Origin: Caldilinea sp. CFX5
GTDB lineage: Bacteria; Chloroflexota; Anaerolineae; Caldilineales; Caldilineaceae
Assembly: GCA_021405325.1 (NCBI GenBank)
Contig: QWII01000020.1
Span: 1-64,000, forward strand
Length of the DNA stretch: 64,000 nt
Reading direction: 5' to 3'
In this document: positions 1-64,000 of the stretch, in pieces
Layout of the letters: every line of letters starts with the position of its first letter
How positions within the stretch are numbered: the first letter of the stretch is position 1
Translations under genes and position numbers: made by a program
The notes under the pieces: generated by a model
Told to the model about the DNA's origin: nothing
Seen by the model: the letters and a program-made list of their open reading frames with translations, nothing else
The model's database searches: none

Positions 1-76
1 GGCCAGACCGCCGGGAGGTGGGCACAAGCTGTTGTACCAGAGAAAGTTCATTTGCCCACCTCCCGGCGGTCTGGCC
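1..76. repeat. Perfect 24-bp inverted repeat
   Basis: Arms 1-24 and 53-76 are exact reverse complements around a 28-nt spacer. The repeat lies just beyond the 3' end of the minus-strand mdh gene. It has no U-tract, so it is not a textbook intrinsic terminator, although a transcript would fold strongly here. It belongs to the palindrome family seen throughout the window. The left arm begins at base 1, so it may extend outside the window. Confidence 0.85.
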
Positions 77-130
77 GGTTGCGTCTTGCCTAAGTCCTAT
101 AAGTCTTACAAGGTCGGGGGCACGCCTGCC

Positions 131-1114
131 TCAGCTTAAGAGTTCGGCGATGGCCGCCCGCTCTTCCACCAATTCATTGGCGGTCACACTAATCATCTGG
201 CGGTCATAGTCACTCAGGGAGAGACCTTCGACAATGGCAATGTTACCGTTCTGCACCGTCACCGGGTAGCTGAAGATCACGCCTGCCGGTGAACCATACG
301 CGCCGGTGCTGGGGATCGCCATGCTGGTCCAGTCGCCGGGGGCGGTGCCATGATACCAGGTCTGCACATGGTTGATGGCGGCATTGGCGGCGCTGGCGGC
401 GCTGCTGGCCCCGCGCGCTTCGATCACGGCGGCGCCACGCTTTTGCACTGTCGGCACAAAAGTTTCCTTGAGCCAGGCGTCGTCGCCGATCACCTGGGGC
501 GCCGGTTTCCCGTTGACCAGGGCGTGGTGCGCATCGGGGTATTGGGTGGCGCTGTGGTTGCCCCAGATCGTCACCTTTTGCACGGCGCTCACCGGGACGC
601 CGGCTTTGTTGGCTAATTGCGCCACGGCGCGATTGTGGTCGAGCCGAGTCATGGCGGTGAAACGTTCCGCCGGCACATCCGGTGCATTGCTCATGGCAAT
701 CAGACAGTTGGTGTTGGCCGGATTGCCCACCACCAGCACCCGAATGTCGGCAGCGGCATTGGCATTGATCGCTTTGCCCTGCACTGAGAAGATCGCAGCA
801 TTAGCGCTTAAGAGATCCTTGCGCTCCATCCCCTTGCTGCGCGGGCGGGCGCCCACCAACAAAGCCCAGTTGGCATCTTTGAAGGCGCGGTTGGGATCAT
901 CAGTCAATACCATGTCGGCCAGCAACGGGAAGGCGCAATCTTCCAACTCCATGGCGACGCCGTTCAGTGCCGGCAGCGCCGGCGTGATTTCCAAAAGCTG
1001 AAGAATTACCGGCTGATTGGGGCCAAACAGATCGCCGTTGGCAATGCGGTAAATGAGCGAATAGCCAATGTTGCCGGCGGCGCCGGTCACGGTTACGCGC
1101 AGTGGGGTTGCCAT
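131..1114 (-). CDS. mdh: Malate dehydrogenase (NAD-dependent, type 2)
   Basis: Predicted to interconvert malate and oxaloacetate with NAD(H) in the TCA cycle, in the cytosol. The 327-residue protein has the length of the cytosolic/type-2 MDH family. It opens with a Rossmann motif TGAAGNIG (residues 10-17), followed by the GNPANTNC segment and the [11 protein letters not shown] segment that carries the catalytic His. The start ATG at 1114 is preceded on the minus strand by AGGAGGT at about 1118-1124, an ideal ribosome binding site. It is transcribed alone and divergently from the secreted protein at 1511; a palindrome lies downstream (1-76). No anomalies were seen in the catalytic segments. 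Confidence 0.95.
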
Positions 1115-1510
1115 AAGATACCTCCTATGTTTCTATTTCGTAAATTTTTATGATAACTACATGATGTTTTCGTATGGATGGCTGTCTTTTACCCCATCAC
1201 AACTTGATGTACAATGGATTGCAATGTAAGTTCACAAGAAATCACATTGCGCCAATCGCAGACAAACCTGATCCTGATCAACCTTGCTTGTGCCAATCAT
1301 TCATTTGTCTTATCGCTTTGTGCAAGGTGTCTCTGCCATTCGTGGTGCAATTGAACCATGACCGTCACCGTTACCATCAATGGCATGGGAACATTGGATT
1401 GGCAAGGGTCGTCAATTCCAACGTATCCCCCATAGCATACCGTGATTTCTTAGAACGAGCAATGTCATCAGTTGTTCAACGCATAATTCAGAAAGGCAAA
1501 ATAAAGAAGT
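1115..1510. other. Divergent intergenic region
   Basis: About 400 nt between divergent mdh and the secreted protein at 1511. It is more AT-rich than its surroundings and must hold the promoters of both genes, but I could not pick a convincing -35/-10 pair. A 157-codon open frame (1174-1647) crosses it and runs into the next gene out of frame. It has no family resemblance and I do not call it. Confidence 0.5.
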
Positions 1511-3544
1511 ATGCCAACGTCTATGAAAAATTCATTGCGCCACCACGTCCGCTTGAGTTTGATTCTTCTGCTGCTGGCCACCTTCTTGCCAGGCGTCCTC
1601 TTGCCGCCATCAGCCGCGCTGGCCGAAACCAGCGCCGACCCCGATAGCGAAATTGTTTACCTTGACAACACCGGCACCATTCGGATCCTCGATCTGCTCC
1701 AGAGCGGCAACGCACCCCTGGTGGACTGGGTTAGCCCCACCGGCGGCTGGGAAAATATTGCCCTCGGCGATGTGAATAATGACGGTGATAAGGAGATTAT
1801 CTCGATCAAAGATACCAGTGGCGTGACCACCCTCACCGTTTGGGACCCTGTGGTTGCCAGTGGCGCCTTTGATGCCAAAACGCCGAACGGCATTCCCTGG
1901 GCAAAGTTGTATGAAAGAACGGATCAGGGCAATCAGAAGATGGTGGGCACGGGCAAATTAGATCCCAATCTGCCGGGCGACCACATTGCCTATGTCTTAC
2001 AGATCAACAGCAACTTGCAGCGCCTCGTCGTGTTAAAGCCGGCCACCGCCACCCCCACCGGTCGCGAATGGACTACCCATTTCACACGCGACTTTAATGA
2101 AGAATGGGAGACGATCTCCATTGGCAATGTCGATAATAGCGGCGCCGATGAGATTGCATTGGTGGATCGCGAACAAGGGCGCCTGAGCGTCTACCGCGCC
2201 GATGGCACCTCCGGCTCCATCCTCAACCGCACCGGCACCGACCGCCCCTACCGCGTGGGGTTGATCGCCCAGTTTGACGGCAATCGTGGGAAAGATGTCA
2301 TTGCCATCCGCAACGGTGAGTTGCTCCCCAGCTACTTTGTGCTCAAATTTGATAACGGCTCTTTTACCGAAATTAAATCCGAAGCCTTTAACCCCAGCCC
2401 ACGTTTTGCCTTTGCCGCCGATATTAACGACGACGGCAAAGAAGAAATTGTCATGCTACGCGAATCCTCCGCCACCGGCAACGTAATTCGGATGATCGTC
2501 CGTGGCGATGACCAATCGAAGGTTCCGGTGGAGTTGGAGCAGTTCCTGGATCGCGATAATGGCTACGCCGCCGGCGCCGGCGGCGATGTCGATGGTGACG
2601 GTAAGGATGAAATTGTCATTATGCGTGACAACAATATCCGCGTCTACACCCAGCCCGATCGCAATGCATCGTTCAACAACTATGCCTACCAAACCAACAA
2701 AGATAGTATTCTCATTGGCGATCTGGATCGTAATGGCTTTAGAATCGGCAATCTTCTAAGCTCTTCGATCAGCACGATTGAAGAAACCCTGCAAATCGGC
2801 AATACCAGTGTCACCAAACAGTTCGAGCTGCGCAATGCCACCGATAACAACGTGCCGATTTCCTACAGAATCGAAGTGGAGGGCAATCCCACTTGGTTGA
2901 CGGTGAACCCGACCTTTGGCAATACGCCAGGGTTCGTCACCTATCAAGCCAATGCGATTAATCTGGCTGCCGGCGACTATACCACACGCATCAAGATCAC
3001 CAGTGATAATCAAACGGTGATCAATCAGCCCTTCTTTGTCAACGTCAAGCTCAAAGTGACCCCTGCGTTGCTGGAACCACGCCCGGATGGTGTGGCCTTT
3101 AGCTATCTGGCGAGCCAGCAGCCGGTCACCTTAACCCGCCTCATCGGCGTCTTTGGCACCGATGGCGTGCGTTATACGGCTGCGGTGGCTTCTGTCCCTG
3201 CCGTCCAGAGCGCCGCCGCCACGCTTACCGGCGAGATCACCACGGGCTATCTGGCCGAAGATGGTCGCGTGATCGTGCAAGATGCGGCGGGCAATGAAGC
3301 GGTGCTCGATCAACAAGCGAGCGCGGTCTCCTGGCTGGCGGTTTCACCCTCTGAAGGGGTTGTGCCGGGGAACTTGACCCTCACGGCCCTTTCCAGCAAC
3401 CAAACCAACACGTTCGAGCAAGCGTATGTGGTGATCATCGGGGATTCACGTACCGGCCGCCCGCCGCAAAATGTCCGGCTGGTGCCGGTTGCCATCCTGC
3501 GCGCCACCACCCAGATCTTTATCCCCACCGCGTTTACCCGCTAA
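1511..3544 (+). CDS. Secreted FG-GAP/VCBS-repeat protein with C-terminal Ig-like domains
   Basis: A 677-residue predicted exported protein of unknown function. The N-terminus has basic residues, a hydrophobic stretch (about residues 16-30) and an Ala-x-Ala-type cleavage site near residue 39 (ALA before ETSA). At least five aspartate-rich FG-GAP-like loops follow, near residues 82, 201, 300, 356 and 401 (for example DVNNDGDKE, DINDDGKEE, DVDGDGKDE). They fit a calcium-binding beta-propeller. After about residue 415 comes a BACON/Ig-like segment containing PTWLTVNP, then a second beta-rich region. The protein ends in IFIPTAFTR, resembling the FLPLVAK end of the protein at 34044. A start at the ATG at 1523 is also possible. 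A palindrome lies just downstream. Likely cell-surface or extracellular. Confidence 0.75.
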   Translation: MPTSMKNSLRHHVRLSLILLLLATFLPGVLLPPSAALAETSADPDSEIVYLDNTGTIRILDLLQSGNAPLVDWVSPTGGWENIALGDVNNDGDKEIISIKDTSGVTTLTVWDPVVASGAFDAKTPNGIPWAKLYERTDQGNQKMVGTGKLDPNLPGDHIAYVLQINSNLQRLVVLKPATATPTGREWTTHFTRDFNEEWETISIGNVDNSGADEIALVDREQGRLSVYRADGTSGSILNRTGTDRPYRVGLIAQFDGNRGKDVIAIRNGELLPSYFVLKFDNGSFTEIKSEAFNPSPRFAFAADINDDGKEEIVMLRESSATGNVIRMIVRGDDQSKVPVELEQFLDRDNGYAAGAGGDVDGDGKDEIVIMRDNNIRVYTQPDRNASFNNYAYQTNKDSILIGDLDRNGFRIGNLLSSSISTIEETLQIGNTSVTKQFELRNATDNNVPISYRIEVEGNPTWLTVNPTFGNTPGFVTYQANAINLAAGDYTTRIKITSDNQTVINQPFFVNVKLKVTPALLEPRPDGVAFSYLASQQPVTLTRLIGVFGTDGVRYTAAVASVPAVQSAAATLTGEITTGYLAEDGRVIVQDAAGNEAVLDQQASAVSWLAVSPSEGVVPGNLTLTALSSNQTNTFEQAYVVIIGDSRTGRPPQNVRLVPVAILRATTQIFIPTAFTR

Positions 3545-3924
3545 GGGGACTGGTTACTCCATATCCGTAGGGGCGCACCCTTGCGGTCGCCCATGTGTAT
3601 CAAGCTAAGGATTCTTTGGAAAAGCTAGCGGGTAGTCTGTCACCCTGCAAGGGTCTCTCGGGTATTGTAGCCTAGAGACCCTTTCAGGGTGACAGACTAC
3701 CCTGCCAAGATCTGGGAAAAGGCTTACCTTGATATACATGGGGCGCACTCCGCCGCCACCCCTGCCCGCGAAGATGTTCACGGGTAAGCCATATCTGTAG
3801 GGGCGCCCCTACGGAGGAAAGTGGCGTTCTTTTCAAAAGGCGCGGAGCGTATTACAGATAATTGCGGCTTTCATAGTATACTACCTTCATTGTCTGTCAT
3901 TCTTTGGCGAACAGGAAGGTATCG
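3545..3924. other. Intergenic region rich in repeat fragments
   Basis: Holds the palindrome at 3631-3701 plus two fragments of the type GTAGGGGCGC (near 3567 and 3799), a short-repeat style common between genes of this lineage. No open frame of note. A promoter for the phosphatidyltransferase should lie near the end; TATACT near 3877 could be a -10 box, without a convincing -35. Confidence 0.5.
3631..3701. repeat. 28-bp near-perfect inverted repeat
   Basis: Arms 3631-3658 and 3674-3701 are reverse complements with one mismatch around a 15-nt spacer. It sits 87 nt after the stop of the secreted protein and could end its transcript, but no T-tract follows. Confidence 0.85.
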
Positions 3925-4530
3925 ATGCTATCAAAATACGGACGCCCACTCTTTGCCGACCCCCTTAGCCATTTTGCGCGTCGATTACATACACTCGGCA
4001 TCACGCCCAATGGCTTGACCTACACCGGTTTTATCTTGACCGCCGTCACTGCTTATTTCCTGGCCCAGGGTCGCTTTGGCTGGGGGGGCCTGTTGCTGCT
4101 CTTGGCCTCTTTCTTTGATATGTTAGATGGCGCAGTCGCCCGCTTTACCAAACAGATGAGCACCTTTGGCGCGTTTCTCGACAGTACGCTCGATCGCTAT
4201 AGTGAAAGCGTCACCTTTCTGGCCCTGGCCTATTATTACTCGCGCCGACCCAGCACGCGTACCGAATTTATACTAATTTTGGTGATCCTGGTCGGTTCCC
4301 TCATGGTGAGTTATACCAAGGCGCGCGCGGAAGGGTTGAATGTCGAGATTAAAGCCGGCTGGTTACAGCGGCCGGAGCGGGTTGTGCTCTTGATTCTCGG
4401 CCTGCTAACCGGTTGGATGCAGCCCGTGCTCTGGGTGTTGGCCATCTTCACAAACTTCACCGCCGTTCAACGCATCTATGAAGTCTACTGGCGGACCAGT
4501 CAACTCCAAACCAAAATCGATTCAAATTAA
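3925..4530 (+). CDS. CDP-alcohol phosphatidyltransferase (phosphatidylinositol-phosphate synthase-like)
   Basis: Integral membrane enzyme that transfers a phosphatidyl group from CDP-diacylglycerol to an alcohol in phospholipid synthesis. The family signature D-x2-DG-x2-AR-x8-G-x3-D-x3-D is complete: DMLDGAVARF, then G, D and D of the segment ending STLDR. Several hydrophobic helices follow. The segment YTKARAEGL followed by RPERVVLL resembles actinobacterial-type phosphatidylinositol-phosphate synthases more than PgsA, so inositol phosphate is the likelier acceptor; that is inference. I prefer the ATG at 3925 over the upstream in-frame TTG at 3904 because AGGAAGG lies about 7 nt before it. 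201 residues. Confidence 0.85.
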   Translation: MLSKYGRPLFADPLSHFARRLHTLGITPNGLTYTGFILTAVTAYFLAQGRFGWGGLLLLLASFFDMLDGAVARFTKQMSTFGAFLDSTLDRYSESVTFLALAYYYSRRPSTRTEFILILVILVGSLMVSYTKARAEGLNVEIKAGWLQRPERVVLLILGLLTGWMQPVLWVLAIFTNFTAVQRIYEVYWRTSQLQTKIDSN

Positions 4531-4787
4531 GCGCCTATCGTATTTGCTCTCTCTTTGATCTTACGTCATACTTACAATAACCTATGATTTATGTTCTATC
4601 TGGCCGAGGGGGTATGATCATCAGCCTGGTTTGCCGACAGGTGATGCGATACCGACCGGCGCCAGAGTTGTCAGTTTTTTGAAAACCAGACGCGTCTCTC
4701 CTGCAAAACGGTTTGAGCAGAGAGCTGACCGCTGAAAAATCAACAGTTGCAAATTGACCGTAATTTTTTTGAGCGATTTTCGTCGTT

Positions 4788-5390
4788 ATGAATAGTAGAG
4801 CAGGCACATTCGTCCCAAGTGACGACGCGATGGCCCTAAGCAATTTGTCGGAAAAAGTGTTGCTGGAAGGTGCAGCCAGTTTTGACGAACGCGCCCTCGG
4901 CGAATTGTATGATCGCTATGAAGCGCGCATCTACAGCTACATCTATCGACGCACCGGCAATGAATCCCTGGCCGAAGATTTGACGGCCCAGGTCTTCTTA
5001 AAGATGCTGGAAGCGATTCGCGGCGACAAAGGCTGGCACAGTTCCTTTTCCGGTTGGTTGTATCGGATTGCGCACAATGCCGTCATCGATTACTACCGCC
5101 AGCGCGACCGGCAACAGCAGGTGTCGTTGGAAGACACCTTGACGACAACGGCCAGCGATCACAACCCCGTGGTGATGGCCGAAGCCAGTCTGGATGCCCA
5201 GCGCTTGCGCACGGCGATTGGCCGCTTGACCGAAGAGCAGAGTGAAGTGATCACCCTGCGCTTCTTAGAAGGCTACAGTATCAGCGAAGTTGCTGAGATG
5301 CTGGATAAAACTGAAGGTTCAATTAAAGCGTTGCAATATCGGGCGGTCACAACCTTACGTCAATTGTTGCAACATGAAGGGTTTGCATAA
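4788..5390 (+). CDS. ECF-type RNA polymerase sigma factor
   Basis: A 200-residue group IV sigma factor. Region 2 is visible as LYDRYEARIYSYIYRRTGN followed by AEDLTAQVFLKML and GWLYRIAHNAVIDYYRQ. Region 4 is visible as LTEEQSEVITLRFLEG followed by the SISEVAEML helix-turn-helix and TEGSIKALQYRA. It directs RNA polymerase to a small regulon, probably under control of the protein encoded 9 nt downstream (DUF5667 type), with which it forms an operon. Starts at 4788 or 4830 are both possible; 4788 keeps more of the N-terminus. The 257-nt region upstream (4531-4787) holds no gene and probably the promoter. Confidence 0.9.
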   Translation: MNSRAGTFVPSDDAMALSNLSEKVLLEGAASFDERALGELYDRYEARIYSYIYRRTGNESLAEDLTAQVFLKMLEAIRGDKGWHSSFSGWLYRIAHNAVIDYYRQRDRQQQVSLEDTLTTTASDHNPVVMAEASLDAQRLRTAIGRLTEEQSEVITLRFLEGYSISEVAEMLDKTEGSIKALQYRAVTTLRQLLQHEGFA

Positions 5391-5399
5391 AACAGTCCT

Positions 5400-7226
5400 A
5401 TGATGGCTGAGTCTTTGTCTAACGTTAATCCTGAAGATATTTTTGCCAAAGCGATCGAACGGGTGGAGGCGGGCGAAACAGTGGAAGCTGTCCTGGCCAC
5501 TGCCCCGGAGCCGCTGCGGGCCGAGTTGCGGGAAGTCCTGCTGCTTGTCAGTGCGACCCATCATCTCCAGCGGGCGCCCGTGCCGCAACCGCCGGCGCCA
5601 CGGCGGACTGAACGGAAGCGCGCTTTTTTAGAAGCAGCCGCCACCATGAAGGCGGCCAGCGCGCTGCCATCCACGCCTGTGACCACCCCTGTGCCGGCGC
5701 CGACGCCCAAACCGCACACAGTCAAGACCAAAGCCCCTTGGTGGGCCGCGTTGGCAGATTTCTGGCATGATCTCCAGGCGAGCTTTACGGCGCCCAATCT
5801 GCGCTTGGCGCCGTTGCTCACCCTGATTGCGGTTGTCTATCTCGCCGCCTTTGGCTTCAACCGCGCGGCCAGCGCCGCCACCATTGGCGAGCCGGCCTAT
5901 GTCGTCAAACAGTGGATGCGCGACCAGAAATTCAACCTTTCTTCAGAAGCGCAGCGCCCCTATGTCTACGTGGAAAATGTGCGCGAACTGATTACTGATC
6001 TCGCCGCCACAACGGCCAACCTTCAGAACACCATAGCAACAGCGGCGAAGGTTGCGCCCAAAAGCACGGAACGCATTGTCTTCGACGGTTTTGCCGGTGA
6101 TTATCTGATCAGCGGTGAACTGCGGATCTTGATGCGCTATCAACCCGATCTCAATACGGAAACCTATGTTGATATGGCAATGCCGGTAACGCCAGGCGTA
6201 GGTCAATTTATCGAAGTCACCTTCCAGGTTGTGCCAAGCAATGATCCCAACAGCGGAACGCCGTTTATCCTCCAAGGGATTTCTGCCGTGGTGCCGGATG
6301 TTCAACCGGCGATGGCGCCTACCCCTGAAGCGACGACAACGCCAACCGCCATGCCTTGCCAGCCTTATCTGCCTGACGGCTGGATTCCCTATGGGGTACG
6401 CGCCGGGGACACGCTTTCCGCCATTGCCGCACGCACAGGAACCACGGTTGCCCAATTGCAACAGGCCAATTGCTTATTAGATGCCGATGTAATTCCTGCC
6501 GGGAAGTCAATCAATGCGCCAAAGCCGCCGCCGACCAACACGCCGACAGCCAGCGTGCCGACCCTGGCAGCCACCTTGACGGCCATCTCCCCCACCGTGT
6601 TGACGCCGTCCGTTGGCATTACGCCCACAGCGACCATTGTTCCCAGCGCAACGGCGACTCTGGCCGTGACGCCACCGGCAATTACGGCAACAGTCGCACC
6701 AACGGTCACGACTGTGATCACCGACCCGGTCAACCAGACGCCAACGGCTGTCCAAACGCCGCCGCCCCCCATAACTGTCACGCTGACAGCTACCGGTGAG
6801 CCAACTACAGATGGTACGCCCACGGTCACGCCGGTTGCGCCGACGGCGCCGGTCACAGGAACCGTAGCACCGGCGACCGGCACACCACCAGCGCCAACGG
6901 TGACAACCACGCCGCCGCCGGAGCTTACGACAACAGCAACCGCGACAAGCGATGCAATCGCAACAGCAACCCCAACCGCCGCTGCGGCAGAGACAACGCC
7001 GACAGCGGCGGCCACGCTGACACCGATCGTCGCCGACACACCGACGCCGGAACCACTGCCCACCGCCACAACGCCAGCCAGCGGCGAGCGGGAGAACATC
7101 CCGACCGCAACACCGCCACCCCCCACCAGCGATCCCAACCAGGGCGGCGCCGGTGGCGGCAGCGAAGAGCCGGCCCCGACGAATACACCTGTCCCCCAGA
7201 GTAAATCGCCGCTCACCGGTGGCTAA
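5400..7226 (+). CDS. Membrane-anchored DUF5667-like protein with LysM domain and Thr/Pro-rich tail
   Basis: A 608-residue protein encoded 9 nt after the ECF sigma gene, so probably its anti-sigma or a signal-sensing partner. The cytosolic N-terminus (about 1-75) resembles DUF5667 proteins (ERVEAGETVEAVLATAPE). One TM helix lies at about 136-155. A DUF5667/5666-like extracellular region follows (about 160-300), then a LysM peptidoglycan-binding module at about 328-372 (VRAGDTLSAIAARTGTTV). The last 230 residues are almost only Thr, Pro, Ala and Val, likely a disordered, possibly glycosylated wall-spanning stalk. Low complexity creates long false open frames on the other strand. The LysM suggests the pair responds to cell-wall state; this is inference. 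Confidence 0.75.
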   Translation: MMAESLSNVNPEDIFAKAIERVEAGETVEAVLATAPEPLRAELREVLLLVSATHHLQRAPVPQPPAPRRTERKRAFLEAAATMKAASALPSTPVTTPVPAPTPKPHTVKTKAPWWAALADFWHDLQASFTAPNLRLAPLLTLIAVVYLAAFGFNRAASAATIGEPAYVVKQWMRDQKFNLSSEAQRPYVYVENVRELITDLAATTANLQNTIATAAKVAPKSTERIVFDGFAGDYLISGELRILMRYQPDLNTETYVDMAMPVTPGVGQFIEVTFQVVPSNDPNSGTPFILQGISAVVPDVQPAMAPTPEATTTPTAMPCQPYLPDGWIPYGVRAGDTLSAIAARTGTTVAQLQQANCLLDADVIPAGKSINAPKPPPTNTPTASVPTLAATLTAISPTVLTPSVGITPTATIVPSATATLAVTPPAITATVAPTVTTVITDPVNQTPTAVQTPPPPITVTLTATGEPTTDGTPTVTPVAPTAPVTGTVAPATGTPPAPTVTTTPPPELTTTATATSDAIATATPTAAAAETTPTAAATLTPIVADTPTPEPLPTATTPASGERENIPTATPPPPTSDPNQGGAGGGSEEPAPTNTPVPQSKSPLTGG

Positions 7227-7258
7227 CGAATCGGAAATACACCCGTGACGACCAAGAT

Positions 7259-7287
7259 TTGACCGAAAACAAAACTCGCTGTACAAT
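7259..7287 (+). promoter_or_regulatory. Sigma70-type promoter of ffh
   Basis: TTGACC (7259-7264), 17-nt spacer, TACAAT (7282-7287), about 110 nt before the ffh start. Ideal spacing and five-of-six matches in each box. Confidence 0.65.
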
Positions 7288-7399
7288 AGCAAAGTTGTTT
7301 TTACGCCGGTTGGTGCATCGCCTGGTGCCTTGGCCAACGGGCGCTTGTTGCGTTTATTAGTTATTGATGTTTGCTTGTAGTTTACAGAGATAAATTGCT

Positions 7400-8764
7400 G
7401 TGTTTGAAAATCTGACCGATAAATTACAGAGCATTTTTGATGGCCTCTCCCGCCAGGGCAAGCTCACAGAAAATGATGTCAATCTGGCAATGCGCGAAGT
7501 CCGCCTGGCTTTGCTCGAAGCCGATGTCAATTTCAAAGTGGTCAAAGAGTTCGTCGAACGGGTCAAAAGCCGGGCGATTGGCGCCGAGGTGATGAACAGC
7601 CTGACGCCGGCCCAACAAGTGGTCAAGATCGTCAACGAAGAGTTGATCCAACTTCTGGGCGAACCCGCCTCGCTCAACCTATCCGGCCAACCGCCGCAGG
7701 TGGTGATGCTGGTCGGTCTGCAAGGCGCCGGGAAGACGACCATGGCGGGCAAACTGGCGTTACGTCTGCGCAAATCAGGTCAGCGCCCCCTGTTGGTGGC
7801 GGCGGATATTTACCGCCCGGCGGCCATCCAGCAACTGGAAATTCTGGGGCGCCAGATCGACATCCCGGTTCACAGCGAAGGCACTAACATCGCCGCCTCG
7901 ACCATTGCCAAGAACGCGCTCCGGCTGGCGCGTGAAAAAGCCTATAACGTTGTCATTTTAGATACCGCCGGCCGCTTGCAGATCAACGAAGAGATGATGC
8001 AAGAACTGGAACAGGTGCGCATGGTCTCCAAACCCAGCGAAGTGCTGCTGGTGGTCGATGCCATGACCGGCCAAGAAGCGGTCAATGTCGCCCAGGGTTT
8101 CAACACCCGCGTCCCGCTCACCGGTCTGATTATGACCAAAGTGGACGGCGATGCGCGCGGTGGCGCCGCCCTGAGTGTGCGCCAGGTGACCGGCGTGCCG
8201 ATCAAATTCCTTGGCGTCGGCGAAAAGCTGACCGACCTGGAACCCTTCCAACCGGACCGCCTGGCCAGTCGTATTTTGGGTATGGGCGATGTCTTGACCC
8301 TCATCGAGCGGGCGCAGAGCAACATCACTGAAGAAGATGCCATGGCGATGGAGCAGAAGCTGCGCGATGGCGACTTTGATCTGGAAGATTTCCTGCAACA
8401 GCTTCAGCAGATCAAGAAACTGGGGCCGCTCACCGACCTGCTCTCCATGATTCCAGGCGTCAACCGGGCGATGAAGGATGTCGATCCCCAACTGGCCGAG
8501 GGCAGCCTGAAAAAGACCGAAGCGATTATCAGCAGCATGACGCGCAAGGAGCGCCAACTGCCCGATATTTTGAATGCCAGCCGGCGCCGGCGCATTGCTA
8601 TGGGTAGCGGCACGACCGTGCAAGATGTCAACCTGCTGCTCAAGCAATTCCGCGACATGCAGAAGATGATGAAACAGATGGGCATTATGGGCGGCGGCAA
8701 AAAGAACCGCCGTGGTCGGGGTCTGCCCAACCTGATGAATCTTTTCGGCGGGCCAGGGCAGTAA
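7400..8764 (+). CDS. ffh: Signal recognition particle protein Ffh
   Basis: GTPase of the signal recognition particle; with SRP RNA it binds signal sequences and docks with FtsY for co-translational membrane targeting. 454 residues. N domain at about 1-95, G domain with GLQGAGKTT (about residue 107), DTAGRLQ and TKVDGDARGG, then a Met-rich M domain ending in a basic, Gly-rich tail (GGGKKNRRGRG). Starts with GTG at 7400. A strong promoter lies upstream. It is the first gene of a translation/targeting group ffh-rpsP-khpA-rimM-dprA, an order common across bacteria. A large palindrome separates it from rpsP. Confidence 0.97.
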   Translation: MFENLTDKLQSIFDGLSRQGKLTENDVNLAMREVRLALLEADVNFKVVKEFVERVKSRAIGAEVMNSLTPAQQVVKIVNEELIQLLGEPASLNLSGQPPQVVMLVGLQGAGKTTMAGKLALRLRKSGQRPLLVAADIYRPAAIQQLEILGRQIDIPVHSEGTNIAASTIAKNALRLAREKAYNVVILDTAGRLQINEEMMQELEQVRMVSKPSEVLLVVDAMTGQEAVNVAQGFNTRVPLTGLIMTKVDGDARGGAALSVRQVTGVPIKFLGVGEKLTDLEPFQPDRLASRILGMGDVLTLIERAQSNITEEDAMAMEQKLRDGDFDLEDFLQQLQQIKKLGPLTDLLSMIPGVNRAMKDVDPQLAEGSLKKTEAIISSMTRKERQLPDILNASRRRRIAMGSGTTVQDVNLLLKQFRDMQKMMKQMGIMGGGKKNRRGRGLPNLMNLFGGPGQ

Positions 8765-8857
8765 ACAACCAGGGTGATTACCAAACTCACTGCTCATAGC
8801 CGCTCCGTGACTGGCGGTGAGCGGGTGACGACATTGTTACGTAAATTGTAACTACTA

Positions 8858-8970
8858 ACCCCTCCCGCGCCTAGAAGCGGTTGCCTACCAGGCGCGCTCC
8901 CCTGCTAAGGGAGGGAACCGTGGTTCGCTCGACCGTTCCCTCCCTTAGCAGGGGAGGGTTAGGGAGGGGT
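8858..8970. repeat. Long palindrome between ffh and rpsP
   Basis: Inner arms 8897-8918 and 8935-8956 (starting CTCCCCTGCTAAGGGAGGG) are complementary. Outer ACCCCTCCC/GGGAGGGGT segments extend the stem to about 8970. This C/G-rich CCCTCCC style element is widespread in environmental bacterial genomes. It could attenuate read-through from ffh into rpsP. Confidence 0.8.
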
Positions 8971-9025
8971 GGCTTGGTAGTTACCGTAAATTTACAAATT
9001 AGAATAAATAAGGAGTAAACAAATC

Positions 9026-9322
9026 GTGGTTCGGATTCGTCTGCGCCGTATGGGCGCCAAAAAGCGAGCGTTTTATCGAATTGTCGTTGCGGATGGGCGC
9101 TCGCCGCGCGATGGCCGCTTTATTGAAACCATCGGCACCTATGACCCTGCCCTGGCTGAAGCCCAAGGGGTCAACCTGCGCAAAGATCGGGCGGCCCACT
9201 GGCTCAGCGTCGGCGCCCAACCGAGCGAAGGGGTGGAACGCCTGCTGCGCAATGCCAATTTGATCGACAAGAACAATAAGCCGCTGCCGTATACACCGGC
9301 CCCCGAGAACGCGGCTGCCTAG
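9026..9322 (+). CDS. rpsP: 30S ribosomal protein S16
   Basis: Small-subunit ribosomal protein involved in 30S assembly. The N-terminus [20 protein letters not shown] with [13 protein letters not shown] and GTYDP is diagnostic. 98 residues, with an extended C-terminal tail. Starts with GTG at 9026 after AAGGAG at about 9010. Its place before khpA and rimM is the common bacterial arrangement. Confidence 0.97.
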
Positions 9323-9330
9323 TGACCAAT

Positions 9331-9440
9331 GTCAGTAAGAGAGTAGGTCAGTCGAACAGTAAGACAGTTACACAGTGGCAAACTGTGCTACTGTCCCACT
9401 GTCCCACTGTGCTACTGTCCCACTGCGTATACTGTCTTAC
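9331..9440. repeat. CAGTAAGACAGT-word palindrome between rpsP and khpA
   Basis: The left half repeats words such as CAGTAAG and GACAGT. The right half repeats ACTGTCCC and ACTGTCTTAC, so the halves pair in several registers. The same word family forms the palindrome at 38023-38102. It ends 12 nt before the khpA start and could fold over its translation start region. Confidence 0.75.
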
Positions 9441-9452
9441 GACGGGAAACTT

Positions 9453-9680
9453 ATGGAAGAGTTAGTCGAATTTTTAGCAAAATCACTGGTGGAAGAACCC
9501 GACGCCGTGCAGGTGCATCGCAAAGAGACCCGCTATGCGACCATCCTGAAGTTACGCGTGGCGCCGACCGATATGGGCCGCGTGATCGGACGTAATGGCC
9601 GCGTGGCCAATGCCATTCGGGCCTTGTTGCGGTCAGCTGCACGCCATGACAATCGTGAAGTGATGTTGGATATTGACTAA
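9453..9680 (+). CDS. khpA: KH-domain RNA-binding protein KhpA
   Basis: A 75-residue single KH-domain protein (YlqC/KhpA family) that binds RNA, often together with KhpB/Jag, and acts in cell-envelope and small-RNA biology in Gram-positives. The GxxG loop is GRNG (residues 46-49) within MGRVIGRNGRVANAIRALLR. I place the start at the ATG at 9453 because an upstream in-frame extension would run through the palindrome at 9331-9440. A strong intrinsic terminator follows the stop. Confidence 0.92.
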   Translation: MEELVEFLAKSLVEEPDAVQVHRKETRYATILKLRVAPTDMGRVIGRNGRVANAIRALLRSAARHDNREVMLDID

Positions 9681-9715
9681 ACAGCAAGCTTGCCACGATA
9701 GGTGAAAGATGTTGT

Positions 9716-9749
9716 AAAAACAGCGGAAGCCGGTCTTCCGCTGTTTTTT
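9716..9749 (+). terminator. Intrinsic terminator after khpA
   Basis: Stem AACAGCGGAAG/CTTCCGCTGTT with loop CCGGT, flanked by an A-run and followed by T6. Textbook Rho-independent terminator, probably bidirectional. Confidence 0.9.
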
Positions 9750-9756
9750 ATCAAAC

Positions 9757-9809
9757 GCCGGTGGTTAGCGCCTCGCAAGTGCGGGGTCAGCCAGGCGCTA
9801 ACCACCGGC
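9757..9809. repeat. 17-bp perfect inverted repeat upstream of rimM
   Basis: Arms 9757-9773 and 9793-9809 are exact reverse complements around a 19-nt spacer. It lies just after the khpA terminator and 20 nt before the rimM start. Could be a second terminator-like hairpin or a dispersed palindrome. Confidence 0.85.
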
Positions 9810-9828
9810 AGACAAAATAAACATACCG

Positions 9829-10434
9829 ATGAATCAAACCAGAAGAAGCAACACCGCCCACCGTCGACAGACGGCAGCAGCCCCCAAAGGTCAGCTCTAT
9901 TACCACCGTAACGAAGCCGTCCTGGTGCCTGATGGCTACCTGGCCATTGGCCGGATTGCCACTGCGCACGGCATTCAGGGCGAAGTGCGGGTTGAATTGT
10001 ACACCGATTTCCCGGCGCGCTTTGCCCCCCAAGTCAAAGTCTTTATGGGCGAGGCGCTGACACCGGCCACCATCGAGTATGCGCGTCCCCATAAGCAACA
10101 GATGCTGGTAAAGTTTGTCGATGTCGAGACGCGCAATGACGCTGAAACGCTGCGTAACCAATGGCTCTTTGTACCGGAAAGTGATGCCGTCGAGTTGGAA
10201 GCCGATACCTACTGGGTGCATGACATCATCGGCCTCCAGGTGCAGACCGAAAACGGCGAAGCCTTAGGCAACGTTACCGATGTTCTCTTTACCGGCGCCA
10301 ATGAGGTCTATGTGGTGGCCGCGCCGAACGGCAAGGAGTTGTTGGTACCAGCCATTGCCGATGTGGTGCAAAAGGTCGATTTGGTCGCCGGCGCCATCAC
10401 AGTCCGTTTGCTGCCGGGTATGCGCGATGAATGA
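9829..10434 (+). CDS. rimM: Ribosome maturation factor RimM
   Basis: Binds the 30S subunit and assists 16S rRNA processing and assembly around S19. The N-terminal beta-barrel begins at YLAIGRIATAHGIQGEVRVELYTD; the C-terminal PRC-barrel contains YWVHDIIGLQVQTENGE and KELLVPAI. 201 residues from the ATG at 9829. The first 30 residues (Arg/Gln/Ala-rich) are not typical of the family, so the real start may be an internal GTG near 9925. Followed by a hairpin plus T-run. Confidence 0.93.
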   Translation: MNQTRRSNTAHRRQTAAAPKGQLYYHRNEAVLVPDGYLAIGRIATAHGIQGEVRVELYTDFPARFAPQVKVFMGEALTPATIEYARPHKQQMLVKFVDVETRNDAETLRNQWLFVPESDAVELEADTYWVHDIIGLQVQTENGEALGNVTDVLFTGANEVYVVAAPNGKELLVPAIADVVQKVDLVAGAITVRLLPGMRDE

Positions 10435-10528
10435 AATCATGGCTTCTATGGATTGACAAAGCGCATCATCTTGAGTATCCTCCCAACAACGAATTGTAAA
10501 CTATCGTTAAGTTTTTCTCGCCAACTCA

Positions 10529-10588
10529 ACTACTTGCTTGTAGCCGGTTCTGAACCGACGGCAAACAAGTAGTTGGTAAGTTTTTTTT
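10529..10588 (+). terminator. Hairpin with T-tract after rimM
   Basis: CAACTACTTG pairs with CAAGTAGTTG, an inner GCCGGTT/AACCG stem extends it, and T8 follows at about 10581-10588. It resembles an intrinsic terminator between rimM and dprA. An in-frame dprA extension would run through it, arguing for a later dprA start. Confidence 0.7.
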
Positions 10589-10602
10589 GTTGGACTTTAG
10601 CC

Positions 10603-11712
10603 TTGACAGCACTGCCTACGCAAGCCTACTGGGTTGCCTTTAATAAAGTGGCCGGGATCGGGCCGGCACGCTTGACGGCGCTTCTTCATGTTTGTGGTTC
10701 GATTGAGGCCGCCTGGAAAGCCTCTATTCAACAATTACGGGCGGCCAACCTGGACAAGCGCAGCCAGGAGAGTTTGCTGTCGGCGCGCCGCCAACTGGAT
10801 TTGGCTGCCGAATGGCAACGGGTGATCAAGGCCGGGGCCCAGGTTTTGACCTGGGATGATGCCGGTTATCCGGCTAATTTGCGGGAGACCGATGCGCCGC
10901 CACCGGTGCTTTATGTGCGCGGCCAACTTGTGCCGGAAGATATGATGGCGGTGGCCTTGGTCGGCACCCGGCGCGCCAGTGCGTATGGGCGCGAAGTGGC
11001 GCACATGGCAGCGACTGAGTTTGCCCACAACAAGATTACAGTTGTCAGCGGGCTGGCGCTGGGGATTGACGCGGTCGCGCACCGGGCCGCGCTCGACGGC
11101 GGTGGGCGCACGATTGCCGTTTTGGGCAGCGGCGTCGATCAGGTCTACCCCATGCAAAATCGCGAGTTGGCCGACGCCATCATGGCCAATGGCGCGCTGG
11201 TCAGCGAATACCCCATCGGCACCCGCCCGGAAGCAAACAATTTTCCACCGCGCAACCGTATCATCAGCGGCCTCAGTCGCGGGGTCATTATTGTCGAGGC
11301 CAGCCAGCGCAGCGGCGCCCTTATCACCGCCGAATTTGCCGCCGAACAAGGACGCGAAGTCTTCGCCGTTCCTGGCAGCATCCTCCATCCCGGCAGCACC
11401 GGTTGTAATCAATTAATTCGCCAGGGGGCAACGCCCTTTCTTTCGGTGACGGATGTGCTGGATCAATTAAATTTCGCCACCCTCAGCACCCAAAGCTTGG
11501 TCCGCCAAAGCACGCCGGTCGATCCATTGGAAGCGCAACTGTTGGCCTTGCTGGCAGAGGAAACTTGCCATATTGACGACCTAGTCCGGCGCACAGGATT
11601 ACCCTCCGGTCAGGTGAGTAGCCTATTAACCCTCCTTGAACTCAAAGGCTTGGTGCGGCAGGCCGGTGGTATGAATTACATGATCTTGACAAAAACTGCC
11701 AACAAGAGTTAA
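10603..11712 (+). CDS. dprA: DNA processing protein DprA
   Basis: Loads RecA on incoming single-stranded DNA during natural transformation; also called Smf. The Rossmann-like core is clear: VALVGTRRASAYGREVA, SGLALGIDAVAHRAALDGGG, TIAVLGSGVDQVYP, SEYPIGTRPE, NFPPRNRIISGLS, EASQRSGALITAEFA and GREVFAVPGS. An N-terminal helix-hairpin-helix-like segment (KVAGIGPARLTALL) and a C-terminal winged helix complete it. I place the start at TTG 10603 because the upstream in-frame TTG at 10573 lies inside a terminator hairpin; no strong ribosome binding site marks it. 369 residues. Confidence 0.93.
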   Translation: MTALPTQAYWVAFNKVAGIGPARLTALLHVCGSIEAAWKASIQQLRAANLDKRSQESLLSARRQLDLAAEWQRVIKAGAQVLTWDDAGYPANLRETDAPPPVLYVRGQLVPEDMMAVALVGTRRASAYGREVAHMAATEFAHNKITVVSGLALGIDAVAHRAALDGGGRTIAVLGSGVDQVYPMQNRELADAIMANGALVSEYPIGTRPEANNFPPRNRIISGLSRGVIIVEASQRSGALITAEFAAEQGREVFAVPGSILHPGSTGCNQLIRQGATPFLSVTDVLDQLNFATLSTQSLVRQSTPVDPLEAQLLALLAEETCHIDDLVRRTGLPSGQVSSLLTLLELKGLVRQAGGMNYMILTKTANKS

Positions 11713-11840
11713 CCGTTTGTTACTATTGCTCTTGTAGGTTTACCCGTAGGCGCCACGGGAAGAATGCATCATGAGACAAGAGCCGTGGCTCAATGGAGAT
11801 GCACCGGCAACGACGCTGGTGCTAGAAATGAGGGGATGTT

Positions 11841-12914
11841 ATGTGGTATGCAACAATTTTAGCGGGTGGCAGCGGCACCCGCCTATGGCCGCGCAGCCGG
11901 CAACGTCAACCCAAACAATTTGCCGACATCACCGGCGCCGGTCGCACCCTGATCCAGGGCACCGCCGACCGGTTGCAAGGATTGGTTGGGGATGCGGAGC
12001 TTTACGTCGTTGTCGGCGAGCACTTTGCCCATCTGGCCACCGAACAGTTGCCCACCCTGTCGGCGCAACAAGTCATTGTCGAACCGAGTGGCCGCAATAC
12101 GGCGCCCGCCATTGGGTTGGCCTGTATCCATCTCCACCAGCGCGACCCGGATGCAGTGGTGGCCTTCTTACCGGCTGATCATGTGATCACCGATCCCGTC
12201 GGTTTTCAGAACGCATTGCGTGATGCCTTCCACGCGGCGGATGCCGGTCACATTGTTACGCTGGGCATTACGCCAACTTTTCCACACACGGGATACGGCT
12301 ATATCAAACGCGGGGAGAAGCTGCCGCTGGCCGGCAAACAGCCGCTCTTCACCGTCGAACGCTTCCTAGAAAAACCAAACCGCGCCACAGCGGAAGGCTT
12401 TTTAATCAGCGGCGGTTACTATTGGAACGGCGGCATCTTTATCAGCCGCGCCGACACGATGTTGGCCGAAATCCAGCGCCAATTGCCAACGGTCTACAGC
12501 CGGCTGCAACAGATCAGAGCCGCACTCGGCCAGTCCGCCGCCGCCGCTGTTCTCGCCGAAGCCTGGGCGGAGATGCCCAACATCAGCATTGATTACGGCG
12601 TCATGGAAGGCGCGCAGCAAGTGGCGGTGACGCCGCTCGACGCCGGCTGGAATGATGTGGGCAGTTGGGATGCGCTGACCAGTGTGATTCCGCTCGACGA
12701 CGAGGAAAATTGCATTGCCCGTGGTGAAACATTGACGATTCAGAGTCGTGGGAATATTATATATAGTGAACGGCTGGTGGCGCTGATTGGTGTTGATGAT
12801 CTGGCAATCATCGATACCGCAGACGCCTTACTCATCGGCCACAAAGCGCAGATGCAAAAAGTCAAAGATGTGGTCGAAACGTTACGCACCCAGGGCCGCA
12901 CCGAACTCTTATAA
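11841..12914 (+). CDS. manC: Mannose-1-phosphate guanylyltransferase
   Basis: Makes GDP-mannose from mannose-1-phosphate and GTP for glycan or compatible-solute synthesis. The nucleotidyltransferase signature AGGSGTRLWPRS lies at residues 8-19, followed by PKQF, VEPSGRNTAPAI, FLPADH, TGYGYIKRGE, FLEKPN and YYWNGGIF. This is the single-domain 357-residue form; it lacks the fused phosphomannose isomerase domain. The start ATG at 11841 is preceded by GAGGGGA. A palindrome with the conserved 11-nt loop lies downstream. Confidence 0.93.
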   Translation: MWYATILAGGSGTRLWPRSRQRQPKQFADITGAGRTLIQGTADRLQGLVGDAELYVVVGEHFAHLATEQLPTLSAQQVIVEPSGRNTAPAIGLACIHLHQRDPDAVVAFLPADHVITDPVGFQNALRDAFHAADAGHIVTLGITPTFPHTGYGYIKRGEKLPLAGKQPLFTVERFLEKPNRATAEGFLISGGYYWNGGIFISRADTMLAEIQRQLPTVYSRLQQIRAALGQSAAAAVLAEAWAEMPNISIDYGVMEGAQQVAVTPLDAGWNDVGSWDALTSVIPLDDEENCIARGETLTIQSRGNIIYSERLVALIGVDDLAIIDTADALLIGHKAQMQKVKDVVETLRTQGRTELL

Positions 12915-12923
12915 ATTTTAGCA

Positions 12924-12980
12924 GTTGGTTGGTACGTTCGTTGGTTGAGCTTGTCGAAACCAACGAACGCACCAACCAAC
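12924..12980. repeat. Palindrome with conserved 11-nt loop (copy 1)
   Basis: Arms 12924-12946 and 12958-12980 (words GTTGGTTGG, CGTTCGTTGG) are reverse complements with one mismatch. The loop 12947-12957 is GAGCTTGTCGA, the reverse complement of TCGACAAGCTC. The same loop occurs at 36108-36118, and close variants at 40020-40030 and 56648-56658. Confidence 0.9.
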
Positions 12981-13002
12981 CAGCAAACCAAGGACAGTTA
13001 TC

Positions 13003-14769
13003 ATGACCAACTATGACCCACGCCGTCAACCTGCTCTCGTCCTTCTTGTCATTGGCGCCATTCCGGGGCTGATCCTTGGCTTGTTGATCGGTTGGGTCTT
13101 TTGGCCGGTGGAGTGGACCGGCGGCAGCCTGCGCGATCTCAATACGGCCGAGAAAGCGGAATATATCGCTGCCGTCGCCGACTCCTTTGCCATCTATGAT
13201 AGCCCGGAAGCCGCCGCCGTCGCGCAACGCCGATTGGCGCCGCTCGACGACGGCAACTTGGCGCAAAGTTTTCAGGAGACGCTGGCCTACTTTAACGCCA
13301 GTCAATTCACCGATCGCGCCATTCGTGACAGTAATATTCGCCGGCTGGCCGTTGCACTCAATCTGTCGGCGGCGGGCGCAGCGCCGGCGCCACAGGAGTT
13401 AGTCGGTGATGAAGCGGCGGCCACGGCGACCAGCGCCCCGCAAGTTGTGACGGCGCCCTCGACCACCGAGACCAGCAGTGGCTTGGGCTGGCTAGGTTGG
13501 CTGCTCTGGCTGGTGACGGCGCTATTGTTGGTCGGTGGCGGCCTCTATATTTTGAGTCGCACGGGGTTGTCTGAGTTGCAGACCCTCTTCAAACGGCCTG
13601 CCCCTGCCCCGGATGGGATCGACGAATTTGAGGATCAGCGAGCTGCGGCCCCACACCGTGGGCGCACCGGCGGCAACCTGGTCACGGCCGAACCGGAAGG
13701 CCCCTATTCGTTTGACCAGGAAGATGACGAGTGGAATGTGCCGCCCGGACGGGGCGCGCCGGAACAGTCCTGGCGTGAGGCCCCGCCCCGGGATGATACG
13801 GCCTATCGCCGTCCGGCAACCCAGGTCTACGACGCGGCTTATGATGAGCAGGATGACGAATATGACCGGCAGCCACCCCGCAACGACCGGGGTCTTACTG
13901 ATGATGACCTTGAGGAAGATGAGAGCGACGAAGCATTCCTGGAACCGGCGGACGACGATCTAGCCCAGGCGCCTTTTGATGACGATGATGACGATGGCCC
14001 CCCTGCCGGTCCGCCGGATCGAGCGGGCGGGTCGTGGCGGCCGGCTCGTTCAAGCTATACCATTGATGTCGACGCTGATGATGTCAGCTTTGGGGAAAAG
14101 AGCAGATCGTCGCCTGAGCGCAGCCAGCCGACCCCGCCAACGACGCCACCGGTTGACCCACGATCAACCGCGCGTCGCCCCCCCACTACACCTAACGCTG
14201 ACAGCGGGCAGCCCAGCGCCGCGTTAACCAGCGCGACTTTTGCCCCCACGCGCCAAGCCGTGTCAAGCGTGACGAGCCAACGGGCGCCTGTCGCGCCGCC
14301 GGCCCGTTCGCGCGCCACAGTGATTGACCAGCATGTGTTCCAATATCAGATGGGGATTGCCGAGTATGATGAGTCACGGCCGATTGTTGATCCCCAAACG
14401 GGTAAATATATTGGTGAATTTGGCATGGGCGCCAGCAGCAAAAATGGTCTGGCACAAGTAGGGCCGGATCAACTCGTAGCGCTGGAAGTCTGGCTCTTTG
14501 ACAAATCGGATGAGCGCAATCTGGGCAACCAGACCCGCATTCTCCTCAGCGAGTATGCGATCGACCACAATTTGGAACAGGCTTTCCTCAAAGAGCGGCA
14601 GGACAACCCCCGCCCCTTTACGGCACAACGCAATGTCACGTTCCAACTGGAAAGCCAGAACCTGCTGCTCAACTGTCTTATCGTCGATGTCAAGTACAGC
14701 ACCAACCCTGCCACCAAAGGCGTCTTCGAGCAAATTAAAGTAGACATGACAGTACAAAAGAAGCAGTAG
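13003..14769 (+). CDS. Two-TM protein with long acidic linker and conserved C-terminal domain
   Basis: A 588-residue protein that I cannot assign to a named family. Hydrophobic helices lie at about 9-33 and 158-184; a small domain sits between them. Residues about 200-340 are a highly acidic, disordered linker full of DDD and Arg/Pro. Residues about 345-440 are rich in Pro, Thr and Ser. The last 140 residues form a compact, conserved-looking domain (FQYQMGIAEYDESRPIVDP, then GLAQVGPDQLVALEVWLFDK). The arrangement suggests a membrane-tethered cytoplasmic module. Downstream of manC, separated by a palindrome. Confidence 0.6.
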   Translation: MTNYDPRRQPALVLLVIGAIPGLILGLLIGWVFWPVEWTGGSLRDLNTAEKAEYIAAVADSFAIYDSPEAAAVAQRRLAPLDDGNLAQSFQETLAYFNASQFTDRAIRDSNIRRLAVALNLSAAGAAPAPQELVGDEAAATATSAPQVVTAPSTTETSSGLGWLGWLLWLVTALLLVGGGLYILSRTGLSELQTLFKRPAPAPDGIDEFEDQRAAAPHRGRTGGNLVTAEPEGPYSFDQEDDEWNVPPGRGAPEQSWREAPPRDDTAYRRPATQVYDAAYDEQDDEYDRQPPRNDRGLTDDDLEEDESDEAFLEPADDDLAQAPFDDDDDDGPPAGPPDRAGGSWRPARSSYTIDVDADDVSFGEKSRSSPERSQPTPPTTPPVDPRSTARRPPTTPNADSGQPSAALTSATFAPTRQAVSSVTSQRAPVAPPARSRATVIDQHVFQYQMGIAEYDESRPIVDPQTGKYIGEFGMGASSKNGLAQVGPDQLVALEVWLFDKSDERNLGNQTRILLSEYAIDHNLEQAFLKERQDNPRPFTAQRNVTFQLESQNLLLNCLIVDVKYSTNPATKGVFEQIKVDMTVQKKQ

Positions 14770-14782
14770 TGTTCTGTAAACG

Positions 14783-14969
14783 AAGTCTTGATGGATTGAA
14801 TCGTAGTAAAGACTTTAGTCTTTCTCCCGGCCAGCCCAAAGACTAATGAAGGGTAGCGAATGGTTTCGGTAATCCTTGGAACTTGTCACGCCGGCGGCGA
14901 TGACCTACAGTTACCGCTTTATTTTTGTAACGTTCATGAGTCTTTACTACGGTCAACCCATCAAGACTT
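14783..14969. repeat. Long-spacer inverted repeat
   Basis: Arms 14783-14814 and 14939-14969 (contain AAGTCTTGATGG and CGTAGTAAAGAC and their complements) are reverse complements with a few mismatches around about 125 nt. A smaller TTAGTCTTT/AAAGACTAA hairpin is nested near the left arm. It lies between convergent genes (plus-strand 13003-14769 and minus-strand dgt) and otherwise the intergenic stretch is empty. Confidence 0.75.
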
Positions 14970-15049
14970 ATTTGATAAAACAGCAGAGCGTCTACGATTG
15001 GTAAAGAAAGTGATGATAGCTTTGCCCATCGCTACAGGACAAAATAGGG

Positions 15050-16213
15050 CTATGCCCGCTCTTCAGGATCAAAAAGACGCTTGTGTTCCTGAATCGCGTA
15101 GCGGTCGGTCATGCCGGCCAAGTAATCACAGACAACGCGCTCACGACCACCGGGGTGGACTTGGGCGCGTTGTTGAATTTCCGGGGGCAGTTGCAACGGC
15201 TCCTGCACGTAAGCATGGAAGAGATCGCGCAGGGTGCGTTCGGCTTTGCTTGCCATGCGCACCACCCGATAGTGACGATAGAAATTCTTGAAAAGATACT
15301 GTTTCAATTCGCCATTCAATTGTTGGAATTCGAGTGAGTAATCGGCCACATTGGTCGGCAACGCCCGCAAAGCGGCCAGGGTGACGACACCGGCTTGGGT
15401 TAGATTCTGCGCAGTGGCGTTGATCACGTCGCTCACTTCCAGCCCCACCATGCGCCGGATGAAGCGGTAGCGCACCATCGGATTGCGCAAGTCTACAGTA
15501 AGCGACTCACCCAGGCTAGACAGCACCTTATGAGCAATGCCCAGTTGTAAGACCGCCGCCGGGTCAAGAATGCCGCTGCGCAAGCCATCATCCATATCGC
15601 TGGTATTGTAGGCGATTTCGTCGGCCAGGTTGCTCAACTGACATTCAAGCGTGCCGCGCTCTTCGGGCCAATAGCCACGGGCGTCCACCACATCATAGTC
15701 GGTGTCATGTTTGACTACGCCTTCACGCACCTCGTAAGTGACATTCAGCCCCGGGTGTTCGGGGTAACGCTGCTCCAACTCGGTGAGGATACGGTAGGTC
15801 TGGCGTTGATGGTCATAGCCGCCAAAATTTTTCATCAGATCATCCAGCGTCGCCTCGCCCACATGGCCAAAGGGGGGATGGCCGAGATCATGGGCCAGAC
15901 AGATCGCCTCGGTCAGATCCTCATTGCCCCCCAACGCCCGCGCCATCGTCCGCCCCACCTGCGCCACCTCAATGCTGTGGGTCAACCGGTTGCGATAGTG
16001 GTCGCCTTCCGAATAGACAAAAACTTGGGTCTTATATTCCAACCGGCGAAAAGCCGTCGTATGAACAATGCGGTCGCGGTCGCGTTGATAGGCAGTACGA
16101 TAGGGGTGTTCCTCTTCGGGATAGACCCGCCCGCGACTGGCGTTACTGCGCATGCCGTAGGGCGCCAACGCTTGCTCTTCCCGTTGTTCCAGATCTGTGC
16201 GCGTCACGAGCAT
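15050..16213 (-). CDS. dgt: Deoxyguanosinetriphosphate triphosphohydrolase-like protein
   Basis: HD-domain enzyme that removes triphosphate from dNTPs, controlling nucleotide pools and restricting foreign DNA in some bacteria. 387 residues. The HD metal site is visible: H79 in NRLTHSIEVAQVGR, then H108-D109 in CLAHDLGHPPFGHVGE, and a later Asp in LSNLADEIAYNTSD. The N-terminal FRRLEYKTQVF motif is typical of the family. Transcribed on the minus strand downstream of an SDR gene, with a perfect 30-bp palindrome between them. Confidence 0.92.
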   Translation of the reverse strand: MLVTRTDLEQREEQALAPYGMRSNASRGRVYPEEEHPYRTAYQRDRDRIVHTTAFRRLEYKTQVFVYSEGDHYRNRLTHSIEVAQVGRTMARALGGNEDLTEAICLAHDLGHPPFGHVGEATLDDLMKNFGGYDHQRQTYRILTELEQRYPEHPGLNVTYEVREGVVKHDTDYDVVDARGYWPEERGTLECQLSNLADEIAYNTSDMDDGLRSGILDPAAVLQLGIAHKVLSSLGESLTVDLRNPMVRYRFIRRMVGLEVSDVINATAQNLTQAGVVTLAALRALPTNVADYSLEFQQLNGELKQYLFKNFYRHYRVVRMASKAERTLRDLFHAYVQEPLQLPPEIQQRAQVHPGGRERVVCDYLAGMTDRYAIQEHKRLFDPEERA

Positions 16214-16246
16214 CGTAACCTCCCCAGCTTAGAGATGAATTACTCT

Positions 16247-16313
16247 GTGTTCCTTCAATCCGTGTTTAGTCTTTTGTCGCTTCCAAAAGACTAAACACGG
16301 ATTGAAGGAACAC
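16247..16313. repeat. Perfect 30-bp palindrome
   Basis: Arms 16247-16276 and 16284-16313 are exact reverse complements with a 7-nt loop TCGCTTC. It lies between two minus-strand genes, after the SDR stop and before the dgt start. No T-tract follows. Confidence 0.92.
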
Positions 16314-16340
16314 GGAATATAAGACAATTTTTACCGCAAC

Positions 16341-17114
16341 TCATCCATTTCCGGCTGACTTTTCACGCTTGTTGATGGCATACCGCTCACCACCATCGAC
16401 CGTCAACGCCTCGCCAGTGACAAAATCGGCTTCGATCAGGTACTTCACCGCTTTGGCGACATCCTCGGCGCTGCCCCAGCGTTCCAAGAGCGTGTTTTTG
16501 GCCACCTCGGCCTGCCAGCGTTTACCGGCGCCCGGCGGGGGCAACACAATCCCCGGCGCCACAGCATTGACCCGAATGGTTGGCGCCAGTTCCAGTGCCA
16601 GTTGGCGGGTCAGCGCCAGCAACCCGGATTTGCCTACGGCATGCGCTGTAAAATCAGCCCACGGATACCAAGCCGAGAGATCGACAATGTTGACGATGGC
16701 GCCGCCGCCCCGTTCAAGCATCCCCGGCGCCAACATGTTGCAAATAAAAAATGGCCCGTCAAGTAAAATGCGGGTGATCCGTTCCCAGCGTTCATAAATA
16801 TCCGGTTCGCTGCTGGGGAAGGGGGTCTTGCCGAAATAACTGGCGCTGTTGACAATGATATCGACGCCGCCAAAGCGTTCCGTAATGGCTGCCACCATCC
16901 GCGCCACCGACGCCCGATCCGCCACATCACACTGCACCGCCATTGCCGCTACACCCAGCGCTTCCACTTCCGCCACCGTTGCCAACGCTTCGTCGGCGGA
17001 ACTGTTGTAGTTCACCACCACGTTCGCCCCCGCCTGCGCCAACATCATGGTGATCGCTTTCCCTACGCGATGGGCGCCGCCCGTCACCAAGGCAATTTTG
17101 CCACGAATTTCCAT
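16341..17114 (-). CDS. SDR-family oxidoreductase, pteridine-reductase-like, catalytic Tyr replaced by His
   Basis: A 257-residue short-chain dehydrogenase/reductase. The cofactor motif TGGAHRVG (residues 11-18), with Arg before Val-Gly, is the NADPH-type variant seen in pteridine reductases and FolM. NSAS and LALELAPTIRVNAVAPG are also present. The catalytic YxxxK is not intact: the sequence reads HAVGK, giving His158 where Tyr is expected and Lys162. The codon is CAT, one base from TAT. The protein may be inactive, use another residue (Tyr150 lies nearby), or belong to a divergent clade. The last residues are Lys/Glu-rich. Substrate not predictable. Confidence 0.8.
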   Translation of the reverse strand: MEIRGKIALVTGGAHRVGKAITMMLAQAGANVVVNYNSSADEALATVAEVEALGVAAMAVQCDVADRASVARMVAAITERFGGVDIIVNSASYFGKTPFPSSEPDIYERWERITRILLDGPFFICNMLAPGMLERGGGAIVNIVDLSAWYPWADFTAHAVGKSGLLALTRQLALELAPTIRVNAVAPGIVLPPPGAGKRWQAEVAKNTLLERWGSAEDVAKAVKYLIEADFVTGEALTVDGGERYAINKREKSAGNG

Positions 17115-17290
17115 ACGTTTACCTTTCTATTTGCTGTCTCCACAGCTTTCATCATACCATTAGAGATAAACAAAGACTACAACGGATTGAGGCAGGAACG
17201 GATTTGCGCGTGTGCCAGCAAGGCAAAGCTAAATCTGATGATTTATCTTTCACAAAAAGAGGCCGATATTACCAGAAATATTCATCAGAT

Positions 17291-17320
17291 TTCACAAATT
17301 TGACAGCTGTTTTGTATAAT
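17291..17320 (+). promoter_or_regulatory. Candidate promoter of the first BTAD regulator
   Basis: TTCACA (17291-17296), 18-nt spacer and a perfect TATAAT (17315-17320), about 90 nt before the start. A TTGACA at 17300 is too close to act as the -35 for this -10. Confidence 0.5.
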
Positions 17321-17411
17321 AATCCCTGTTCATAAATCAAAGGTCAGCAGAAAACAAGCCGTTTAGCCTATGCTGACAACAATTCATTAAAAATAACGTT
17401 CATAATATGCT

Positions 17412-20400
17412 ATGACCAGTAAGCTACCTAGCTCTACGCATTCGACTACCCCCTCGACCACAGTTACCAGCCCCCCGATTGTTATTTCGCTCTTTAGCAC
17501 CTTTAGTGTGCATATCAACGGCAAACCCATCGATACCTTCCGTTCCAATAAGGTGCGCGGTCTACTAGCCTACTTGCTGTTGACCCATCCGCAACCGCTG
17601 TTACGCACCACCTTGGTTGATCTGCTTTGGTCAGGCTATGACGCTTCCTCGGGTAGGGTCAATCTCCGCCAGGTCTTGTCCAATATCCGCGACAGCCTGG
17701 CGCCATTCAATCTCCTCAACGCCAACCGCCACCACGTCCAGTTGACCGTTGACCCGACCCTCGTATGGTGCGATGCGCTGCACTTTACAGCGTTGCTGGC
17801 CGCCTGCCAACAGCATGAACATCGGTCAGTGACAAGTTGTCTTGCCTGCCAGGAGCGATTGCACCAGGCGCTGGCGCTCTACAAAAGCCCCTTCCTTGAC
17901 AACCTGCCCACTGTAGAAAGCGCGCCCTTCACCAACTGGTTACAGAGCAAACGCGCCTACTTTGCCGAGCAAGTAGCGGTTGCCCAAACGATGCTCACGG
18001 CGCCGACCATACCGCCGAGTAATCTCCCGCGCCCACTCACATCGTTGATTGGTCGCACCGCCGCATTGCGCGAGTTGGCCGAGAAAGGGATGCATCCCAT
18101 CTACCGCTGCTTAACCTTGATCGGGCCAGGCGGCATAGGCAAAACACGCCTGGCTTTGGCCCTGGGCGAGCAACTGCGCGCTCACTTTGCGCATGGCGTC
18201 TGGTTTGTCGCCCTGGCGGCCCTACCCGCAGAAAACCCGAGAAGCAGTGAGCAAACGGAACTGAATGACCGCATTGCGACCGCGATCAGCACGGCTTTGG
18301 GCTTGCGGTTACAGGGGAATGTCCACCCTGCCCAACGGGTGACGGAACATCTGCGCGAGCAAACGCTTCTGCTCATTTTAGACAACTTTGAACACTTGAG
18401 TACAGGGGTGGATTGGCTCGTCACCTTGTTGCAGGAGGCGCCCAATGTACGCCTCTTGGTGACTTCGCGCCATCGCCTTCCGTTGCAAGCGCAGTTGGTT
18501 TATCAGGTCGCTGGTCTGGCCTTGCCGCCGGAAAAAGCCGAGGAAAGTCTGCCGCCGGATCAACTCATTGCCCATTATGCCAGTTTGCAACTCTTTGTCG
18601 AGCGGGCAGACAATGCCTCGTTCGCGTTTCAGCGCAATCCGCCCAATCTGGCCGCCATCAGCGCCCTTTGCCGGTTGCTGGAAGGGGCGCCGTTGGGCAT
18701 CGAACTGGCGGTTGCTTTGTTGGAAAGACAAACGCCCGGCGAAATTCTTCACCATGTGCGCGCCCATTATGCTGTGCTGCAAGCGAACCTGGGCGATCTA
18801 CCGCAGCGCCAACGGAGCGCTTATGCTGTCTTGCACACGGCCTGGGGCTTGTTACATGAGCAGGAGGCGCAAATACTAGCGCGTTGCTCGGTTTTTCGCG
18901 GTGGCTTTACCGCAACGGCCGCCCGACAAATTATTGACGCAACGCCTGCGACCTTGCAGGCATTAGTCAACAAATCGCTGATCCATTTCACGGCAGATGA
19001 GCACGACAGTGACAGTGAGAGTGACAGTAATAGTGATAGCGCCGGTGGCCGCTATACGGTACACGAACTGGTGCGGCAGTTTGCGGCCGAACAACTGACC
19101 CCCCAGGCGGCGCAACCGGTGCATAATCGCCATGCCGCCTATTATCTGACCTTGCTGGAAGTTTGGCAACCGGGGGCGGAGGCCGAGCGCGCTTTCCGCC
19201 AGGCCGTGCGGGTGGACCTGGCCAATGTAGAGAGCGCCTGGGACTGGGCATTGAGCAGCACTTTGGTGACGCGCCTGCCGGCGGCGGTCAATGGCCTGGC
19301 TGAGTTTTATGAGCTGATCAACGCGCATCATGCTGCCGAAGCCATCTTGCAGCGCAGTGTGGCGCAGGTGCGTTCCCGGCTGGCCGCCACGCCTACCACC
19401 GCTGAGCAATACAGCAGCCTCCAGCAACTGCTGGCGGCCCTGCTTGCACGGTTGGCGTACCTCTATGCCCAGAGCCTTGGCCAACCACAACAAGCGTTAC
19501 CCATTGGCGAGGAGGCATTAGCGCTGGCAGAAAGACTCGGCAACGCAGAACTGACCACCTTCACCTATTTTGTCCTGCAGTTAGCAGCCTTTGGGGGGCA
19601 TGGTTTTGCGCAGGGTCGCGCTTTAGCCGACAAAGGGCTGGCGTTGGCGCAAACACATGGCTTGGTGCGTGAACAAGCCCTGCTGCTGGTCGGCATCGGG
19701 CTACATGCGCCGCCGCTTGGCGATTATACGACGGGGCTAAACGCGCTTACCCAAGCCATCAAACTGGCGCAACAGATCAACGATCCGCGACTGGAACAGA
19801 TGGTGCGCACCACCTTGGGTGTCACCTATCGCATGGGGGGCGATTTTGCCCAAGCTGCCCATTGTTTTGCCGAGAATCTACCCTTGCTGCGGCAGAGTGA
19901 CAACCAGTATCAGATTGCCGGCGTCATGCTCAACCTGGGCATCCTGCATCTGTTGCTGGGTGATTATACGGTCGCGGCTGAACACCTCGACCAAGCGTAC
20001 CAAATGCTTACTGCGCTTGGAGAAAGACGTCTGGCGGCTGAATGTCTCTTCGCACTGGGGTGGAATTGTGTACAAAGCGGGGACAATCGTCGCGCCATCA
20101 GCTATTGCCGGCAGTCATTGGCGCAAGTTGTCAGCGATGACGCCCAACAGATGGCCTGGTTAACGCTGGGCGATGCGCAGTTGAACGCCGGCGATCTAGA
20201 GGCCGCTAAAGCCGCCTTTCTGCAAGTTGTCGCCATCAGTCAGCGCGGAAAGGGTGGCCCGGCTGAACGTTGGCAAGCGCAAGCCGGTCTGGCGGCCATC
20301 TTGCTGGCGCAAAATGATAAGGTGGCGGCGTTGGCGGCGGTCAATGAGTTGCTAGCAGACTTTGACCCAACCCAACCGGATGGCTGGCAATGTCCGCAGC

Positions 20401-20585
20401 GCCTGCTGTTAACCTGTTATCGCGTGCTGGCGGCCAACCACGATCCGCGCGCTACCGTTGTCCTCCACCAAGCCTGGGAACTTGTCCAAAGCCAGGCGGA
20501 AATGATCAGCGATCCAGCCTTGCGCTCCTCCTTTTTCACCAATGTACCGGTCAACCGGGCATTGGCGACTTTGATCGCCGCATAG
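17412..20585 (+). CDS. BTAD-STAND-TPR transcriptional regulator (first copy)
   Basis: A 1057-residue regulator of the AfsR/SARP-like architecture. N-terminal winged helix at about 25-110 (FRSNKVRGLLAYLLL, LVDLLWSG, NLRQVLSNIRDSL), bacterial transcriptional activator domain at about 110-190, and STAND-type ATPase at about 205-500 with P-loop GPGGIGKTRLAL (near residue 237) and LLILDNFEHL. A long TPR region (about 620-1040) completes it. It flanks the RiPP cluster on the upstream side and is paralogous to the protein at 26876, so control of the cluster is a fair inference. A Ser/Asp low-complexity insert (DSDSESDSNSDS, residues 532-543) is encoded by six 6-nt repeats. Confidence 0.88.
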   Translation: MTSKLPSSTHSTTPSTTVTSPPIVISLFSTFSVHINGKPIDTFRSNKVRGLLAYLLLTHPQPLLRTTLVDLLWSGYDASSGRVNLRQVLSNIRDSLAPFNLLNANRHHVQLTVDPTLVWCDALHFTALLAACQQHEHRSVTSCLACQERLHQALALYKSPFLDNLPTVESAPFTNWLQSKRAYFAEQVAVAQTMLTAPTIPPSNLPRPLTSLIGRTAALRELAEKGMHPIYRCLTLIGPGGIGKTRLALALGEQLRAHFAHGVWFVALAALPAENPRSSEQTELNDRIATAISTALGLRLQGNVHPAQRVTEHLREQTLLLILDNFEHLSTGVDWLVTLLQEAPNVRLLVTSRHRLPLQAQLVYQVAGLALPPEKAEESLPPDQLIAHYASLQLFVERADNASFAFQRNPPNLAAISALCRLLEGAPLGIELAVALLERQTPGEILHHVRAHYAVLQANLGDLPQRQRSAYAVLHTAWGLLHEQEAQILARCSVFRGGFTATAARQIIDATPATLQALVNKSLIHFTADEHDSDSESDSNSDSAGGRYTVHELVRQFAAEQLTPQAAQPVHNRHAAYYLTLLEVWQPGAEAERAFRQAVRVDLANVESAWDWALSSTLVTRLPAAVNGLAEFYELINAHHAAEAILQRSVAQVRSRLAATPTTAEQYSSLQQLLAALLARLAYLYAQSLGQPQQALPIGEEALALAERLGNAELTTFTYFVLQLAAFGGHGFAQGRALADKGLALAQTHGLVREQALLLVGIGLHAPPLGDYTTGLNALTQAIKLAQQINDPRLEQMVRTTLGVTYRMGGDFAQAAHCFAENLPLLRQSDNQYQIAGVMLNLGILHLLLGDYTVAAEHLDQAYQMLTALGERRLAAECLFALGWNCVQSGDNRRAISYCRQSLAQVVSDDAQQMAWLTLGDAQLNAGDLEAAKAAFLQVVAISQRGKGGPAERWQAQAGLAAILLAQNDKVAALAAVNELLADFDPTQPDGWQCPQRLLLTCYRVLAANHDPRATVVLHQAWELVQSQAEMISDPALRSSFFTNVPVNRALATLIAA
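19005..19040 (+). repeat. Hexanucleotide tandem repeat inside a regulator gene
   Basis: Six tandem copies of GACAGT-like units encode alternating Asp/Glu/Asn-Ser between the STAND and TPR parts of the regulator. Copies vary at one or two positions. A unit of six keeps the frame if the copy number changes. Confidence 0.85.
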
Positions 20586-20629
20586 GCGCCAGTAAACCGG
20601 TGCGGTTTGCACCCTATCCGCAGCAACAA

Positions 20630-20766
20630 CACAACAACGGATTCAGGCGGCAACGGATTTTTCTAACGGCGTATGCGTGCATGAATACAACATTTTTGCA
20701 CTGGCTGTTCCACTCGTTGCCGGTACGCACACAGGCCATCCGTTGCTGCCTGAATCCGTTGTTGTG
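20630..20766. repeat. 29-bp inverted repeat with structured interior
   Basis: Arms 20630-20658 and 20738-20766 (words CACAACAACGG, ATTCAGGCGGC) are reverse complements with one mismatch. The interior contains further complementary segments (GCGTATGCGTGC against GGTACGCAC). It separates the first BTAD regulator from the RiPP cluster. A related fragment, AACGGATTGAGGCAGGAACGG, lies upstream of the same regulator near 17179. Confidence 0.85.
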
Positions 20767-20811
20767 TTTGACTCGTCACGCTACCGTCACGATTTTTCCC
20801 TGCCGACCCCC

Positions 20812-20839
20812 TTGACAAGCCGCAATTTTCTGCTAGAAT
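20812..20839 (+). promoter_or_regulatory. Promoter upstream of the RiPP cluster
   Basis: TTGACA (20812-20817), 16-nt spacer, TAGAAT (20834-20839). Perfect -35, five-of-six -10. It should drive the B2 and nucleotidyltransferase genes with a leader of about 270 nt. Confidence 0.6.
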
Positions 20840-21120
20840 CAGCGACATGGCAACGAAATTTACCGGACACCTTTGTTAGTCAACTTATCTTCCTTGCTAT
20901 TCTTCCACACAACACAGCCATTATCACAAGGAAAACTTTAGCTCACTACACCTGGTCGGGTGGCCAAGTTGTCGCTGACGGCTGCCAGCCGCCGGTTGGG
21001 CGCGCGTTGTGCCTTGACGCCGGCAGTGGCACAGGCAACACGAACGCGGGGGCAGGAATTGACGGTAGGGTTCTTGGTACAGCTTCTTACCGCAACTGAT
21101 TGAGTCAGGAGGGTCTGCTG

Positions 21121-21618
21121 GTGCAACACCTGCGACGATTACAACAAAAGCTAAAATGCACCGTTGCCGCCTTACGCCAGGTGGATTGGCGGCGGGATGG
21201 GTGGCTCTTTCTGCGCATGGCGACCGTGGCGGCCCTCACGCCGTTGCTTATGCGCGGTCGGCTCGCTCAAGTCAGCCGGTGGTTGACGGTTACGCCGACC
21301 ACGCTGCCGCCTGAACCTTGGTCCCAGGAAGCAGAGATTGCGCGGCGGCTGCACTGCATGGCGGTGCTCATGGCGGTGGGCCGACCGTTGATCCAACCGC
21401 GCTGTCTGACGCGCGGGGTCACGCTCTATACCTTCTTCCGCCGCATCAATCTGCCGGTCGAGTTACACTTTGGGGTGCAGCAGCGCAACGCAGCCTTCAC
21501 CGGCCACTGCTGGCTGGTCCTGGCCGGCCACCCCTTTGCCGAACCAGGTGATCCGACCGCAATCTACACCACGGTCTATCGGCTACCACAAGGGAGAATC
21601 GTTCATGAATACGCATGA
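21121..21618 (+). CDS. Lasso peptide B2 protein (transglutaminase-like leader peptidase)
   Basis: Predicted cysteine protease that cuts the leader off a lasso-type precursor bound by the B1 protein. 165 residues from GTG 21121; I prefer this to the upstream TTG at 21100 because AGGAGG at about 21108-21113 overlaps the longer form and is well spaced for the GTG. The N-terminal part (DWRRDGWLFLRMATVAALTP) is typical of B2 proteins. Catalytic Cys95 lies in IQPRCLTRG and His129 in FTGHCW, which is usually HAW. The acidic third residue is less clear (Glu141 or Asp144). Its stop overlaps the next start, indicating translational coupling. Confidence 0.85.
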   Translation: MQHLRRLQQKLKCTVAALRQVDWRRDGWLFLRMATVAALTPLLMRGRLAQVSRWLTVTPTTLPPEPWSQEAEIARRLHCMAVLMAVGRPLIQPRCLTRGVTLYTFFRRINLPVELHFGVQQRNAAFTGHCWLVLAGHPFAEPGDPTAIYTTVYRLPQGRIVHEYA

Positions 21619-22843
21619 CCTGTTCCTGGCTTGTTTACGCGACCCAGTCAGCACGGCGAAGCGAGAGAGCGTCGCCACTGTCAACACGGATGCCAACGCT
21701 GCTGTCGATTGGGCTGCCATAGTGGCAATGGCGGAAGCGCAGGGGCTGGCCCCCTTGCTCTACCACCGTCTGCGAACCTGGCAGGCTGCTCCCTTGCTGC
21801 CCCCGGCGCTCTGGCAGGCGCTGAAGCAAGCCCATCTCCAAAATTTCTTACGCAATCATCAGCTCTACCAACAACTGGCGACGCTCCTGACGGCCTTCCA
21901 GCGCGCGCAGATTGAGGTGATTGTCCTCAAAGGCGCCTACCTGGCCGCAACGGTCTATGAGAACATGGCCTTGCGCACGATGGGAGACCTTGACCTGCTG
22001 GTCGCCCCCACCGCCTTGCCGGCGACGATTGCACTCCTGACCCAGTTTGGCTACACCCCCTTAACGCCGATTGCGCCGCTGGAAGACTATTTCACCTATG
22101 CCCATCATCTGCCCCGTTTTATGAAAGCCGGCGCCCCCAGTGTCGAGGTGCATTGGACCATCACCCGCCCTAATCACACCTATACCATTGCGGTGGCGCC
22201 GCTCCGTCAGCGCGCCCAGATCTGTCAGTTCGGCGGTGTAACTGGGCTGGCGCTCTGCCCCGAAGATCTATTGCTCCACATCTGTCTCCACGCCACCTAT
22301 CAACACTTGTTGCAGCAAGGGGTGCGGTTTCTCTGTGATCTGGATGCCATCGTCCGCCACTTTGGCGCTACCTTGGATTGGCAACAGGTGTGTCAACGTG
22401 CGCAGGATTGGGGCTGGGCGCGCGGGGTCTATCTGGCGCTCCACCTGGCGCAGAAAAGCCTGGGGACGCCGATCCCAGCTACCGTTCTTCAGACGCTACA
22501 ACCGGCTGGGGCGCCGGCTAAAGTCGCCGAGTTATCGCGCTATTCCGCGCAGCAAACAGACGCGGTTGCCCAAGAATTTGTGCAGATGTGGCAGGAACCG
22601 CGCCTGTTGACGAAAGTCCGACAGCTTGGGCAACGGATCTTTCTGCCGCGCGCTATCTTGGCCGCAGCCTATCAGCTTACACCGGATTCGCCCTGGTTGC
22701 CCTGGTACTATCTTGTACGCATCTACGATCTCCTCCTGCGCTATGGCCCCATCGCCTTGCAACCCAAACAAAGTACACAGTGGGATGCCTTGCGCCAACG
22801 TAGCACCTTGTGGCGCTGGTTAGAGGAAGGGGTAGATACGTAA
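21605..22843 (+). CDS. Nucleotidyltransferase family protein (NTP_transf_5-like) of the lasso cluster
   Basis: A 412-residue protein with the signature LKGAYLAATVY followed by RTMGDLDLLV, matching the NTP_transf_5 family of nucleotidyltransferases that recur in lasso and other RiPP clusters. A metal-binding pair, Asp-x-Asp, is present in DLDLLV. Predicted to add a nucleotide or nucleotide-derived group, though the substrate in such clusters is mostly unknown. The start ATG at 21605 follows GGGAGA and overlaps the B2 stop by 14 nt. A longer reading upstream would run deep inside B2 and is rejected. The C-terminal half is rich in Gln, Trp and Leu without a clear domain. Confidence 0.8.
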   Translation: MNTHDLFLACLRDPVSTAKRESVATVNTDANAAVDWAAIVAMAEAQGLAPLLYHRLRTWQAAPLLPPALWQALKQAHLQNFLRNHQLYQQLATLLTAFQRAQIEVIVLKGAYLAATVYENMALRTMGDLDLLVAPTALPATIALLTQFGYTPLTPIAPLEDYFTYAHHLPRFMKAGAPSVEVHWTITRPNHTYTIAVAPLRQRAQICQFGGVTGLALCPEDLLLHICLHATYQHLLQQGVRFLCDLDAIVRHFGATLDWQQVCQRAQDWGWARGVYLALHLAQKSLGTPIPATVLQTLQPAGAPAKVAELSRYSAQQTDAVAQEFVQMWQEPRLLTKVRQLGQRIFLPRAILAAAYQLTPDSPWLPWYYLVRIYDLLLRYGPIALQPKQSTQWDALRQRSTLWRWLEEGVDT

Positions 22844-23019
22844 TTTAGTATGTTTAGTTTAAGCAGCATAGGATACCGTTGACGACACGGCTTAAACTCT
22901 ACACATAATTATACTCACGAGCAGCACAGAAAGTAATCCATTACTCCTGTAAAAAGTGTTACTTTCCGGCGCTCGGCGGTATACGTTTCGTCATTTATTT
23001 TCATGAAGGAGTCTTTTCT

Positions 23020-23460
23020 ATGCAACGCTTAAGCCAATCAACCGCGACACCACTGGAAGCAGTAGCAACGCATTCAACCGTACCACAACCGGCGGCACGA
23101 TCAACCCCCAAAGTCGCTTATACGACACCGGTGCTAACAACGTATGGCACTGTGGGTGAACTCACAATGGCGACAAGTGGATCAAATACCGATGGTCTCG
23201 GTGGCAACACGATCGTTATTGGGCCTTCTGACCCCCGTGTCAAAGAAAACATTGTCCGCATCGGTCAACATTCCTTAGGGATTGGTTTATACCTCTTCGA
23301 TTACAAGCCCGAACTGCGGGAACAATGGGGTCGGGGACGGCAGTTTGGTGTCATGGCGGATGAAGTTGAGGCCGTGCTGCCAGAAGCTGTTAGCACACAT
23401 GTTGATGGTTACAAAGTGGTGAATTACCGCTTGTTAGGGATTAATCGCATGTTAAACTAA
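23020..23460 (+). CDS. Lasso-type precursor fused to a peptidase S74 chaperone domain
   Basis: A 146-residue protein with two recognisable parts. Residues 34-49 match the lasso leader rule YxxPxLxxxGxxxxxT exactly: Y34, P37, L39, G43, T49. If T49 is the penultimate leader residue, the core is A51 onward, ATSGSNTDGLGGNTIVIGP, with A1 and D8 placed for an eight-residue macrolactam ring. At residue 70 begins a peptidase S74 intramolecular chaperone domain: S70-D-P-R-V-K75 keeps the Ser and Lys (five apart) of the self-cleavage dyad, followed by FGVMADEVEAVLPEAV and a C-terminal YRLLGINRML. In this family cleavage occurs just before that Ser, which would end the core at P69. Ribosome binding site AAGGAG about 10 nt upstream. 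It lies between the nucleotidyltransferase and the kinase gene. Confidence 0.8.
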   Translation: MQRLSQSTATPLEAVATHSTVPQPAARSTPKVAYTTPVLTTYGTVGELTMATSGSNTDGLGGNTIVIGPSDPRVKENIVRIGQHSLGIGLYLFDYKPELREQWGRGRQFGVMADEVEAVLPEAVSTHVDGYKVVNYRLLGINRMLN

Positions 23461-23502
23461 ACCATTACGGCGTGAGATTTTACCCCACCGTTTTGTAAGA
23501 GA

Positions 23503-23570
23503 ATTGCGATTAGGAGATTGAGAGATTAAGAGATTCCGGCAAGACAATCTCCTAATTTCTCAATCGCAAT
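23503..23570. repeat. GAGATT-word palindrome after the precursor gene
   Basis: The left arm (from 23503, words ATTGCGATT, GGAGATTGAG) pairs imperfectly with the right arm 23546-23570. It lies 43 nt after the precursor stop and 33 nt before the kinase start, so it could protect or end the precursor transcript and uncouple its level from the enzymes. The same GAGATTGAG word family forms the palindrome at 41914-41993. Confidence 0.7.
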
Positions 23571-23602
23571 CAGTCACTACGGTTTTACAAGGCATCCAAA
23601 TC

Positions 23603-24475
23603 ATGTTGAGTTTTACGATACAACCGGCTCGTCCCTTCACCCCACAGCCATTAGCCAGCTTTCACCAGTGGCTCCTTCCTGATGGGACGCTTTGGCTACA
23701 ATTTTACCGCATCCCAACCGGCTATTTATTACGGTTTACTAATTTAGCCGATTTTGAGGTTTCTACTGATGGTCAAACTATCTGTTGTTGGCCAGGGCCA
23801 GAAACTTCTGCTAGCACCATCGAACACCTTTACCTCAACCAAATTTTGCCCTTAGCTTTAGGCCAACAAGGGAAGCTGATTTTCCATGCCAGCGCCGTTG
23901 AAATAGGGGATGTAGCCGTTGCCTTTATGGGAGCTTCAGGGCGCGGCAAATCGACGTTAGCCGCCACTTTTGCCACTACCGGCTTGCGTTTCCTAGCCGA
24001 TGATGGCCTGCTCGTCGAACCCCATGAGGGCCACTACCAGGTGATCCCTAGCCATCCCTCCATCCGCTTATGGCAAGACAGCGAACAGGCATTGATTCCC
24101 CCCGATGCCATCAAGGCGACGCCAGTGCAGTTCACATCCAAATCCCGCTTTTTATCTGGGCAAGAGGTTGTTTTTTGCGAACAACCCCGGCCATTGAAAC
24201 AGATCTACTTGCTGGGTGAAGGAATAACCGATCAATTGGTTTGCCAACGGATTCGCCCTGCTGTTGCCTGCATTGAATTAGTCAAGCACGCGTTCATCCT
24301 CGATAGTGTAGCAGCTACGTTATTAACCAATCAATTTGCTACCTTATCCCAGATAACCCAGCAAATACCATGTTATCGCTTAGATTATCCACGTTCTTTT
24401 GCAACAGTTACTGCAATCAAGCAGGCTATTATCAATCACGTAACAGATGAGGTACAACCCTATGAACTTACATGA
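23603..24475 (+). CDS. HPr-kinase-like kinase of the lasso cluster
   Basis: A 290-residue P-loop kinase related to the C-terminal domain of HPr kinase. Walker A GASGRGKSTLA (about residues 113-123) and LADDGLLVE downstream are visible. Homologues in lasso clusters phosphorylate the C-terminal Ser of the precursor. Here the candidate core would end in Pro if S74 cleavage precedes Ser70, so either Ser70 itself, Ser53/Ser55/Thr residues, or another molecule is the target. The gene overlaps B1 by 14 nt. More AT-rich codon use (TTA, CAA, ACT) than in housekeeping neighbours hints at acquisition. Confidence 0.78.
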   Translation: MLSFTIQPARPFTPQPLASFHQWLLPDGTLWLQFYRIPTGYLLRFTNLADFEVSTDGQTICCWPGPETSASTIEHLYLNQILPLALGQQGKLIFHASAVEIGDVAVAFMGASGRGKSTLAATFATTGLRFLADDGLLVEPHEGHYQVIPSHPSIRLWQDSEQALIPPDAIKATPVQFTSKSRFLSGQEVVFCEQPRPLKQIYLLGEGITDQLVCQRIRPAVACIELVKHAFILDSVAATLLTNQFATLSQITQQIPCYRLDYPRSFATVTAIKQAIINHVTDEVQPYELT

Positions 24476-24734
24476 CAAAGTTACAATTTCACCACAAGTC
24501 GTGAGCCATCAACTTGATGAGGAGACCGTCATCCTCGATTTGGCGAGTAGCACTTATTTTGGCCTGAATCCAGTTGGCGCGCAGATTTGGCAGTTTTTAA
24601 GCGCAGGCAAAACATTGGCGGAAACGTGCAATGAAATGGTCGAAAAATATGATGTTCCACCAGGCGTTATTGAATGCGATGTGGTTCAGTTAACCAATGC
24701 GTTAGTCGCAAAAAAGCTGATCCAAATTCACTGA
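24462..24734 (+). CDS. PqqD-like peptide chaperone (lasso B1, RiPP recognition element)
   Basis: A 90-residue PqqD-family protein that binds the precursor leader and presents it to the B2 protease. Diagnostic pattern: VSHQLDEETVILDLASSTYFGLNPVG, in which the beta strands and the Y-F-x-L-N-x-x-G segment are clear, then IWQFLSAGKTLAE and a C-terminal helix ending in LVAKKLIQIH. I take the ATG at 24462 (GAGG at 24449) rather than 24447. It overlaps the kinase stop and its own stop overlaps the cyclase ATG (TGATG), so kinase, B1 and cyclase are translationally coupled. Confidence 0.88.
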   Translation: MNLHDKVTISPQVVSHQLDEETVILDLASSTYFGLNPVGAQIWQFLSAGKTLAETCNEMVEKYDVPPGVIECDVVQLTNALVAKKLIQIH

Positions 24735-26620
24735 TGAGCGGCATTGTTGGCATTGTCCATTTTGATGGCAAAGCGGTGACGCCGGGCCAAATTGAGCGAA
24801 TGACGGCAGCACTAGCCTACCGTGGGCCAGATGGCATCAACCATTGGGTGGACGGCTCGGTAGCGCTCGGCCACTGCATGTTGCGCACCACGCCGGAAGC
24901 CCTGGAAGAAAGCCAACCCCTGGCCAATGAAGATCAAAGTATCATCTTAGTTATGGATGGCCGTGTTGACAATTGGGAAACCTTACGCCAGCAATTGTTA
25001 GCGAAAGGGGCCATCCTGCGCAGCCGCGCGGATGCTGAATTAGTGTTGAGGAGCTATGAAATCTGGGGAAAGCAGTGCCAAAATCACCTTGAGGGTGATT
25101 TTGCTTTGGCGCTTTGGGATGCCAGAAACCAAACGATTTTTTGTGTCCGTGACCCGTTAGGCAATAAACCTTTTCACTACCATTGGCAGGGCAACACATT
25201 GGCGTTTGCCTCTGAGTTACACCCGCTTTTGACATTGCCCTGGGTGCAGCCAGTTGCGAATGAGGGCATGTTGGCCGAATTTCTCGCCGGTGATTGGTAT
25301 ACGCGCGATGAGACGCTTTGGCAAGGCCTTATGCGGCTGGTGGCGGCACACACGCTGGAAGGCAATGCGCATGGGATAAAACTTGAGCAATATTGGCAGC
25401 CGGATCTTTGGGCTACGTTGCCCTATACCACCGAACAAGAATATGTTGAGCATTATCGTGCGTTGGTTTTTGAGAGCATCCGGCGGCAATCACGCTGCCA
25501 TAAGCCCGTAGCGATAGAAGTCAGTGGCGGGCTTGATTCTTCGGCCATCTTTTGTGTAGCCGAACAGCTACGCCGGACACACCACTTACCCGCGCCCGCC
25601 ATTGCCGGTTATACCTTTGCCTTTCCCGATACCAGCACGACAAATAGCAGCGCTGCGCATGAATTGGCGTATGCCCGCGCCATTGGTCACCATTGGGCAA
25701 CCCCGATCCATGAGATTGCACCGGCGCTGCCCCCCCTCGCCTGGTATGAGGAACAGGCAAAACGCTATCGCGAATTTGTCGGTTTCCCGAATGGCTCCAT
25801 GTGCTTACCATTACGGGCAACGGCTGCCCGCCACGGCAGTTGTGTCGTCTTAACGGGTGAAGGCGGCGACCAATGGGCAACTGGTTCGCGATTATACTAT
25901 GCCGAAGAATTGGCACAACGGCATTGGCAGGCTTTGTATGGATGTTTACAGGCCGATCAAAGGGCATTTGGCATGAAACAAGCCGTAACCTGGTTTTTAC
26001 GCTATGGTTGCTTGCCAGTTTTACCAACAGTCTTACAAGATACGGTGCGAAAATTTGTTCATCATTTCCGTAAACCTGCCCTTAGCGCTAAGTCACGCTT
26101 TTGGCTTACAACCATACAAGCTGAACGATTAGGCAACCGTATTGTGCAACCTGATTTTAAGGTACAGCGCGCCCATCAACAGCAATTATTGACCCTGCTT
26201 TCCCTTCCCCTTTACGCGCAAGTGATGGAAAGGGCGGAGCGGGATGCAGCACGGTCAGGCCTTGAGCTACGCCATCCATTGCATACCACCCAACTGGCGC
26301 AACTGGCCTTTGCCACACCAGCCCGGTTACGTTTGCGCGGCGATTTGGACAAAGCACTCCATCGCCAGGCTTTGCAAGCGCTCATGCCCGCCAACGTGTT
26401 AACCCGTAAAGGCAAGGCTGAATTTTCCGTTACTTTTCGCACACGGTTAGATGCGATGCAACCCCTGCTAACCCAAGCTATACCCCAACGGCGGCCAGCG
26501 TGGGTAAACGCCCAAGGGATGGCGCACCTTTACGAAATTTACCGGAACCAGCCCCAATCAGGCTGGCCCCTCTGGATTTTATGGGCGATTTATCTATGTG
26601 ATCTTATCGTGCCCGCCTAA
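24734..26620 (+). CDS. Asparagine synthetase-like lasso cyclase (C protein)
   Basis: Predicted to adenylate the ring-forming Asp/Glu side chain of the core and close the isopeptide ring with the new N-terminus. 628 residues. An N-terminal glutaminase-like domain begins MSGIVGIVHFDG, where the nucleophile Cys2 of true glutaminases is Ser. GPDGINHW and CVRDPLGNKPFHY are kept. The C-terminal synthetase domain has the PP-loop SGGLDSSAIF (near residue 263) and LTGEGGDQW. Loss of Cys2 suggests no glutamine hydrolysis, as expected when the amine is supplied by the peptide. The start at 24734 overlaps the B1 stop. Last gene of the cluster; no dedicated transporter or isopeptidase follows. Confidence 0.87.
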   Translation: MSGIVGIVHFDGKAVTPGQIERMTAALAYRGPDGINHWVDGSVALGHCMLRTTPEALEESQPLANEDQSIILVMDGRVDNWETLRQQLLAKGAILRSRADAELVLRSYEIWGKQCQNHLEGDFALALWDARNQTIFCVRDPLGNKPFHYHWQGNTLAFASELHPLLTLPWVQPVANEGMLAEFLAGDWYTRDETLWQGLMRLVAAHTLEGNAHGIKLEQYWQPDLWATLPYTTEQEYVEHYRALVFESIRRQSRCHKPVAIEVSGGLDSSAIFCVAEQLRRTHHLPAPAIAGYTFAFPDTSTTNSSAAHELAYARAIGHHWATPIHEIAPALPPLAWYEEQAKRYREFVGFPNGSMCLPLRATAARHGSCVVLTGEGGDQWATGSRLYYAEELAQRHWQALYGCLQADQRAFGMKQAVTWFLRYGCLPVLPTVLQDTVRKFVHHFRKPALSAKSRFWLTTIQAERLGNRIVQPDFKVQRAHQQQLLTLLSLPLYAQVMERAERDAARSGLELRHPLHTTQLAQLAFATPARLRLRGDLDKALHRQALQALMPANVLTRKGKAEFSVTFRTRLDAMQPLLTQAIPQRRPAWVNAQGMAHLYEIYRNQPQSGWPLWILWAIYLCDLIVPA

Positions 26621-26875
26621 CTTCGACGCTTCAATGCTTTAGGTGCGCGACTACTTGCGCTCCCGTCACGCTATGGAACCTCATTTTTTATGCCAAAACT
26701 CTTCAGTTTCTGATTGCCAACAACGACCAGTGCGCCCCGGTCATCCTTCAATAAGGCTGGGACCATGTCTACTCTAATCACCTTACTAAAATATTCAGAA
26801 TATGTTAAACTGATTTTCTAGAAAGAACCATCAGTTTTTCAAAAACTAACCATATTTACAGTATAATAGCTGGAT

Positions 26876-29800
26876 ATGATCAGTCAGCAACCTGTCTCCA
26901 GTGAATTGTCTACGAACGCGCCACCCCCCATCCGCATTTGGCTCTTTGGGGCATTTCGGGTAAATGTCCAGGGGGTAGATCTTGTCAACTTTCGCTCGAA
27001 CAAAAGCCGGGCGTTACTTGCCTATCTCCTCCTCACCCATCCCCCACCGCCGTTGCGTAGCGATCTGGATAAGCTCTTTTGGCCCGACTATCTGGCCCAA
27101 TCGGCCCGGGGTAATTTACGCCAGAGCTTGAGCAATCTGCGCGCCACGCTGGCGCCTTTCGATCTGATCGCCGCCGATTATACCCATGTCCGCGTCAAGC
27201 TTGACCCAACCCTCATCTGGTGTGATGTCTGGCAATTTATGGAGCTGCTTGCGCGTTGCCAACGCCATCCGCACCAGAGTCTGGCCGCATGTCCGGCGTG
27301 TACCGCCCGTCTGCAACAGGCCCTTGACCTCTATCGCGGTGGGTTGCTGGAAAACTTCCCCGCGGTCGATAGCCCGCCCTTTCACGCCTGGCTACAGGCG
27401 CAACGACAGCGCTTTGCCACGGCCTTGGCGGAAGCCCAGGCGGCGCTTGCGAAATCCAGCGCCTTGCCGCAGACGCCCTCCCATAATCTGCCCTTGCCCG
27501 TCACCCGGTTTATTGGCCGGGAAACGGCGATTGCCGAGGTCGCTGCGCGCCTGCTGGGCAGTGGTCAACCGGCGTCACGCCTGCTGACCTTGACCGGCGC
27601 CGGGGGCGCGGGCAAAACGCGCCTTGCGCGCCAAGTCGCCGCCGCCGTGCAACCCCACTTTCCCGATGGCGTCTGGTTGATCGATCTGGCGCCGGTGACC
27701 GACCCCACCCTGTTGCCGGAGGTGATTGCCGATAGCTTACGGGTGCATGGCGAAGTGGGGCGCCCGTTGGTGGCGAGCCTCTTGGATTGGTTGCAGAGCA
27801 AACACCTGCTGCTGCTCCTGGATAATTGTGAACATCTGATCGATAGTTGCGCGGACTTTGCCGTGCGGGCGTTGCAGGCTGGTCCCGCCGTCCACTTGCT
27901 GGCTACCAGCCGGGAAGTGTTGAATATTGCCGGTGAGGCGATCTACCCCGTCGTCCCGCTGACCTTGCCCCCCACCTTATCACGCCCCTTGTCCGCCACC
28001 GCGCCCCAAGCAGAGGCCGATGACACCTGGCTGCAGGCGTTGCAGCAGGCCGAGGCGGCCCGCTTGTTTAGCGACCGGGCGGCTTTGGTGCAACCCACCT
28101 TTCGGGTGACAAGGACGAATGCGCCCGCGCTGGCCCAGATCTGTCATCAATTGGATGGCCTGCCGCTGGCGCTGGAACTGGCCGCCGCCTGCGTTAAAGT
28201 GCTGTCGGTCGAGCAGATCGCCGAGCGGATGGGTAATCGTTTCCGCCTCTTGTGCAACGGCCCCCGCGACGCCGTGTCCCGCCACCAGACCCTACGGGCC
28301 TCCGTGGATTGGAGCTATGATCTGCTGACCAAACCGGAGCGCGTCCTCTTGCGCCGGCTGGCGCTCTTTACCGGCGGCTGGACATTGGCAGCAGCGGAAG
28401 CGATCTGCGCTGATGATAGCACTGTAACGCAGGCGGCGGCGACGGGGGCCGGGCGCGTTGAAGGCGGGGTTGGCCTAAACGCGCTGGCGCAGGGCGCGAT
28501 TCTACCTTTGCTCACCCATCTGGTCGAGAAGTCGCTGGTGACGTGGGATGGCAACCAGGAGAAGACGCGCTACCACCTGTTAGCGACCATTCGCCACTAT
28601 GCTCAGGAAAAATTAGCGGAAGCGGACGAAACCTTGTGGCTTGGCCGGCGCCATTTCACCTATTTTTTGCAGATGGCGCGTGAAACCGAAGGGTTGATGC
28701 AACACGGTCAACGCCCCCTGGCCACCGCCTACTTGCGTGCGGATCATGACAATTTGCGTGCTGCGCTGCTCTGGGCTTGCCGCCACGATGGGGAAGCCGC
28801 CTGTCACCTGGTGGGGCTGCTCCGTTGGTTCTGGCTCCATGCCGATTTCATCGTCGAGAGCGAAGGGTGGCATCAACGGGTGTTGGCGTTGCCGGCAACG
28901 GCCACCCTCACCCGCGGCCGGGCGCTGGCGACCCTTAGCCACGCTTCCCTCCAGATCTACACAAATCGCCTGAACCCGCAGTTCTTACAAGAAGCAGTCG
29001 CCAACTTTCAGGCGTTGAATGACCCGGTCTACTTGTGTGAAGCAGTGCTGTGGCTGGGCTTAGTGCTACCCTTTCTGGGCAAAGCCGAAGAAGCCCGCCG
29101 CCTCTTTAGCCAATATGAACCGTTGCTGCGTCAGGCAGCCACACCGTTGGTCTTGGGGCAGGCCCTGGTGCATTGGGCCAAGACGCAACCCGACTTTGCC
29201 CACGCCCAACCCTTGTATGAAGAAGCGCTGACCCTCGGTCAGCAGTGGCAAGAGCCGGTGATCCTGGCCAATGCCTATCTAGGGCTAGGCGATTGGGCGC
29301 AGGGGGCGCAAGAGTATGACCGCGCGCGCGCCTATCATCTGGAAGGGCTGGCCTGTATGCGCCGGGTGGGAACTACCTGGCTGATCGCCACGGCCTTACA
29401 ACATGTGGGGACGGCGATCGGTTGGAGCGGCGATTGTCAGGCGGCGCGCAGCTACTTTGCCGAAGGGCTGCACCTGGCACGCACGGTTGGCTATGAACGG
29501 TATATGGCAACCGTTTTGGCGCAACTGGCACAGATTGCCGCCCGGCAAGGTCAGTTTGACGCGGCGGAAGGCTATCTAGCGGAAGCTGTGGCGATCTGTC
29601 GTGCGCGAATGCTGCCCCATGGGCTGATCCTTTGTCTGATTGTTTACGCAAGTTTACGCTATTGGCAAGGAGAGCCGGCGCTGGCCGTGCGTTTACTGGC
29701 GCTGGAGGCGGTGCGCAAGACCCCCTTTCCCTTTGATGCCCGCCTGCGCGCAGAGACGCTGGCCGCCGCCCGCTACCACCTATCCGAAGCCGAATTTACC

Positions 29801-29968
29801 GCCGCCCAAGCGGCCGGACAAAGCTTGACTGTCGAAACCGCCCTGGTCTATGCCTGCGCCTCTGTGCGTACAAGCGCAGAGACAATGGTCATGCCTGTAA
29901 CACCCCCTGTGCCGGCGCCTGTGGCTGCGCTGCCAACGGCCCCTGCGCAACCGCCGCCGATCCAATAG
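26876..29968 (+). CDS. BTAD-STAND-TPR transcriptional regulator (second copy)
   Basis: A 1030-residue paralogue of the regulator at 17412, sharing FRSNK-RALLAYLLLTHP-type sequence in the winged helix (about 35-60). The same order follows: BTAD domain with the Cys-x2-Cys segment CPACTARLQQALDLY, STAND ATPase with P-loop GAGGAGKTRLAR (near residue 240) and LLLLLDNCEHL, then TPR-like helices. Residues after about 1005 are Pro/Ala/Thr-rich. It sits 255 nt after the cyclase stop on the same strand; a TATAAT at 26862-26867 and a small AGTTTTTCAAAAACT palindrome at 26833-26847 precede the start. Flanking placement suggests that the two regulators govern the cluster. Confidence 0.88.
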   Translation: MISQQPVSSELSTNAPPPIRIWLFGAFRVNVQGVDLVNFRSNKSRALLAYLLLTHPPPPLRSDLDKLFWPDYLAQSARGNLRQSLSNLRATLAPFDLIAADYTHVRVKLDPTLIWCDVWQFMELLARCQRHPHQSLAACPACTARLQQALDLYRGGLLENFPAVDSPPFHAWLQAQRQRFATALAEAQAALAKSSALPQTPSHNLPLPVTRFIGRETAIAEVAARLLGSGQPASRLLTLTGAGGAGKTRLARQVAAAVQPHFPDGVWLIDLAPVTDPTLLPEVIADSLRVHGEVGRPLVASLLDWLQSKHLLLLLDNCEHLIDSCADFAVRALQAGPAVHLLATSREVLNIAGEAIYPVVPLTLPPTLSRPLSATAPQAEADDTWLQALQQAEAARLFSDRAALVQPTFRVTRTNAPALAQICHQLDGLPLALELAAACVKVLSVEQIAERMGNRFRLLCNGPRDAVSRHQTLRASVDWSYDLLTKPERVLLRRLALFTGGWTLAAAEAICADDSTVTQAAATGAGRVEGGVGLNALAQGAILPLLTHLVEKSLVTWDGNQEKTRYHLLATIRHYAQEKLAEADETLWLGRRHFTYFLQMARETEGLMQHGQRPLATAYLRADHDNLRAALLWACRHDGEAACHLVGLLRWFWLHADFIVESEGWHQRVLALPATATLTRGRALATLSHASLQIYTNRLNPQFLQEAVANFQALNDPVYLCEAVLWLGLVLPFLGKAEEARRLFSQYEPLLRQAATPLVLGQALVHWAKTQPDFAHAQPLYEEALTLGQQWQEPVILANAYLGLGDWAQGAQEYDRARAYHLEGLACMRRVGTTWLIATALQHVGTAIGWSGDCQAARSYFAEGLHLARTVGYERYMATVLAQLAQIAARQGQFDAAEGYLAEAVAICRARMLPHGLILCLIVYASLRYWQGEPALAVRLLALEAVRKTPFPFDARLRAETLAAARYHLSEAEFTAAQAAGQSLTVETALVYACASVRTSAETMVMPVTPPVPAPVAALPTAPAQPPPIQ

Positions 29969-30491
29969 CCACGCCAGCAGGCACAGAAACGATCGCCCAC
30001 AGCCTTTACGACCGATCCGCACCCCCGTAACAAAACGCTCCGTTCGTCACACTTTTTTGACGCCAAACCGCTTGACAAGCGCTGCTTCTTTGGCATGATT
30101 ACCATCAACAAAAGTAAACTTACTTAAATACAAAATTTCTGTAAACAGGCATTCAATCATGCGAAGGTTGATCGACGATTCTCTATTAGTGCATATTTGA
30201 AAATTGGCTCACCTACGGAAAGCGTGATAAGAAACCAGAGTTTTGCCAAAACCCTGGTTTCTTATCACGCTTTCCGTAGGTGTATCAGGCTATTACGTCC
30301 GGCCAACGAGTAGATAGAGCGGTGTGATCTTGCGACGAAACGGCAGGGTCACGACGGTTGGCTGTTGCCATACACATCCGGTTGGTAACAGTTGAACCAT
30401 GCCTTTTTTATCTTTTTGTTGGCTTATGAATCAACGATCAGGTACAATAGTATGGTGCGTTTATTTATACAATAGCTGAAGGATGCCAATC
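29969..30491. other. Intergenic region after the second BTAD regulator
   Basis: About 520 nt without a gene. It contains the perfect palindrome 30211-30281 and an AT-rich stretch at 30100-30200. TACAAT near 30442 could be the -10 of the MBL gene (TTGGCT about 18 nt upstream is a weak -35). Confidence 0.5.
30211..30281. repeat. Perfect 28-bp palindrome
   Basis: Arms 30211-30238 and 30254-30281 are exact reverse complements. The 15-nt spacer can pair further (TTTTG/CAAAA). No T-tract on either side. Confidence 0.92.
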
Positions 30492-31124
30492 ATGACAACA
30501 ACGCCACTCGAATTACGCCATCGCCAGGTTGGGCCGTGGCCGATGAATACGTATGCCTTGATCTGCCCCACCACGGGCGCCAGTGTCCTCTTTGACCCAG
30601 GAGCGGACCCGGATGTGTTAGCCGCAATGGTGGCCGATAGCCAACCGGTAGCGCTTCTGTTGACCCACTCTCATCCTGATCATGTGGGAGCGCTGGCAGA
30701 GATGCGCAAACGGCTAGGTGTGCCGCTCATGGCCCATGCGAATGTGGCTGAACGCGGTATCCAGAGTGATCGCGTGTTGAATGACGGTGACCATGTGCAG
30801 GTGGGGAATCATCGGCTGCGGATCTATTACACGCCGGGCCATATCAACGATCAGATCTGTTTTGCCATTGAAGCTGATCCGCGCATCATTGTCGGTGACA
30901 CGATCTTTGCCGGCGGGCCGGGCAAAACCTGGTCGGTCGAAGGCTTTCAGACCACGCTCAACACCCTACGCACGGTAGTCCTGCTGTGGCCGGATGACAG
31001 CATCTGTTACCCCGGTCACGGGCCAGCCTTCCGGCTTGGCGATATTCGCGCGGGTGTACAGGCATTTGTGGCGAAAGAGCACAGGGCCTTTTATGGGGAT
31101 GCGGAGTGGCCGGTAAGTCTATAG
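30492..31124 (+). CDS. MBL-fold metallohydrolase (glyoxalase II-like)
   Basis: A 210-residue metallo-beta-lactamase-fold hydrolase, probably a thioesterase. The metal motif HSHPDH is in LLLTHSHPDHVGAL (about residues 56-69), followed by YTPGHIND, VGDTIFAGGPG and CYPGHGP, which supply the further His and Asp ligands. I take the ATG at 30492 because GAAGGA at about 30478-30483 overlaps the alternative ATG at 30483. It is a single gene, convergent with the S1 protein, and a TGGACT-word palindrome separates the two. Confidence 0.88.
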   Translation: MTTTPLELRHRQVGPWPMNTYALICPTTGASVLFDPGADPDVLAAMVADSQPVALLLTHSHPDHVGALAEMRKRLGVPLMAHANVAERGIQSDRVLNDGDHVQVGNHRLRIYYTPGHINDQICFAIEADPRIIVGDTIFAGGPGKTWSVEGFQTTLNTLRTVVLLWPDDSICYPGHGPAFRLGDIRAGVQAFVAKEHRAFYGDAEWPVSL

Positions 31125-31206
31125 TCCACAGTCATGTAGTCCAAAGTCCGGAATCTTTCTCGTTGGACTCTGGACTGTGGACTGCGGACTATATGACTCT
31201 GGACTA
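31122..31206. repeat. TGGACT-word palindrome between convergent genes
   Basis: The left half 31122-31149 repeats AGTCCA-type words; the right half 31165-31206 repeats GGACTCTGGACTGTGGACT. The halves pair in several registers. It fills the gap between the MBL stop and the S1-protein stop and could act as a two-way terminator, without T-tracts. Confidence 0.8.
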
Positions 31207-31207
31207 C

Positions 31208-32104
31208 CTACCGGCCTTGTAACGTGCGGGCGATGATCTCTTCTTGGATCGAGCGGTTGCCGCGCTTGTTCTTCTTGTTGCGGTTTCGCTTATCGTTGCT
31301 GGCAAATTTGACGCCGCCGGCTTCCATGGCCCGTTTGAAGGCCATCTCCATTGGTGTCAGGATTTCCATGTCGGCGAATTCATCGACAATTTCTTCCTCC
31401 GGTTCCGGTTCGGGCGCCGGCTCCGGTGCGGCCTGCACTGGCGCCGGTTCGGGTTCCGGTTCCGGGCGCAGCCCTTTCATGCTCAGGTCAACGCGTTGGC
31501 GGCGGCGACTCAGTTCAATGATGCGCGCTTCGATCACATCACCGACATTGACGACATCTTCCGGCTTGGCAATGTAGCGCTCGCTCATTTCGCGAATGTG
31601 GAGCAGGGCATCGCGACCGATGCCAATGTCGACAAAGGCGCCATAGGGCAGAATGCGGGTCACCGTACCTTGGACAACTTCGCCCTTTTCCAGGTCGCGA
31701 ATCGTCTTGGTGCCCGGCTCGATCATGCTGAGGCTGATGCGATTGCGGTCGCGATCCAGCTTTTTGATCCAAACAGTGACTTCCTGCCCTTCTTTCAGCA
31801 CATCGGCCACTTTGCCCACACGGCGCACCGACAGTTCGGAGATATGGACGAGACCATCGCGGCCCACGCCAATATCAACAAAGGCGCCAAATTCGGTAAC
31901 ACGCTTCACTGTGCCGGTAATCTGCTGACCAACGGCCAACAATTTCACCACACGCCCATCAACTTCAACGGCAATTGGTTCCCCCACCGCTTCCGTAGCC
32001 CCATCCGTGTTGCTGTCCGTATTGCCCTCTACCGAGGGCTCGGCTACAGCCACCATAGGATCAGCTCCAACTTCTGCAACCGTAGTTTGCGCTTCTTCGC
32101 TCAT
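31208..32104 (-). CDS. Double S1-domain RNA-binding protein
   Basis: A 298-residue protein with two S1 motifs at about 52-122 and 136-208 (VKRVTEFGAFVDIGVGRDGLVHISE and VTRILPYGAFVDIGIGRDALLHI; together they show the canonical G-A-F-V and HIS/HIR pattern). An acidic N-terminus, a Glu/Pro linker (about 212-235) and a basic C-terminus (NKRNRNKKNKRGNRS) complete it. Likely an RNA-binding protein related to ribosomal protein S1 or general stress protein 13; exact role unknown. Minus strand, divergent from the M32 peptidase. Confidence 0.85.
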   Translation of the reverse strand: MSEEAQTTVAEVGADPMVAVAEPSVEGNTDSNTDGATEAVGEPIAVEVDGRVVKLLAVGQQITGTVKRVTEFGAFVDIGVGRDGLVHISELSVRRVGKVADVLKEGQEVTVWIKKLDRDRNRISLSMIEPGTKTIRDLEKGEVVQGTVTRILPYGAFVDIGIGRDALLHIREMSERYIAKPEDVVNVGDVIEARIIELSRRRQRVDLSMKGLRPEPEPEPAPVQAAPEPAPEPEPEEEIVDEFADMEILTPMEMAFKRAMEAGGVKFASNDKRNRNKKNKRGNRSIQEEIIARTLQGR

Positions 32105-32292
32105 CTTTTCCTCCCCAAGACTTACAACATCACAAGCTCAACTGACCGACCCCGGCACTGATGATGTTGTTCTCCTCAACTTTAAAATTAAAAATAGCTG
32201 CTATCTGATAATTATACCTGCTGCCTCTGGATCTGCCAAACAGATGTTGTGCTTGTGAACAATGGCACAACTAGGACAAATGATATACGAAA

Positions 32293-32321
32293 TTGTTGTT
32301 CTACCAGATGTGCCGTATAAT
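32293..32321 (+). promoter_or_regulatory. Promoter of the M32 carboxypeptidase
   Basis: TTGTTG (32293-32298), 17-nt spacer and a perfect TATAAT (32316-32321), 50 nt before the GTG start. Confidence 0.6.
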
Positions 32322-32370
32322 AGACAACAAATTTGATTTGCGACCTTGTTGGTAGAAAGACATAATAGTT

Positions 32371-33918
32371 GTGAAAATTACCCATTCATCTCAGAAAATT
32401 CAAAAAACTTTTGCCGACTTGCTTGAACGCTTGGGGGAAGTTAACGACTTACGCTCGGCAGCCGATCTGCTTGGTTGGGATCAGACAACCTATATGCCAT
32501 CCGGTGGCGCAGCGGCCAGAGCGCGCCAATTGGCGACGCTACAGCGCTTGGCGCATGAAAAATTCATCGAGCCAGCCATTGGCCATCTGCTTGACAAGCT
32601 GGAGAAAGCGGTTGAAGAGTTGCCGCCGGAGGATGATGGCGCCGCCCTCGTTCGCGTCACTCGGCGCGATTATGAACGCGCAACGCGCGTGCCTGCCACT
32701 TTTACGGCGCAGATGGCAACCCATCTTGCCGATTCCTATGCGGTTTGGGCGCAAGCGCGGCCCGCCGATGATTTTGCGCGGACTGTTCCCTATTTAGAAA
32801 AAACCGTGGAGCTGAGTCATACCTTTGCCGACTTTTTTCCCGGCTATTGCCATGTGGCCGACCCGTTGATCAGCATCAATGATTATGGGATGACCGTTGC
32901 AACCGTCGAGCCGCTCTTACGTGAATTACGGACGCAGCTTCAGCCCATTGTCAAAGCCATTAGCGCCCAGGCGGTCGTTGATGATGCTCGTCTGAAACAG
33001 AGCTTCCCGGAGGGAGCGCAGTGGGGCTTTGGCATCCCGATCATCAAACAATTTGGTTATGATTTCACCCGTGGCCGGCAGGACAAAACGCTGCATCCCT
33101 TTATGACCAAGTTCTCGCTGGACGATGTGCGCATTACCACCCGCTTTAACGAAACCGATCTGTCCGAAGGTCTCTTTAGCACCTTGCACGAGGCCGGTCA
33201 CGCCATGTATGAGCAGGGCATTGATCCCAATTTTGAACGCACACCGTTGGCGGATGGCGCTTCCGCCGGCGTCCATGAAAGCCAGTCACGGCTTTGGGAG
33301 AATCAGGTGGGGCGTAGTTGGGCCTTTTGGCAACATTATTACCCGCAACTGCAAGCGACTTTCCCTGAACAATTAGGCAAGGTTGACCTGGCAACCTTCT
33401 ACCGTGCCATCAATGTTGTCCGGCCTTCGCTGATCCGCACCGATGCCGATGAAGTGACCTACAATTTGCATATTATCATTCGCTTCGAGTTGGAATTAGC
33501 GCTGCTAGAGGGGAAATTGGCCGTGCGCGACCTGCCGGCGGCCTGGGATGAATGCTATGACACCACTCTTGGCGTGAGCGCGCCGGATCAGCGGGATGGC
33601 GTGCTACAAGATGTCCACTGGTTCTCCGGTCTGATTGGCGGCTCCTTTCAGGGCTATAGCTTGGGCAATATCATGGCTGCCCAATTTTATGCGCAGGCGC
33701 TCAACGCCCACCCCGCCATTCCCGCCGAGATTGCCGGTGGTCACTTTGCCACCTTGCACGAGTGGTTGCGCACCAACATCTATCAGCACGGCAATAAATT
33801 TACCACAGCCGAGTTGCTCCAACGGGTGACAGGCGGCCCCTTATCACTGCAACCCTATCTGGCGTATTTGCACGCCAAATATGGCGCCATTTACAACCTG
33901 GCATTGTCGTCATCGTGA
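32371..33918 (+). CDS. M32-family metallocarboxypeptidase
   Basis: Zinc carboxypeptidase of the Taq/Pfu family that trims C-terminal residues with broad specificity. 515 residues, as usual for the family. The zinc motif HEAGH lies at about 273-277 (TLHEAGHAMYEQG), followed by the conserved HESQSRLWENQVGRS and the YNLHIIIRFELE segment. The N-terminal SAADLLGWDQTTYMP is a family hallmark. Starts with GTG at 32371, after a clear promoter. Single gene; downstream is a palindrome with an element also found in the E2 gene. Confidence 0.93.
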   Translation: MKITHSSQKIQKTFADLLERLGEVNDLRSAADLLGWDQTTYMPSGGAAARARQLATLQRLAHEKFIEPAIGHLLDKLEKAVEELPPEDDGAALVRVTRRDYERATRVPATFTAQMATHLADSYAVWAQARPADDFARTVPYLEKTVELSHTFADFFPGYCHVADPLISINDYGMTVATVEPLLRELRTQLQPIVKAISAQAVVDDARLKQSFPEGAQWGFGIPIIKQFGYDFTRGRQDKTLHPFMTKFSLDDVRITTRFNETDLSEGLFSTLHEAGHAMYEQGIDPNFERTPLADGASAGVHESQSRLWENQVGRSWAFWQHYYPQLQATFPEQLGKVDLATFYRAINVVRPSLIRTDADEVTYNLHIIIRFELELALLEGKLAVRDLPAAWDECYDTTLGVSAPDQRDGVLQDVHWFSGLIGGSFQGYSLGNIMAAQFYAQALNAHPAIPAEIAGGHFATLHEWLRTNIYQHGNKFTTAELLQRVTGGPLSLQPYLAYLHAKYGAIYNLALSSS

Positions 33919-34014
33919 GGTTCGTGGGTTCGTCGGCTGGTTCGTTGGTTGAGGCTTCGGCGTGAGCTCAGCCGAACGCTTGTCGAAACCACCGAACCAG
34001 CCGACGAACCCACC
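33919..34014. repeat. GGTTCGT-word palindrome with a 25-nt element in its loop
   Basis: Arms 33919-33950 and 33987-34014 are near-perfect reverse complements built of GGTTCGT, CGGCTGG and TTGGTT words. The interior holds a 25-nt element (33953-33977) that is 23/25 identical to 57612-57636 inside the E2 coding sequence, followed by CTTGTCGAAAC, related to the conserved loop of the other palindromes. Confidence 0.85.
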
Positions 34015-34043
34015 ATCACCTATTTGTGAGAAGATCAATTTTT

Positions 34044-35576
34044 ATGCAGCCGACTGCTCACGCTACTGCTCACACCGAGCGCACTTGCGCTCAGTTGTCG
34101 CCGTCATCTGCGCTAGGGATGCAGGCCGCCCGGTCGATACGCGGCCAGCGGTCAGTCCGTAGCGTCACACCGGGCATCACTGGGTTGATCCTCATCGTGC
34201 TGGGCGCGCTGGTGGCTGGCGCGGCCTTCCAACCAGTCGTGTCACGGGCGCAGAGTTGTTCTGCCAAAAAGATTCTCTTTGTCGGTTCGACGGCTCCCCT
34301 GGAAATACGCGATGAACCGTTGCGCATCTATCTCTTTGCCTTGGGCAACGAGGTAACAGTGCGCAGTGCGGCGGCTGTGCAGGCGGCGGACGCCAATGGC
34401 AAGGATTTAATTATCATTTCGGAATCGGTGGAATCGGTGCAGGTCAATACCAAATTGCGCGATGTGGCCGTACCCATTGTGACGTGGGAAGGCTGGCTCC
34501 AGGATGACTTCCAAATGACCGGGCCAACCGTCAACGTAGATTATGGTGAAAATCTACGCCAACAGAGCATCCAGATTATCAACCCGGATCACCCGCTGGC
34601 GGCCGGCTACACCGGCGTGGTGACAACCGTCACCAATGATCGCAATAAGTTCCAGTGGGGGCATCCTAATGGGAATGCTACCATTGTTGCCGTGGATGTC
34701 GCCAACGGCCAGAATGCCATGATCTATGCCTATGAAGCGGGTGCGGCGATGGTGGGGATGACGGCGCCGGCGCGACGCATCTTTATCCACAACGCCACCG
34801 GCCCGAATCTCAGCACCACCGGCTGGCGCCTTTTTGACGCTGCCGTTACATGGGCCGTGGGTTGCGGCGTCGCGCAACCGACAGCGACCCCTACCTTGCT
34901 CCCTACCACCTTCCCGACCCTGACGCCAACAGCGACGGCGACACAAGCCCCGATTGCCACGGCGACACCAACGGTTAGTTCACCACCGACCTCCGGCCCA
35001 ACGCCGACCGGCACACGCTTAACACCGACGCGAACGCCGACGGCGACGCGAACGCCGACGCCAACCAACACGCCACGCCCGGTTCGGTTAACGTTACAAA
35101 AACAGGACTATCTCTTTGTCGATGCCAATGAGGATGGTCTTGCCTCGCAGGGTGACACCCTGCTCTACGCCATCGAACTGCGTAGTGGCGACAGCCGGGC
35201 GCTTACCGGTGTCACCATCGACGATACGCCTGACAGCAATACGGTCCTGCTCACCGGAACCGTGCGCACTGATGCCGGCACAGTGATCACCGGCAACCAG
35301 CCAGGGGATCGCACCGTCATGGTGGATGTGGGTACGATGACAGAAAAACAGACGATCAAGGTTCTCTTTCAAGTACAGGTGCAATTTACCGGCAACCCGA
35401 CCCAGATCAATAATCAAGCGCAGGTGCGCTATACCCTTGAAGGGCCGGGCGGTCAGGGGCAGATCGCTTCGGATGACCCGGACACGCCGGTCGACAATGA
35501 TGTCACCATCACCCCTTTGGGCAACCCTGCCGGCCAGGGGTCACGGCGGCTTTTCTTGCCGCTGGTGGCAAAGTAA
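34044..35576 (+). CDS. Secreted protein with Thr/Pro linker and DUF11-like domain
   Basis: About 510 residues, predicted exported. A TM/signal segment GLILIVLGALVAGAAF lies about 45 residues in, followed by an Ala-Gln-Ser cleavage-like site. Residues about 70-275 form an alpha/beta domain (KKILFVGSTAPLEIRDEPL, then IITWEG-like strands) resembling class I glutamine-amidotransferase-like folds used extracellularly; this is a guess. A Thr/Pro linker (about 280-345) and a DUF11/SdrD-like beta domain (DYLFVDANEDGLASQGDTLLY) follow. The end RRLFLPLVAK resembles the FLPLV-type C-terminus frequent in Chloroflexota exported proteins. The start is ATG 34044 or GTG 34026. Confidence 0.7.
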   Translation: MQPTAHATAHTERTCAQLSPSSALGMQAARSIRGQRSVRSVTPGITGLILIVLGALVAGAAFQPVVSRAQSCSAKKILFVGSTAPLEIRDEPLRIYLFALGNEVTVRSAAAVQAADANGKDLIIISESVESVQVNTKLRDVAVPIVTWEGWLQDDFQMTGPTVNVDYGENLRQQSIQIINPDHPLAAGYTGVVTTVTNDRNKFQWGHPNGNATIVAVDVANGQNAMIYAYEAGAAMVGMTAPARRIFIHNATGPNLSTTGWRLFDAAVTWAVGCGVAQPTATPTLLPTTFPTLTPTATATQAPIATATPTVSSPPTSGPTPTGTRLTPTRTPTATRTPTPTNTPRPVRLTLQKQDYLFVDANEDGLASQGDTLLYAIELRSGDSRALTGVTIDDTPDSNTVLLTGTVRTDAGTVITGNQPGDRTVMVDVGTMTEKQTIKVLFQVQVQFTGNPTQINNQAQVRYTLEGPGGQGQIASDDPDTPVDNDVTITPLGNPAGQGSRRLFLPLVAK

Positions 35577-35656
35577 GGTAGATAGGTACACAGGTATCAT
35601 CGGCAAATCCCTATTTCTTGTCCTATTAACCTGTCTACCTATCTACCTATCTACCT
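35576..35656. repeat. GGTAGATAGGTA-word palindrome
   Basis: Left arm 35576-35595, right arm 35629-35656 (tandem CTACCTAT words). It overlaps the stop codon of the secreted protein by one base and lies where a terminator is expected. Confidence 0.8.
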
Positions 35657-35677
35657 TCATTTCCAATGGGAAGCAAT

Positions 35678-35707
35678 TTGACAGAAGCAAACGCTGTGTG
35701 ATACGCT
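35678..35707 (+). promoter_or_regulatory. Candidate promoter for the small ORF
   Basis: Perfect TTGACA (35678-35683), 18-nt spacer, weak -10 TACGCT (35702-35707). A plausible but imperfect promoter about 135 nt before the small ORF. Confidence 0.35.
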
Positions 35708-35842
35708 TGATAGTCGATTGGTCAATTTAGGAATCAATTGTCCATAACGAACAACAGCGGTCATCTTATTTTTTACAGCAACATAAGCAAACGTTACCGC
35801 CCTACCTGCGGTGCCAGCCGATCGGTCAAGGAGACGATCAAC

Positions 35843-35923
35843 ATGACGAAGATGCGAATCAAGTTCGCCGTTTTCAGCGAAATCGGAGTGCGTGATCAGG
35901 GGAGTGGTGCGTCTGCTGACTAA
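35843..35923 (+). CDS. Candidate 26-residue peptide gene
   Basis: Begins MTKMRIKFAV and ends GSGASAD, with AAGGAG at about 35828-35833 placed 9 nt before the ATG. An upstream TTGACA and an intrinsic terminator 28 nt after the stop frame it as a self-contained transcription unit. The peptide has a basic start and a Gly/Ser/Ala end. No family recognised. It could be a real small protein, an attenuation peptide, or a chance ORF within a small RNA. Confidence 0.4.
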   Translation: MTKMRIKFAVFSEIGVRDQGSGASAD

Positions 35924-35950
35924 TTGTTGCCGTCTGTAACCAGAAATGGC

Positions 35951-35990
35951 AGCCGCAGCGCATCCGGTCTGATGCCTGCGGCTTTTTTTT
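35951..35990 (+). terminator. Intrinsic terminator after the small ORF
   Basis: AGCCGCAGCGCATC pairs with GATGCCTGCGGCT (one mismatch) around CGGTCT, followed by T8. Strong Rho-independent terminator. It separates the small ORF from the exporter. Confidence 0.88.
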
Positions 35991-36083
35991 GCCTTGCCCA
36001 CACGGCTTATGCGTTTTGTGTGCAAGGGAGAAGGCGTAGGCATTGGCATTTGTCCAAGGGTCTACGTCTTTTTTATTGGCGCT

Positions 36084-36142
36084 GGTTGGTTCGGTAGTAC
36101 GGTGGTTTCGACAAGCTCAACCACCGTACTACCGAACCAACC
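36084..36142. repeat. Perfect 24-bp palindrome with conserved 11-nt loop (copy 2)
   Basis: Arms 36084-36107 and 36119-36142 are exact reverse complements. The loop 36108-36118 is TCGACAAGCTC. The arms share the GGTTGGTTCG word style of the copy at 12924 but not its sequence. It ends 35 nt before the exporter start. Confidence 0.93.
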
Positions 36143-36177
36143 AACGAGCTAACCAATCATTAGAAAGGATTCTCCCG

Positions 36178-38022
36178 ATGGTAGAGAGTATTGCAGTACA
36201 ACAACCGAATCTTGATCTCAAGCAGGTCGTGAGCGAAGCGGGCAAGCTGCGCAAAATCTGGCGCTTGATGACCGGCTATCATAACACCTATATTGGCGCA
36301 ACGGTCAGTCTGGGGTTGTCGGCCTTTGCCAACACCGGCACTTACCTGCTGATCCGTTACTTTATCGACACTTATCTGGGCGGCAATGGGGAAGCAGTGG
36401 CGTTGTGGCTGATCTTGCTGGGCTTTTTGAGTCTGGCAGCGGGACAGTCCTACTTCACCTTCCTGAGCCGCAAATTGGCGGCGCAGACAGCGGAAGGGGT
36501 AACGCGGCGACTACGCGAATATCTCTATGACCATGTGCAGCGATTGCCCTATCGCTATCATGACAAAATGCAGACCGGCGATCTGTTACAGCGCGCCACC
36601 TCTGATGTCGATGCCGTTCGCCGCTTCTTTGCCGACCAGGCGATTGAGAGCGGGCGCGTCCTGCTGCTCTTTGTGGTGAACTTTGCCGCCATCTGGTACA
36701 TCAACTGGCAGTTGGCGCTGATCTCGATCATCGTCATTCCGCCGATCCTGGTAGTCTCTTACTACTTCTTCCAGATGGTGGAGAAGCGCTACGAAGCCTA
36801 CCAGAATCAAGAGTCGAAGCTATCGACCGCCGTCCAGGAAAACCTGAGCGGCGTGCGGGTGGTCAAGGCGTTTGCCCGCCAAGGCTACGAAGCTGAGAAG
36901 TTCGACAAGATCAACTGGGACAAATATACGCTAGGCAAGCAACTGCTGCTGACCCATGCCACCTTTTGGCCGGTGACCGACATTATTTGTGGCGCTCAGA
37001 TGGTGGGTGGCTTTGCTTTTGCCGCCCTCATGGCGATTCGGGGCGACATCAGCGTGGGCGACTACCTGGCCTACGCCGGGTTGATTGTCTGGATCATCTT
37101 CCCTATGCGTAACCTGGGGCGGTTGATTGTGCAGATGTCCACCGGTTTGGTCTCGCTGGGGCGCATTGGCGAGGTGATCAAGGCCGATCGCGAGCCGATC
37201 AGCCGCGATGATTACCAGCCCAAGCAACCGTTGCGCGGCGAGTTGATCTTTAGCCATGTCGGCTTCCGCTACAATGATGAGGATGAGCCGGTGCTGCGTG
37301 ACATCTCCTTCCATTGCAAGCCGGGTCAGCGCATTGCGTTGCTGGGGCCGACGGGGTCGGGGAAGAGTTCGCTGGTCAACTTGCTGCCGCGCTTCTACGA
37401 TTACACCGACGGGCGCATTCTGCTCGACGGTGTGGATCTGAACAAGTATGACCGGCACTATCTGCGCAGTGAGATCGGCATTGTCGAGCAGGAGCCGTTC
37501 CTCTTCTCGCGCACCATTCGCGACAACATCACCTACGGCGTGAGTCGCCCAGGAAATCGCCCGGTGACGCAGGATGAGGTGGAGGCAGCGGCCAGTGCCG
37601 CGGCGATCCACGACGTGATTGTCAGCAAGTTCCCCCAGGGCTATGACACCTTGATCGGGGAACGAGGCATCACCTTGTCGGGTGGGCAGAAGCAGCGCAT
37701 TGCCATTGCCCGCACCCTGCTCAAAGATCCGCGCATTCTGATCATGGATGATTCCACCTCCGCCGTGGACACCGAGACCGAAGCGCTGATCCGCCAGGCG
37801 TTGCAAAATCTGATGCAGGGGCGCACGACCTTTATCATCGCCCACCGCATCCAGACCGTGATGGACGCCGACCTGATCCTGGTCTTCCACCAGGGCCACA
37901 TTGTCCAGCGGGGCAACCATGAACAGTTGCTGGCGCAAGAAGGCTTCTATCGGCGCATCTACGAGGCGCAAACGCGGATGGAGCAGGAGTTTGAGGCGCA
38001 GTTGAATGCGATGAATAACTAG
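36178..38022 (+). CDS. ABC exporter subunit with degenerate catalytic Glu
   Basis: A 614-residue ABC half-transporter: six-helix exporter domain at about 30-330 and an ATPase domain at about 350-610. Walker A is GPTGSGKSS (near residue 391), signature LSGGQKQR is canonical (near 499), and Walker B reads RILIMDDSTSAVD, with Asp in place of the catalytic Glu. This is the pattern of the degenerate-site partner in heterodimeric exporters such as TM287/288 and BmrCD. The start ATG at 36178 follows GAAAGGA. Its partner is the next gene. Substrate unknown: lipid, drug or peptide. Confidence 0.92.
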   Translation: MVESIAVQQPNLDLKQVVSEAGKLRKIWRLMTGYHNTYIGATVSLGLSAFANTGTYLLIRYFIDTYLGGNGEAVALWLILLGFLSLAAGQSYFTFLSRKLAAQTAEGVTRRLREYLYDHVQRLPYRYHDKMQTGDLLQRATSDVDAVRRFFADQAIESGRVLLLFVVNFAAIWYINWQLALISIIVIPPILVVSYYFFQMVEKRYEAYQNQESKLSTAVQENLSGVRVVKAFARQGYEAEKFDKINWDKYTLGKQLLLTHATFWPVTDIICGAQMVGGFAFAALMAIRGDISVGDYLAYAGLIVWIIFPMRNLGRLIVQMSTGLVSLGRIGEVIKADREPISRDDYQPKQPLRGELIFSHVGFRYNDEDEPVLRDISFHCKPGQRIALLGPTGSGKSSLVNLLPRFYDYTDGRILLDGVDLNKYDRHYLRSEIGIVEQEPFLFSRTIRDNITYGVSRPGNRPVTQDEVEAAASAAAIHDVIVSKFPQGYDTLIGERGITLSGGQKQRIAIARTLLKDPRILIMDDSTSAVDTETEALIRQALQNLMQGRTTFIIAHRIQTVMDADLILVFHQGHIVQRGNHEQLLAQEGFYRRIYEAQTRMEQEFEAQLNAMNN

Positions 38023-38102
38023 GACAGTAAGGCAGTAGATCAGTAAGTCAGTAAGTCAGTATAAACTGTCCCACTGTCCCGCTGTCTTACTGTCTTACTG
38101 TC
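38023..38102. repeat. CAGTAAG-word palindrome between the exporter genes
   Basis: Left arm 38023-38060 is built of CAGTAAG and GTCAGTA words. Right arm 38065-38102 is built of ACTGTCCC and CTGTCTTA words. The arms pair in several registers around a tiny loop. The same word family occurs at 9331-9440. It lies between two genes that should be co-expressed, so it may tune their ratio rather than end transcription. Confidence 0.85.
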
Positions 38103-38134
38103 TCTATCACAGTATACCAAGGAGAATTTTCATC

Positions 38135-39985
38135 ATGTCCAACATGATTGAATTTGAAGAAGAAGAGTTCACTACCCAATTTAACGGGAAGACGGTGCTG
38201 CGCATTTTGCAGCAGTTGCGGCCCTACTGGCGTTGGGTAGCGGGTTTTCTAATCGCAGTGCTGGCGGTCTCCTTTTTGGAGTCCTACTTCACCTATCTGA
38301 GTAAACGGATCATCGACGAAGCCATTGTGGCGCGCAATGTGAGTGCGCTCTGGGATCTGCTGACCATCTATGGCGGGTTGATCCTGGTGCAGGCGGTGGC
38401 GGTCTTTGGCTTTATCTATATCACCGGGTTGTTGGGCGAGCGGGTGCGCTATGATCTGCGGCGCACCATGTTTAATCATCTACAGCGGCTGTCGCTTTCG
38501 TATTACAACCGCACGCCCGTCGGCTGGATTATGTCGCGCGTTACGTCGGACACAGACCGGCTCTCCGATCTAGTGACTTGGGGCTTGCTGGATGTGACCT
38601 GGGGCACGATGAACATCATCGCGGCGGTCTACTTTATGTCGCTGATCAACTGGCGGCTGGCGATCCTGGTCTTCTTGCTCATCCCGGTGATTGTGGTGAT
38701 AGCCGTGCAGTTCAAGAAGCGCATCATCGGCGAATATCGCACGGTGCGCAAGATCAATTCCAAGATCACCGGCGCTTATAATGAGACGATCACCGGTGTG
38801 CGCGTGATCAAAGCGTTGAACCGGGAAGAGCGCAACCTAAGCGAGTTCAGCGACCTGACCGGCAACATGTATCAGGCCAGCTATCGCGCGGCGTGGCTGT
38901 CCGGTCTCTTCCTGCCGGTGGTGCAGATGATTAGCTCCATCGGCGTGGTGCTGATTGTCTGGTACAGCGGCAGCGCGACTGTCACCAACAGCGTCGTGGG
39001 CGAGATCAGCGTTGGCGGCATTCAGGCGTTCATTTCCTATGTGGTCTTCATGCTCTGGCCGATCCAGGAGATGGCGCGTGTCTATGCTGAAATGCAACAG
39101 GCCATTGCCTCCGGCGAACGCATCTTCTCGCTGATCGACGCCCAGCCGGACATTGTGGATCGACCGGGCGCGCAAGAAATCGATACCTTGCGGGGCGACA
39201 TTGTCTTTGACCATGTTGACTTCTACTACATGGATAACGAGCCGGTGTTGTCCGATTTCACCCTGCATATCAAGCAAGGCGAAACGATTGCGCTGGTCGG
39301 GCCGACGGGTGGCGGCAAGTCAACGATTGTCAACCTGCTCTGTCGCTTCTTTGAACCGAAGCAGGGGACGATTACGATCAACAATCATGACTATACGCAG
39401 TTGACCCAGCAGACGATCCAGTCGCGCATTGGCATGGTCTTGCAGACGCCCCATCTCTTCTCCGGCACCATCCGCGACAATATTCGCTATGGTCGCTTAG
39501 ACGCCACCGATGGCGAGATCGAAGAAGCGGCGCGCATGGTCGGCGCCCATGAGTTCATTCTGGCGTTGGAAAAGGGCTACGATGAAGAAGTTGGCGAAGG
39601 CGGCGTCTTGCTCTCGGTCGGGCAGAAGCAGTTGCTCAGTCTGGCCCGCGCCATCCTGGCCCGCCCCGACATCTTTATCATGGACGAGGCGACCAGTTCC
39701 ATCGACACGCTGACTGAAGGGCTGATTCAGCGGGGCATGGACAAGTTGATGCAAGGACGCACCAGCTTTATCATCGCCCACCGCCTTTCGACCATTCGCA
39801 ATGCCGACCGCATTCTGGTCATCGAAAATGGTCGCATTGCCGAGATGGGCAACCACCACGAACTGTTGCGCCAACGCGGTCACTACTACCGGCTCTACAC
39901 CCAACAGTTCCGCCAGGAAGTGATTGAACAGGTCGATCTGTGGGAGACGGATGAGGTTAAGAGCGCTTTGGCCAATCTGAATTAA
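38135..39985 (+). CDS. ABC exporter subunit with degenerate signature motif
   Basis: A 616-residue partner of the previous gene with the same TM-plus-ATPase layout. Walker A is GPTGGGKST (near residue 388), Walker B IFIMDEATSSID keeps the catalytic Glu, but the signature reads LSVGQKQ instead of LSGGQ. Together the pair would have one consensus and one degenerate ATP site, the known asymmetric arrangement. The N-terminus is acidic (EFEEEEFTTQF). Ribosome binding site AAGGAGAA lies about 12 nt before the ATG. Confidence 0.92.
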   Translation: MSNMIEFEEEEFTTQFNGKTVLRILQQLRPYWRWVAGFLIAVLAVSFLESYFTYLSKRIIDEAIVARNVSALWDLLTIYGGLILVQAVAVFGFIYITGLLGERVRYDLRRTMFNHLQRLSLSYYNRTPVGWIMSRVTSDTDRLSDLVTWGLLDVTWGTMNIIAAVYFMSLINWRLAILVFLLIPVIVVIAVQFKKRIIGEYRTVRKINSKITGAYNETITGVRVIKALNREERNLSEFSDLTGNMYQASYRAAWLSGLFLPVVQMISSIGVVLIVWYSGSATVTNSVVGEISVGGIQAFISYVVFMLWPIQEMARVYAEMQQAIASGERIFSLIDAQPDIVDRPGAQEIDTLRGDIVFDHVDFYYMDNEPVLSDFTLHIKQGETIALVGPTGGGKSTIVNLLCRFFEPKQGTITINNHDYTQLTQQTIQSRIGMVLQTPHLFSGTIRDNIRYGRLDATDGEIEEAARMVGAHEFILALEKGYDEEVGEGGVLLSVGQKQLLSLARAILARPDIFIMDEATSSIDTLTEGLIQRGMDKLMQGRTSFIIAHRLSTIRNADRILVIENGRIAEMGNHHELLRQRGHYYRLYTQQFRQEVIEQVDLWETDEVKSALANLN

Positions 39986-40000
39986 GCGGTCATGCACCGT

Positions 40001-40049
40001 GTTGCGTGTTGCGTTCCCTTCGACAGGCTCAGGGAACGCAACACGCAAC
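40001..40049. repeat. Perfect 19-bp palindrome with conserved 11-nt loop (copy 3)
   Basis: Arms 40001-40019 and 40031-40049 (GTTGCGTGTTGCGTTCCCT and complement). The loop 40020-40030 is TCGACAGGCTC. A weaker CCGTG/CACGG pair extends the stem outward. Confidence 0.92.
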
Positions 40050-40130
40050 ACGCAGCACGGCGTCTACAATTCTCTTAACCAAAGCCAGGAAATTTGATAA
40101 CATCCTGTAACACAACGCTTAACAAAGCTC

Positions 40131-40139
40131 TGCTACAAT
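40131..40139 (+). promoter_or_regulatory. Extended -10 promoter of a candidate small RNA
   Basis: TGCTACAAT is a TGn-TACAAT extended -10 element. No good -35 was found (TTGATA at 40094 is too far upstream). Transcription would begin near 40146. Confidence 0.4.
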
Positions 40140-40145
40140 TGTTTC

Positions 40146-40307
40146 AGACCAACGGTAAGAATTGTCTCTTGGCCTTGGTTCGGATGGCGGACGTGATGGT
40201 GCATGTGAAGATTGTAGCGTAGGCGCCGGCCATCCCCAACAAGACCGAATAGGCACTTATAGGAAAGCGGGACGCTTGCTACGAAGAAACAAGCCGTCCC
40301 GCTTTTC
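40146..40307 (+). ncRNA. Candidate small non-coding RNA, about 160 nt
   Basis: The segment lies between an extended -10 element and a strong intrinsic terminator, has no ORF with a ribosome binding site, and folds into a long hairpin: CTTGGTTCGGATGGC (about 40172-40190) pairs with GCCATCCCCAACAAG (about 40228-40242). Size and rod-like fold would suit a 6S-type RNA, but I see no diagnostic 6S, SRP or RNase P sequence, so the family is open. It is convergent with hisE, whose transcript would run into the same terminator. Confidence 0.4.
40264..40307 (+). terminator. Intrinsic terminator between the candidate RNA and hisE
   Basis: AAAGCGGGACG and CTTG pair with CAAG and CGTCCCGCTTT around an A-rich loop, followed by a T-rich stretch. 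Near-perfect stem; works best for the plus strand but may also end the minus-strand his transcript. Confidence 0.88.
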
Positions 40308-40324
40308 TATTCCAGGCGCGTCTG

Positions 40325-40606
40325 TCATTTATGCCGGCGCGCCAATTCCGCTTCAATCTGCGACCAAGAGAGATCCCGTTGCGCCAGCAGCACCATACAA
40401 TGATAAACCAGATCGGACATCTCATAGATCACCCGATCATCGCCTTCCCCCTTGGCGGCAATAATCACCTCCACCGCCTCCTCGCCAATCTTTTTACAGA
40501 TCTCATTCTCGCCCATTGTAAAAAGCTTGGCCGTATACGACCCCGGCGGCGGATTTTCCTTCCGCTGTTGAATCGTCTCAAACAATGATTGCAATACAGT
40601 TGACAT
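40325..40606 (-). CDS. hisE: Phosphoribosyl-ATP pyrophosphatase
   Basis: Second step of histidine synthesis: hydrolyses PR-ATP to PR-AMP. 93 residues. The MazG-like metal-binding pattern is visible in [17 protein letters not shown] and [19 protein letters not shown] start it at the ATG at 40606; a longer frame reaching 40807 would overlap hisI and lacks family sequence. Last gene of the minus-strand his run, separated from hisI by about 110 nt that contain GGTTCGTTTGCT direct repeats (40613-40665). Confidence 0.95.
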
Positions 40607-40715
40607 AATTGGTTCGTTTGCTAGTTGGTTGGTTCGTTTGCTGGTTGATTCGTTGGTTACTGCGGGACAATATGCTACACAAGTTTGCTTATATAGATCA
40701 CCGCTCAAGGCGCGG

Positions 40716-41069
40716 TCAAATCCGCTCCTGTCCCGAATCCGCTGTTGTGGTGCGAAAGAAGCAACTGACCGCCCCCGTGTGGCAGGCCGGACCAGCCGCC
40801 TCCACACGAATCAACAGCGTGTCGCCATCACAATCGACACTGATGTCGATCACCTTCTGCGTGTTGCCGCTCGTTGCGCCCTTGTGCCAAAACTCCTGGC
40901 GGCTGCGGCTCCAAAAAACCGTCTCGCCGATGGACAGTGTGCGTTGCAAACTCTCGGCATTCATCCAGGCCATCATCAAGATCTGATGGGTGCGGGCATC
41001 TTGTACAATGGCCGGCACTAAGCCCGCTTCATTATATTTTACCAGGGCGGTTAACTCTTGCGTAGTCAT
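40716..41069 (-). CDS. hisI: Phosphoribosyl-AMP cyclohydrolase
   Basis: Third step of histidine synthesis: opens the adenine ring of PR-AMP. 117 residues with [19 protein letters not shown], the family hallmark, and [12 protein letters not shown] followed by [13 protein letters not shown], supplying the metal-binding Asp and Cys residues. Stand-alone form, not fused to HisE. 33 nt downstream of hisF in the transcript direction. Confidence 0.95.
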
Positions 41070-41102
41070 TACACAACCGATTTCGTTTGGGAACAGGCGC
41101 TA

Positions 41103-41897
41103 TCACAACAATTCCAGCGGCATCCGCACCGGCACCCCGGCCTGCGCCACCGCTTCCTTCACCTGCAAAATGCTCAATTCCTTGAAGTGGAAGAGACTGG
41201 CGGCCAGCGCCGCCGCCGCGCCCCCTTCGGTCAATGCCGCCGTAAAATCCTCGGCGCGGCCGGCCCCCCCACTGGCAATCACTGGAATATTCACCGCCGA
41301 ACTAATGGCACGCGTCAAGGCAACATCATAGCCTTCTTTCGTGCCGTCGCCATCCATGGAGGTCAGCAAGATTTCCCCGGCGCCGCGCCGTTCCGCTTCT
41401 TTGGCCCAAGTCACCGCATCCAGCCCCGTGTTGATCCGACCGCCATTGACATAAACATCCCACCCTTCGCCTCGCTCGGCAAGGTCTTGCCCCTGGCGGC
41501 GACGGGCGTCAATGGCGACGACAATACACTGGCTGCCAAAGCGTTTGGCGCTTTCGGTGATCAACTGCGGGTCGCGCACGGCAGCGCTGTTGATGCTCAC
41601 CTTGTCGGCGCCGGCCAGCAACAATGCGCGCATATCTTCCACTGTGCGAATCCCGCCGCCGACGGTAAAGGGAATAAAAACCGTATCCGCCACCCGACGC
41701 ACCACATCGATCATGGTGTTGCGCGCCTCATGGGTGGCGGTAATATCGAGAAAGACCAGTTCGTCGGCGCCCTCCTGGTCATAGATCTTGGCCTGCGCCA
41801 CCGGGTCGCCGGCATCGACCAGATCGACGAAATTTACCCCCTTGACCACGCGCCCATCTTTGACATCCAGGCAAGGGATAATGCGTTTGGCAAGCAT
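41103..41897 (-). CDS. hisF: Imidazole glycerol phosphate synthase subunit HisF
   Basis: Cyclase subunit that, with ammonia from HisH, makes imidazole glycerol phosphate and AICAR. 264 residues, TIM barrel. Catalytic Asp residues are in the standard places: [19 protein letters not shown] at the N-terminus (Asp11) and [12 protein letters not shown] (Asp130 equivalent). Phosphate-binding TVGGGIRT and ASGGAG are also intact. This contrasts with the altered HisA encoded just upstream. Confidence 0.97.
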
Positions 41898-41913
41898 GAA
41901 CCCACTCTTTTGT

Positions 41914-41993
41914 TAGGAGATTGAGAGATTGAGAGATAAAGAGATTGAGAGATTACGTCTTAATCTCTTTATCTCTTTATCTCTCAATCTCCT
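41914..41993. repeat. GAGATTGAGA-word palindrome between hisA-nudix and hisF
   Basis: Left half 41914-41955 repeats GGAGATTGAGAGATT; right half 41960-41993 repeats AATCTCTTTATCTC. They pair in several registers around CGTC. A short direct repeat (CAGAAAGCTC, three copies at 41994-42032) follows. Same word family as 23503-23570. Confidence 0.85.
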
Positions 41994-42028
41994 ACAGAAA
42001 GCTCACTCAGAAAGCTCCTACAGAAAGC

Positions 42029-43288
42029 TCACTCGGTGATCCTTAAATACGCCATCGCTGCGTCAAGCGCCGGCAATTGTTCGGGAGAAGTTTCGGTCAA
42101 CAGTTCCCAGGTTTCGCGCGCCGCCAGCCAGCGCGCTTCACAATGGTCTTCATGGCCGAGATGCACCTCTTGCAAGTCAGTTTCGGCCAGGTAATAGACA
42201 ATGGTGCGTTCGATCTCGTAGTTGCGAATCGCTGCTGTATACTCTAACACAGCCCGGCACTCTTCGTGGAATTTTAAGATAGGCAAACCGGTTTCTTCCG
42301 TGAATTTCCGCCGGGCGCAACTTCGCTCATCTTCGTGGGGGAGCACGCCGCCGCGCGGGAATTGCCATTGCTCGACAAAAAGATTAAAGAGAAGGAGAAA
42401 TTCAATCCGCTCGTCATGCTGGCGATAGGGGATAATCCCGGCGCTCCGGCGCCGTAGGGGTTGATGCCCCAGGGCGACGGCGGCGGGCAAATCCAGCTTG
42501 TCGGCGTAGAGCGCTTGGTTGACCACCACACCGTCAATGTTATAATGTTCATGCGCTTTGAGGTGCGCAATATCATCCAGATTGGTTATTTTGCCACAAG
42601 CAATGACCTGAAGATCCGTAATATCCCCTAGGTGGGCGCTGGCTTCGATATTGACGCCGTTCATGGCAGCATCGGCGATCAGGTCACGGTAGAGAACACG
42701 TTTCACGCCCAGTGCGCGCATACGGTAGCCCACGTCAATGGCGTCCACCACGACAACTGACCGGCGCCCCTGTACCGCTACTTTACCGTCACGCGCTTCG
42801 ATACTGACGACAATGCGGTCGCCGCCCCACTGCCCTACGGCCAGTTCGACCAACTCAGGATTTTCGGCGGCAATTGTCCCCAGCACCACCCGGTCGGCGC
42901 CCAGTTCTAACGCGAGTTGAATGTCGTCCAACGTGCGCAAACCGCCGCCAAATTGAATCGGCGTGGTTACGGCCTGGCGAATGGCCCGCAACTGCTGCAA
43001 ATTGATGGGTAGTTGACGCAACAGGTCATCGGCCGGCGCTGCCGCCTTCTCGGCGCCGGGGCGTTTGATGAGAATGGTGGCCGGCCGATGCAGCGCCTGG
43101 AGATGAGCGGGGGTGGCACCAATTGAGCCATCAAGGTTGACCACATAGAGCCACTCCGCCCCTTGTTGCGCCCAGTGCCGGGCGATCGCAACGGGGTCGG
43201 CAGCGAAAACAGCCTCGGCGTCGGGGTCACCCAGATGCAAAGGCCGTGAACGCCCCTGACGCAGTTCAATGGCTGGGTAGATAATCAT
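42029..43288 (-). CDS. hisA: HisA-like TIM barrel fused to a Nudix-type domain
   Basis: A 419-residue fusion in the his block. Residues 1-268 are HisA-like (phosphoribosylformimino-AICAR ribotide isomerase): [10 protein letters not shown] at the N-terminus, [10 protein letters not shown] at 113-122, VVLGT. Both catalytic Asp positions are Glu: E8 in PAIE and E164 in VSIEARDGK. The second phosphate-binding loop reads ACGKI rather than ASGGI. Residues about 281-419 form a Nudix domain; its box (313-335) keeps G, E319, R327, E331, E332 and G334 but has Lys328 where Glu is expected (RKFTEETGL). HisA-Nudix fusions are unusual. Whether it still isomerises ProFAR is open; no other hisA is in the window. 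Confidence 0.85.
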
Positions 43289-43597
43289 AAGTTGCGCACT
43301 TCCTCAATCCGGTGATAGCTAGCCGGAAAGTTGAATTACCAGCGCTGTGAGGACAGCAATTCAACTCTGCCGGGAACGACAAATATCTTAACAGACCATG
43401 CACTACACACCGGTCGATGGTAGTGATGGCAGCTTTGGCATGGGTCTGCTTGTGAAATTCACTTTATCACAAAATTCGCTGCAATAAACGTAACATCCCA
43501 TCCATCATCCGGGAGATCCGGGTAATTGCGGAAGCGCGGGTGAGTGCGGAGCGGGTTGTGAGTGGTTGCGTGATTCGTGATTCGTGTTATGTTCGCT
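43289..43597. other. Intergenic region upstream of hisA-nudix
   Basis: About 310 nt between the phosphatase stop and the hisA-nudix start on the minus strand. It holds an imperfect inverted repeat (43323-43337 with 43358-43373, AGTTGAATT/AATTCAACT core) 35 nt upstream of the start, which could be an operator or leader hairpin. The remainder shows no gene. Confidence 0.5.
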
Positions 43598-44167
43598 TTA
43601 CTCGGTCATCAGGTCAAGGGGGCGGAAGTCGGCAAGCAGTTGGGGCATGACGGGATCGACAAGGGCAACAGCAGCAAAAGCCAGTTGCTGCCAATCCGCA
43701 AAGCGCACGCGTTCATGGCCCAGCAGATGGGCGCGGTAAAGACTAAAGGTCAACCCATGACCAACCAAGGCGATGGTGGTGTCGGCAAAGTGTTGACAAA
43801 GAGCGGCAATACCGGCCTGAAAACGGGCCAACGCGACGGCGGCCGGTTCCCAATCGCCGGCGGCTTGGGTGGGATCGGCAAAGGCGCGCTGCACTTGGGT
43901 GGCATAGTCATCGGTCCAGCCTGGTCGCTGCAATTCATCAAAACGGGGATCGACCTGCACCGGCAGCCGGCGTTGGGCAATGACCGGCGCAACCGTGAGC
44001 CGGGTCTTTACCTCGCTGCTCACGACAAGCTGCGTAACGGCGTTCCACATCGGCAACGTTGCCAATTGTTCAGCTTGCCGTTGCCCAGTTGTCGATAAAA
44101 GCCACGTTTTGACATCCTGCTCCGGCTGCATCTGCGCCTGAGCATGCCTGATCAAATAGAGACGCAT
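43598..44167 (-). CDS. Histidine phosphatase superfamily protein in the his block
   Basis: A 189-residue phosphoglycerate-mutase-like phosphatase. The catalytic LIRHAQA motif (His8) is at the N-terminus and the second His is in ALVGHGLTF; Arg and Glu residues of the site are plausible (SSEVKTR, FDELQRPGW). Encoded 3 nt after hisH in the same direction, so it is co-transcribed with histidine genes. No recognised histidinol-phosphate phosphatase is in the window; this enzyme could fill that step, which is inference only. It could equally be a general sugar-phosphate phosphatase. Confidence 0.78.
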   Translation of the reverse strand: MRLYLIRHAQAQMQPEQDVKTWLLSTTGQRQAEQLATLPMWNAVTQLVVSSEVKTRLTVAPVIAQRRLPVQVDPRFDELQRPGWTDDYATQVQRAFADPTQAAGDWEPAAVALARFQAGIAALCQHFADTTIALVGHGLTFSLYRAHLLGHERVRFADWQQLAFAAVALVDPVMPQLLADFRPLDLMTE

Positions 44168-44170
44168 GGT

Positions 44171-44857
44171 TCACGCTGCCAGTGCCGTCAGCGCTGTAGC
44201 TTGCGGCAGACCAACAACCATGCGCATAAAGTTGGCGAGAATGCGCAATCCTACGGTATGGCTCTTTTCCGGATGCGGCTGAATACCCCAGGCATTTTTA
44301 TAGCGCACAATGCTGGGATAGGCGATGCCATAGTCGGTCAACGCCAGCACGGCCGAACGGTCGGCGGCGTCACAGTAGTAGCTATGAGCAAAATAGGCAT
44401 ACGCCCCGTCAGGCACACCCGCCAACAGTGCATCACTCTGTTGTTGATGCAATTGGTTCCAACCGATCTGGGGGACGCGCAAGGTATGGCCGGTGTGGGC
44501 CGGGTCAGCCATCTTGTCCGGGAAACGGCGCACACGACCGGGGATGATGTGCAGCCCCTCATGCTCACCCATCTCTTCGCTGCCGTCAAAGAGAAGTTGC
44601 ATACCGACACAGATGCCAAGTAAGGGCAAGCCGACCTGGACGGCGTCCAGCAACGGCTGCTCAAAGCCCTGGCTGCGCAGGTTATCGACGCTGTCGCCAA
44701 AAGCGCCTTGGCCGGGCAGCACAACCGCCCGCCAGCGGGTCAAATCGGTGGGGGCATCGACAATATCGACGGGGATCTGTAGCGGCAACGCCACACTTTC
44801 AAAGGCTTTGTAGACGCTGCGCAAGTTGCCAACGCCATAATCGATGATCGCGATCAT
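44171..44857 (-). CDS. hisH: Imidazole glycerol phosphate synthase subunit HisH
   Basis: Glutaminase subunit feeding ammonia to HisF. 228 residues. N-terminal IIDYGVGNLRSVYKAF; oxyanion segment VVLPGQGAFGD; nucleophile Cys in LLGICVGMQLLFDGSEE; His and Glu of the triad in QPHPEKSH. Slight departures (ICVGMQ for ICLGMQ, QPHPEKS for FHPEKS) are minor. First his gene of the minus-strand run, 23 nt downstream of the DUF402 gene. Confidence 0.95.
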   Translation of the reverse strand: MIAIIDYGVGNLRSVYKAFESVALPLQIPVDIVDAPTDLTRWRAVVLPGQGAFGDSVDNLRSQGFEQPLLDAVQVGLPLLGICVGMQLLFDGSEEMGEHEGLHIIPGRVRRFPDKMADPAHTGHTLRVPQIGWNQLHQQQSDALLAGVPDGAYAYFAHSYYCDAADRSAVLALTDYGIAYPSIVRYKNAWGIQPHPEKSHTVGLRILANFMRMVVGLPQATALTALAA

Positions 44858-44880
44858 CTGTTTTTATCTTTCATTGCGGC

Positions 44881-45381
44881 CTACTGCACGGCAAAGTTCC
44901 GTACAAACGCCGGGGGAAACAAATGGCGCGCCAACCCCGTGGTGAACTCGCGGATTTGATGCTCAGCATGTTCACTCTCTACGGGCGTTAGCTCACCGGT
45001 CGCGGTCGCTTCATCAAAACGTGCTTCATGCAACACGGTCAAGCGACTATCAGGCATCAGCCAGAGCGCCAGATAGAGTGAGACGGCTTGCAAGTGATTA
45101 CCGCGCCGCTGCGTCGGCAGGCAGATCGGGACATAGAAACCGATCGTCCGCTGCTGGCGATCAAAATATTTCTCCACCACAACGGCTTGCTCCAAGAGCC
45201 AGAAGCGCAACCAGACATAACCGGGGCCGGCGATAGTTTGTCCGCCAAGCTGTTGCAGCGGCGCAGTTGCTCCCCAACTTACCCGCTCCACCATCATATT
45301 GCTCAACCATTCGACCCGATAATCGGTCAAATGGGGCTGCCGCTGCCACTCACCACTGACCAAGGTGCGGAGTACATTCAT
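44881..45381 (-). CDS. DUF402-family protein
   Basis: A 166-residue protein that resembles the DUF402 family (FomD, nucleoside di/triphosphate phosphatases): VWLRFWLLEQAVVVEKYFD followed by GFYVPICLP, and WLMPDSRLTVL with FDEATATGEL. The usual metal-binding acidic residues are only partly kept: the DLELD-type segment reads LQAVSLYLALWL, so activity is uncertain. Encoded directly upstream of hisH (23 nt) and probably co-transcribed. Function unknown. Confidence 0.6.
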   Translation of the reverse strand: MNVLRTLVSGEWQRQPHLTDYRVEWLSNMMVERVSWGATAPLQQLGGQTIAGPGYVWLRFWLLEQAVVVEKYFDRQQRTIGFYVPICLPTQRRGNHLQAVSLYLALWLMPDSRLTVLHEARFDEATATGELTPVESEHAEHQIREFTTGLARHLFPPAFVRNFAVQ

Positions 45382-45468
45382 CAGTGCTAGACCTACATCT
45401 TACTATCCACTACCCAAAAGACCAGAGAAGTTCGACTTTTGGTAAAAGTCGAACTTCTGCGGCAGCAC

Positions 45469-46284
45469 TCAATACTTCTTCACGATCGCGCGGTAGGCCA
45501 TCGGTTCGCGGTATTGAATCAACTGGCGCTCCTCACGCACCGTGCGCACCCGATCCAAGTCGATGGTCGCCACGGCATAGCCTTCAATGGCTTCATCAAG
45601 CGCCGTGTAGAGTTCACCGGAAGGGCCGACGACCATGCTGTCGCCGGCAAAGCGGCGGGTTGGTTCTTCGCCGACGCGATTGGTCGCCGCCACAAAGATG
45701 GCATTCTCACAGGCGCGGCTAATAATGTGCGCCCGCCACGAATCGGCGTATTGCTCTTCCCAATTGGCGCTCACCACCATCATCTCAGCCCCTTCCAGGG
45801 TCAGGCTGCGCGCGGTTTCCGGGAAAGCCAGGTCGCTGCCGATGCTCAAGCCAATGCGTCCCCATTCCGCTTCGACATTGATAAAGCGAAAACCGGCGCG
45901 GTAGACCTGGCGCTCTTCGCCCAAGAGGTGGACTTTGCGATAGTCACCGGCAATATCCCCCTCCGGCCCCAGGCAGACGATGCCGTTGTAGAGAATGCTC
46001 TCCACCTTTTCTTTGACTACCAGCCCAAAGACAATATGGGTGTTAAAGTCGTTGGCCCGTTTCGCCAGATAGTTGGTAGCATGGCCCGGCACTCGCTCCG
46101 CCAGATCGGTGGCGCGTAACCCCAGTTCCGCCCCGGTGTAGCTTAATTCCGGGAAGATAATCAGATCCGTATTCTGTTCACTACAGATCTTTTCCACAAA
46201 ATCACCCATCTTGCGCAAGTTCGCCTCCGGATCGGCCAGGGCCGGCGCCATCTGCACAAGCGCAACCGTAATTTCACGCGCCAT
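45469..46284 (-). CDS. Nitrilase-superfamily protein lacking the catalytic Cys
   Basis: A 271-residue carbon-nitrogen hydrolase fold. The Glu and Lys of the catalytic triad are present (E46 in IIFPELSYTGAE and K117 in DYRKVHLLGEE), but the nucleophile elbow reads IGLSIGSDLAFPE: Gly149 stands where Cys is required (normally ICYD). The codon is GGC. The rest of the fold, including VVSANWEEQYADSW and VAATNRVGEE, is well kept, and the frame is open over the full family length. Probably a pseudoenzyme or an enzyme with another activity rather than a decayed gene. Alone between lspA (divergent) and the DUF402 gene. Confidence 0.82.
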   Translation of the reverse strand: MAREITVALVQMAPALADPEANLRKMGDFVEKICSEQNTDLIIFPELSYTGAELGLRATDLAERVPGHATNYLAKRANDFNTHIVFGLVVKEKVESILYNGIVCLGPEGDIAGDYRKVHLLGEERQVYRAGFRFINVEAEWGRIGLSIGSDLAFPETARSLTLEGAEMMVVSANWEEQYADSWRAHIISRACENAIFVAATNRVGEEPTRRFAGDSMVVGPSGELYTALDEAIEGYAVATIDLDRVRTVREERQLIQYREPMAYRAIVKKY

Positions 46285-46408
46285 AATCGCTCCTACTGTT
46301 GATGTCTCTACTGTTGATGTGATGGTAGATCAGAATCATATCTTGTCAGTATAGCACAGCTTGCCCGAATCGCCATGTAATGAACCTGTTATCGCACAAA
46401 AAAAGTTG

Positions 46409-46551
46409 TCTGGTGGTCGCAGCGTCGCGTGGTCTGGTGGTCGCGTGGTCAACTTGTTATATTGCCGTCTTGTTTGTAAGCGACTACACGACTTTGCGAC
46501 TACACGACTTTGCGACTACGCGACTTTGCGACTACACGACTTCGCGACTAC
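46409..46551. repeat. 16-nt tandem repeats facing complementary words
   Basis: From 46481 to 46551 the unit CGACTACACGACTTTG is repeated 4.4 times with single-base changes. Upstream (46409-46450) the words GTCGCGTGGTC and GTGGTCGC are nearly complementary to it, so the region can fold as another word-built palindrome. It lies in the 299-nt divergent promoter region between the nitrilase-like gene and lspA, ending about 30 nt before lspA. Spacing is too regular and there are no distinct spacers, so it is not a CRISPR. Confidence 0.85.
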
Positions 46552-46583
46552 AATAGCAGCAGCAAATAGGTGAAAGGAGTCTT

Positions 46584-47117
46584 ATGGCAAAAATTACACA
46601 TTGGCTACAGCGGGCCTGGTTGGTGCTGTTGGTAGCCGGTATTATCATTACGTTAGATCAAATTACCAAGGAGTGGGTGCGCGACAACATTCCGAAATTT
46701 AGTTCCATGATCCCGATCCCGGCGTTGGGGGAATATTTTGTTTTCGAGCATGTGGATAACTATGGCGCCGCCTTTGGCATTCTACAAAATCAAGGGACGC
46801 TCTTTATCGTCATCGCTATTGTCGTGGCCGTTGCCATTCTGGTCTATGTACGCTATCTGCCGATTGAACAGAGCTTTGTGCGCTTTCTACTGGGTCTACA
46901 ACTAGGGGGCGCCGTCGGCAACTTGATTGACCGCATCACTCAGGGCTTTGTCACCGACTTTGTCAAAATGGGTGTTCCCGGCGTCTATTACTGGCCCAAC
47001 TATAACATTGCTGACAGCAGCATTGTTGTTGGCGTGATTGCACTGGCGATCTACATCATGGTCGATGATGTACGCAAGCAACGCCAGGAGCAGGCCCGCC
47101 AGCAGGCGAATGGATAA
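46584..47117 (+). CDS. lspA: Lipoprotein signal peptidase (signal peptidase II)
   Basis: Membrane aspartyl protease that removes signal peptides from diacylglyceryl-prolipoproteins. 177 residues with four hydrophobic segments. Catalytic Asp116 lies in GGAVGNLIDRI and Asp144 in YNIADSSI; NYGAAFGIL is also conserved. AAAGGAG precedes the ATG at 46584. Followed after 2 nt by rluD, a common pairing (lspA-rluD). Confidence 0.96.
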   Translation: MAKITHWLQRAWLVLLVAGIIITLDQITKEWVRDNIPKFSSMIPIPALGEYFVFEHVDNYGAAFGILQNQGTLFIVIAIVVAVAILVYVRYLPIEQSFVRFLLGLQLGGAVGNLIDRITQGFVTDFVKMGVPGVYYWPNYNIADSSIVVGVIALAIYIMVDDVRKQRQEQARQQANG

Positions 47118-47119
47118 CT

Positions 47120-48085
47120 TTGAGCGCACCGCTTCTCTTTACTGTACCACCCGCTTCTGCCGGCCAGCGCATTGACCGCTGGCTGGCGGAAGTGTTACCC
47201 GACCGCAGCCGCAGCGAGATCCAGCGCTGGATTAAACAGGGTGAGGTTCTGGTCGATCAAGTGAGCGCTAAAGCCAGTCACCGCCTGGAAGCTGGTCAAA
47301 CCATCGTCATCCGTCTACCCCAGCCTGCCGAAACACCCACGGTTCAGCCACAAAACCTAACCCTGCCCATCATCTTTGAAGATGCGGATCTGTTGATCAT
47401 TGACAAGCCGGCCGGTATGGTCGTCCACCCGGCGCCGGGACATGATGATGGCACGTTGGTCAACGCCATTTTGCACCATTGCCCAACCATTGAGGGCGTC
47501 GGCGGCGAACGGCGGCCAGGGATTGTCCACCGCCTGGACAAAGAGACTTCCGGCTTGCTGGTGGTCGCCAAGAACGACCGGGCGCACCGCTACCTACAGG
47601 CACAGTTTAAGGCCCGCACAGTTTACAAAGAATATCTGGCGCTGCTGGAAGGACGGATCGAGCCGCCACAGGGACGGATCATTGCACCGATTGGTCGCCA
47701 TCCGGTCGAACGCAAACGGCAAGCGGTCCTCCCCGCCGATCCACGCACCGGGGAAACCGAAGGGCGCGAGGCCATTACCGATTATTGGGTGCAAGCCTAT
47801 CACACCCTACCGGCGCGCGATAGCAACGCGGTGGCTCATTTTTCCTTTGTCAAAGTGGTGTTACACACGGGGCGCACCCATCAGATTCGCGTCCACTTTG
47901 CCTGGCGTAAACATCCGGTGGTTGGCGATACGCTCTATGGCTATCGCAAACAGCGGTTGCCGATTGAGCGGCAGTTTCTCCATGCCCATCGCTTGCGACT
48001 GCGGTTGCCCAGTAGCGGCGAGGAACGGGAATTTGTCGCCCCGTTGCCGGCTGATTTGCAGCAGACATTGTCAACACTGAGTTAA
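47120..48085 (+). CDS. rluD: Ribosomal large subunit pseudouridine synthase, RluD family
   Basis: Converts uridines of 23S rRNA to pseudouridine. 321 residues: S4 RNA-binding domain at about 16-63 and the catalytic domain after it with Asp140 in HRLDKETSGLLVVAK. HPAPGH and GRTHQIRVHFAW are also typical. Starts with TTG at 47120, 2 nt after the lspA stop, so it relies on coupling. The exact target sites cannot be told from sequence. Confidence 0.93.
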   Translation: MSAPLLFTVPPASAGQRIDRWLAEVLPDRSRSEIQRWIKQGEVLVDQVSAKASHRLEAGQTIVIRLPQPAETPTVQPQNLTLPIIFEDADLLIIDKPAGMVVHPAPGHDDGTLVNAILHHCPTIEGVGGERRPGIVHRLDKETSGLLVVAKNDRAHRYLQAQFKARTVYKEYLALLEGRIEPPQGRIIAPIGRHPVERKRQAVLPADPRTGETEGREAITDYWVQAYHTLPARDSNAVAHFSFVKVVLHTGRTHQIRVHFAWRKHPVVGDTLYGYRKQRLPIERQFLHAHRLRLRLPSSGEEREFVAPLPADLQQTLSTLS

Positions 48086-48088
48086 AAA

Positions 48089-48385
48089 TTATCTACCATT
48101 ACGCCCATGCCAGTAGCCAGGGCTACGTCGTAAATGGGCCACGGCGATTACTTGAATTGTATTGCGCCGTATACGGTAGATTAAGGCATAGGGGAAACTA
48201 GGAACACGCGCTTGGCGAATTCCCGCTTCGATTTCATGAAACATTTGAGGGAATGCTGCTATTCTTGTAAGTGTATCTTCCACAGTGGTCAAGAAGCGCT
48301 CACCAAGAAAGTCTTGTTGTGCTTCGTAATATAGCGTAGCTTGGGTGAGTTCTTCTTCGGCTTCAGCTAAAAATTCGACATTCAT
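48089..48385 (-). CDS. RelE/ParE-family toxin
   Basis: A 98-residue toxin-fold protein. Family features: EAEEELTQATLYYEAQQDFLGERFL, PQMFHEIEAGIRQARVPSFPYALIYRI and VIAVAHLRRSPGYW. It is most like ParE/RelE proteins that pair with short TIGR02574-type antitoxins. The start overlaps the antitoxin stop by 4 nt (ATGA). Convergent with rluD, with only 3 nt between the stops. Confidence 0.88.
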   Translation of the reverse strand: MNVEFLAEAEEELTQATLYYEAQQDFLGERFLTTVEDTLTRIAAFPQMFHEIEAGIRQARVPSFPYALIYRIRRNTIQVIAVAHLRRSPGYWHGRNGR

Positions 48386-48609
48386 GCCCGCAATCTCCCT
48401 CGAATTGCGGCAAATACCGTTTCCGCCGGGATCATTTGTGCCTGCCCTGCCTCAATCGCAGCAACACGTTTGCGGATTTCAGCAAGCCATTCCTCTGATA
48501 ATTCAACTTCTTCTTCATGATCTAGCGTTTCCAATAACTTCTCAGCAACAAATGCGCGACCTGGTGTCGGCAGTTTCATTGCCTCTGTAAGAATTTGTTC
48601 GATCGTCAT
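48382..48609 (-). CDS. Antitoxin of the addiction-module type (TIGR02574-like)
   Basis: A 75-residue partner of the downstream toxin. Contains the helix-rich signature LPTPGRAFVAEKLLETLDHEE and EWLAEIRKRVAAIEAGQ. I use the ATG at 48609 because AGGAAG lies 7 nt upstream on the minus strand; a longer version from 48630 would include that site. Together with the toxin it forms a classic antitoxin-first operon that should be autoregulated. Confidence 0.88.
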   Translation of the reverse strand: MTIEQILTEAMKLPTPGRAFVAEKLLETLDHEEEVELSEEWLAEIRKRVAAIEAGQAQMIPAETVFAAIRGRLRA

Positions 48610-48688
48610 AGAAAATCTTCCTTTATCCAATCACCCCTATACCTCACTAGATTATACAACAAGATCAGCAATTTAGCATTGTTGTGTG

Positions 48689-49849
48689 TTAATTCTGCCC
48701 GTTATTATGTACCCAAACATCAAACTCCTCAAGCAACGACTGTTTGAGTACAGCCGGCGCACCGCAAGTCACAAACGCATTGCGCGCAATCCGCGCCAGA
48801 TCAGCATGACCGTAGCCAAATTCTGTCGCCAACACCTGGTATTCCTGCATCAGCGAAGTATTAAAGAGCGGCGGGTCATCGCTATTGACCGTGACCAGCA
48901 GCCCCATGCGGTCGAGTTTGGGGAAAGGATGGTCCGCCAGACTGGGGTAGACATGCAGACAGATGTTGCTGGTCGGGTTGATCTCTAGCGGGATCTGGCG
49001 CTCTTTGAGCAAGGCGAGCAGCGCCTCGTCTTCAATTGCCCGCACACCATGCCCGATCCGGTCTGCCGCCAGCGTGTTGATCGCCCCCCAAACGCTGGCC
49101 GGGCCGACCGTTTCGCCGGCATGAGGGACAGAGAGCAAGCCCGCCGCTTTGGCCGTGCGAAAGACATGCGCAAATGGCTCCGGCGGCGCACCGACTTCAA
49201 AGCCACCCAAGCCAAAGCCGATCACGCCTTTGTCTTGGCCGGCCAGGGCATAGGCCAGCGTGCGCTCCGCTGGGTAAGGATGATACGCTTCCTTTTGCCG
49301 CAACCCCAAGCGGCGCAACTGTGCATCGACCCCACGGAGTAAGCCCCGCACCTTCGTGGACTTATGCCAGGGTTTAAAACTGGTGTTGCGCGGAATGTCA
49401 AAGACCCAGCGCATTTCGACGCCAAAGTCCCGTTTCGCCTGGGCGCGACCGACCTCCAAGCCTTCAAAAATGGCTTCCATCGTCAGCCCCTTGTCCTGCA
49501 AATCGGTGTGGGTAAAGGGTGTGAAGGTTAACTCCCGATAGCGAATGTTCTGCGCCGCCATGTCGGCCCCGCAGGCGTGGACAATCAAGGCAAAGTCTTC
49601 CGGCGTGCGCAGGAGGTCCGAAATCGTCCAGTAAATCTGGATAAAGTGGGGAAAATCGGTAAAGGTAAACCAGCGGCGCAGCCCAGCCAGATCGGTGGTC
49701 GGCAGCTTGTCTTCCCGCCGGTGCCGACGCGCCAACGCCAGCAGCGTCTCCGGTTGGATGGCGCCTTCCAGGTGAATATGAATTTCGGCTTTGGGCATGG
49801 CTTGGATAAAGTCTTGGTTGCTTTGCGCCAGTGGCGATGGTTGGTTCAT
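48689..49849 (-). CDS. Adenosine deaminase family protein
   Basis: Zinc hydrolase deaminating adenosine or a related purine. 386 residues. Metal and active-site motifs: H24 and H26 in AEIHIHLEGAI, PHAGETVGP, DRIGHGVRA and VNSDDPPLF. Compared with common adenosine deaminases there is an insert of about 35 residues after WVFDIPRN (SFKPWHKSTKVRGLLRG onward), and the G-x-DLAG segment reads GFGLGGFE. The start at 49849 is chosen because upstream residues lack family similarity. Adenine or aminofutalosine as substrate cannot be excluded. Confidence 0.87.
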   Translation of the reverse strand: MNQPSPLAQSNQDFIQAMPKAEIHIHLEGAIQPETLLALARRHRREDKLPTTDLAGLRRWFTFTDFPHFIQIYWTISDLLRTPEDFALIVHACGADMAAQNIRYRELTFTPFTHTDLQDKGLTMEAIFEGLEVGRAQAKRDFGVEMRWVFDIPRNTSFKPWHKSTKVRGLLRGVDAQLRRLGLRQKEAYHPYPAERTLAYALAGQDKGVIGFGLGGFEVGAPPEPFAHVFRTAKAAGLLSVPHAGETVGPASVWGAINTLAADRIGHGVRAIEDEALLALLKERQIPLEINPTSNICLHVYPSLADHPFPKLDRMGLLVTVNSDDPPLFNTSLMQEYQVLATEFGYGHADLARIARNAFVTCGAPAVLKQSLLEEFDVWVHNNGQN

Positions 49850-50050
49850 GAGTGTGACCGTTCGGTAAAGTTTGGTTTGGTGCGCAGAGCGTGTAGAATG
49901 ATAGCTGAAAACAAGCTCAACATTGCATAAACGCGGCCTGAGAAAGGGAAAATCCTTCCAGTCGAGGGAGTGCGGGCGCGCTATGCTGTAGAGATTGAAC
50001 ATCATCTAGGCAGCAATGGCCAGTCTGTTATAGAAATTCTAACCGAATTC

Positions 50051-51376
50051 ATGTATATCGAACAAACACAACCCGATTCTGCACGAGCCATGCCAACCCT
50101 GGCGGCGCAATGGCGCTGGGTACGCATGCGCACGGCGATCTTCTGCCTGCTCATGCTCCTGATTAGCCTGACGCTGAGTGGCGGTAGCGCCATCCCAGCC
50201 ACCGAGGCGCAGCAACGGGGCAAGGCGATGATTGTCGCCGGCTGGGGTTTTGATCTCCTGGGTTGGGAGGCAGAGGCGATCACCGAGAAACTGCGCGCCC
50301 TGCTCAACCAACCGGCGCATGGTCTCACCTACGCCGAATCCGTCAGCCTGGTGCATGATTACCTGGAACGGGCACAGGCCATCCGCAAGCTGGAAAACGA
50401 CATCAACCGCACCTTCGCCGAGAACAATCACCAGGCCACGCCCGAAACCAAGCGCTGGCAGGAACAAGTAACGGCCTTGCGCGCCCAACAACAAGAGAAA
50501 CGCCCCACCGTCGAACAGATCATCGAAGGCCAGGTCGCTCATGAGTTGGCCAAGGAAGGGTTGACCTGGGCCAACAATGTCTTCCCGCCGGTTCAGTTCA
50601 CCTTTGTTGAACCCCCGCGCAAATTGGTTGTCAGCTCAAGAGATAAGATTGAGACGATCTACAGCCAAATGCTCGACGCCGAAATGAGCATTGAAACCAT
50701 CGAACAGAGCGAAGCCGCTTACCGCCAGCAATTCAACGTCAGCGCCTACATCACCAATATCGGCGGGTTGGGCGCGTTCCCCACGATGGTGATTGACCGG
50801 GCCAGTTTGGAATGGATTTTAAGCACAGTTGCGCACGAGTGGTGTCACAACTATCTTTCCCTCTTCCCGCTGGGCCTAAATTATATGACCAGCGCTGATC
50901 TCACCACAATCAATGAAACGGTGGCCGAAATTGTCGGCAATGAGATTGGTGAGCGTACCTTGCGCACCTTCTACCCTGATCAAGTTCGCCCGCCGGAGCC
51001 AGAGCAACCAGCGTCACCGTCCAATACCGATGAACCACCTCCCTTTGATTTTGGCACAGAGATGCGTGAGACACGGCTGCGCGTTGATGATCTGCTGGCG
51101 GCTGGTCAGGTCGAGGCGGCGGAACGGTACATGGAAGCCCGTCGCCGCTTCTTTGTGCAGCATGGCTATCCGCTCCGTGTTCTCAATCAAGCCTATTTTG
51201 CCTTTCATGGCAGCTATGGCACCAGCGCCGCCAGCACTAGCCCCATCGGCCCCAAATTGGAAGAATTGCGCGCATTGACGCCGGATCTACAGACGTTTCT
51301 GGTCGCCGTGCGTGATATTACTTCGGTTGAGGAGTTAGAAAGCAAATTAGTGGAATGGAAGGCGCAACTTCACTAG
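50051..51376 (+). CDS. Membrane-anchored HExxH metallopeptidase-like protein
   Basis: About 441 residues, no family name recognised. A TM or signal segment (AIFCLLMLLISLTLSGGSA) lies about 30 residues from the start. A helical region (LNDINRTFAENNHQ-like) follows. The zinc-protease motif H262-E-W-C-H266 is in VAHEWCHNYLSLFPL, and ADLTTINETVAEIVGNEIGE about 30 residues later supplies a likely third ligand Glu (gluzincin-like). Predicted to be exported or membrane-bound. ATG 50051 is preferred to in-frame codons further upstream. Its stop overlaps the convergent toxin gene by 4 nt. Confidence 0.7.
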   Translation: MYIEQTQPDSARAMPTLAAQWRWVRMRTAIFCLLMLLISLTLSGGSAIPATEAQQRGKAMIVAGWGFDLLGWEAEAITEKLRALLNQPAHGLTYAESVSLVHDYLERAQAIRKLENDINRTFAENNHQATPETKRWQEQVTALRAQQQEKRPTVEQIIEGQVAHELAKEGLTWANNVFPPVQFTFVEPPRKLVVSSRDKIETIYSQMLDAEMSIETIEQSEAAYRQQFNVSAYITNIGGLGAFPTMVIDRASLEWILSTVAHEWCHNYLSLFPLGLNYMTSADLTTINETVAEIVGNEIGERTLRTFYPDQVRPPEPEQPASPSNTDEPPPFDFGTEMRETRLRVDDLLAAGQVEAAERYMEARRRFFVQHGYPLRVLNQAYFAFHGSYGTSAASTSPIGPKLEELRALTPDLQTFLVAVRDITSVEELESKLVEWKAQLH

Positions 51377-51648
51377 GGAACAGTCAAATAGGTTCTACGG
51401 TTGCGATGACGCACGGCCAAAATCGTGATCTTTTGATCTTCATCGTCAACTTTGTAAATGATGCGCCACCCGTTGATGCGTAGACGATACCGTCGTCGTA
51501 ATTCATCTTGGAGTTGACTGCCAGGTGGATAAGGTTCATCGGGCAAGGCAAGAATGGCATCGACAACTTCTTCACGCATTCGATCAGGTCGAACGCGCCT
51601 AATTTGACGGCGAACAAGTTCAGGAATATCAAGCTGGTACGGCTTCAT
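51373..51648 (-). CDS. RelE-family toxin
   Basis: A 91-residue RelE-type mRNA interferase candidate: YQLDIPELVRRQIRRVRPD, GSQLQDELRRRYRLRING and WRIIYKVDDEDQKITILAVRHR. The start at 51648 lies within the end of the antitoxin gene (20-nt overlap), the usual coupled order. The second toxin-antitoxin pair within 3 kb. Confidence 0.88.
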   Translation of the reverse strand: MKPYQLDIPELVRRQIRRVRPDRMREEVVDAILALPDEPYPPGSQLQDELRRRYRLRINGWRIIYKVDDEDQKITILAVRHRNRRTYLTVP

Positions 51649-51925
51649 GCTGTAACATCTCGCGTCTGAATTGTTCAGGATCGGTAATGGTCTGAACGGC
51701 GACTTCTTGGCGTTCAATCGCCAATTCCATTTCCAGGGCAGCAACGCTATCTTCTAAGTCAGCGATCTGTTCTAAAAGGTTATTCCAATGTTCTGGGACA
51801 ACTAGCACAGCAGCACTGCGGCCATTTTGCGTCAACACCACAGGTGATTCTTGAATTGCAGCTAAGGTTTCAAGCTGGTGGTTACGAAAATCACTTAGGG
51901 ATATAGTTTTCAATACACGGTCCAT
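51629..51925 (-). CDS. Phd/YefM-type antitoxin
   Basis: A 98-residue antitoxin. The N-terminal DNA-binding part shows KTISLSDFRNHQLETLAAIQESPVVLTQNGRSAAVLV, matching the Phd/YefM pattern; a coiled-coil and toxin-binding tail follow. The ATG at 51925 is favoured because GGAGGAG sits immediately upstream. It should repress its own operon together with the toxin. Confidence 0.88.
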   Translation of the reverse strand: MDRVLKTISLSDFRNHQLETLAAIQESPVVLTQNGRSAAVLVVPEHWNNLLEQIADLEDSVAALEMELAIERQEVAVQTITDPEQFRREMLQHEAVPA

Positions 51926-52037
51926 CGTCTCCTCCATCGGCCAAATACAGAATGAATTCAGTCAGTAGTGTACCAATGTGGGATGTCATTGTCAAATCAA
52001 GGTCAGTTTTTGGTTAGTCAATCCAGTAATAATCCTT

Positions 52038-52775
52038 ATGCGTTTCTCTTTTACCACTCAACCCGCCACCTTTCTAGAACGCCCGAATCGGTATCGCATT
52101 GTTGCTCAATTGCACGAAACGCAACAGATTGTCAGCGCCCACTGCCCCGATCCTGGCCGGCTGCGGGAGTTGCTGATTCCCGGTGCGACGGTGCATATCA
52201 GCCAGGCTGCCCACGCCGAACGCAAAACGGCTTATGATCTGCGCTTTATCGAACACCCAGAGCATGGGCAACTGGTCAGCCTGGATACGCGCTTGCCCAA
52301 CCAGATTTTTGGCGAAGGCTTGGTCAGCGGCTTCTTCGCCCCCTTTCGCGGCCATCAAGCCATGCAGCGGGAAAAACCGCTACCCCACGCCCCCAGCGAC
52401 GGCAGCGTCCACAGCCGGATCGACTATCAGATCATCGACGCCGCTGGTCGCCCCTGCTGGATCGAAGTTAAATCGGCCAGCCTGGTGGAGAATCGTTGCG
52501 CCCGCTTCCCCGACGCTGTCACGGCCCGTGGTCGCCGTCATGTGCTGGAACTGGCGGAGATGGCGCAACAGGGCGTCCGCACTGCCGTCGTCTTCATCAT
52601 CCAACGCCCCGACGCTGACCTGTTACGGCCACAATGGTCTACTGATCCTGACTTTGGTCATGCGCTGGTGGCGGCCCAAGCAGCGGGGGTAGAAATCTAC
52701 GCGTACACCTGCATTCTGACCCTGCGTGAGGTCTATTTAGAGCGCACTATTCCGATTGTGCTAACTGTGGGCTAA
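52038..52775 (+). CDS. sfsA: SfsA family DNA/RNA nuclease-like protein
   Basis: A 245-residue SfsA homologue, named for sugar fermentation stimulation in E. coli; the fold has an OB-like domain and a PD-(D/E)xK nuclease-like domain. Hallmarks: FLERPNRYRI, AHCPDPGRLRELL, SRIDYQI, CWIEVKSASLVE, ARFPDAVTARGRRHVLEL. The start at 52038 fits the family N-terminus; an upstream frame is not conserved-looking. Biological role uncertain. Confidence 0.92.
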   Translation: MRFSFTTQPATFLERPNRYRIVAQLHETQQIVSAHCPDPGRLRELLIPGATVHISQAAHAERKTAYDLRFIEHPEHGQLVSLDTRLPNQIFGEGLVSGFFAPFRGHQAMQREKPLPHAPSDGSVHSRIDYQIIDAAGRPCWIEVKSASLVENRCARFPDAVTARGRRHVLELAEMAQQGVRTAVVFIIQRPDADLLRPQWSTDPDFGHALVAAQAAGVEIYAYTCILTLREVYLERTIPIVLTVG

Positions 52776-52808
52776 CAAAATGTCAACAAAACGCCAACAT
52801 TTTGCCCC

Positions 52809-52837
52809 TTTACAAAACGGAACTGATGTGCTATACT
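52809..52837 (+). promoter_or_regulatory. Promoter of tmRNA
   Basis: TTTACA (52809-52814), 17-nt spacer, TATACT (52832-52837), about 15 nt before the mature tmRNA 5' end. Near-consensus, as expected for a highly expressed RNA. Confidence 0.7.
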
Positions 52838-52852
52838 GTTTGTGTTAGTCAA

Positions 52853-53257
52853 GGGGATGTCCGGTTTCGACGGGGCAGGAAGTGCTTTGATCGCAGGTCG
52901 TAGAGCGTGTGGCTACGTAAAAAGACGCAAAACCTATAAATGCCAACACAGGCAAATCCTTCAACTTCGGTTTCGCTAGCGCCCCTATGGCGGCTGCTGC
53001 CTAATCAAGCTGAAGTGATCCTCTAATCCAGGATCACGGCCCGTTCTAGCGCTACTCGCAGGCTGAACGCAAGCTGACATACACTGCTGAGGTGCGGGGG
53101 CTTGACGCCGATACGGCCCCCTAAGACGAATCGGCTAGGTGGGCATGTGCATCCCGTCGCCCGGAGGCTGCCCAGCGAAACACCAAAGGTGGCGACTAAA
53201 CCTGTAGAAGTCTCTGTACAAATGTTTCGGACGCGGGTTCAACTCCCGCCATCTCCA
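52853..53257 (+). ncRNA. ssrA: Transfer-messenger RNA (tmRNA)
   Basis: Rescues stalled ribosomes by acting as tRNA-Ala and then as mRNA for a degradation tag. The 5' end GGGGATG (52853-52859) pairs with CATCTCC (53250-53256); the T-arm is GCGGGTTCAACTCCCGC. The tag frame is 52942-53004 and encodes ANTGKSFNFGFASAPMAAAA, ending in AAAA rather than the more common ALAA. The 3' CCA is not encoded (ACTC follows the stem), so it must be added. Promoter and terminator flank the gene. Confidence 0.95.
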
Positions 53258-53260
53258 CTC

Positions 53261-53297
53261 AAAAAAGCGGCGCAGACAGTATCTGCGCCGCTTTTTT
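53261..53297 (+). terminator. Intrinsic terminator of tmRNA
   Basis: AAAAAAGCGGCGCAGA and its complement around CAGTA, with T6 at the end. Ideal Rho-independent terminator immediately after the RNA. Confidence 0.93.
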
Positions 53298-53374
53298 ATA
53301 ATAATGCAACAAGGTGTATAATACAATGGTACCGATTCGTTTGTAGGACAGTTGATGCTCTCAGGATAATCTCT

Positions 53375-53737
53375 ATGAATGTTACCATCACGGCGCAGGT
53401 GTCAGATACACTTGCGCAGCAACTTGAACAATTGAGTGATCGGCTGCCGGACATCTTACAACGTGGGGTGTGGGACTTGCTCACCGAACCAACTACCGCC
53501 ATTCATGATGAACAGGCTATCATTGCCGTCCTAGCCAACCAACCGTCACCAGAACAAATCTTGGCGCTTCGGCCATCGCCAGAACTCCAGACGCGTGTCA
53601 GCACGTTACTAGCTCGCAGCAAAGAGCATACCTTGTCCCGCAGTGAAGAGCGAGAGCTAGAACGGTATTTAACCCTAGAACATTTGGTTCGTATGGCCAA
53701 GGCCCACGCATACCAACAATTAACCATCCGTGCATGA
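53375..53737 (+). CDS. Small protein paired with an HNH endonuclease
   Basis: A 120-residue helical protein of unknown function (MNVTITAQVSDTLAQQLEQL). The middle is rich in Glu/Gln and contains SPEQILALRPSPELQTRV. Its stop overlaps the ATG of the HNH gene by 4 nt (ATGA), so the two are coupled. Similar small partners precede HNH genes in other bacteria and may be antitoxin or accessory proteins; inference. An upstream in-frame extension runs into tmRNA and is rejected. Confidence 0.65.
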   Translation: MNVTITAQVSDTLAQQLEQLSDRLPDILQRGVWDLLTEPTTAIHDEQAIIAVLANQPSPEQILALRPSPELQTRVSTLLARSKEHTLSRSEERELERYLTLEHLVRMAKAHAYQQLTIRA

Positions 53738-54147
53738 GCTATATTTCGCCAACCCTGCGTCAGGCAGTTGCCGAACGGGCGCGCCACCGTTGCGAATATT
53801 GTTTGTATCCGCGTATGGCTGCCTTTCTTACCTTTGAAATTGAACACATCATTGCAGAAAAACATAGCGGGCAAACCAACAGCGAGAATTTGGCTCTATC
53901 CTGTCCCCACTGTAACCGCGCCAAAGGCACGGACTTGGGATCGCTCGAGCCCATAACCAAATTGTTGACACCGTTCTACAATCCACGAACACAAGAGTGG
54001 CGTAATCATTTTGCCCTGAGAGGCGCAGAAATTATTCCATTGAGGCCGGAGGGCCGTGTTACGGTTAATATCTTGCAATTTAACGAGCCAGATCGTGTCG
54101 CAGAATGGCGACGCCTTCTCAGTGCTGGTTTATTTATGTTGCCTTAG
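53734..54147 (+). CDS. HNH endonuclease
   Basis: A 137-residue HNH nuclease. Zinc-binding CEYC (about residues 20-23) and CPHCNRAKG bracket the catalytic FEIEHIIAEKHSGQTNSENLAL segment with its His and Asn. The rest (LLTPFYNPRTQEWRNHF) matches the HNH proteins common in cyanobacteria and Chloroflexota. It forms an operon with the preceding small gene. Possible roles include defence, toxin activity or homing; no intron or intein is evident around it. Confidence 0.9.
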   Translation: MSYISPTLRQAVAERARHRCEYCLYPRMAAFLTFEIEHIIAEKHSGQTNSENLALSCPHCNRAKGTDLGSLEPITKLLTPFYNPRTQEWRNHFALRGAEIIPLRPEGRVTVNILQFNEPDRVAEWRRLLSAGLFMLP

Positions 54148-54160
54148 TCAAGCAAGACAG

Positions 54161-54511
54161 TTACATTCGCCATCCGGTGACGCCTGAAATCAACACGTTC
54201 ACGCCCATATCCAAAATCGCCAGCAAATAAAGCAAAATCGCGACCCGAAACGCAAGACGGCGTTGTTGCCGTTCTTCCAGCACCACCAGCAACCCAGTGA
54301 CGCCCAAGGATTGGATCAACAACGCCGTATCCAGCATTGACCACAATTTGAAATTAAAGCCGCCGGCAAAGGCCGAAACAACAAGAAAGAAAAGTTGCAA
54401 CCCGATAAAGATTCTGGCGCGACTGAGTTCACTAGGAGAAATCTCCTGTTCATCCACGCGCTTGCTTGCCATGACTGGCCCCACCTGTTCCGTTGGCGTC
54501 ATGTTCGTCAC
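54161..54511 (-). CDS. Small three-helix membrane protein
   Basis: A 116-residue protein with hydrophobic helices at about 34-54, 60-77 and 88-109 and a polar N-terminus. No family recognised. Convergent with the HNH gene. Function unknown. Confidence 0.55.
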   Translation of the reverse strand: MTNMTPTEQVGPVMASKRVDEQEISPSELSRARIFIGLQLFFLVVSAFAGGFNFKLWSMLDTALLIQSLGVTGLLVVLEERQQRRLAFRVAILLYLLAILDMGVNVLISGVTGWRM

Positions 54512-54618
54512 CCCCTTGGTATGAATACGATCATAGCCGGTAGTCCAAAAACCATGACGCCCCAGGTACTCTTTAGTTACGCGCTCTTCCTCTCCTCAGT
54601 CCGTACCATAACCTACTG

Positions 54619-55596
54619 TCAAGCAGCAACAACCTCCCGAATCGCCTGACTGATTCGCCCCACATTCGGGATCGACGCATCTTCCAACGGCGGACTATAG
54701 GCCACCAGCGCGCCACCCATGTTGACCCGCTTCACCGGTGCATCCAGGTAATAGATCCCCTTATCTGCCGCCAGCGAGACAATATCGCCACCCCATCCCG
54801 CACCGTGGGGCGCTTCTTCGACAATCACCAGCCGGTTGGTCTTGGCGATGGAGTTTAGCACCGTCTCTTCATCAAGCGGGACCATGCTACGCAGGTCGAT
54901 CACTTCCACGTCGATGCCTTCTTTGGCTAACGCTTCGGCGGCTTCCAGCGCCCGATGCATCATCAGTTGGATGGCGACAACCGTCACATCTTTGCCCTGA
55001 CGGCGCACTTTGGCCTTACCCAGTGCCATCGGCCCCGTGTCATCCGGCACATCTTCGCTCAGGTTGTAGAGACCCTTGTGTTCCAGGACAAAGACCGGGT
55101 TATTCTCGCGAATTGCGCCGCGCAGCAACCCATACGCATCGGTCGGGGTGCCAGGGGAAACGACCTTGATCCCCGGCGCGCTCATCAACCAGGATTCAGC
55201 ACACTGACTATGCTGGGTGCCAAAACCGCCAGCCACCCCTTGCGCCGCCCGAATGGTCAACGGCGCGATAAACTGGCCGCCGCTCATGTAGCGATACTTG
55301 GCAATCTGATTGACAATCTGATCCATCGCCACAGGGATAAAGTCGGCAAACATCAGTTCTGCCACCGGTCGCAGCCCCGTAATCGCCGCGCCCAGTGTTG
55401 CACCGATAATCGCCTGTTCCGAGATGGGGGTATCACGCACACGGTTGGGGCCAAACTCTTGAAACAGCCCCGGTGTCACCTTAAAAACGCCGCCGGCCTC
55501 GGCCACATCTTCGCCAAAGAAAATCACATCGGGATCGCTGCGCAACTCATCGGCCAACGCCTTGCACACCGCTTCACGGTAAGTCATTGTTGTCAT
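54619..55596 (-). CDS. pdhB: 2-oxoacid dehydrogenase E1 component, beta subunit
   Basis: Forms the thiamine-diphosphate-dependent E1 with the alpha subunit, decarboxylating pyruvate, acetoin or a branched-chain 2-oxoacid. 325 residues: FGEDVAEAGGVFKVTPGL with the catalytic Glu, RDTPISEQAIIGATLGAA, GTQHSQCAESWLMSAPGIKVV and EVIDLRSMVPLDEETV. Encoded 21 nt after E1-alpha. The sequence style is close to pyruvate/acetoin enzymes; no E3 gene is in the window to help choose. Confidence 0.9.
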   Translation of the reverse strand: MTTMTYREAVCKALADELRSDPDVIFFGEDVAEAGGVFKVTPGLFQEFGPNRVRDTPISEQAIIGATLGAAITGLRPVAELMFADFIPVAMDQIVNQIAKYRYMSGGQFIAPLTIRAAQGVAGGFGTQHSQCAESWLMSAPGIKVVSPGTPTDAYGLLRGAIRENNPVFVLEHKGLYNLSEDVPDDTGPMALGKAKVRRQGKDVTVVAIQLMMHRALEAAEALAKEGIDVEVIDLRSMVPLDEETVLNSIAKTNRLVIVEEAPHGAGWGGDIVSLAADKGIYYLDAPVKRVNMGGALVAYSPPLEDASIPNVGRISQAIREVVAA

Positions 55597-55617
55597 ATTT
55601 GCTGCTCTCTCAATCTC

Positions 55618-56595
55618 TTATTGCTTGGCTTCATAATAAATGTGATCCCACAATGCTTCCACTGGTGGGTACGGCTCGGCCTTGGCGTATTCGATAGCGT
55701 CGAAGACCAGTTGCTCGGCAGCGCCTTTCATTTCGTCAAATTCGGTCTCGTCCAGTTGACCATCGGTGATCATGCGCACTTTGAGCAGGTCAATCGGGTC
55801 GCGTTTTAGCCATTCATCCAGTTCACCGGGGCGGCGATAGGGGGCAGTGTCGGTGCGCGAGTGGCCGCGGTAGCGATAGGTTTTGAATTCAATCAAGGTT
55901 GGCCCATCGCCGCGTCGCGCTCGATCCAAGGCGGCTTTGGCCTCGGCATAGACCGTTTCGGCGTCTTGTCCATCAACGATGATACCAGGAATGTTATAGG
56001 ACTTGGCGCGGGTGGCAATGTCTTCCACCGGGGTGGTCTTGTGCTGGGCGCTGTATTCGCCATATTTGTTATTTTCACAGCAGAAGACGACCGGCAATTT
56101 CCAGATCGCGGCCATATTCAGCGCTTCATGAAAGGCGCCAATGTTGGTTGCGCCTTCACCAAAGAAGGAAACGGCCACATGGGGCAAGCCCTTCACCTGA
56201 TAGGTCAACGCCGCGCCCACAGCAATCGGCAACTGCGCGCCGACAATCGCGTTGGCTCCCAACAGCCCGATGCCGGCGTCGGTCATGTGCATACTGCCGC
56301 CCTTGCCCTTACACGCGCCGCTCTCCTTGCCCATCATCTCGGCCATCATCGCTTTGACGGTCATGCCCAAAGCCAGCGCATGACCGTGGCCGCGATAGGT
56401 GCAAGTGACGGTGTCCCCCTTCTGCATCGCCCACGCCATGCCGACTGAACAGGCTTCTTGCCCCACACACAGATGGGTCGTGCCGCGAATTAAGTTCTGC
56501 AAAAATAATTTCTGAATTTCCTCTTCGGCGATGCGGATCTCCAACATACGCCGCAACATATCTTGTCGGGTAGTTACATCGAGTGCTTGTGCCAT
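55618..56595 (-). CDS. pdhA: 2-oxoacid dehydrogenase E1 component, alpha subunit
   Basis: Thiamine-diphosphate-binding subunit of E1. 325 residues: YRGHGHALALGM, KGGSMHM, GANAIVGAQLPIAVGAAL and the ThDP motif GEGATNIGAFHEALNMAA followed by CENNKYGEY. The motif starts GEG rather than GDG, a variant also seen in branched-chain E1-alpha proteins. A phosphorylation-loop-like segment YRYRGHSRTDTAPYR is present. Acetoin dehydrogenase is an alternative to pyruvate. Downstream of the E2 gene, across a perfect 29-bp palindrome. Confidence 0.9.
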   Translation of the reverse strand: MAQALDVTTRQDMLRRMLEIRIAEEEIQKLFLQNLIRGTTHLCVGQEACSVGMAWAMQKGDTVTCTYRGHGHALALGMTVKAMMAEMMGKESGACKGKGGSMHMTDAGIGLLGANAIVGAQLPIAVGAALTYQVKGLPHVAVSFFGEGATNIGAFHEALNMAAIWKLPVVFCCENNKYGEYSAQHKTTPVEDIATRAKSYNIPGIIVDGQDAETVYAEAKAALDRARRGDGPTLIEFKTYRYRGHSRTDTAPYRRPGELDEWLKRDPIDLLKVRMITDGQLDETEFDEMKGAAEQLVFDAIEYAKAEPYPPVEALWDHIYYEAKQ

Positions 56596-56618
56596 TGGTT
56601 TCCTCGTGTTGCGTGTTG

Positions 56619-56687
56619 CGTGATGCGTGCTACGTGATTCGTGACCTTCGATAAGCTCAGGTCACGAATCACGTAGCACGCATCACG
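56619..56687. repeat. Perfect 29-bp palindrome with conserved 11-nt loop (copy 4)
   Basis: Arms 56619-56647 and 56659-56687 (words CGTGATGCGTG, CTACGTGATTCGTG) are exact reverse complements; the loop 56648-56658 is TCGATAAGCTC. It fills the gap between E2 and E1-alpha and may modulate their relative expression. Additional GTGTTGCGTG words sit at 56605-56620. Confidence 0.93.
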
Positions 56688-56689
56688 TT

Positions 56690-58045
56690 CTATTTGCCTT
56701 GGCTAAAGTTATCTAGTTCGGTTTGGAAGGCAGCCATGAAGCGGCCCAGGTGTGCGCCATCCACGGCGCGATGATCGCCACTCAGGGTGAGGTGGACGGT
56801 GTGGCGAATGTGTAGACCACCGTCGATCACAACGGGCCGTTGTTTCACTGTGCCAACAGCCAGGATCGCGACCTGTGGTGGGTTGATAATTGCCACAAAT
56901 TGATCGACTTGGGGAATAATCCCTAAGTTGCTGATGGTAAAAGTGCCACCCTGCAAGTCATCGGGTTGCAACCGGTTGGCGCGCGCCCGTTGGATCAGCG
57001 CTTTACCATCTTGCGCCATCCCTTGCAACGAGAGCCGTTCAGCGCCCTGCAAGACCGGCGTGATCAAACCTTCCTCACGAGCGACCGCAATCGCCAGGTT
57101 GACGGCGCTGGATTGATAAACCATCTCGTCCTCAAAGGTGGCGTTTAGCTCCGGCACCCGCTGCAAAGTCTGCACTGTCAAATATTGAATCAGATCGTTG
57201 AGACCAGGCCGTGGTTCCGACATGGTTTGTAACCGCTTGAGCGCAGCTTCCAGGTCAAACTCGCCGGTAACATAGAAGTGCGGCGCTTCCCGTTTACTCT
57301 CAGCCATGCGCTTGCCGATGATCTGGCGAATCCGGCTCAAGGGGATGGCGGTTGCACCTTTGCGAGCAGGAGCACTTACCGGTAGCGTGACCACCGGCGC
57401 GGACACACCCGGCGCCGCTTTCGGCGTCGTGCGCGCCTTGAGGTAATTCTGCAAATCACTCATGGTTGTGACACCACGCTGACCGGTCGCCGGTACTTCC
57501 GCCAGGGTAATTCCCGCTTCCCGCGCCGCCTTGCGCACCTTAGGAAGGGCCAATACGCCGGCGCCATTACTCCCTTCCCCAAGGCTTGTCCTGGAAGGAT
57601 GGGGAAGGGCTGGCTTCGACGTGAGATCAGCCGAACGGGAGGGGGTAGCCGCTAACAGCGCCTCGACATCTTCTTTCATAATGCGCCCGCGCGGCCCACT
57701 GCCCTGTACTTGCGCCAGATCGATGTTGCTGTCGGCGGCCAATTTGCGCGCAATCGGTGAAATCTCAACAGCAGCAGGGCTAGATGCGGATGACCGTTGC
57801 ATCTCTTCCGGCGCGCCGATGCGAGCAATCACAGCCCCCACCGACACTTCCGCACCGGGCGTTGCCAATAATTCCAGCAAAACACCAGCCGCCACGCTCT
57901 CCAATTCAACGTTGGCCTTATCCGATTCGATGACGGCGATGAGTTCACCCTTTTTCACCGGGTCGCCGGGCTGCTTAAGCCACTCGATCAACCGGGCTTC
58001 CTGGGTGTCAAAGCCCATGTTGGGCATTACAATCTCGGTTGCCAT
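56690..58045 (-). CDS. pdhC: Dihydrolipoamide acyltransferase E2 with two E3-binding-like domains
   Basis: Core of the 2-oxoacid dehydrogenase complex, carrying acyl groups on lipoyl-lysine. 451 residues: lipoyl domain at about 1-78 with ESDKANVELES (the lipoylated Lys), an E3-binding domain at about 94-132 (SPIARKLAADSNIDLAQVQG), a second similar domain at about 167-208 (VRKAAREAGITLAEVPATG), and the catalytic domain with SGDHRAVDGAHL near the C-terminus. The linker between the two small domains (about 137-160, with SRTSLGEGS) is encoded by a palindromic element (57572-57636), part of which also occurs at 33953-33977. First of the three complex genes on the minus strand. Confidence 0.92.
   Translation of the reverse strand: MATEIVMPNMGFDTQEARLIEWLKQPGDPVKKGELIAVIESDKANVELESVAAGVLLELLATPGAEVSVGAVIARIGAPEEMQRSSASSPAAVEISPIARKLAADSNIDLAQVQGSGPRGRIMKEDVEALLAATPSRSADLTSKPALPHPSRTSLGEGSNGAGVLALPKVRKAAREAGITLAEVPATGQRGVTTMSDLQNYLKARTTPKAAPGVSAPVVTLPVSAPARKGATAIPLSRIRQIIGKRMAESKREAPHFYVTGEFDLEAALKRLQTMSEPRPGLNDLIQYLTVQTLQRVPELNATFEDEMVYQSSAVNLAIAVAREEGLITPVLQGAERLSLQGMAQDGKALIQRARANRLQPDDLQGGTFTISNLGIIPQVDQFVAIINPPQVAILAVGTVKQRPVVIDGGLHIRHTVHLTLSGDHRAVDGAHLGRFMAAFQTELDNFSQGK
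57572..57636. repeat. Palindromic element inside the E2 coding sequence
   Basis: CCCTTCCCCA (57572-57581) pairs with TGGGGAAGGG (57600-57609). The adjoining 25 nt (57612-57636) match 33953-33977 at 23 of 25 positions. The element is read in frame within a disordered linker, so it is tolerated as protein. Likely insertion of a dispersed intergenic-type repeat. Confidence 0.8.
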
Positions 58046-58080
58046 GTTCTGTTTGTTCCATTCTTCAGCTTTTGGCTATA

Positions 58081-58632
58081 TTAAGCGGATTGATCGCCAC
58101 CTAGGCGGTCAACCCTTTGTTGCGCTTTGAAGGCTGCGGCGCGTTGGACATAGGTCTCCGCCGCCAACCGATTGTGCTGGATCTCTTCCGGCGTCAATGC
58201 CCGCACCACCTTGGCCGGGCTACCGATGATGAGGGAACCGGCGGGGAATTCTTTGCCCTCAGTCACTAAGGAATTGGCGCCGACAATGCTATCTGCGCCA
58301 ATCACCGCGCCATTTAAGATGGTGGAGCGCATCCCGACAATCACATTGTCGCCAACGGTCGCGCCGTGGACAATGGCGCCGTGACCAACAGTGACGCCAA
58401 CGCCAACCCACACGGGGAAGCCAGGGTCAACATGAAAGATCGCGCCTTCTTGGATATTGGTACGCGCCCCGATAAAAATCGGCTCCACATCCCCACGTAA
58501 CGAGGCATGAAACCAGACGCTGCACGCCTCCGACAGGGTAACATCGCCAACGACAACAACATCGTAGGCGCGAAAAACGGTGGGGTGAATTTGGTGGGGG
58601 CGAAATTCGGTATAAAAGTTCATGGCAATCAT
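58081..58632 (-). CDS. Gamma-class carbonic anhydrase-like protein
   Basis: A 183-residue left-handed beta-helix (hexapeptide-repeat) protein of the gamma-CA/YrdA/CaiE group. SVWFHASLRGDVEPIFIGARTNIQEGAIFH gives the Arg-Gly-Asp and first His; VGHGAIVHG gives the two further zinc His residues. All three ligands are kept, so metal binding is likely; carbonic anhydrase activity is not certain in this group. The start at 58632 gives a 4-nt ATGA overlap with the upstream gene; an internal ATG at 58620 is also possible. Lies 35 nt upstream of the E2 gene. Confidence 0.88.
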   Translation of the reverse strand: MIAMNFYTEFRPHQIHPTVFRAYDVVVVGDVTLSEACSVWFHASLRGDVEPIFIGARTNIQEGAIFHVDPGFPVWVGVGVTVGHGAIVHGATVGDNVIVGMRSTILNGAVIGADSIVGANSLVTEGKEFPAGSLIIGSPAKVVRALTPEEIQHNRLAAETYVQRAAAFKAQQRVDRLGGDQSA

Positions 58633-59528
58633 TCATCCGCTTGATAGAGTTTTATCTTTGTCAGAAAATTGTCCAGCGTATCGGTTTGCACAGCCGCGAC
58701 GAATAGCTGTTCCAATGCGGTGTCATCTTCAATCGCTGTAATGGCTTTTTCAAGTTCACGATAGGTGATAATTGGCGGATTTAGACGCAGGACAATGATA
58801 TTTAAAATATCCTGTTGTCGCGTCAAACGGGCAACCTCGACTCGTGCTGCCGCACGTTCGGCGCGCACTCGACGCAAATAAGGCGTATCAACGACAAATT
58901 CTTCGCTATCAATTAACTTCTCCAACATCGCCAAAATCCTTTCATCATCAACCAGCGCCACCAACGTCGTAAAAAGCCTCCCCTGTAATTCCTGATCTTC
59001 CACTGCTTTTAACTGCGTTACCACATCCGGCACGAGGGCATCGACGTTACTCATTTGTGTTTGCCCAATTAATGGTAACAAACCAGGGCGTGCTAACGCA
59101 AGTAGCTCTTCCGCCTTCAATTTCCACAAATGGACAACACGATACTTCCAGCGCAACGTGTTAGAGCCATCCGGCGCTTTGATCTCATGCTCACCAGTGT
59201 CGCGTGCGCCAACACCCTCGCCAACATAGAAGACCACACTGTACAAGTCAAGTTCACGTTCGGCTTCAACAACACGCGTGATATAGTCCAGCATCCGCCA
59301 CTTCATCGGTTTGCGGCTGCTGCGCCCTTGAAATTCAATATGCAATAGCGCAGTCCGACCAGTAGCCAACAGCACACGGAAGAGATGATCTGCCCGTACA
59401 GGCTCACCACCCGGCAATTCGATATTGACTGTCTGCGCGTCTACCACCTCTGCCTCTAATAGCCAGGCGGCAATATCTTTGATCGACGTATGGAACAAGC
59501 GCTTCAGAGGATCATCAGTTTCAGCCAT
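58629..59528 (-). CDS. Rpn-family (PD-(D/E)xK) nuclease-like protein
   Basis: A 299-residue protein resembling the Rpn/YhgA recombination-promoting nucleases and DUF4351-type relatives. The nuclease-like core is at about 15-130 with RADHLFRVLLATGRTALLHIEFQG, where Asp and the E-x-Q pair fit the family active site. The C-terminal half is helical. It overlaps the upstream lyase gene by 8 nt and the downstream carbonic-anhydrase gene by 4 nt, so it is embedded in a metabolic operon, an odd place for such a gene. The start at 59528 is preferred over a longer frame. Confidence 0.75.
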   Translation of the reverse strand: MAETDDPLKRLFHTSIKDIAAWLLEAEVVDAQTVNIELPGGEPVRADHLFRVLLATGRTALLHIEFQGRSSRKPMKWRMLDYITRVVEAERELDLYSVVFYVGEGVGARDTGEHEIKAPDGSNTLRWKYRVVHLWKLKAEELLALARPGLLPLIGQTQMSNVDALVPDVVTQLKAVEDQELQGRLFTTLVALVDDERILAMLEKLIDSEEFVVDTPYLRRVRAERAAARVEVARLTRQQDILNIIVLRLNPPIITYRELEKAITAIEDDTALEQLFVAAVQTDTLDNFLTKIKLYQADE

Positions 59529-60873
59529 TGGCAAGCTTTCCAAGTACATTGTCAATGAAAATCGATGTTTGCCCAGTGTAGTTAGCCGGGTCAAGCATCC
59601 GACGCAACTTCTCATCCGGGACAGCATTGCTAATCTCCGGCACGGTTGACAAAACACTATAGAGCGAACGATTTTCGGTCAACGCTTTGGCGCAAGCATC
59701 ATAAACGACATCATGTGCCTGTTGCCGACCGATGAATTGCCCCAAGTGCATCATCACCGCTTCAGCCACAATCTGACCGTTGGTCAGTTCCAGGTTTTGG
59801 CGCATCTTCTCCGGGTGGACGACCAGCCCATCAAAGATGGCAATACTGTGTTGCAGCGCAGCCCCGGTCAGTTGACAGACATGGGGCAGCAGATCCCACT
59901 CCACATGCCATTCACCCATCGCCCGCTCATGTTCCGGTTGCATAGCGCTCAACATGCTGGGTACTTGTTGACGCGTCAGTTGGGCAATGCCAATCACCGC
60001 CTCACAGAGAATCGGGTTGCGCTTCTGCGGCATCGTGCTAGAGCTGCCTTTGCCGTGGACAAAGGGTTCTTCCACCTCGCCAAATTCATTCTGTTGGAGA
60101 ACCGCTACTTCTCGCGCCACTTTGCCCAAGGTTGCGGTCAATAACCCACATAGGGAAACAAACTCACCAAAACTGTCACGCGCGGTATGCCAGGCAATAG
60201 CAGCCGGGGCCAGGTTTAATTCAGCCGCCAATGCTTGATGCACTGCCCACCCATTTTCACCTAAGGAAGCTAGCGTACCAGCCGCACCATTAAACGAACA
60301 CCGCAACAGCCGTGGCCGGCACTGGATAAAACGTTCGGCGTGGCGCTGCAACTCATCGATCCAGACCGCCACCTTAAAACCAAAGGTGATCGGCAGCGCA
60401 TGTTGACCATGCGTCCGCCCCGCCATCACTGTGTCACGGTGGGCTTGTGCGATTTTGGTCAAAGCGGCGATCAATTGCGCTACCGCCTGTTCGATCAAAG
60501 TCAACGCCGAACGCAACTGCAAGACATTCCCCGTATCCATAATGTCCTGCGTCGTCGCGCCCCAGTGGACATAGCGACCGGCCTCCCCGGCACAGCGCGC
60601 CGCCAGTTGACGCACCAAGGGCAGAATCGGATAGCCGACGAGGTTTGTACCGCTGCGCAACTTATCGTAATCAATGCCCTCCGCCTTCGCCTGCCGCGTA
60701 ATTTCCTCAGCCGCCGCTTGAGGAATAATGTTTAACCGAGCCTGGGCGCGCGCCAATGCCGCTTCCACATCCAGCCAGCACTGCACCAGATGGGCATCGT
60801 CAAAAATCGTCCGCATGGCATCAGTGCTGTAAAAATCACGGAAGATCAACGAATCAACAATGTGACTTGGCAT
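59521..60873 (-). CDS. Fumarase/aspartase-superfamily lyase (PurB/PcaB-like)
   Basis: A 450-residue lyase of the superfamily containing adenylosuccinate lyase and 3-carboxy-muconate cycloisomerase. Conserved regions: HWGATTQDIMDTG (about 103-115), RTHGQHALPITFG (about 154-166) and the signature loop GSSSTMPQKRNP with the catalytic Ser. The Gln in PQKRNP (usually PHKRNP) and overall style point to the PcaB-like group, so a purine role is not assured. It lies 9 nt after an SDR gene, suggesting a shared catabolic pathway. Confidence 0.85.
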   Translation of the reverse strand: MPSHIVDSLIFRDFYSTDAMRTIFDDAHLVQCWLDVEAALARAQARLNIIPQAAAEEITRQAKAEGIDYDKLRSGTNLVGYPILPLVRQLAARCAGEAGRYVHWGATTQDIMDTGNVLQLRSALTLIEQAVAQLIAALTKIAQAHRDTVMAGRTHGQHALPITFGFKVAVWIDELQRHAERFIQCRPRLLRCSFNGAAGTLASLGENGWAVHQALAAELNLAPAAIAWHTARDSFGEFVSLCGLLTATLGKVAREVAVLQQNEFGEVEEPFVHGKGSSSTMPQKRNPILCEAVIGIAQLTRQQVPSMLSAMQPEHERAMGEWHVEWDLLPHVCQLTGAALQHSIAIFDGLVVHPEKMRQNLELTNGQIVAEAVMMHLGQFIGRQQAHDVVYDACAKALTENRSLYSVLSTVPEISNAVPDEKLRRMLDPANYTGQTSIFIDNVLGKLANG

Positions 60874-60882
60874 GAATCGACC

Positions 60883-61758
60883 TCAGTTCATCTCATAGCC
60901 GCCATCGACATTGAGGGCTTGACCGGTGATGCAATCAGCATCCGTGGAACAGAGAAAGGCCACTGCCCCGCCGATGTCTTCCGGTGTAGAGGCGCGCTTA
61001 AGCGGAATGGTATTAATAAAGGCGGCAATTGCCTCACCTGGTTGTGTACCAAAGAGCTTGCCGCGATCCTCGTCAATCTGCTTCCACATGGCTGTGGGTA
61101 CAACGCCAGGGCAAACCGCATTAACCGTAATGTTATAGGGCGCAAGGGCCAACGCCGCCGACTGCGTAATGCTAATCACCGCCGCCTTGCTCGCCGAGTA
61201 ATGAGCTGACAGCGGCCGACCATGCCGTCCAGAGATCGAAGACATATTGACGATCTTGCCGTTGCTCTGCTGATTAATGGCCGATGACTGACCTGCGGAC
61301 GGCTTCAGATTCGCAATGTCCGCCAATTTTGTCCCGGCACGCAACTCTTCGGGAATCTGCCGGATCATCTGGTTTGCCACGGCTTGTAGACAGAAGAACA
61401 TGCCCCGTTGGTTAATATCGATCACCCGATCCCAATCCGCTTCCGTCAGATCGAGTAGCGGCTTGGTCTGCGCGACGCCGGCATTGTTGACCAGAATGTT
61501 GATCTGCCCAAAGTGTGCCACCACATCATCCACCATCTTCTGGCTCAAGGAGGCATTGCTCACATCAACTTGATAGGGCAGCGTTTTCGCCCCAGTTGCG
61601 CTGGTAATTTCTTGCGCTGTGCTGGTGGCGGTTTCCACATTGTAATCAGCAATCACCACGCTTGCCCCTTCACGAGCCAGGCGCGTGGCAATGCCTTTGC
61701 CGATCCCCTGTCCTGCGCCGGTGACAATGGCGACTTTGCCGGCAAAACGTTGTTCCAT
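60883..61758 (-). CDS. SDR-family oxidoreductase
   Basis: A 291-residue short-chain dehydrogenase. TGAGQGIGKGIA (residues 14-25), NNAGVAQ, SSISGRHGRPLSAHYSASKAA with the Tyr-x3-Lys pair intact, and CPGVVPT. ADY after the second strand favours NAD(H). An insert of about 35 residues (EELRAGTKLADIANLKPSAG onward) lies before the catalytic Ser strand, unusual for the family. First gene of the minus-strand metabolic run ending in E1-beta. Substrate unknown; diol/acetoin or sugar dehydrogenases are possible. Confidence 0.87.
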   Translation of the reverse strand: MEQRFAGKVAIVTGAGQGIGKGIATRLAREGASVVIADYNVETATSTAQEITSATGAKTLPYQVDVSNASLSQKMVDDVVAHFGQINILVNNAGVAQTKPLLDLTEADWDRVIDINQRGMFFCLQAVANQMIRQIPEELRAGTKLADIANLKPSAGQSSAINQQSNGKIVNMSSISGRHGRPLSAHYSASKAAVISITQSAALALAPYNITVNAVCPGVVPTAMWKQIDEDRGKLFGTQPGEAIAAFINTIPLKRASTPEDIGGAVAFLCSTDADCITGQALNVDGGYEMN

Positions 61759-61790
61759 AGGTCTTTCCTTTTCGTCTCTTCTCTCAATGG

Positions 61791-62426
61791 CTATGAATTT
61801 TTGAGCGCACGCAGGTAGCTTACCAGTCGATGCACTTGCGTGGTAGGGTTATCTGTCTGATTCTGTGCGGCTTGTTGACCCGCTCGTTCAGCATAGCGAA
61901 TCGCCAGATCGGTATAGGGAATCAACTGCAAGTAGATGGCTTGACTACCTTTGCTATACGCCGGTAGATGCGCCTTAAGATCCCGCAACACATGTTGCCC
62001 TGGCGAGTAGGATTCTGATCGGGCATAAGGCTTCGTGGTAAAGATGAAATGCAGCAGCAACCAATACTCAAAACATGGCACAGAGGTAATCGCGGTAAAC
62101 ACATCCGCCAACTCCTCAGCAGCCAAATCGCGCACGGCCTGCTGGTAGGTAGAATGTTCATCTTTATCAAAGACACAGAATACCCGATCAAAACCCTCTT
62201 CCTGCTGATAACGACGCTTGGCGTGAGCGACTACACTCTTTGGGCTGGGGTCAGAATCGCCATCGATCTCGACATTTGCGGTGTTCAACCGGAGATGCTC
62301 GACTAGCTCCCGAAAGTAGTTCGGTTCGGTCTTACTCCCTTCACAGACGATCAACACCCGATCATACGAAGACCGTTTTGGTTCTCGCCGCTGCAACCCA
62401 GGAATCTGTCGTGCCCTACGCGCCAT
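61791..62426 (-). CDS. RloB-like protein (TOPRIM-type partner of an AAA ATPase)
   Basis: A 211-residue RloB homologue. Signature segments: VLIVCEGSKTEPNYFREL (about 24-41, with the conserved Glu), VFCVFDKDEHSTYQQA with its acidic pair, and VPCFEYWLLLHF. RloB is often found with the AAA ATPase RloA near restriction-modification loci; the fold is TOPRIM-like, and nuclease activity is suspected. The gene overlaps the upstream ATPase gene by 11 nt, so the two are co-translated. A defence role is inferred. Confidence 0.88.
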   Translation of the reverse strand: MARRARQIPGLQRREPKRSSYDRVLIVCEGSKTEPNYFRELVEHLRLNTANVEIDGDSDPSPKSVVAHAKRRYQQEEGFDRVFCVFDKDEHSTYQQAVRDLAAEELADVFTAITSVPCFEYWLLLHFIFTTKPYARSESYSPGQHVLRDLKAHLPAYSKGSQAIYLQLIPYTDLAIRYAERAGQQAAQNQTDNPTTQVHRLVSYLRALKNS

Positions 62427-63708
62427 TCACGCCTTCCCATACCTTGTTCATTGCACGGAAATAAGGCAATGCCCCATACCGCCCTTGCAAATAGTGCTTC
62501 TCTAGATTCTCCACCCCTTTACGCGGGCTGAAGTCGCTCAACGGATAAAGCGTCGTCGCATTAAACTCATCCTTGTCGGTAAACCAGATCTGGTCGCGCC
62601 GAAACACTTCCTGATTCAGGATCGAAGTCTCATGCGTTGTAAAGATCAGTTGCGCATTGTGTCGGTTCAGATGGTTGTCATGAAACAGCTGCACCAAAAA
62701 CTTCACCAGGTTCGGGTGCAAATTATCATTCAACTCATCTACGATCAACACCGACCCCTTTGCCAACGCGGCCAACCACGGGCCAGCCAGTGCAAAAAAC
62801 TTGCGTGTCCCCTCTGACTCTTCTTTGAGTTCCAGCGCAAAGCGCTCTCCCTCACTCCCCAGATGCACAGTCCTTACATCAAACTGCTCCCCATCTGGCT
62901 CTAGCGGTCGCTCCGCCACCATCTTCGACGCCATCTCCATCCGTCGCATGGGATATTTTAGCTCATATTGGTATTTCCGTTCAACCTCCAGATCAGCGAT
63001 GGCAAAATCAGCCGCCTGCAAAAAGTTCAACACCTGCTGCTTACCCCCACCGTTTCCTACTTGTTTGATGGTAAAATCCGGCGTCAACGGCCCATTACCA
63101 TACACTTGCAGTGTAGACTGAAACCAATCAAACACCGGCTGCAACTGTGTACTATTCAATTGTATTGCCGTCGATAGAAACAGCGCATTCGGCCGTGTCG
63201 CCTCTTGCCATAAATACTTCGGCCCAGTCAGCTTCTCCGTATTACCCCATTCATAACGCTGCGTTTCTGCATTAAACTTCCGGTCGATCCAGCTCTGCGA
63301 ACGCCCCTTGGGGAAGGCAAAGAGCCACTCTTCCAGGATCTGCTGCTTGGAAGCCACAAAGCCGTATTGATAGCGCACATCCCCGGCCACAAAATGCACT
63401 TCAAATTCTGTGGGTTGGCGTTGCGTCTCTGCATCAAACAGGTAAGGCGTCACCGGCACTTCATCCCCTCGTTGGCTCTGGGCTGACCATAACACGATTG
63501 CGATCATGGTTTGCAACGCTTTGATCAGGTTCGATTTACCGGATGCGTTCGGGCCATAGATCGCAGCCGTGCGCACTAAGTCCAGCCGTCCTTCCAACAC
63601 AGCGGTCGTATTTGCGCCTTGCAACTCGCTACTGCTGGCGCTCACCATTGACAGGGTTTGTTGTTGTTTGATTGAACGGTAGTTGGTTACAGCAAATTCT
63701 ATTAGCAT
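62416..63708 (-). CDS. RloA-like AAA ATPase (AAA_15/SMC-like)
   Basis: A 430-residue ATPase with SMC/ABC-like head motifs. EFAVTNYRSIKQQQTLSM at the N-terminus, Walker A GPNASGKSN (52-60), ABC-signature-like EESEGTRKFFAL, Walker B VLIVDELNDNLHP and FTTHETSIL. The layout matches RloA and the ATPases of abortive-infection systems such as PARIS (AriA), which also pair with a TOPRIM protein. First gene of the RloA-RloB unit; no methylase or restriction genes are within the window. Confidence 0.88.
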   Translation of the reverse strand: MLIEFAVTNYRSIKQQQTLSMVSASSSELQGANTTAVLEGRLDLVRTAAIYGPNASGKSNLIKALQTMIAIVLWSAQSQRGDEVPVTPYLFDAETQRQPTEFEVHFVAGDVRYQYGFVASKQQILEEWLFAFPKGRSQSWIDRKFNAETQRYEWGNTEKLTGPKYLWQEATRPNALFLSTAIQLNSTQLQPVFDWFQSTLQVYGNGPLTPDFTIKQVGNGGGKQQVLNFLQAADFAIADLEVERKYQYELKYPMRRMEMASKMVAERPLEPDGEQFDVRTVHLGSEGERFALELKEESEGTRKFFALAGPWLAALAKGSVLIVDELNDNLHPNLVKFLVQLFHDNHLNRHNAQLIFTTHETSILNQEVFRRDQIWFTDKDEFNATTLYPLSDFSPRKGVENLEKHYLQGRYGALPYFRAMNKVWEGVNGA

Positions 63709-64000
63709 AAGATTGCCTCAGATGGATGTTTTTATCGTCTTTTTTGACAATTTTATGCAAATTTTAGCACAAGATTCGTTCCTTGTCTAGTCCCCACTTT
63801 TATCTTTTTTGTGACAATTCTCTGGGTTGCTGAAAGGTTGCGACACGATGGTAATGATACTTGACCTTTCTTGTGTTCAGGCTGGGCATCAAAAGTGTTA
63901 AGGTAACTCTTACTTTACCACAAAACAGCTTTTGTTCTAAAGTTGCTTATCAGTGGCAGCAGATCGTGTGGTGACAGGGTGACTTTGCACATGACCTTTG
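63709..64000. other. Region upstream of rloA at the window edge
   Basis: AT-rich 292 nt with no gene. It should contain the minus-strand promoter of the rloA-rloB pair. I could not assign hexamers with confidence. Confidence 0.4.

What the first reader, a model, noticed from the sequence alone, without database searches (positions are those of the whole stretch)
23020..23460. Lasso-peptide leader and core fused to a self-cleaving S74 chaperone domain
Seen: residues 34-49 obey YxxPxLxxxGxxxxxT. The next residues give a core with A1 and D8 for a macrolactam. Ser70-x4-Lys75 of a peptidase S74 domain begins right after P69. Established: lasso leaders carry Thr at the penultimate position; S74 domains (phage tail spikes, MYRF) trimerise and cut themselves just N-terminal to the dyad Ser. 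Inference: the S74 domain fixes the core C-terminus by autoproteolysis, before or after B2/cyclase action, releasing a 19-residue lasso peptide. An alternative is that trimerisation presents three leaders or stalls release until folding is done. I know of no described lasso system with a C-terminal autoprotease, but cannot search.
Basis: partly seen in the sequence, partly recalled or inferred. Interest (0 to 1): 0.93.

Follow-up and report, generated by a model that had tools for sequence, protein, structure and literature searches.

The report
Lasso peptide with self-cutting tail
This bacterial gene joins the precursor of a likely knot-shaped (lasso) peptide directly to a virus-type protein domain that is predicted to cut itself off and so set the peptide's far end; relatives with the same layout occur in several bacterial groups, and our literature searches found no description of it.

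Summary
ORF 23020-23460 (146 aa) has a lasso leader (Y34..P37.L39...G43.....T49), a 19-residue core with A1/D8, and a Pfam peptidase S74 domain starting at Ser70. It lies among lasso genes: B2, nucleotidyltransferase, precursor, HprK-like kinase, PqqD, cyclase. Relatives with the same layout occur in a Chloroflexota MAG and several proteobacterial groups. In a 59-row alignment Thr(-2) and Lys75 are kept in 59/59, the nucleophile in 59/59 (57 Ser, 2 Cys), and a ring acid at core 7-9 in 59/59, against 13 acids at 900 other core positions. Three comparisons place the mature C-terminus at the S74 junction: S74-less precursors have cores of the same length (median 17 vs 18); in two loci an in-frame TAG stands at the last core codon or the Ser codon; loci holding both kinds show parallel cores. 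So the lasso precursor is nearly certain, and self-cleavage at Pro69|Ser70 is likely (about 0.65) but undemonstrated. Main counter-evidence: these S74 domains lack the C-terminal coiled coil that drives trimerisation and cleavage in MyRF. A second, apparently cyclase-less precursor class also carries S74. I found no publication on it. New variant of a known kind.

The parts
23020..23460 (+). precursor ORF (A), 146 aa, lasso leader + core + S74 domain
   Evidence: relatives
23119..23169 (+). leader recognition motif YTTPVLTTYGTVGELTM (residues 34-50, Thr49 at -2)
   Evidence: Y34, P37, T49 in 59/59
23170..23226 (+). core ATSGSNTDGLGGNTIVIGP (residues 51-69; A1, ring acid D8, predicted C-terminus P69)
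23227..23457 (+). peptidase S74 domain (residues 70-146), starts at predicted nucleophile Ser70
   Evidence: PF13884, 35 bits; MyRF ICA best match, weak by fold
23227..23229 (+). Ser70 codon, predicted nucleophile; predicted scissile bond P69-S70
   Evidence: 57 Ser, 2 Cys of 59; MyRF P586|S587 in PMC8326128
23242..23244 (+). Lys75 codon, predicted general base
   Evidence: 59/59
21100..21618 (+). lasso B2 leader peptidase (start codon uncertain)
   Evidence: PF13471 49.7 bits; NF033537 52.5 bits (cut-off 33)
21605..22843 (+). NTP_transf_5 nucleotidyltransferase
   Evidence: PF14907 207 bits
23603..24475 (+). HprK-like kinase with H..K..DD residues (by eye)
   Evidence: PF07475 24.1 bits (below cut-off), TIGR04352 52.7 bits (below cut-off)
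24462..24734 (+). PqqD/B1 leader-binding protein
   Evidence: PF05402 62.2 bits
24734..26620 (+). lasso macrolactam cyclase (Asn synthetase family; begins MSGIVG, so no Cys at position 2)
   Evidence: PF00733 123.6 bits; NF033535 369 bits (below its cut-off of 525)
23490..23593 (+). predicted RNA hairpin between precursor and kinase genes
   Evidence: -38.4 kcal/mol for 23455-23605, z -3.5

Best explanation
ORF 23020-23460 encodes a lasso-type leader and core fused without a linker to a peptidase S74 domain that likely cuts itself off between Pro69 and Ser70, which would set the C-terminus of a predicted 19-residue lasso peptide. Shown by sequence: leader motif, single ring acid, S-x4-K dyad, lasso biosynthesis genes alongside, and conservation of the layout in distant bacteria. 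Inferred: PqqD/B1 binds the leader, B2 cuts after Met50, the cyclase joins Ala51 to Asp58, and S74 releases the tail by attack of Ser70 (base Lys75) on the Pro69 carbonyl. The domain is probably a built-in C-terminal processing step: until it folds the core has no free end. Whether S74 cuts before or after lasso folding, and as trimer or monomer, is open. S74 is an optional add-on: sister clusters encode the same kind of core without it.
For: (1) Context: of 26 distinct relative loci (one search lists 27; L139 repeats L013) a cyclase is found in 25, kinase 23, B1 21, B2 20, nucleotidyltransferase 20, methyltransferase 19, ABC transporter 17; several absences fall at contig ends (L024, the one without a cyclase, starts inside the precursor gene). 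(2) Ring acid at core 7-9 in 59/59 versus 13 acids at 900 other core positions; T(-2) 59/59. (3) Nucleophile and base kept: 57 Ser + 2 Cys and 59 Lys of 59; F93 and Y95, which align with MyRF Y615/Y617 (alignment, numbering mine), 59/59. (4) Junction = C-terminus: 20 free cores (stop-defined) median 17 against 59 fused cores (Ser-defined) median 18, Mann-Whitney p 0.93; 14 of 18 S74-less loci checked carry both the cyclase and the kinase. (5) In L013 a TAG stands at the Ser position and in L074 directly before it; each has an intact nearest row in the tree, with modest support. (6) L008 and L138 hold a free and a fused precursor whose cores all end in Cys or Cys-x. (7) MyRF S74 cuts P586|S587, also after Pro (PMC8326128 passages).
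Confidence: 0.66

Rival explanations
1. S74 is not cut off: the cyclase makes a lasso at the N-terminus of an S74 protein, which stays as a bulky plug, anchor or display unit.
For: No coiled coil, so cleavage may be lost. S74 sits with no linker, and the S74 sequence is much better conserved (mean pairwise identity 0.67) than the core (0.24), as a functional domain would be.
Against: Clusters with the same enzymes lack S74 altogether; the junction coincides with their C-termini; where Ser70 is replaced (P0116, L021) it is by Cys, another nucleophile.
Confidence: 0.16
2. S74 is a folding or solubility chaperone that is removed by another protease; its dyad is a relic.
For: S74 domains are named for chaperone action (Pfam 'Chaperone of endosialidase'); no trimer driver is seen.
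Against: Lys75 and Ser/Cys70 in 59/59, with H84, F93 and Y95 59/59, do not look like a relic. Whether an extra conserved protease gene exists was not searched: one search looked only for eight families.
Confidence: 0.08
3. The S74 mini-domain is the cargo and the leader/core is an N-terminal address or cap.
For: The same short S74 type appears behind another leader (VTA class) and behind RR..hydrophobic..AxA N-termini (P0146, P0153, P0154, by eye).
Against: A ring acid in every core (59/59) and a cyclase in 25 of 26 loci are not needed for an address; the TAG loci L013 and L074 would make no S74 unless read through.
Confidence: 0.06
4. The kinase phosphorylates Ser70 and so gates cleavage (in paeninodin-type clusters the kinase target is a Ser at the core C-terminus).
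For: PadeK-type kinases modify a C-terminal Ser (PMC9266682 passages); here the core ends in Ser in only 2 of 59 and the next residue is Ser70.
Against: L021 (Cys70), L013 and L074 (a stop at or before Ser70) keep the kinase gene (L074's neighbourhood is L121); S74-less clusters also keep it (14 of 18 loci), although 18 of the 20 free cores do not end in Ser.
Confidence: 0.04

Closest known systems
Paeninodin / pseudomycoidin type lasso clusters (with HprK-like kinase; pseudomycoidin also with nucleotidyltransferase)
   Same: Similar enzyme kit and lasso leader logic; kinase and nucleotidyltransferase present (PMC9266682 passages).
   Different: Precursor carries a 77-residue S74 domain after the core; the core lacks the C-terminal Ser (2 of 59).
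S74-less lasso precursors in the L053-L073 loci (order of G019, an Aurantiacibacter record)
   Same: Same leader type (often YxxPxLTVFGSVRNLTG), D8 or D9 cores of the same length, same cyclase and kinase neighbours in most.
   Different: Stop codon where S74 would begin.
MyRF ICA domain (7dc3) and intramolecular chaperones 3gw6 and 3gud
   Same: S-x4-K dyad at the N-edge; MyRF is the best sequence (E 2e-4) and fold match; Pro at P1 in MyRF.
   Different: No C-terminal coiled coil; the N-terminal neighbour is a peptide core, not a beta-helical stalk.
Bottromycin follower peptide
   Same: A C-terminal part of a RiPP precursor that must be removed (PMC10885120 passages).
   Different: There a separate amidohydrolase removes it; here the tail itself is a predicted autoprotease.

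Membership tests
Lasso peptide precursor/cluster | Leader with YxxPxLxxxG and Thr at -2 | tested here: met
   Y34, P37, T49 in 59/59; the L005 relative passes NF033521 (20.3 vs 19 bits); the window copy is below the NF033528 cut-off
Lasso peptide precursor/cluster | Core with Asp/Glu at position 7-9 | tested here: met
   59/59; 104 of 106 at exactly position 8 in the larger parsed set
Lasso peptide precursor/cluster | B1, B2 and Asn-synthetase-type cyclase nearby | tested here: met
   window: (cyclase NF033535 below its cut-off, Pfam above); 25, 21 and 20 of 26 loci for C, B1, B2
Lasso peptide precursor/cluster | Threaded macrolactam product | not testable with these tools
   needs expression and mass spectrometry/NMR
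Peptidase S74 (intramolecular chaperone) | Sequence match to PF13884 | tested here: met
   35 bits, cut-off 22
Peptidase S74 (intramolecular chaperone) | Ser(Cys)-Lys dyad | tested here: met
   57 Ser + 2 Cys, 59 Lys of 59
Peptidase S74 (intramolecular chaperone) | ICA fold | tested here: inconclusive
MyRF/endosialidase-type trimeric ICA | C-terminal coiled coil driving trimerisation | tested here: not met
   S74 part 76-78 aa in 104 of 106; no C-terminal helix in model
Peptidase S74 (intramolecular chaperone) | Autocleavage N-terminal to Ser | not testable with these tools
   only comparative evidence
Paeninodin-type lasso | HprK-like kinase gene | tested here: met
   window; 23 of 26 loci
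Paeninodin-type lasso | Core C-terminal Ser as acceptor | tested here: not met
   2 of 59; the window core ends in Pro

The most novel reading that the evidence does not exclude
A widespread, undescribed kind of RiPP precursor that is processed at both ends: B2 opens the N-terminus for ring closure, and a stripped-down, coiled-coil-free S74 autoprotease built into the precursor cuts the C-terminus. It is used by lasso clusters in Chloroflexota and Proteobacteria, and separately by a cyclase-less B1/B2/kinase class (L120 type); in some lineages a stop codon stands at the cut site instead.
Probability: 0.5. Interest if true: 0.87.

Novelty: new variant of a known kind. Interest (0 to 1): 0.79.

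Why it matters
The S74-less lasso cores seen here end at a stop codon. A built-in C-terminal autoprotease would be a new processing logic for RiPPs, would explain many small proteins now labelled 'tail fiber domain-containing', would give a very small S74 domain in which to ask whether self-cutting works without a coiled coil, and would offer a switch that frees a peptide end only after a domain has folded. The fused and free precursors and the junction-stop loci make it directly testable.

Tried and rejected
Chance motif: rejected by conservation and context. Phage tail-fibre remnant: at E <= 1e-5 the phage matches (6 of 50,697 records) and the one plasmid match (of 72,556) cover only stretches within residues 70-142 at 39-45% identity, without leader or core; the window carries a tmRNA gene at 52853 and looks chromosomal. 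Kinase on Ser70: see rivals. A search with leader+core alone found nothing at that tool's word sensitivity. The S74 tree rests on 87 columns with 57 of 123 inner branches open: 61 of 62 lasso-S74 rows form one clade (98/85); L132 falls outside on a long branch, so one or two origins remain open.

Literature: searches (lasso peptide with S74, endosialidase, tail fiber, intramolecular chaperone, Chloroflexi, autoproteolysis, follower peptide; RiPP with S74) showed no paper that describes it. Searches returned none; some searches returned 3, 11, 1, 4 and 20 papers (12 of the 20 listed), of which I opened two. Only open-licence papers are held. I saw passages of PMC9266682, PMC8326128, PMC10885120 and PMC10040529; the rest I saw as listings only. 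PMC10040529 lists a B2, a PqqD and an Asn-synthetase-related cluster and, apart from them, a tail fiber protein among genes tied to halotolerance, and the passages draw no link. Taxonomic orders of record titles are recall.

Rows dropped or chosen: one search parsed 117 of 120 listed homologues (a few cores cut short by an early Ser); the stricter parsed 107 of 120 and used 106. A2 holds 59 rows that I chose (34 of 120 listed proteins, 25 loci hits scoring at least 130); P0116 was put in knowing that it has Cys. The TAG loci L013 and L074, the truncated L024 and the divergent L087 were left out, and L132 was found later. One search reports 1670 proteins at E <= 1e-3 but lists 120; the other 1550 were not seen and may include other S74 proteins. 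One search used only 82 residues of the L087 protein because I gave too short a range. The free-core set (20) was limited by the script to tails of 10-44 residues. The family models were seeded from two or three sequences and retrained once on the same loci.

Full report
Observation. The ORF 23020-23460 is as described: leader motif at residues 34-49, Thr49 at -2, core ATSGSNTDGLGGNTIVIGP with A1 and D8, and Ser70-x4-Lys75 opening a peptidase S74 domain (Pfam 35 bits over residues 70-124, cut-off 22). Around it lie B2 (21100-21618), an NTP_transf_5 gene (21605-22843), an HprK-like kinase (23603-24475), PqqD/B1 (24462-24734) and the cyclase (24734-26620). No exporter was identified inside the cluster. 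Two large flanking ORFs (17412-20585, 26876-29968) carry AAA/TPR or NB-ARC domains and look like regulators (recall).

Relatives. A protein search reports 1670 proteins at E <= 1e-3 and lists 120; where a source names them they are 'hypothetical protein', 'tail fiber domain-containing protein' or similar, including one from a Caldilineaceae (Chloroflexota) MAG at 67% identity. A scan of genome contigs gave 24 loci, from records titled as proteobacteria. In order- or class-wide samples around four of these genomes, hits spanning leader and S74 (E < 1e-35, seed genome included) occurred in 4 of 296, 2 of 300, 1 of 249 and 1 of 229 genomes; in family-wide samples with the second alignment (A2), in 4 of 298, 2 of 64 and 4 of 117 (the second of the 64 is the divergent L132 at 1e-21). 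So the layout is broad but sparse. Chloroflexota genomes could not be sampled, as no handle from that phylum was reached.

It is a lasso precursor. In a 59-row alignment Y34, P37 and T49 are invariant; every core has Asp/Glu at position 7-9 (54 rows at 8 alone), against 13 acids at 900 other core positions; the core is variable (mean pairwise identity 0.24) between a better conserved leader (0.53) and S74 (0.67). An invariant Thr at -2 is the known lasso leader mark (PMC10885120 passages). Of 26 distinct loci, 25 have the cyclase, 23 the kinase, 21 B1, 20 B2, 20 the nucleotidyltransferase, 19 a methyltransferase and 17 an ABC transporter within the fetched DNA (L139 repeats L013 and is not counted).

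The junction is the likely C-terminus. First, S74-less precursors with the same leader type (15 of 20 from the order of G019, an Aurantiacibacter record) end in cores of the same size: 20 free cores, median 17, against 59 fused, median 18 (Mann-Whitney p 0.93). They are close in kind: free GSAGRMNGDGGFMTMV-stop against fused GSLGNVGDGGIMTMAM|SDPRAK. Of 18 S74-less loci, 14 have both the cyclase and the kinase in the roughly 3 kb held. Second, two loci hold an in-frame TAG at the junction: L013 at the Ser position and L074 directly before it. Their nearest rows in the tree (L010 and L017) are intact, with modest support, which suggests separate events. If two stops fell at random in 146 codons, both would hit those two codons with a chance of about 2e-4, a rough figure computed after the fact. 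Third, L008, L014 and L138 hold one fused and one free precursor; in L008 and L138 the cores all end in Cys or Cys-x, free at the stop and fused at the Ser. These facts indicate where the product ends; they do not show what makes the cut.

Why S74 itself. Ser70 is Ser in 57 and Cys in 2 of 59; Lys75, H84, F93 and Y95 are invariant. In the wider listing, 106 of 107 parsed proteins have Ser and Lys and the other has Cys and Lys. The profile's best PDB match is MyRF ICA (E 2e-4), with the dyad aligned (the crystal carries Ala for Ser587). MyRF cuts between P586 and S587, and S587A or K592A abolishes cutting (PMC8326128 passages). The window's P1 is also Pro; P1 is Pro in 36, Gly in 25 and Ala in 17 of 106. 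Fold comparison ranks MyRF first but weakly.

What speaks against. In MyRF the C-terminal coiled coil drives trimerisation, and changes in it disturb trimerisation and block autocleavage (PMC8326128 passages). The lasso S74 parts are 76-78 residues in 104 of 106 and the model ends without a helix. Either they trimerise otherwise, act as monomers (the model shows residues 67-69, just before Ser70, as a strand within the single chain; mean pLDDT of its first ten residues is 58), or do not cut. The dyad is common in S74 domains at large. S74 behind the L013 stop is still conserved (dN 0.089, dS 0.824 against L010), though His84 has changed there.

Tailoring puzzle. The kinase and nucleotidyltransferase match the paeninodin/pseudomycoidin kit, where the kinase modifies a C-terminal core Ser (PMC9266682 passages); here 2 of 59 cores end in Ser. 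Ser70 is unlikely to be the acceptor, since L021 (Cys70), L013 and L074 (stop at or before Ser70) keep the kinase. The target is unexplained.

A second class. L087/L120 carries YHKPTLTKGSVLSDVTA, a short acid-free stretch and SDIRLK.. S74, near PqqD (48.5 bits), a lasso B2 (47.2 bits, cut-off 33) and an HprK-related protein (26 bits, well below cut-off). No Asn synthetase was found on that contig; three matches elsewhere in the genome score 22-24 bits (just over the Pfam cut-off of 21) over about 70-80 of 354 positions, and the genome may be incomplete. One search lists 34 relatives, many with this leader type by eye; some of them do carry an acid in the stretch. So the S74 tail does not seem tied to lasso closure.

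Verdict. Lasso precursor about 0.95; S74 self-cleavage setting the C-terminus about 0.66 (unchanged on recheck). I found no publication. New variant of a known kind.

Noticed in passing
L120:9357-12863 (and P0121-P0154): Second, apparently cyclase-less class: 'YxKPTLTKGxxLxxVTA' leader, short mostly acid-free stretch, S74; near PqqD, lasso-type B2 and an HprK-related protein.
   Followed up: partly
L013:7985-8420 and L074 (minus strand), core/S74 boundary: In-frame TAG at or directly before the S74 Ser position with the downstream S74 frame open; recent stop, read-through or assembly error not distinguished.
   Followed up: partly
L008, L014, L138: Loci with one S74-fused and one S74-free lasso precursor; in L008 and L138 the cores carry Cys at or next to the C-terminus.
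   Followed up: partly
cores of fused and free precursors: Tails are rich in Met (e.g. MTMAM, MNMLM, MTMML; 12-24 of 106 parsed cores have Met at each of positions -2 to -6); metal binding is a guess.
   Followed up: no
window 23490-23593: Strong predicted RNA hairpin between precursor and kinase genes (z -3.5), possibly setting a higher precursor dose.
   Followed up: partly
P0146, P0153, P0154 (P0134 similar): S74 mini-proteins behind RR..hydrophobic..AxA N-termini that look like export signals (by eye).
   Followed up: no
window 61791-63708 (minus): AbiLi/AbiLii-like pair (AAA_21 plus RloB), a candidate anti-phage system.
   Followed up: partly
lasso-S74 family, residue 84: His84 (GxHPLG) is 59/59 in the lasso S74 rows and also present in P0152-P0154, but absent in the VTA class such as L087 and changed in L013; possible extra functional residue.
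   Followed up: no
L016, L019, L120 flanks: Clusters sit near genes that look like exopolysaccharide/sugar-nucleotide genes (by eye, recall).
   Followed up: no
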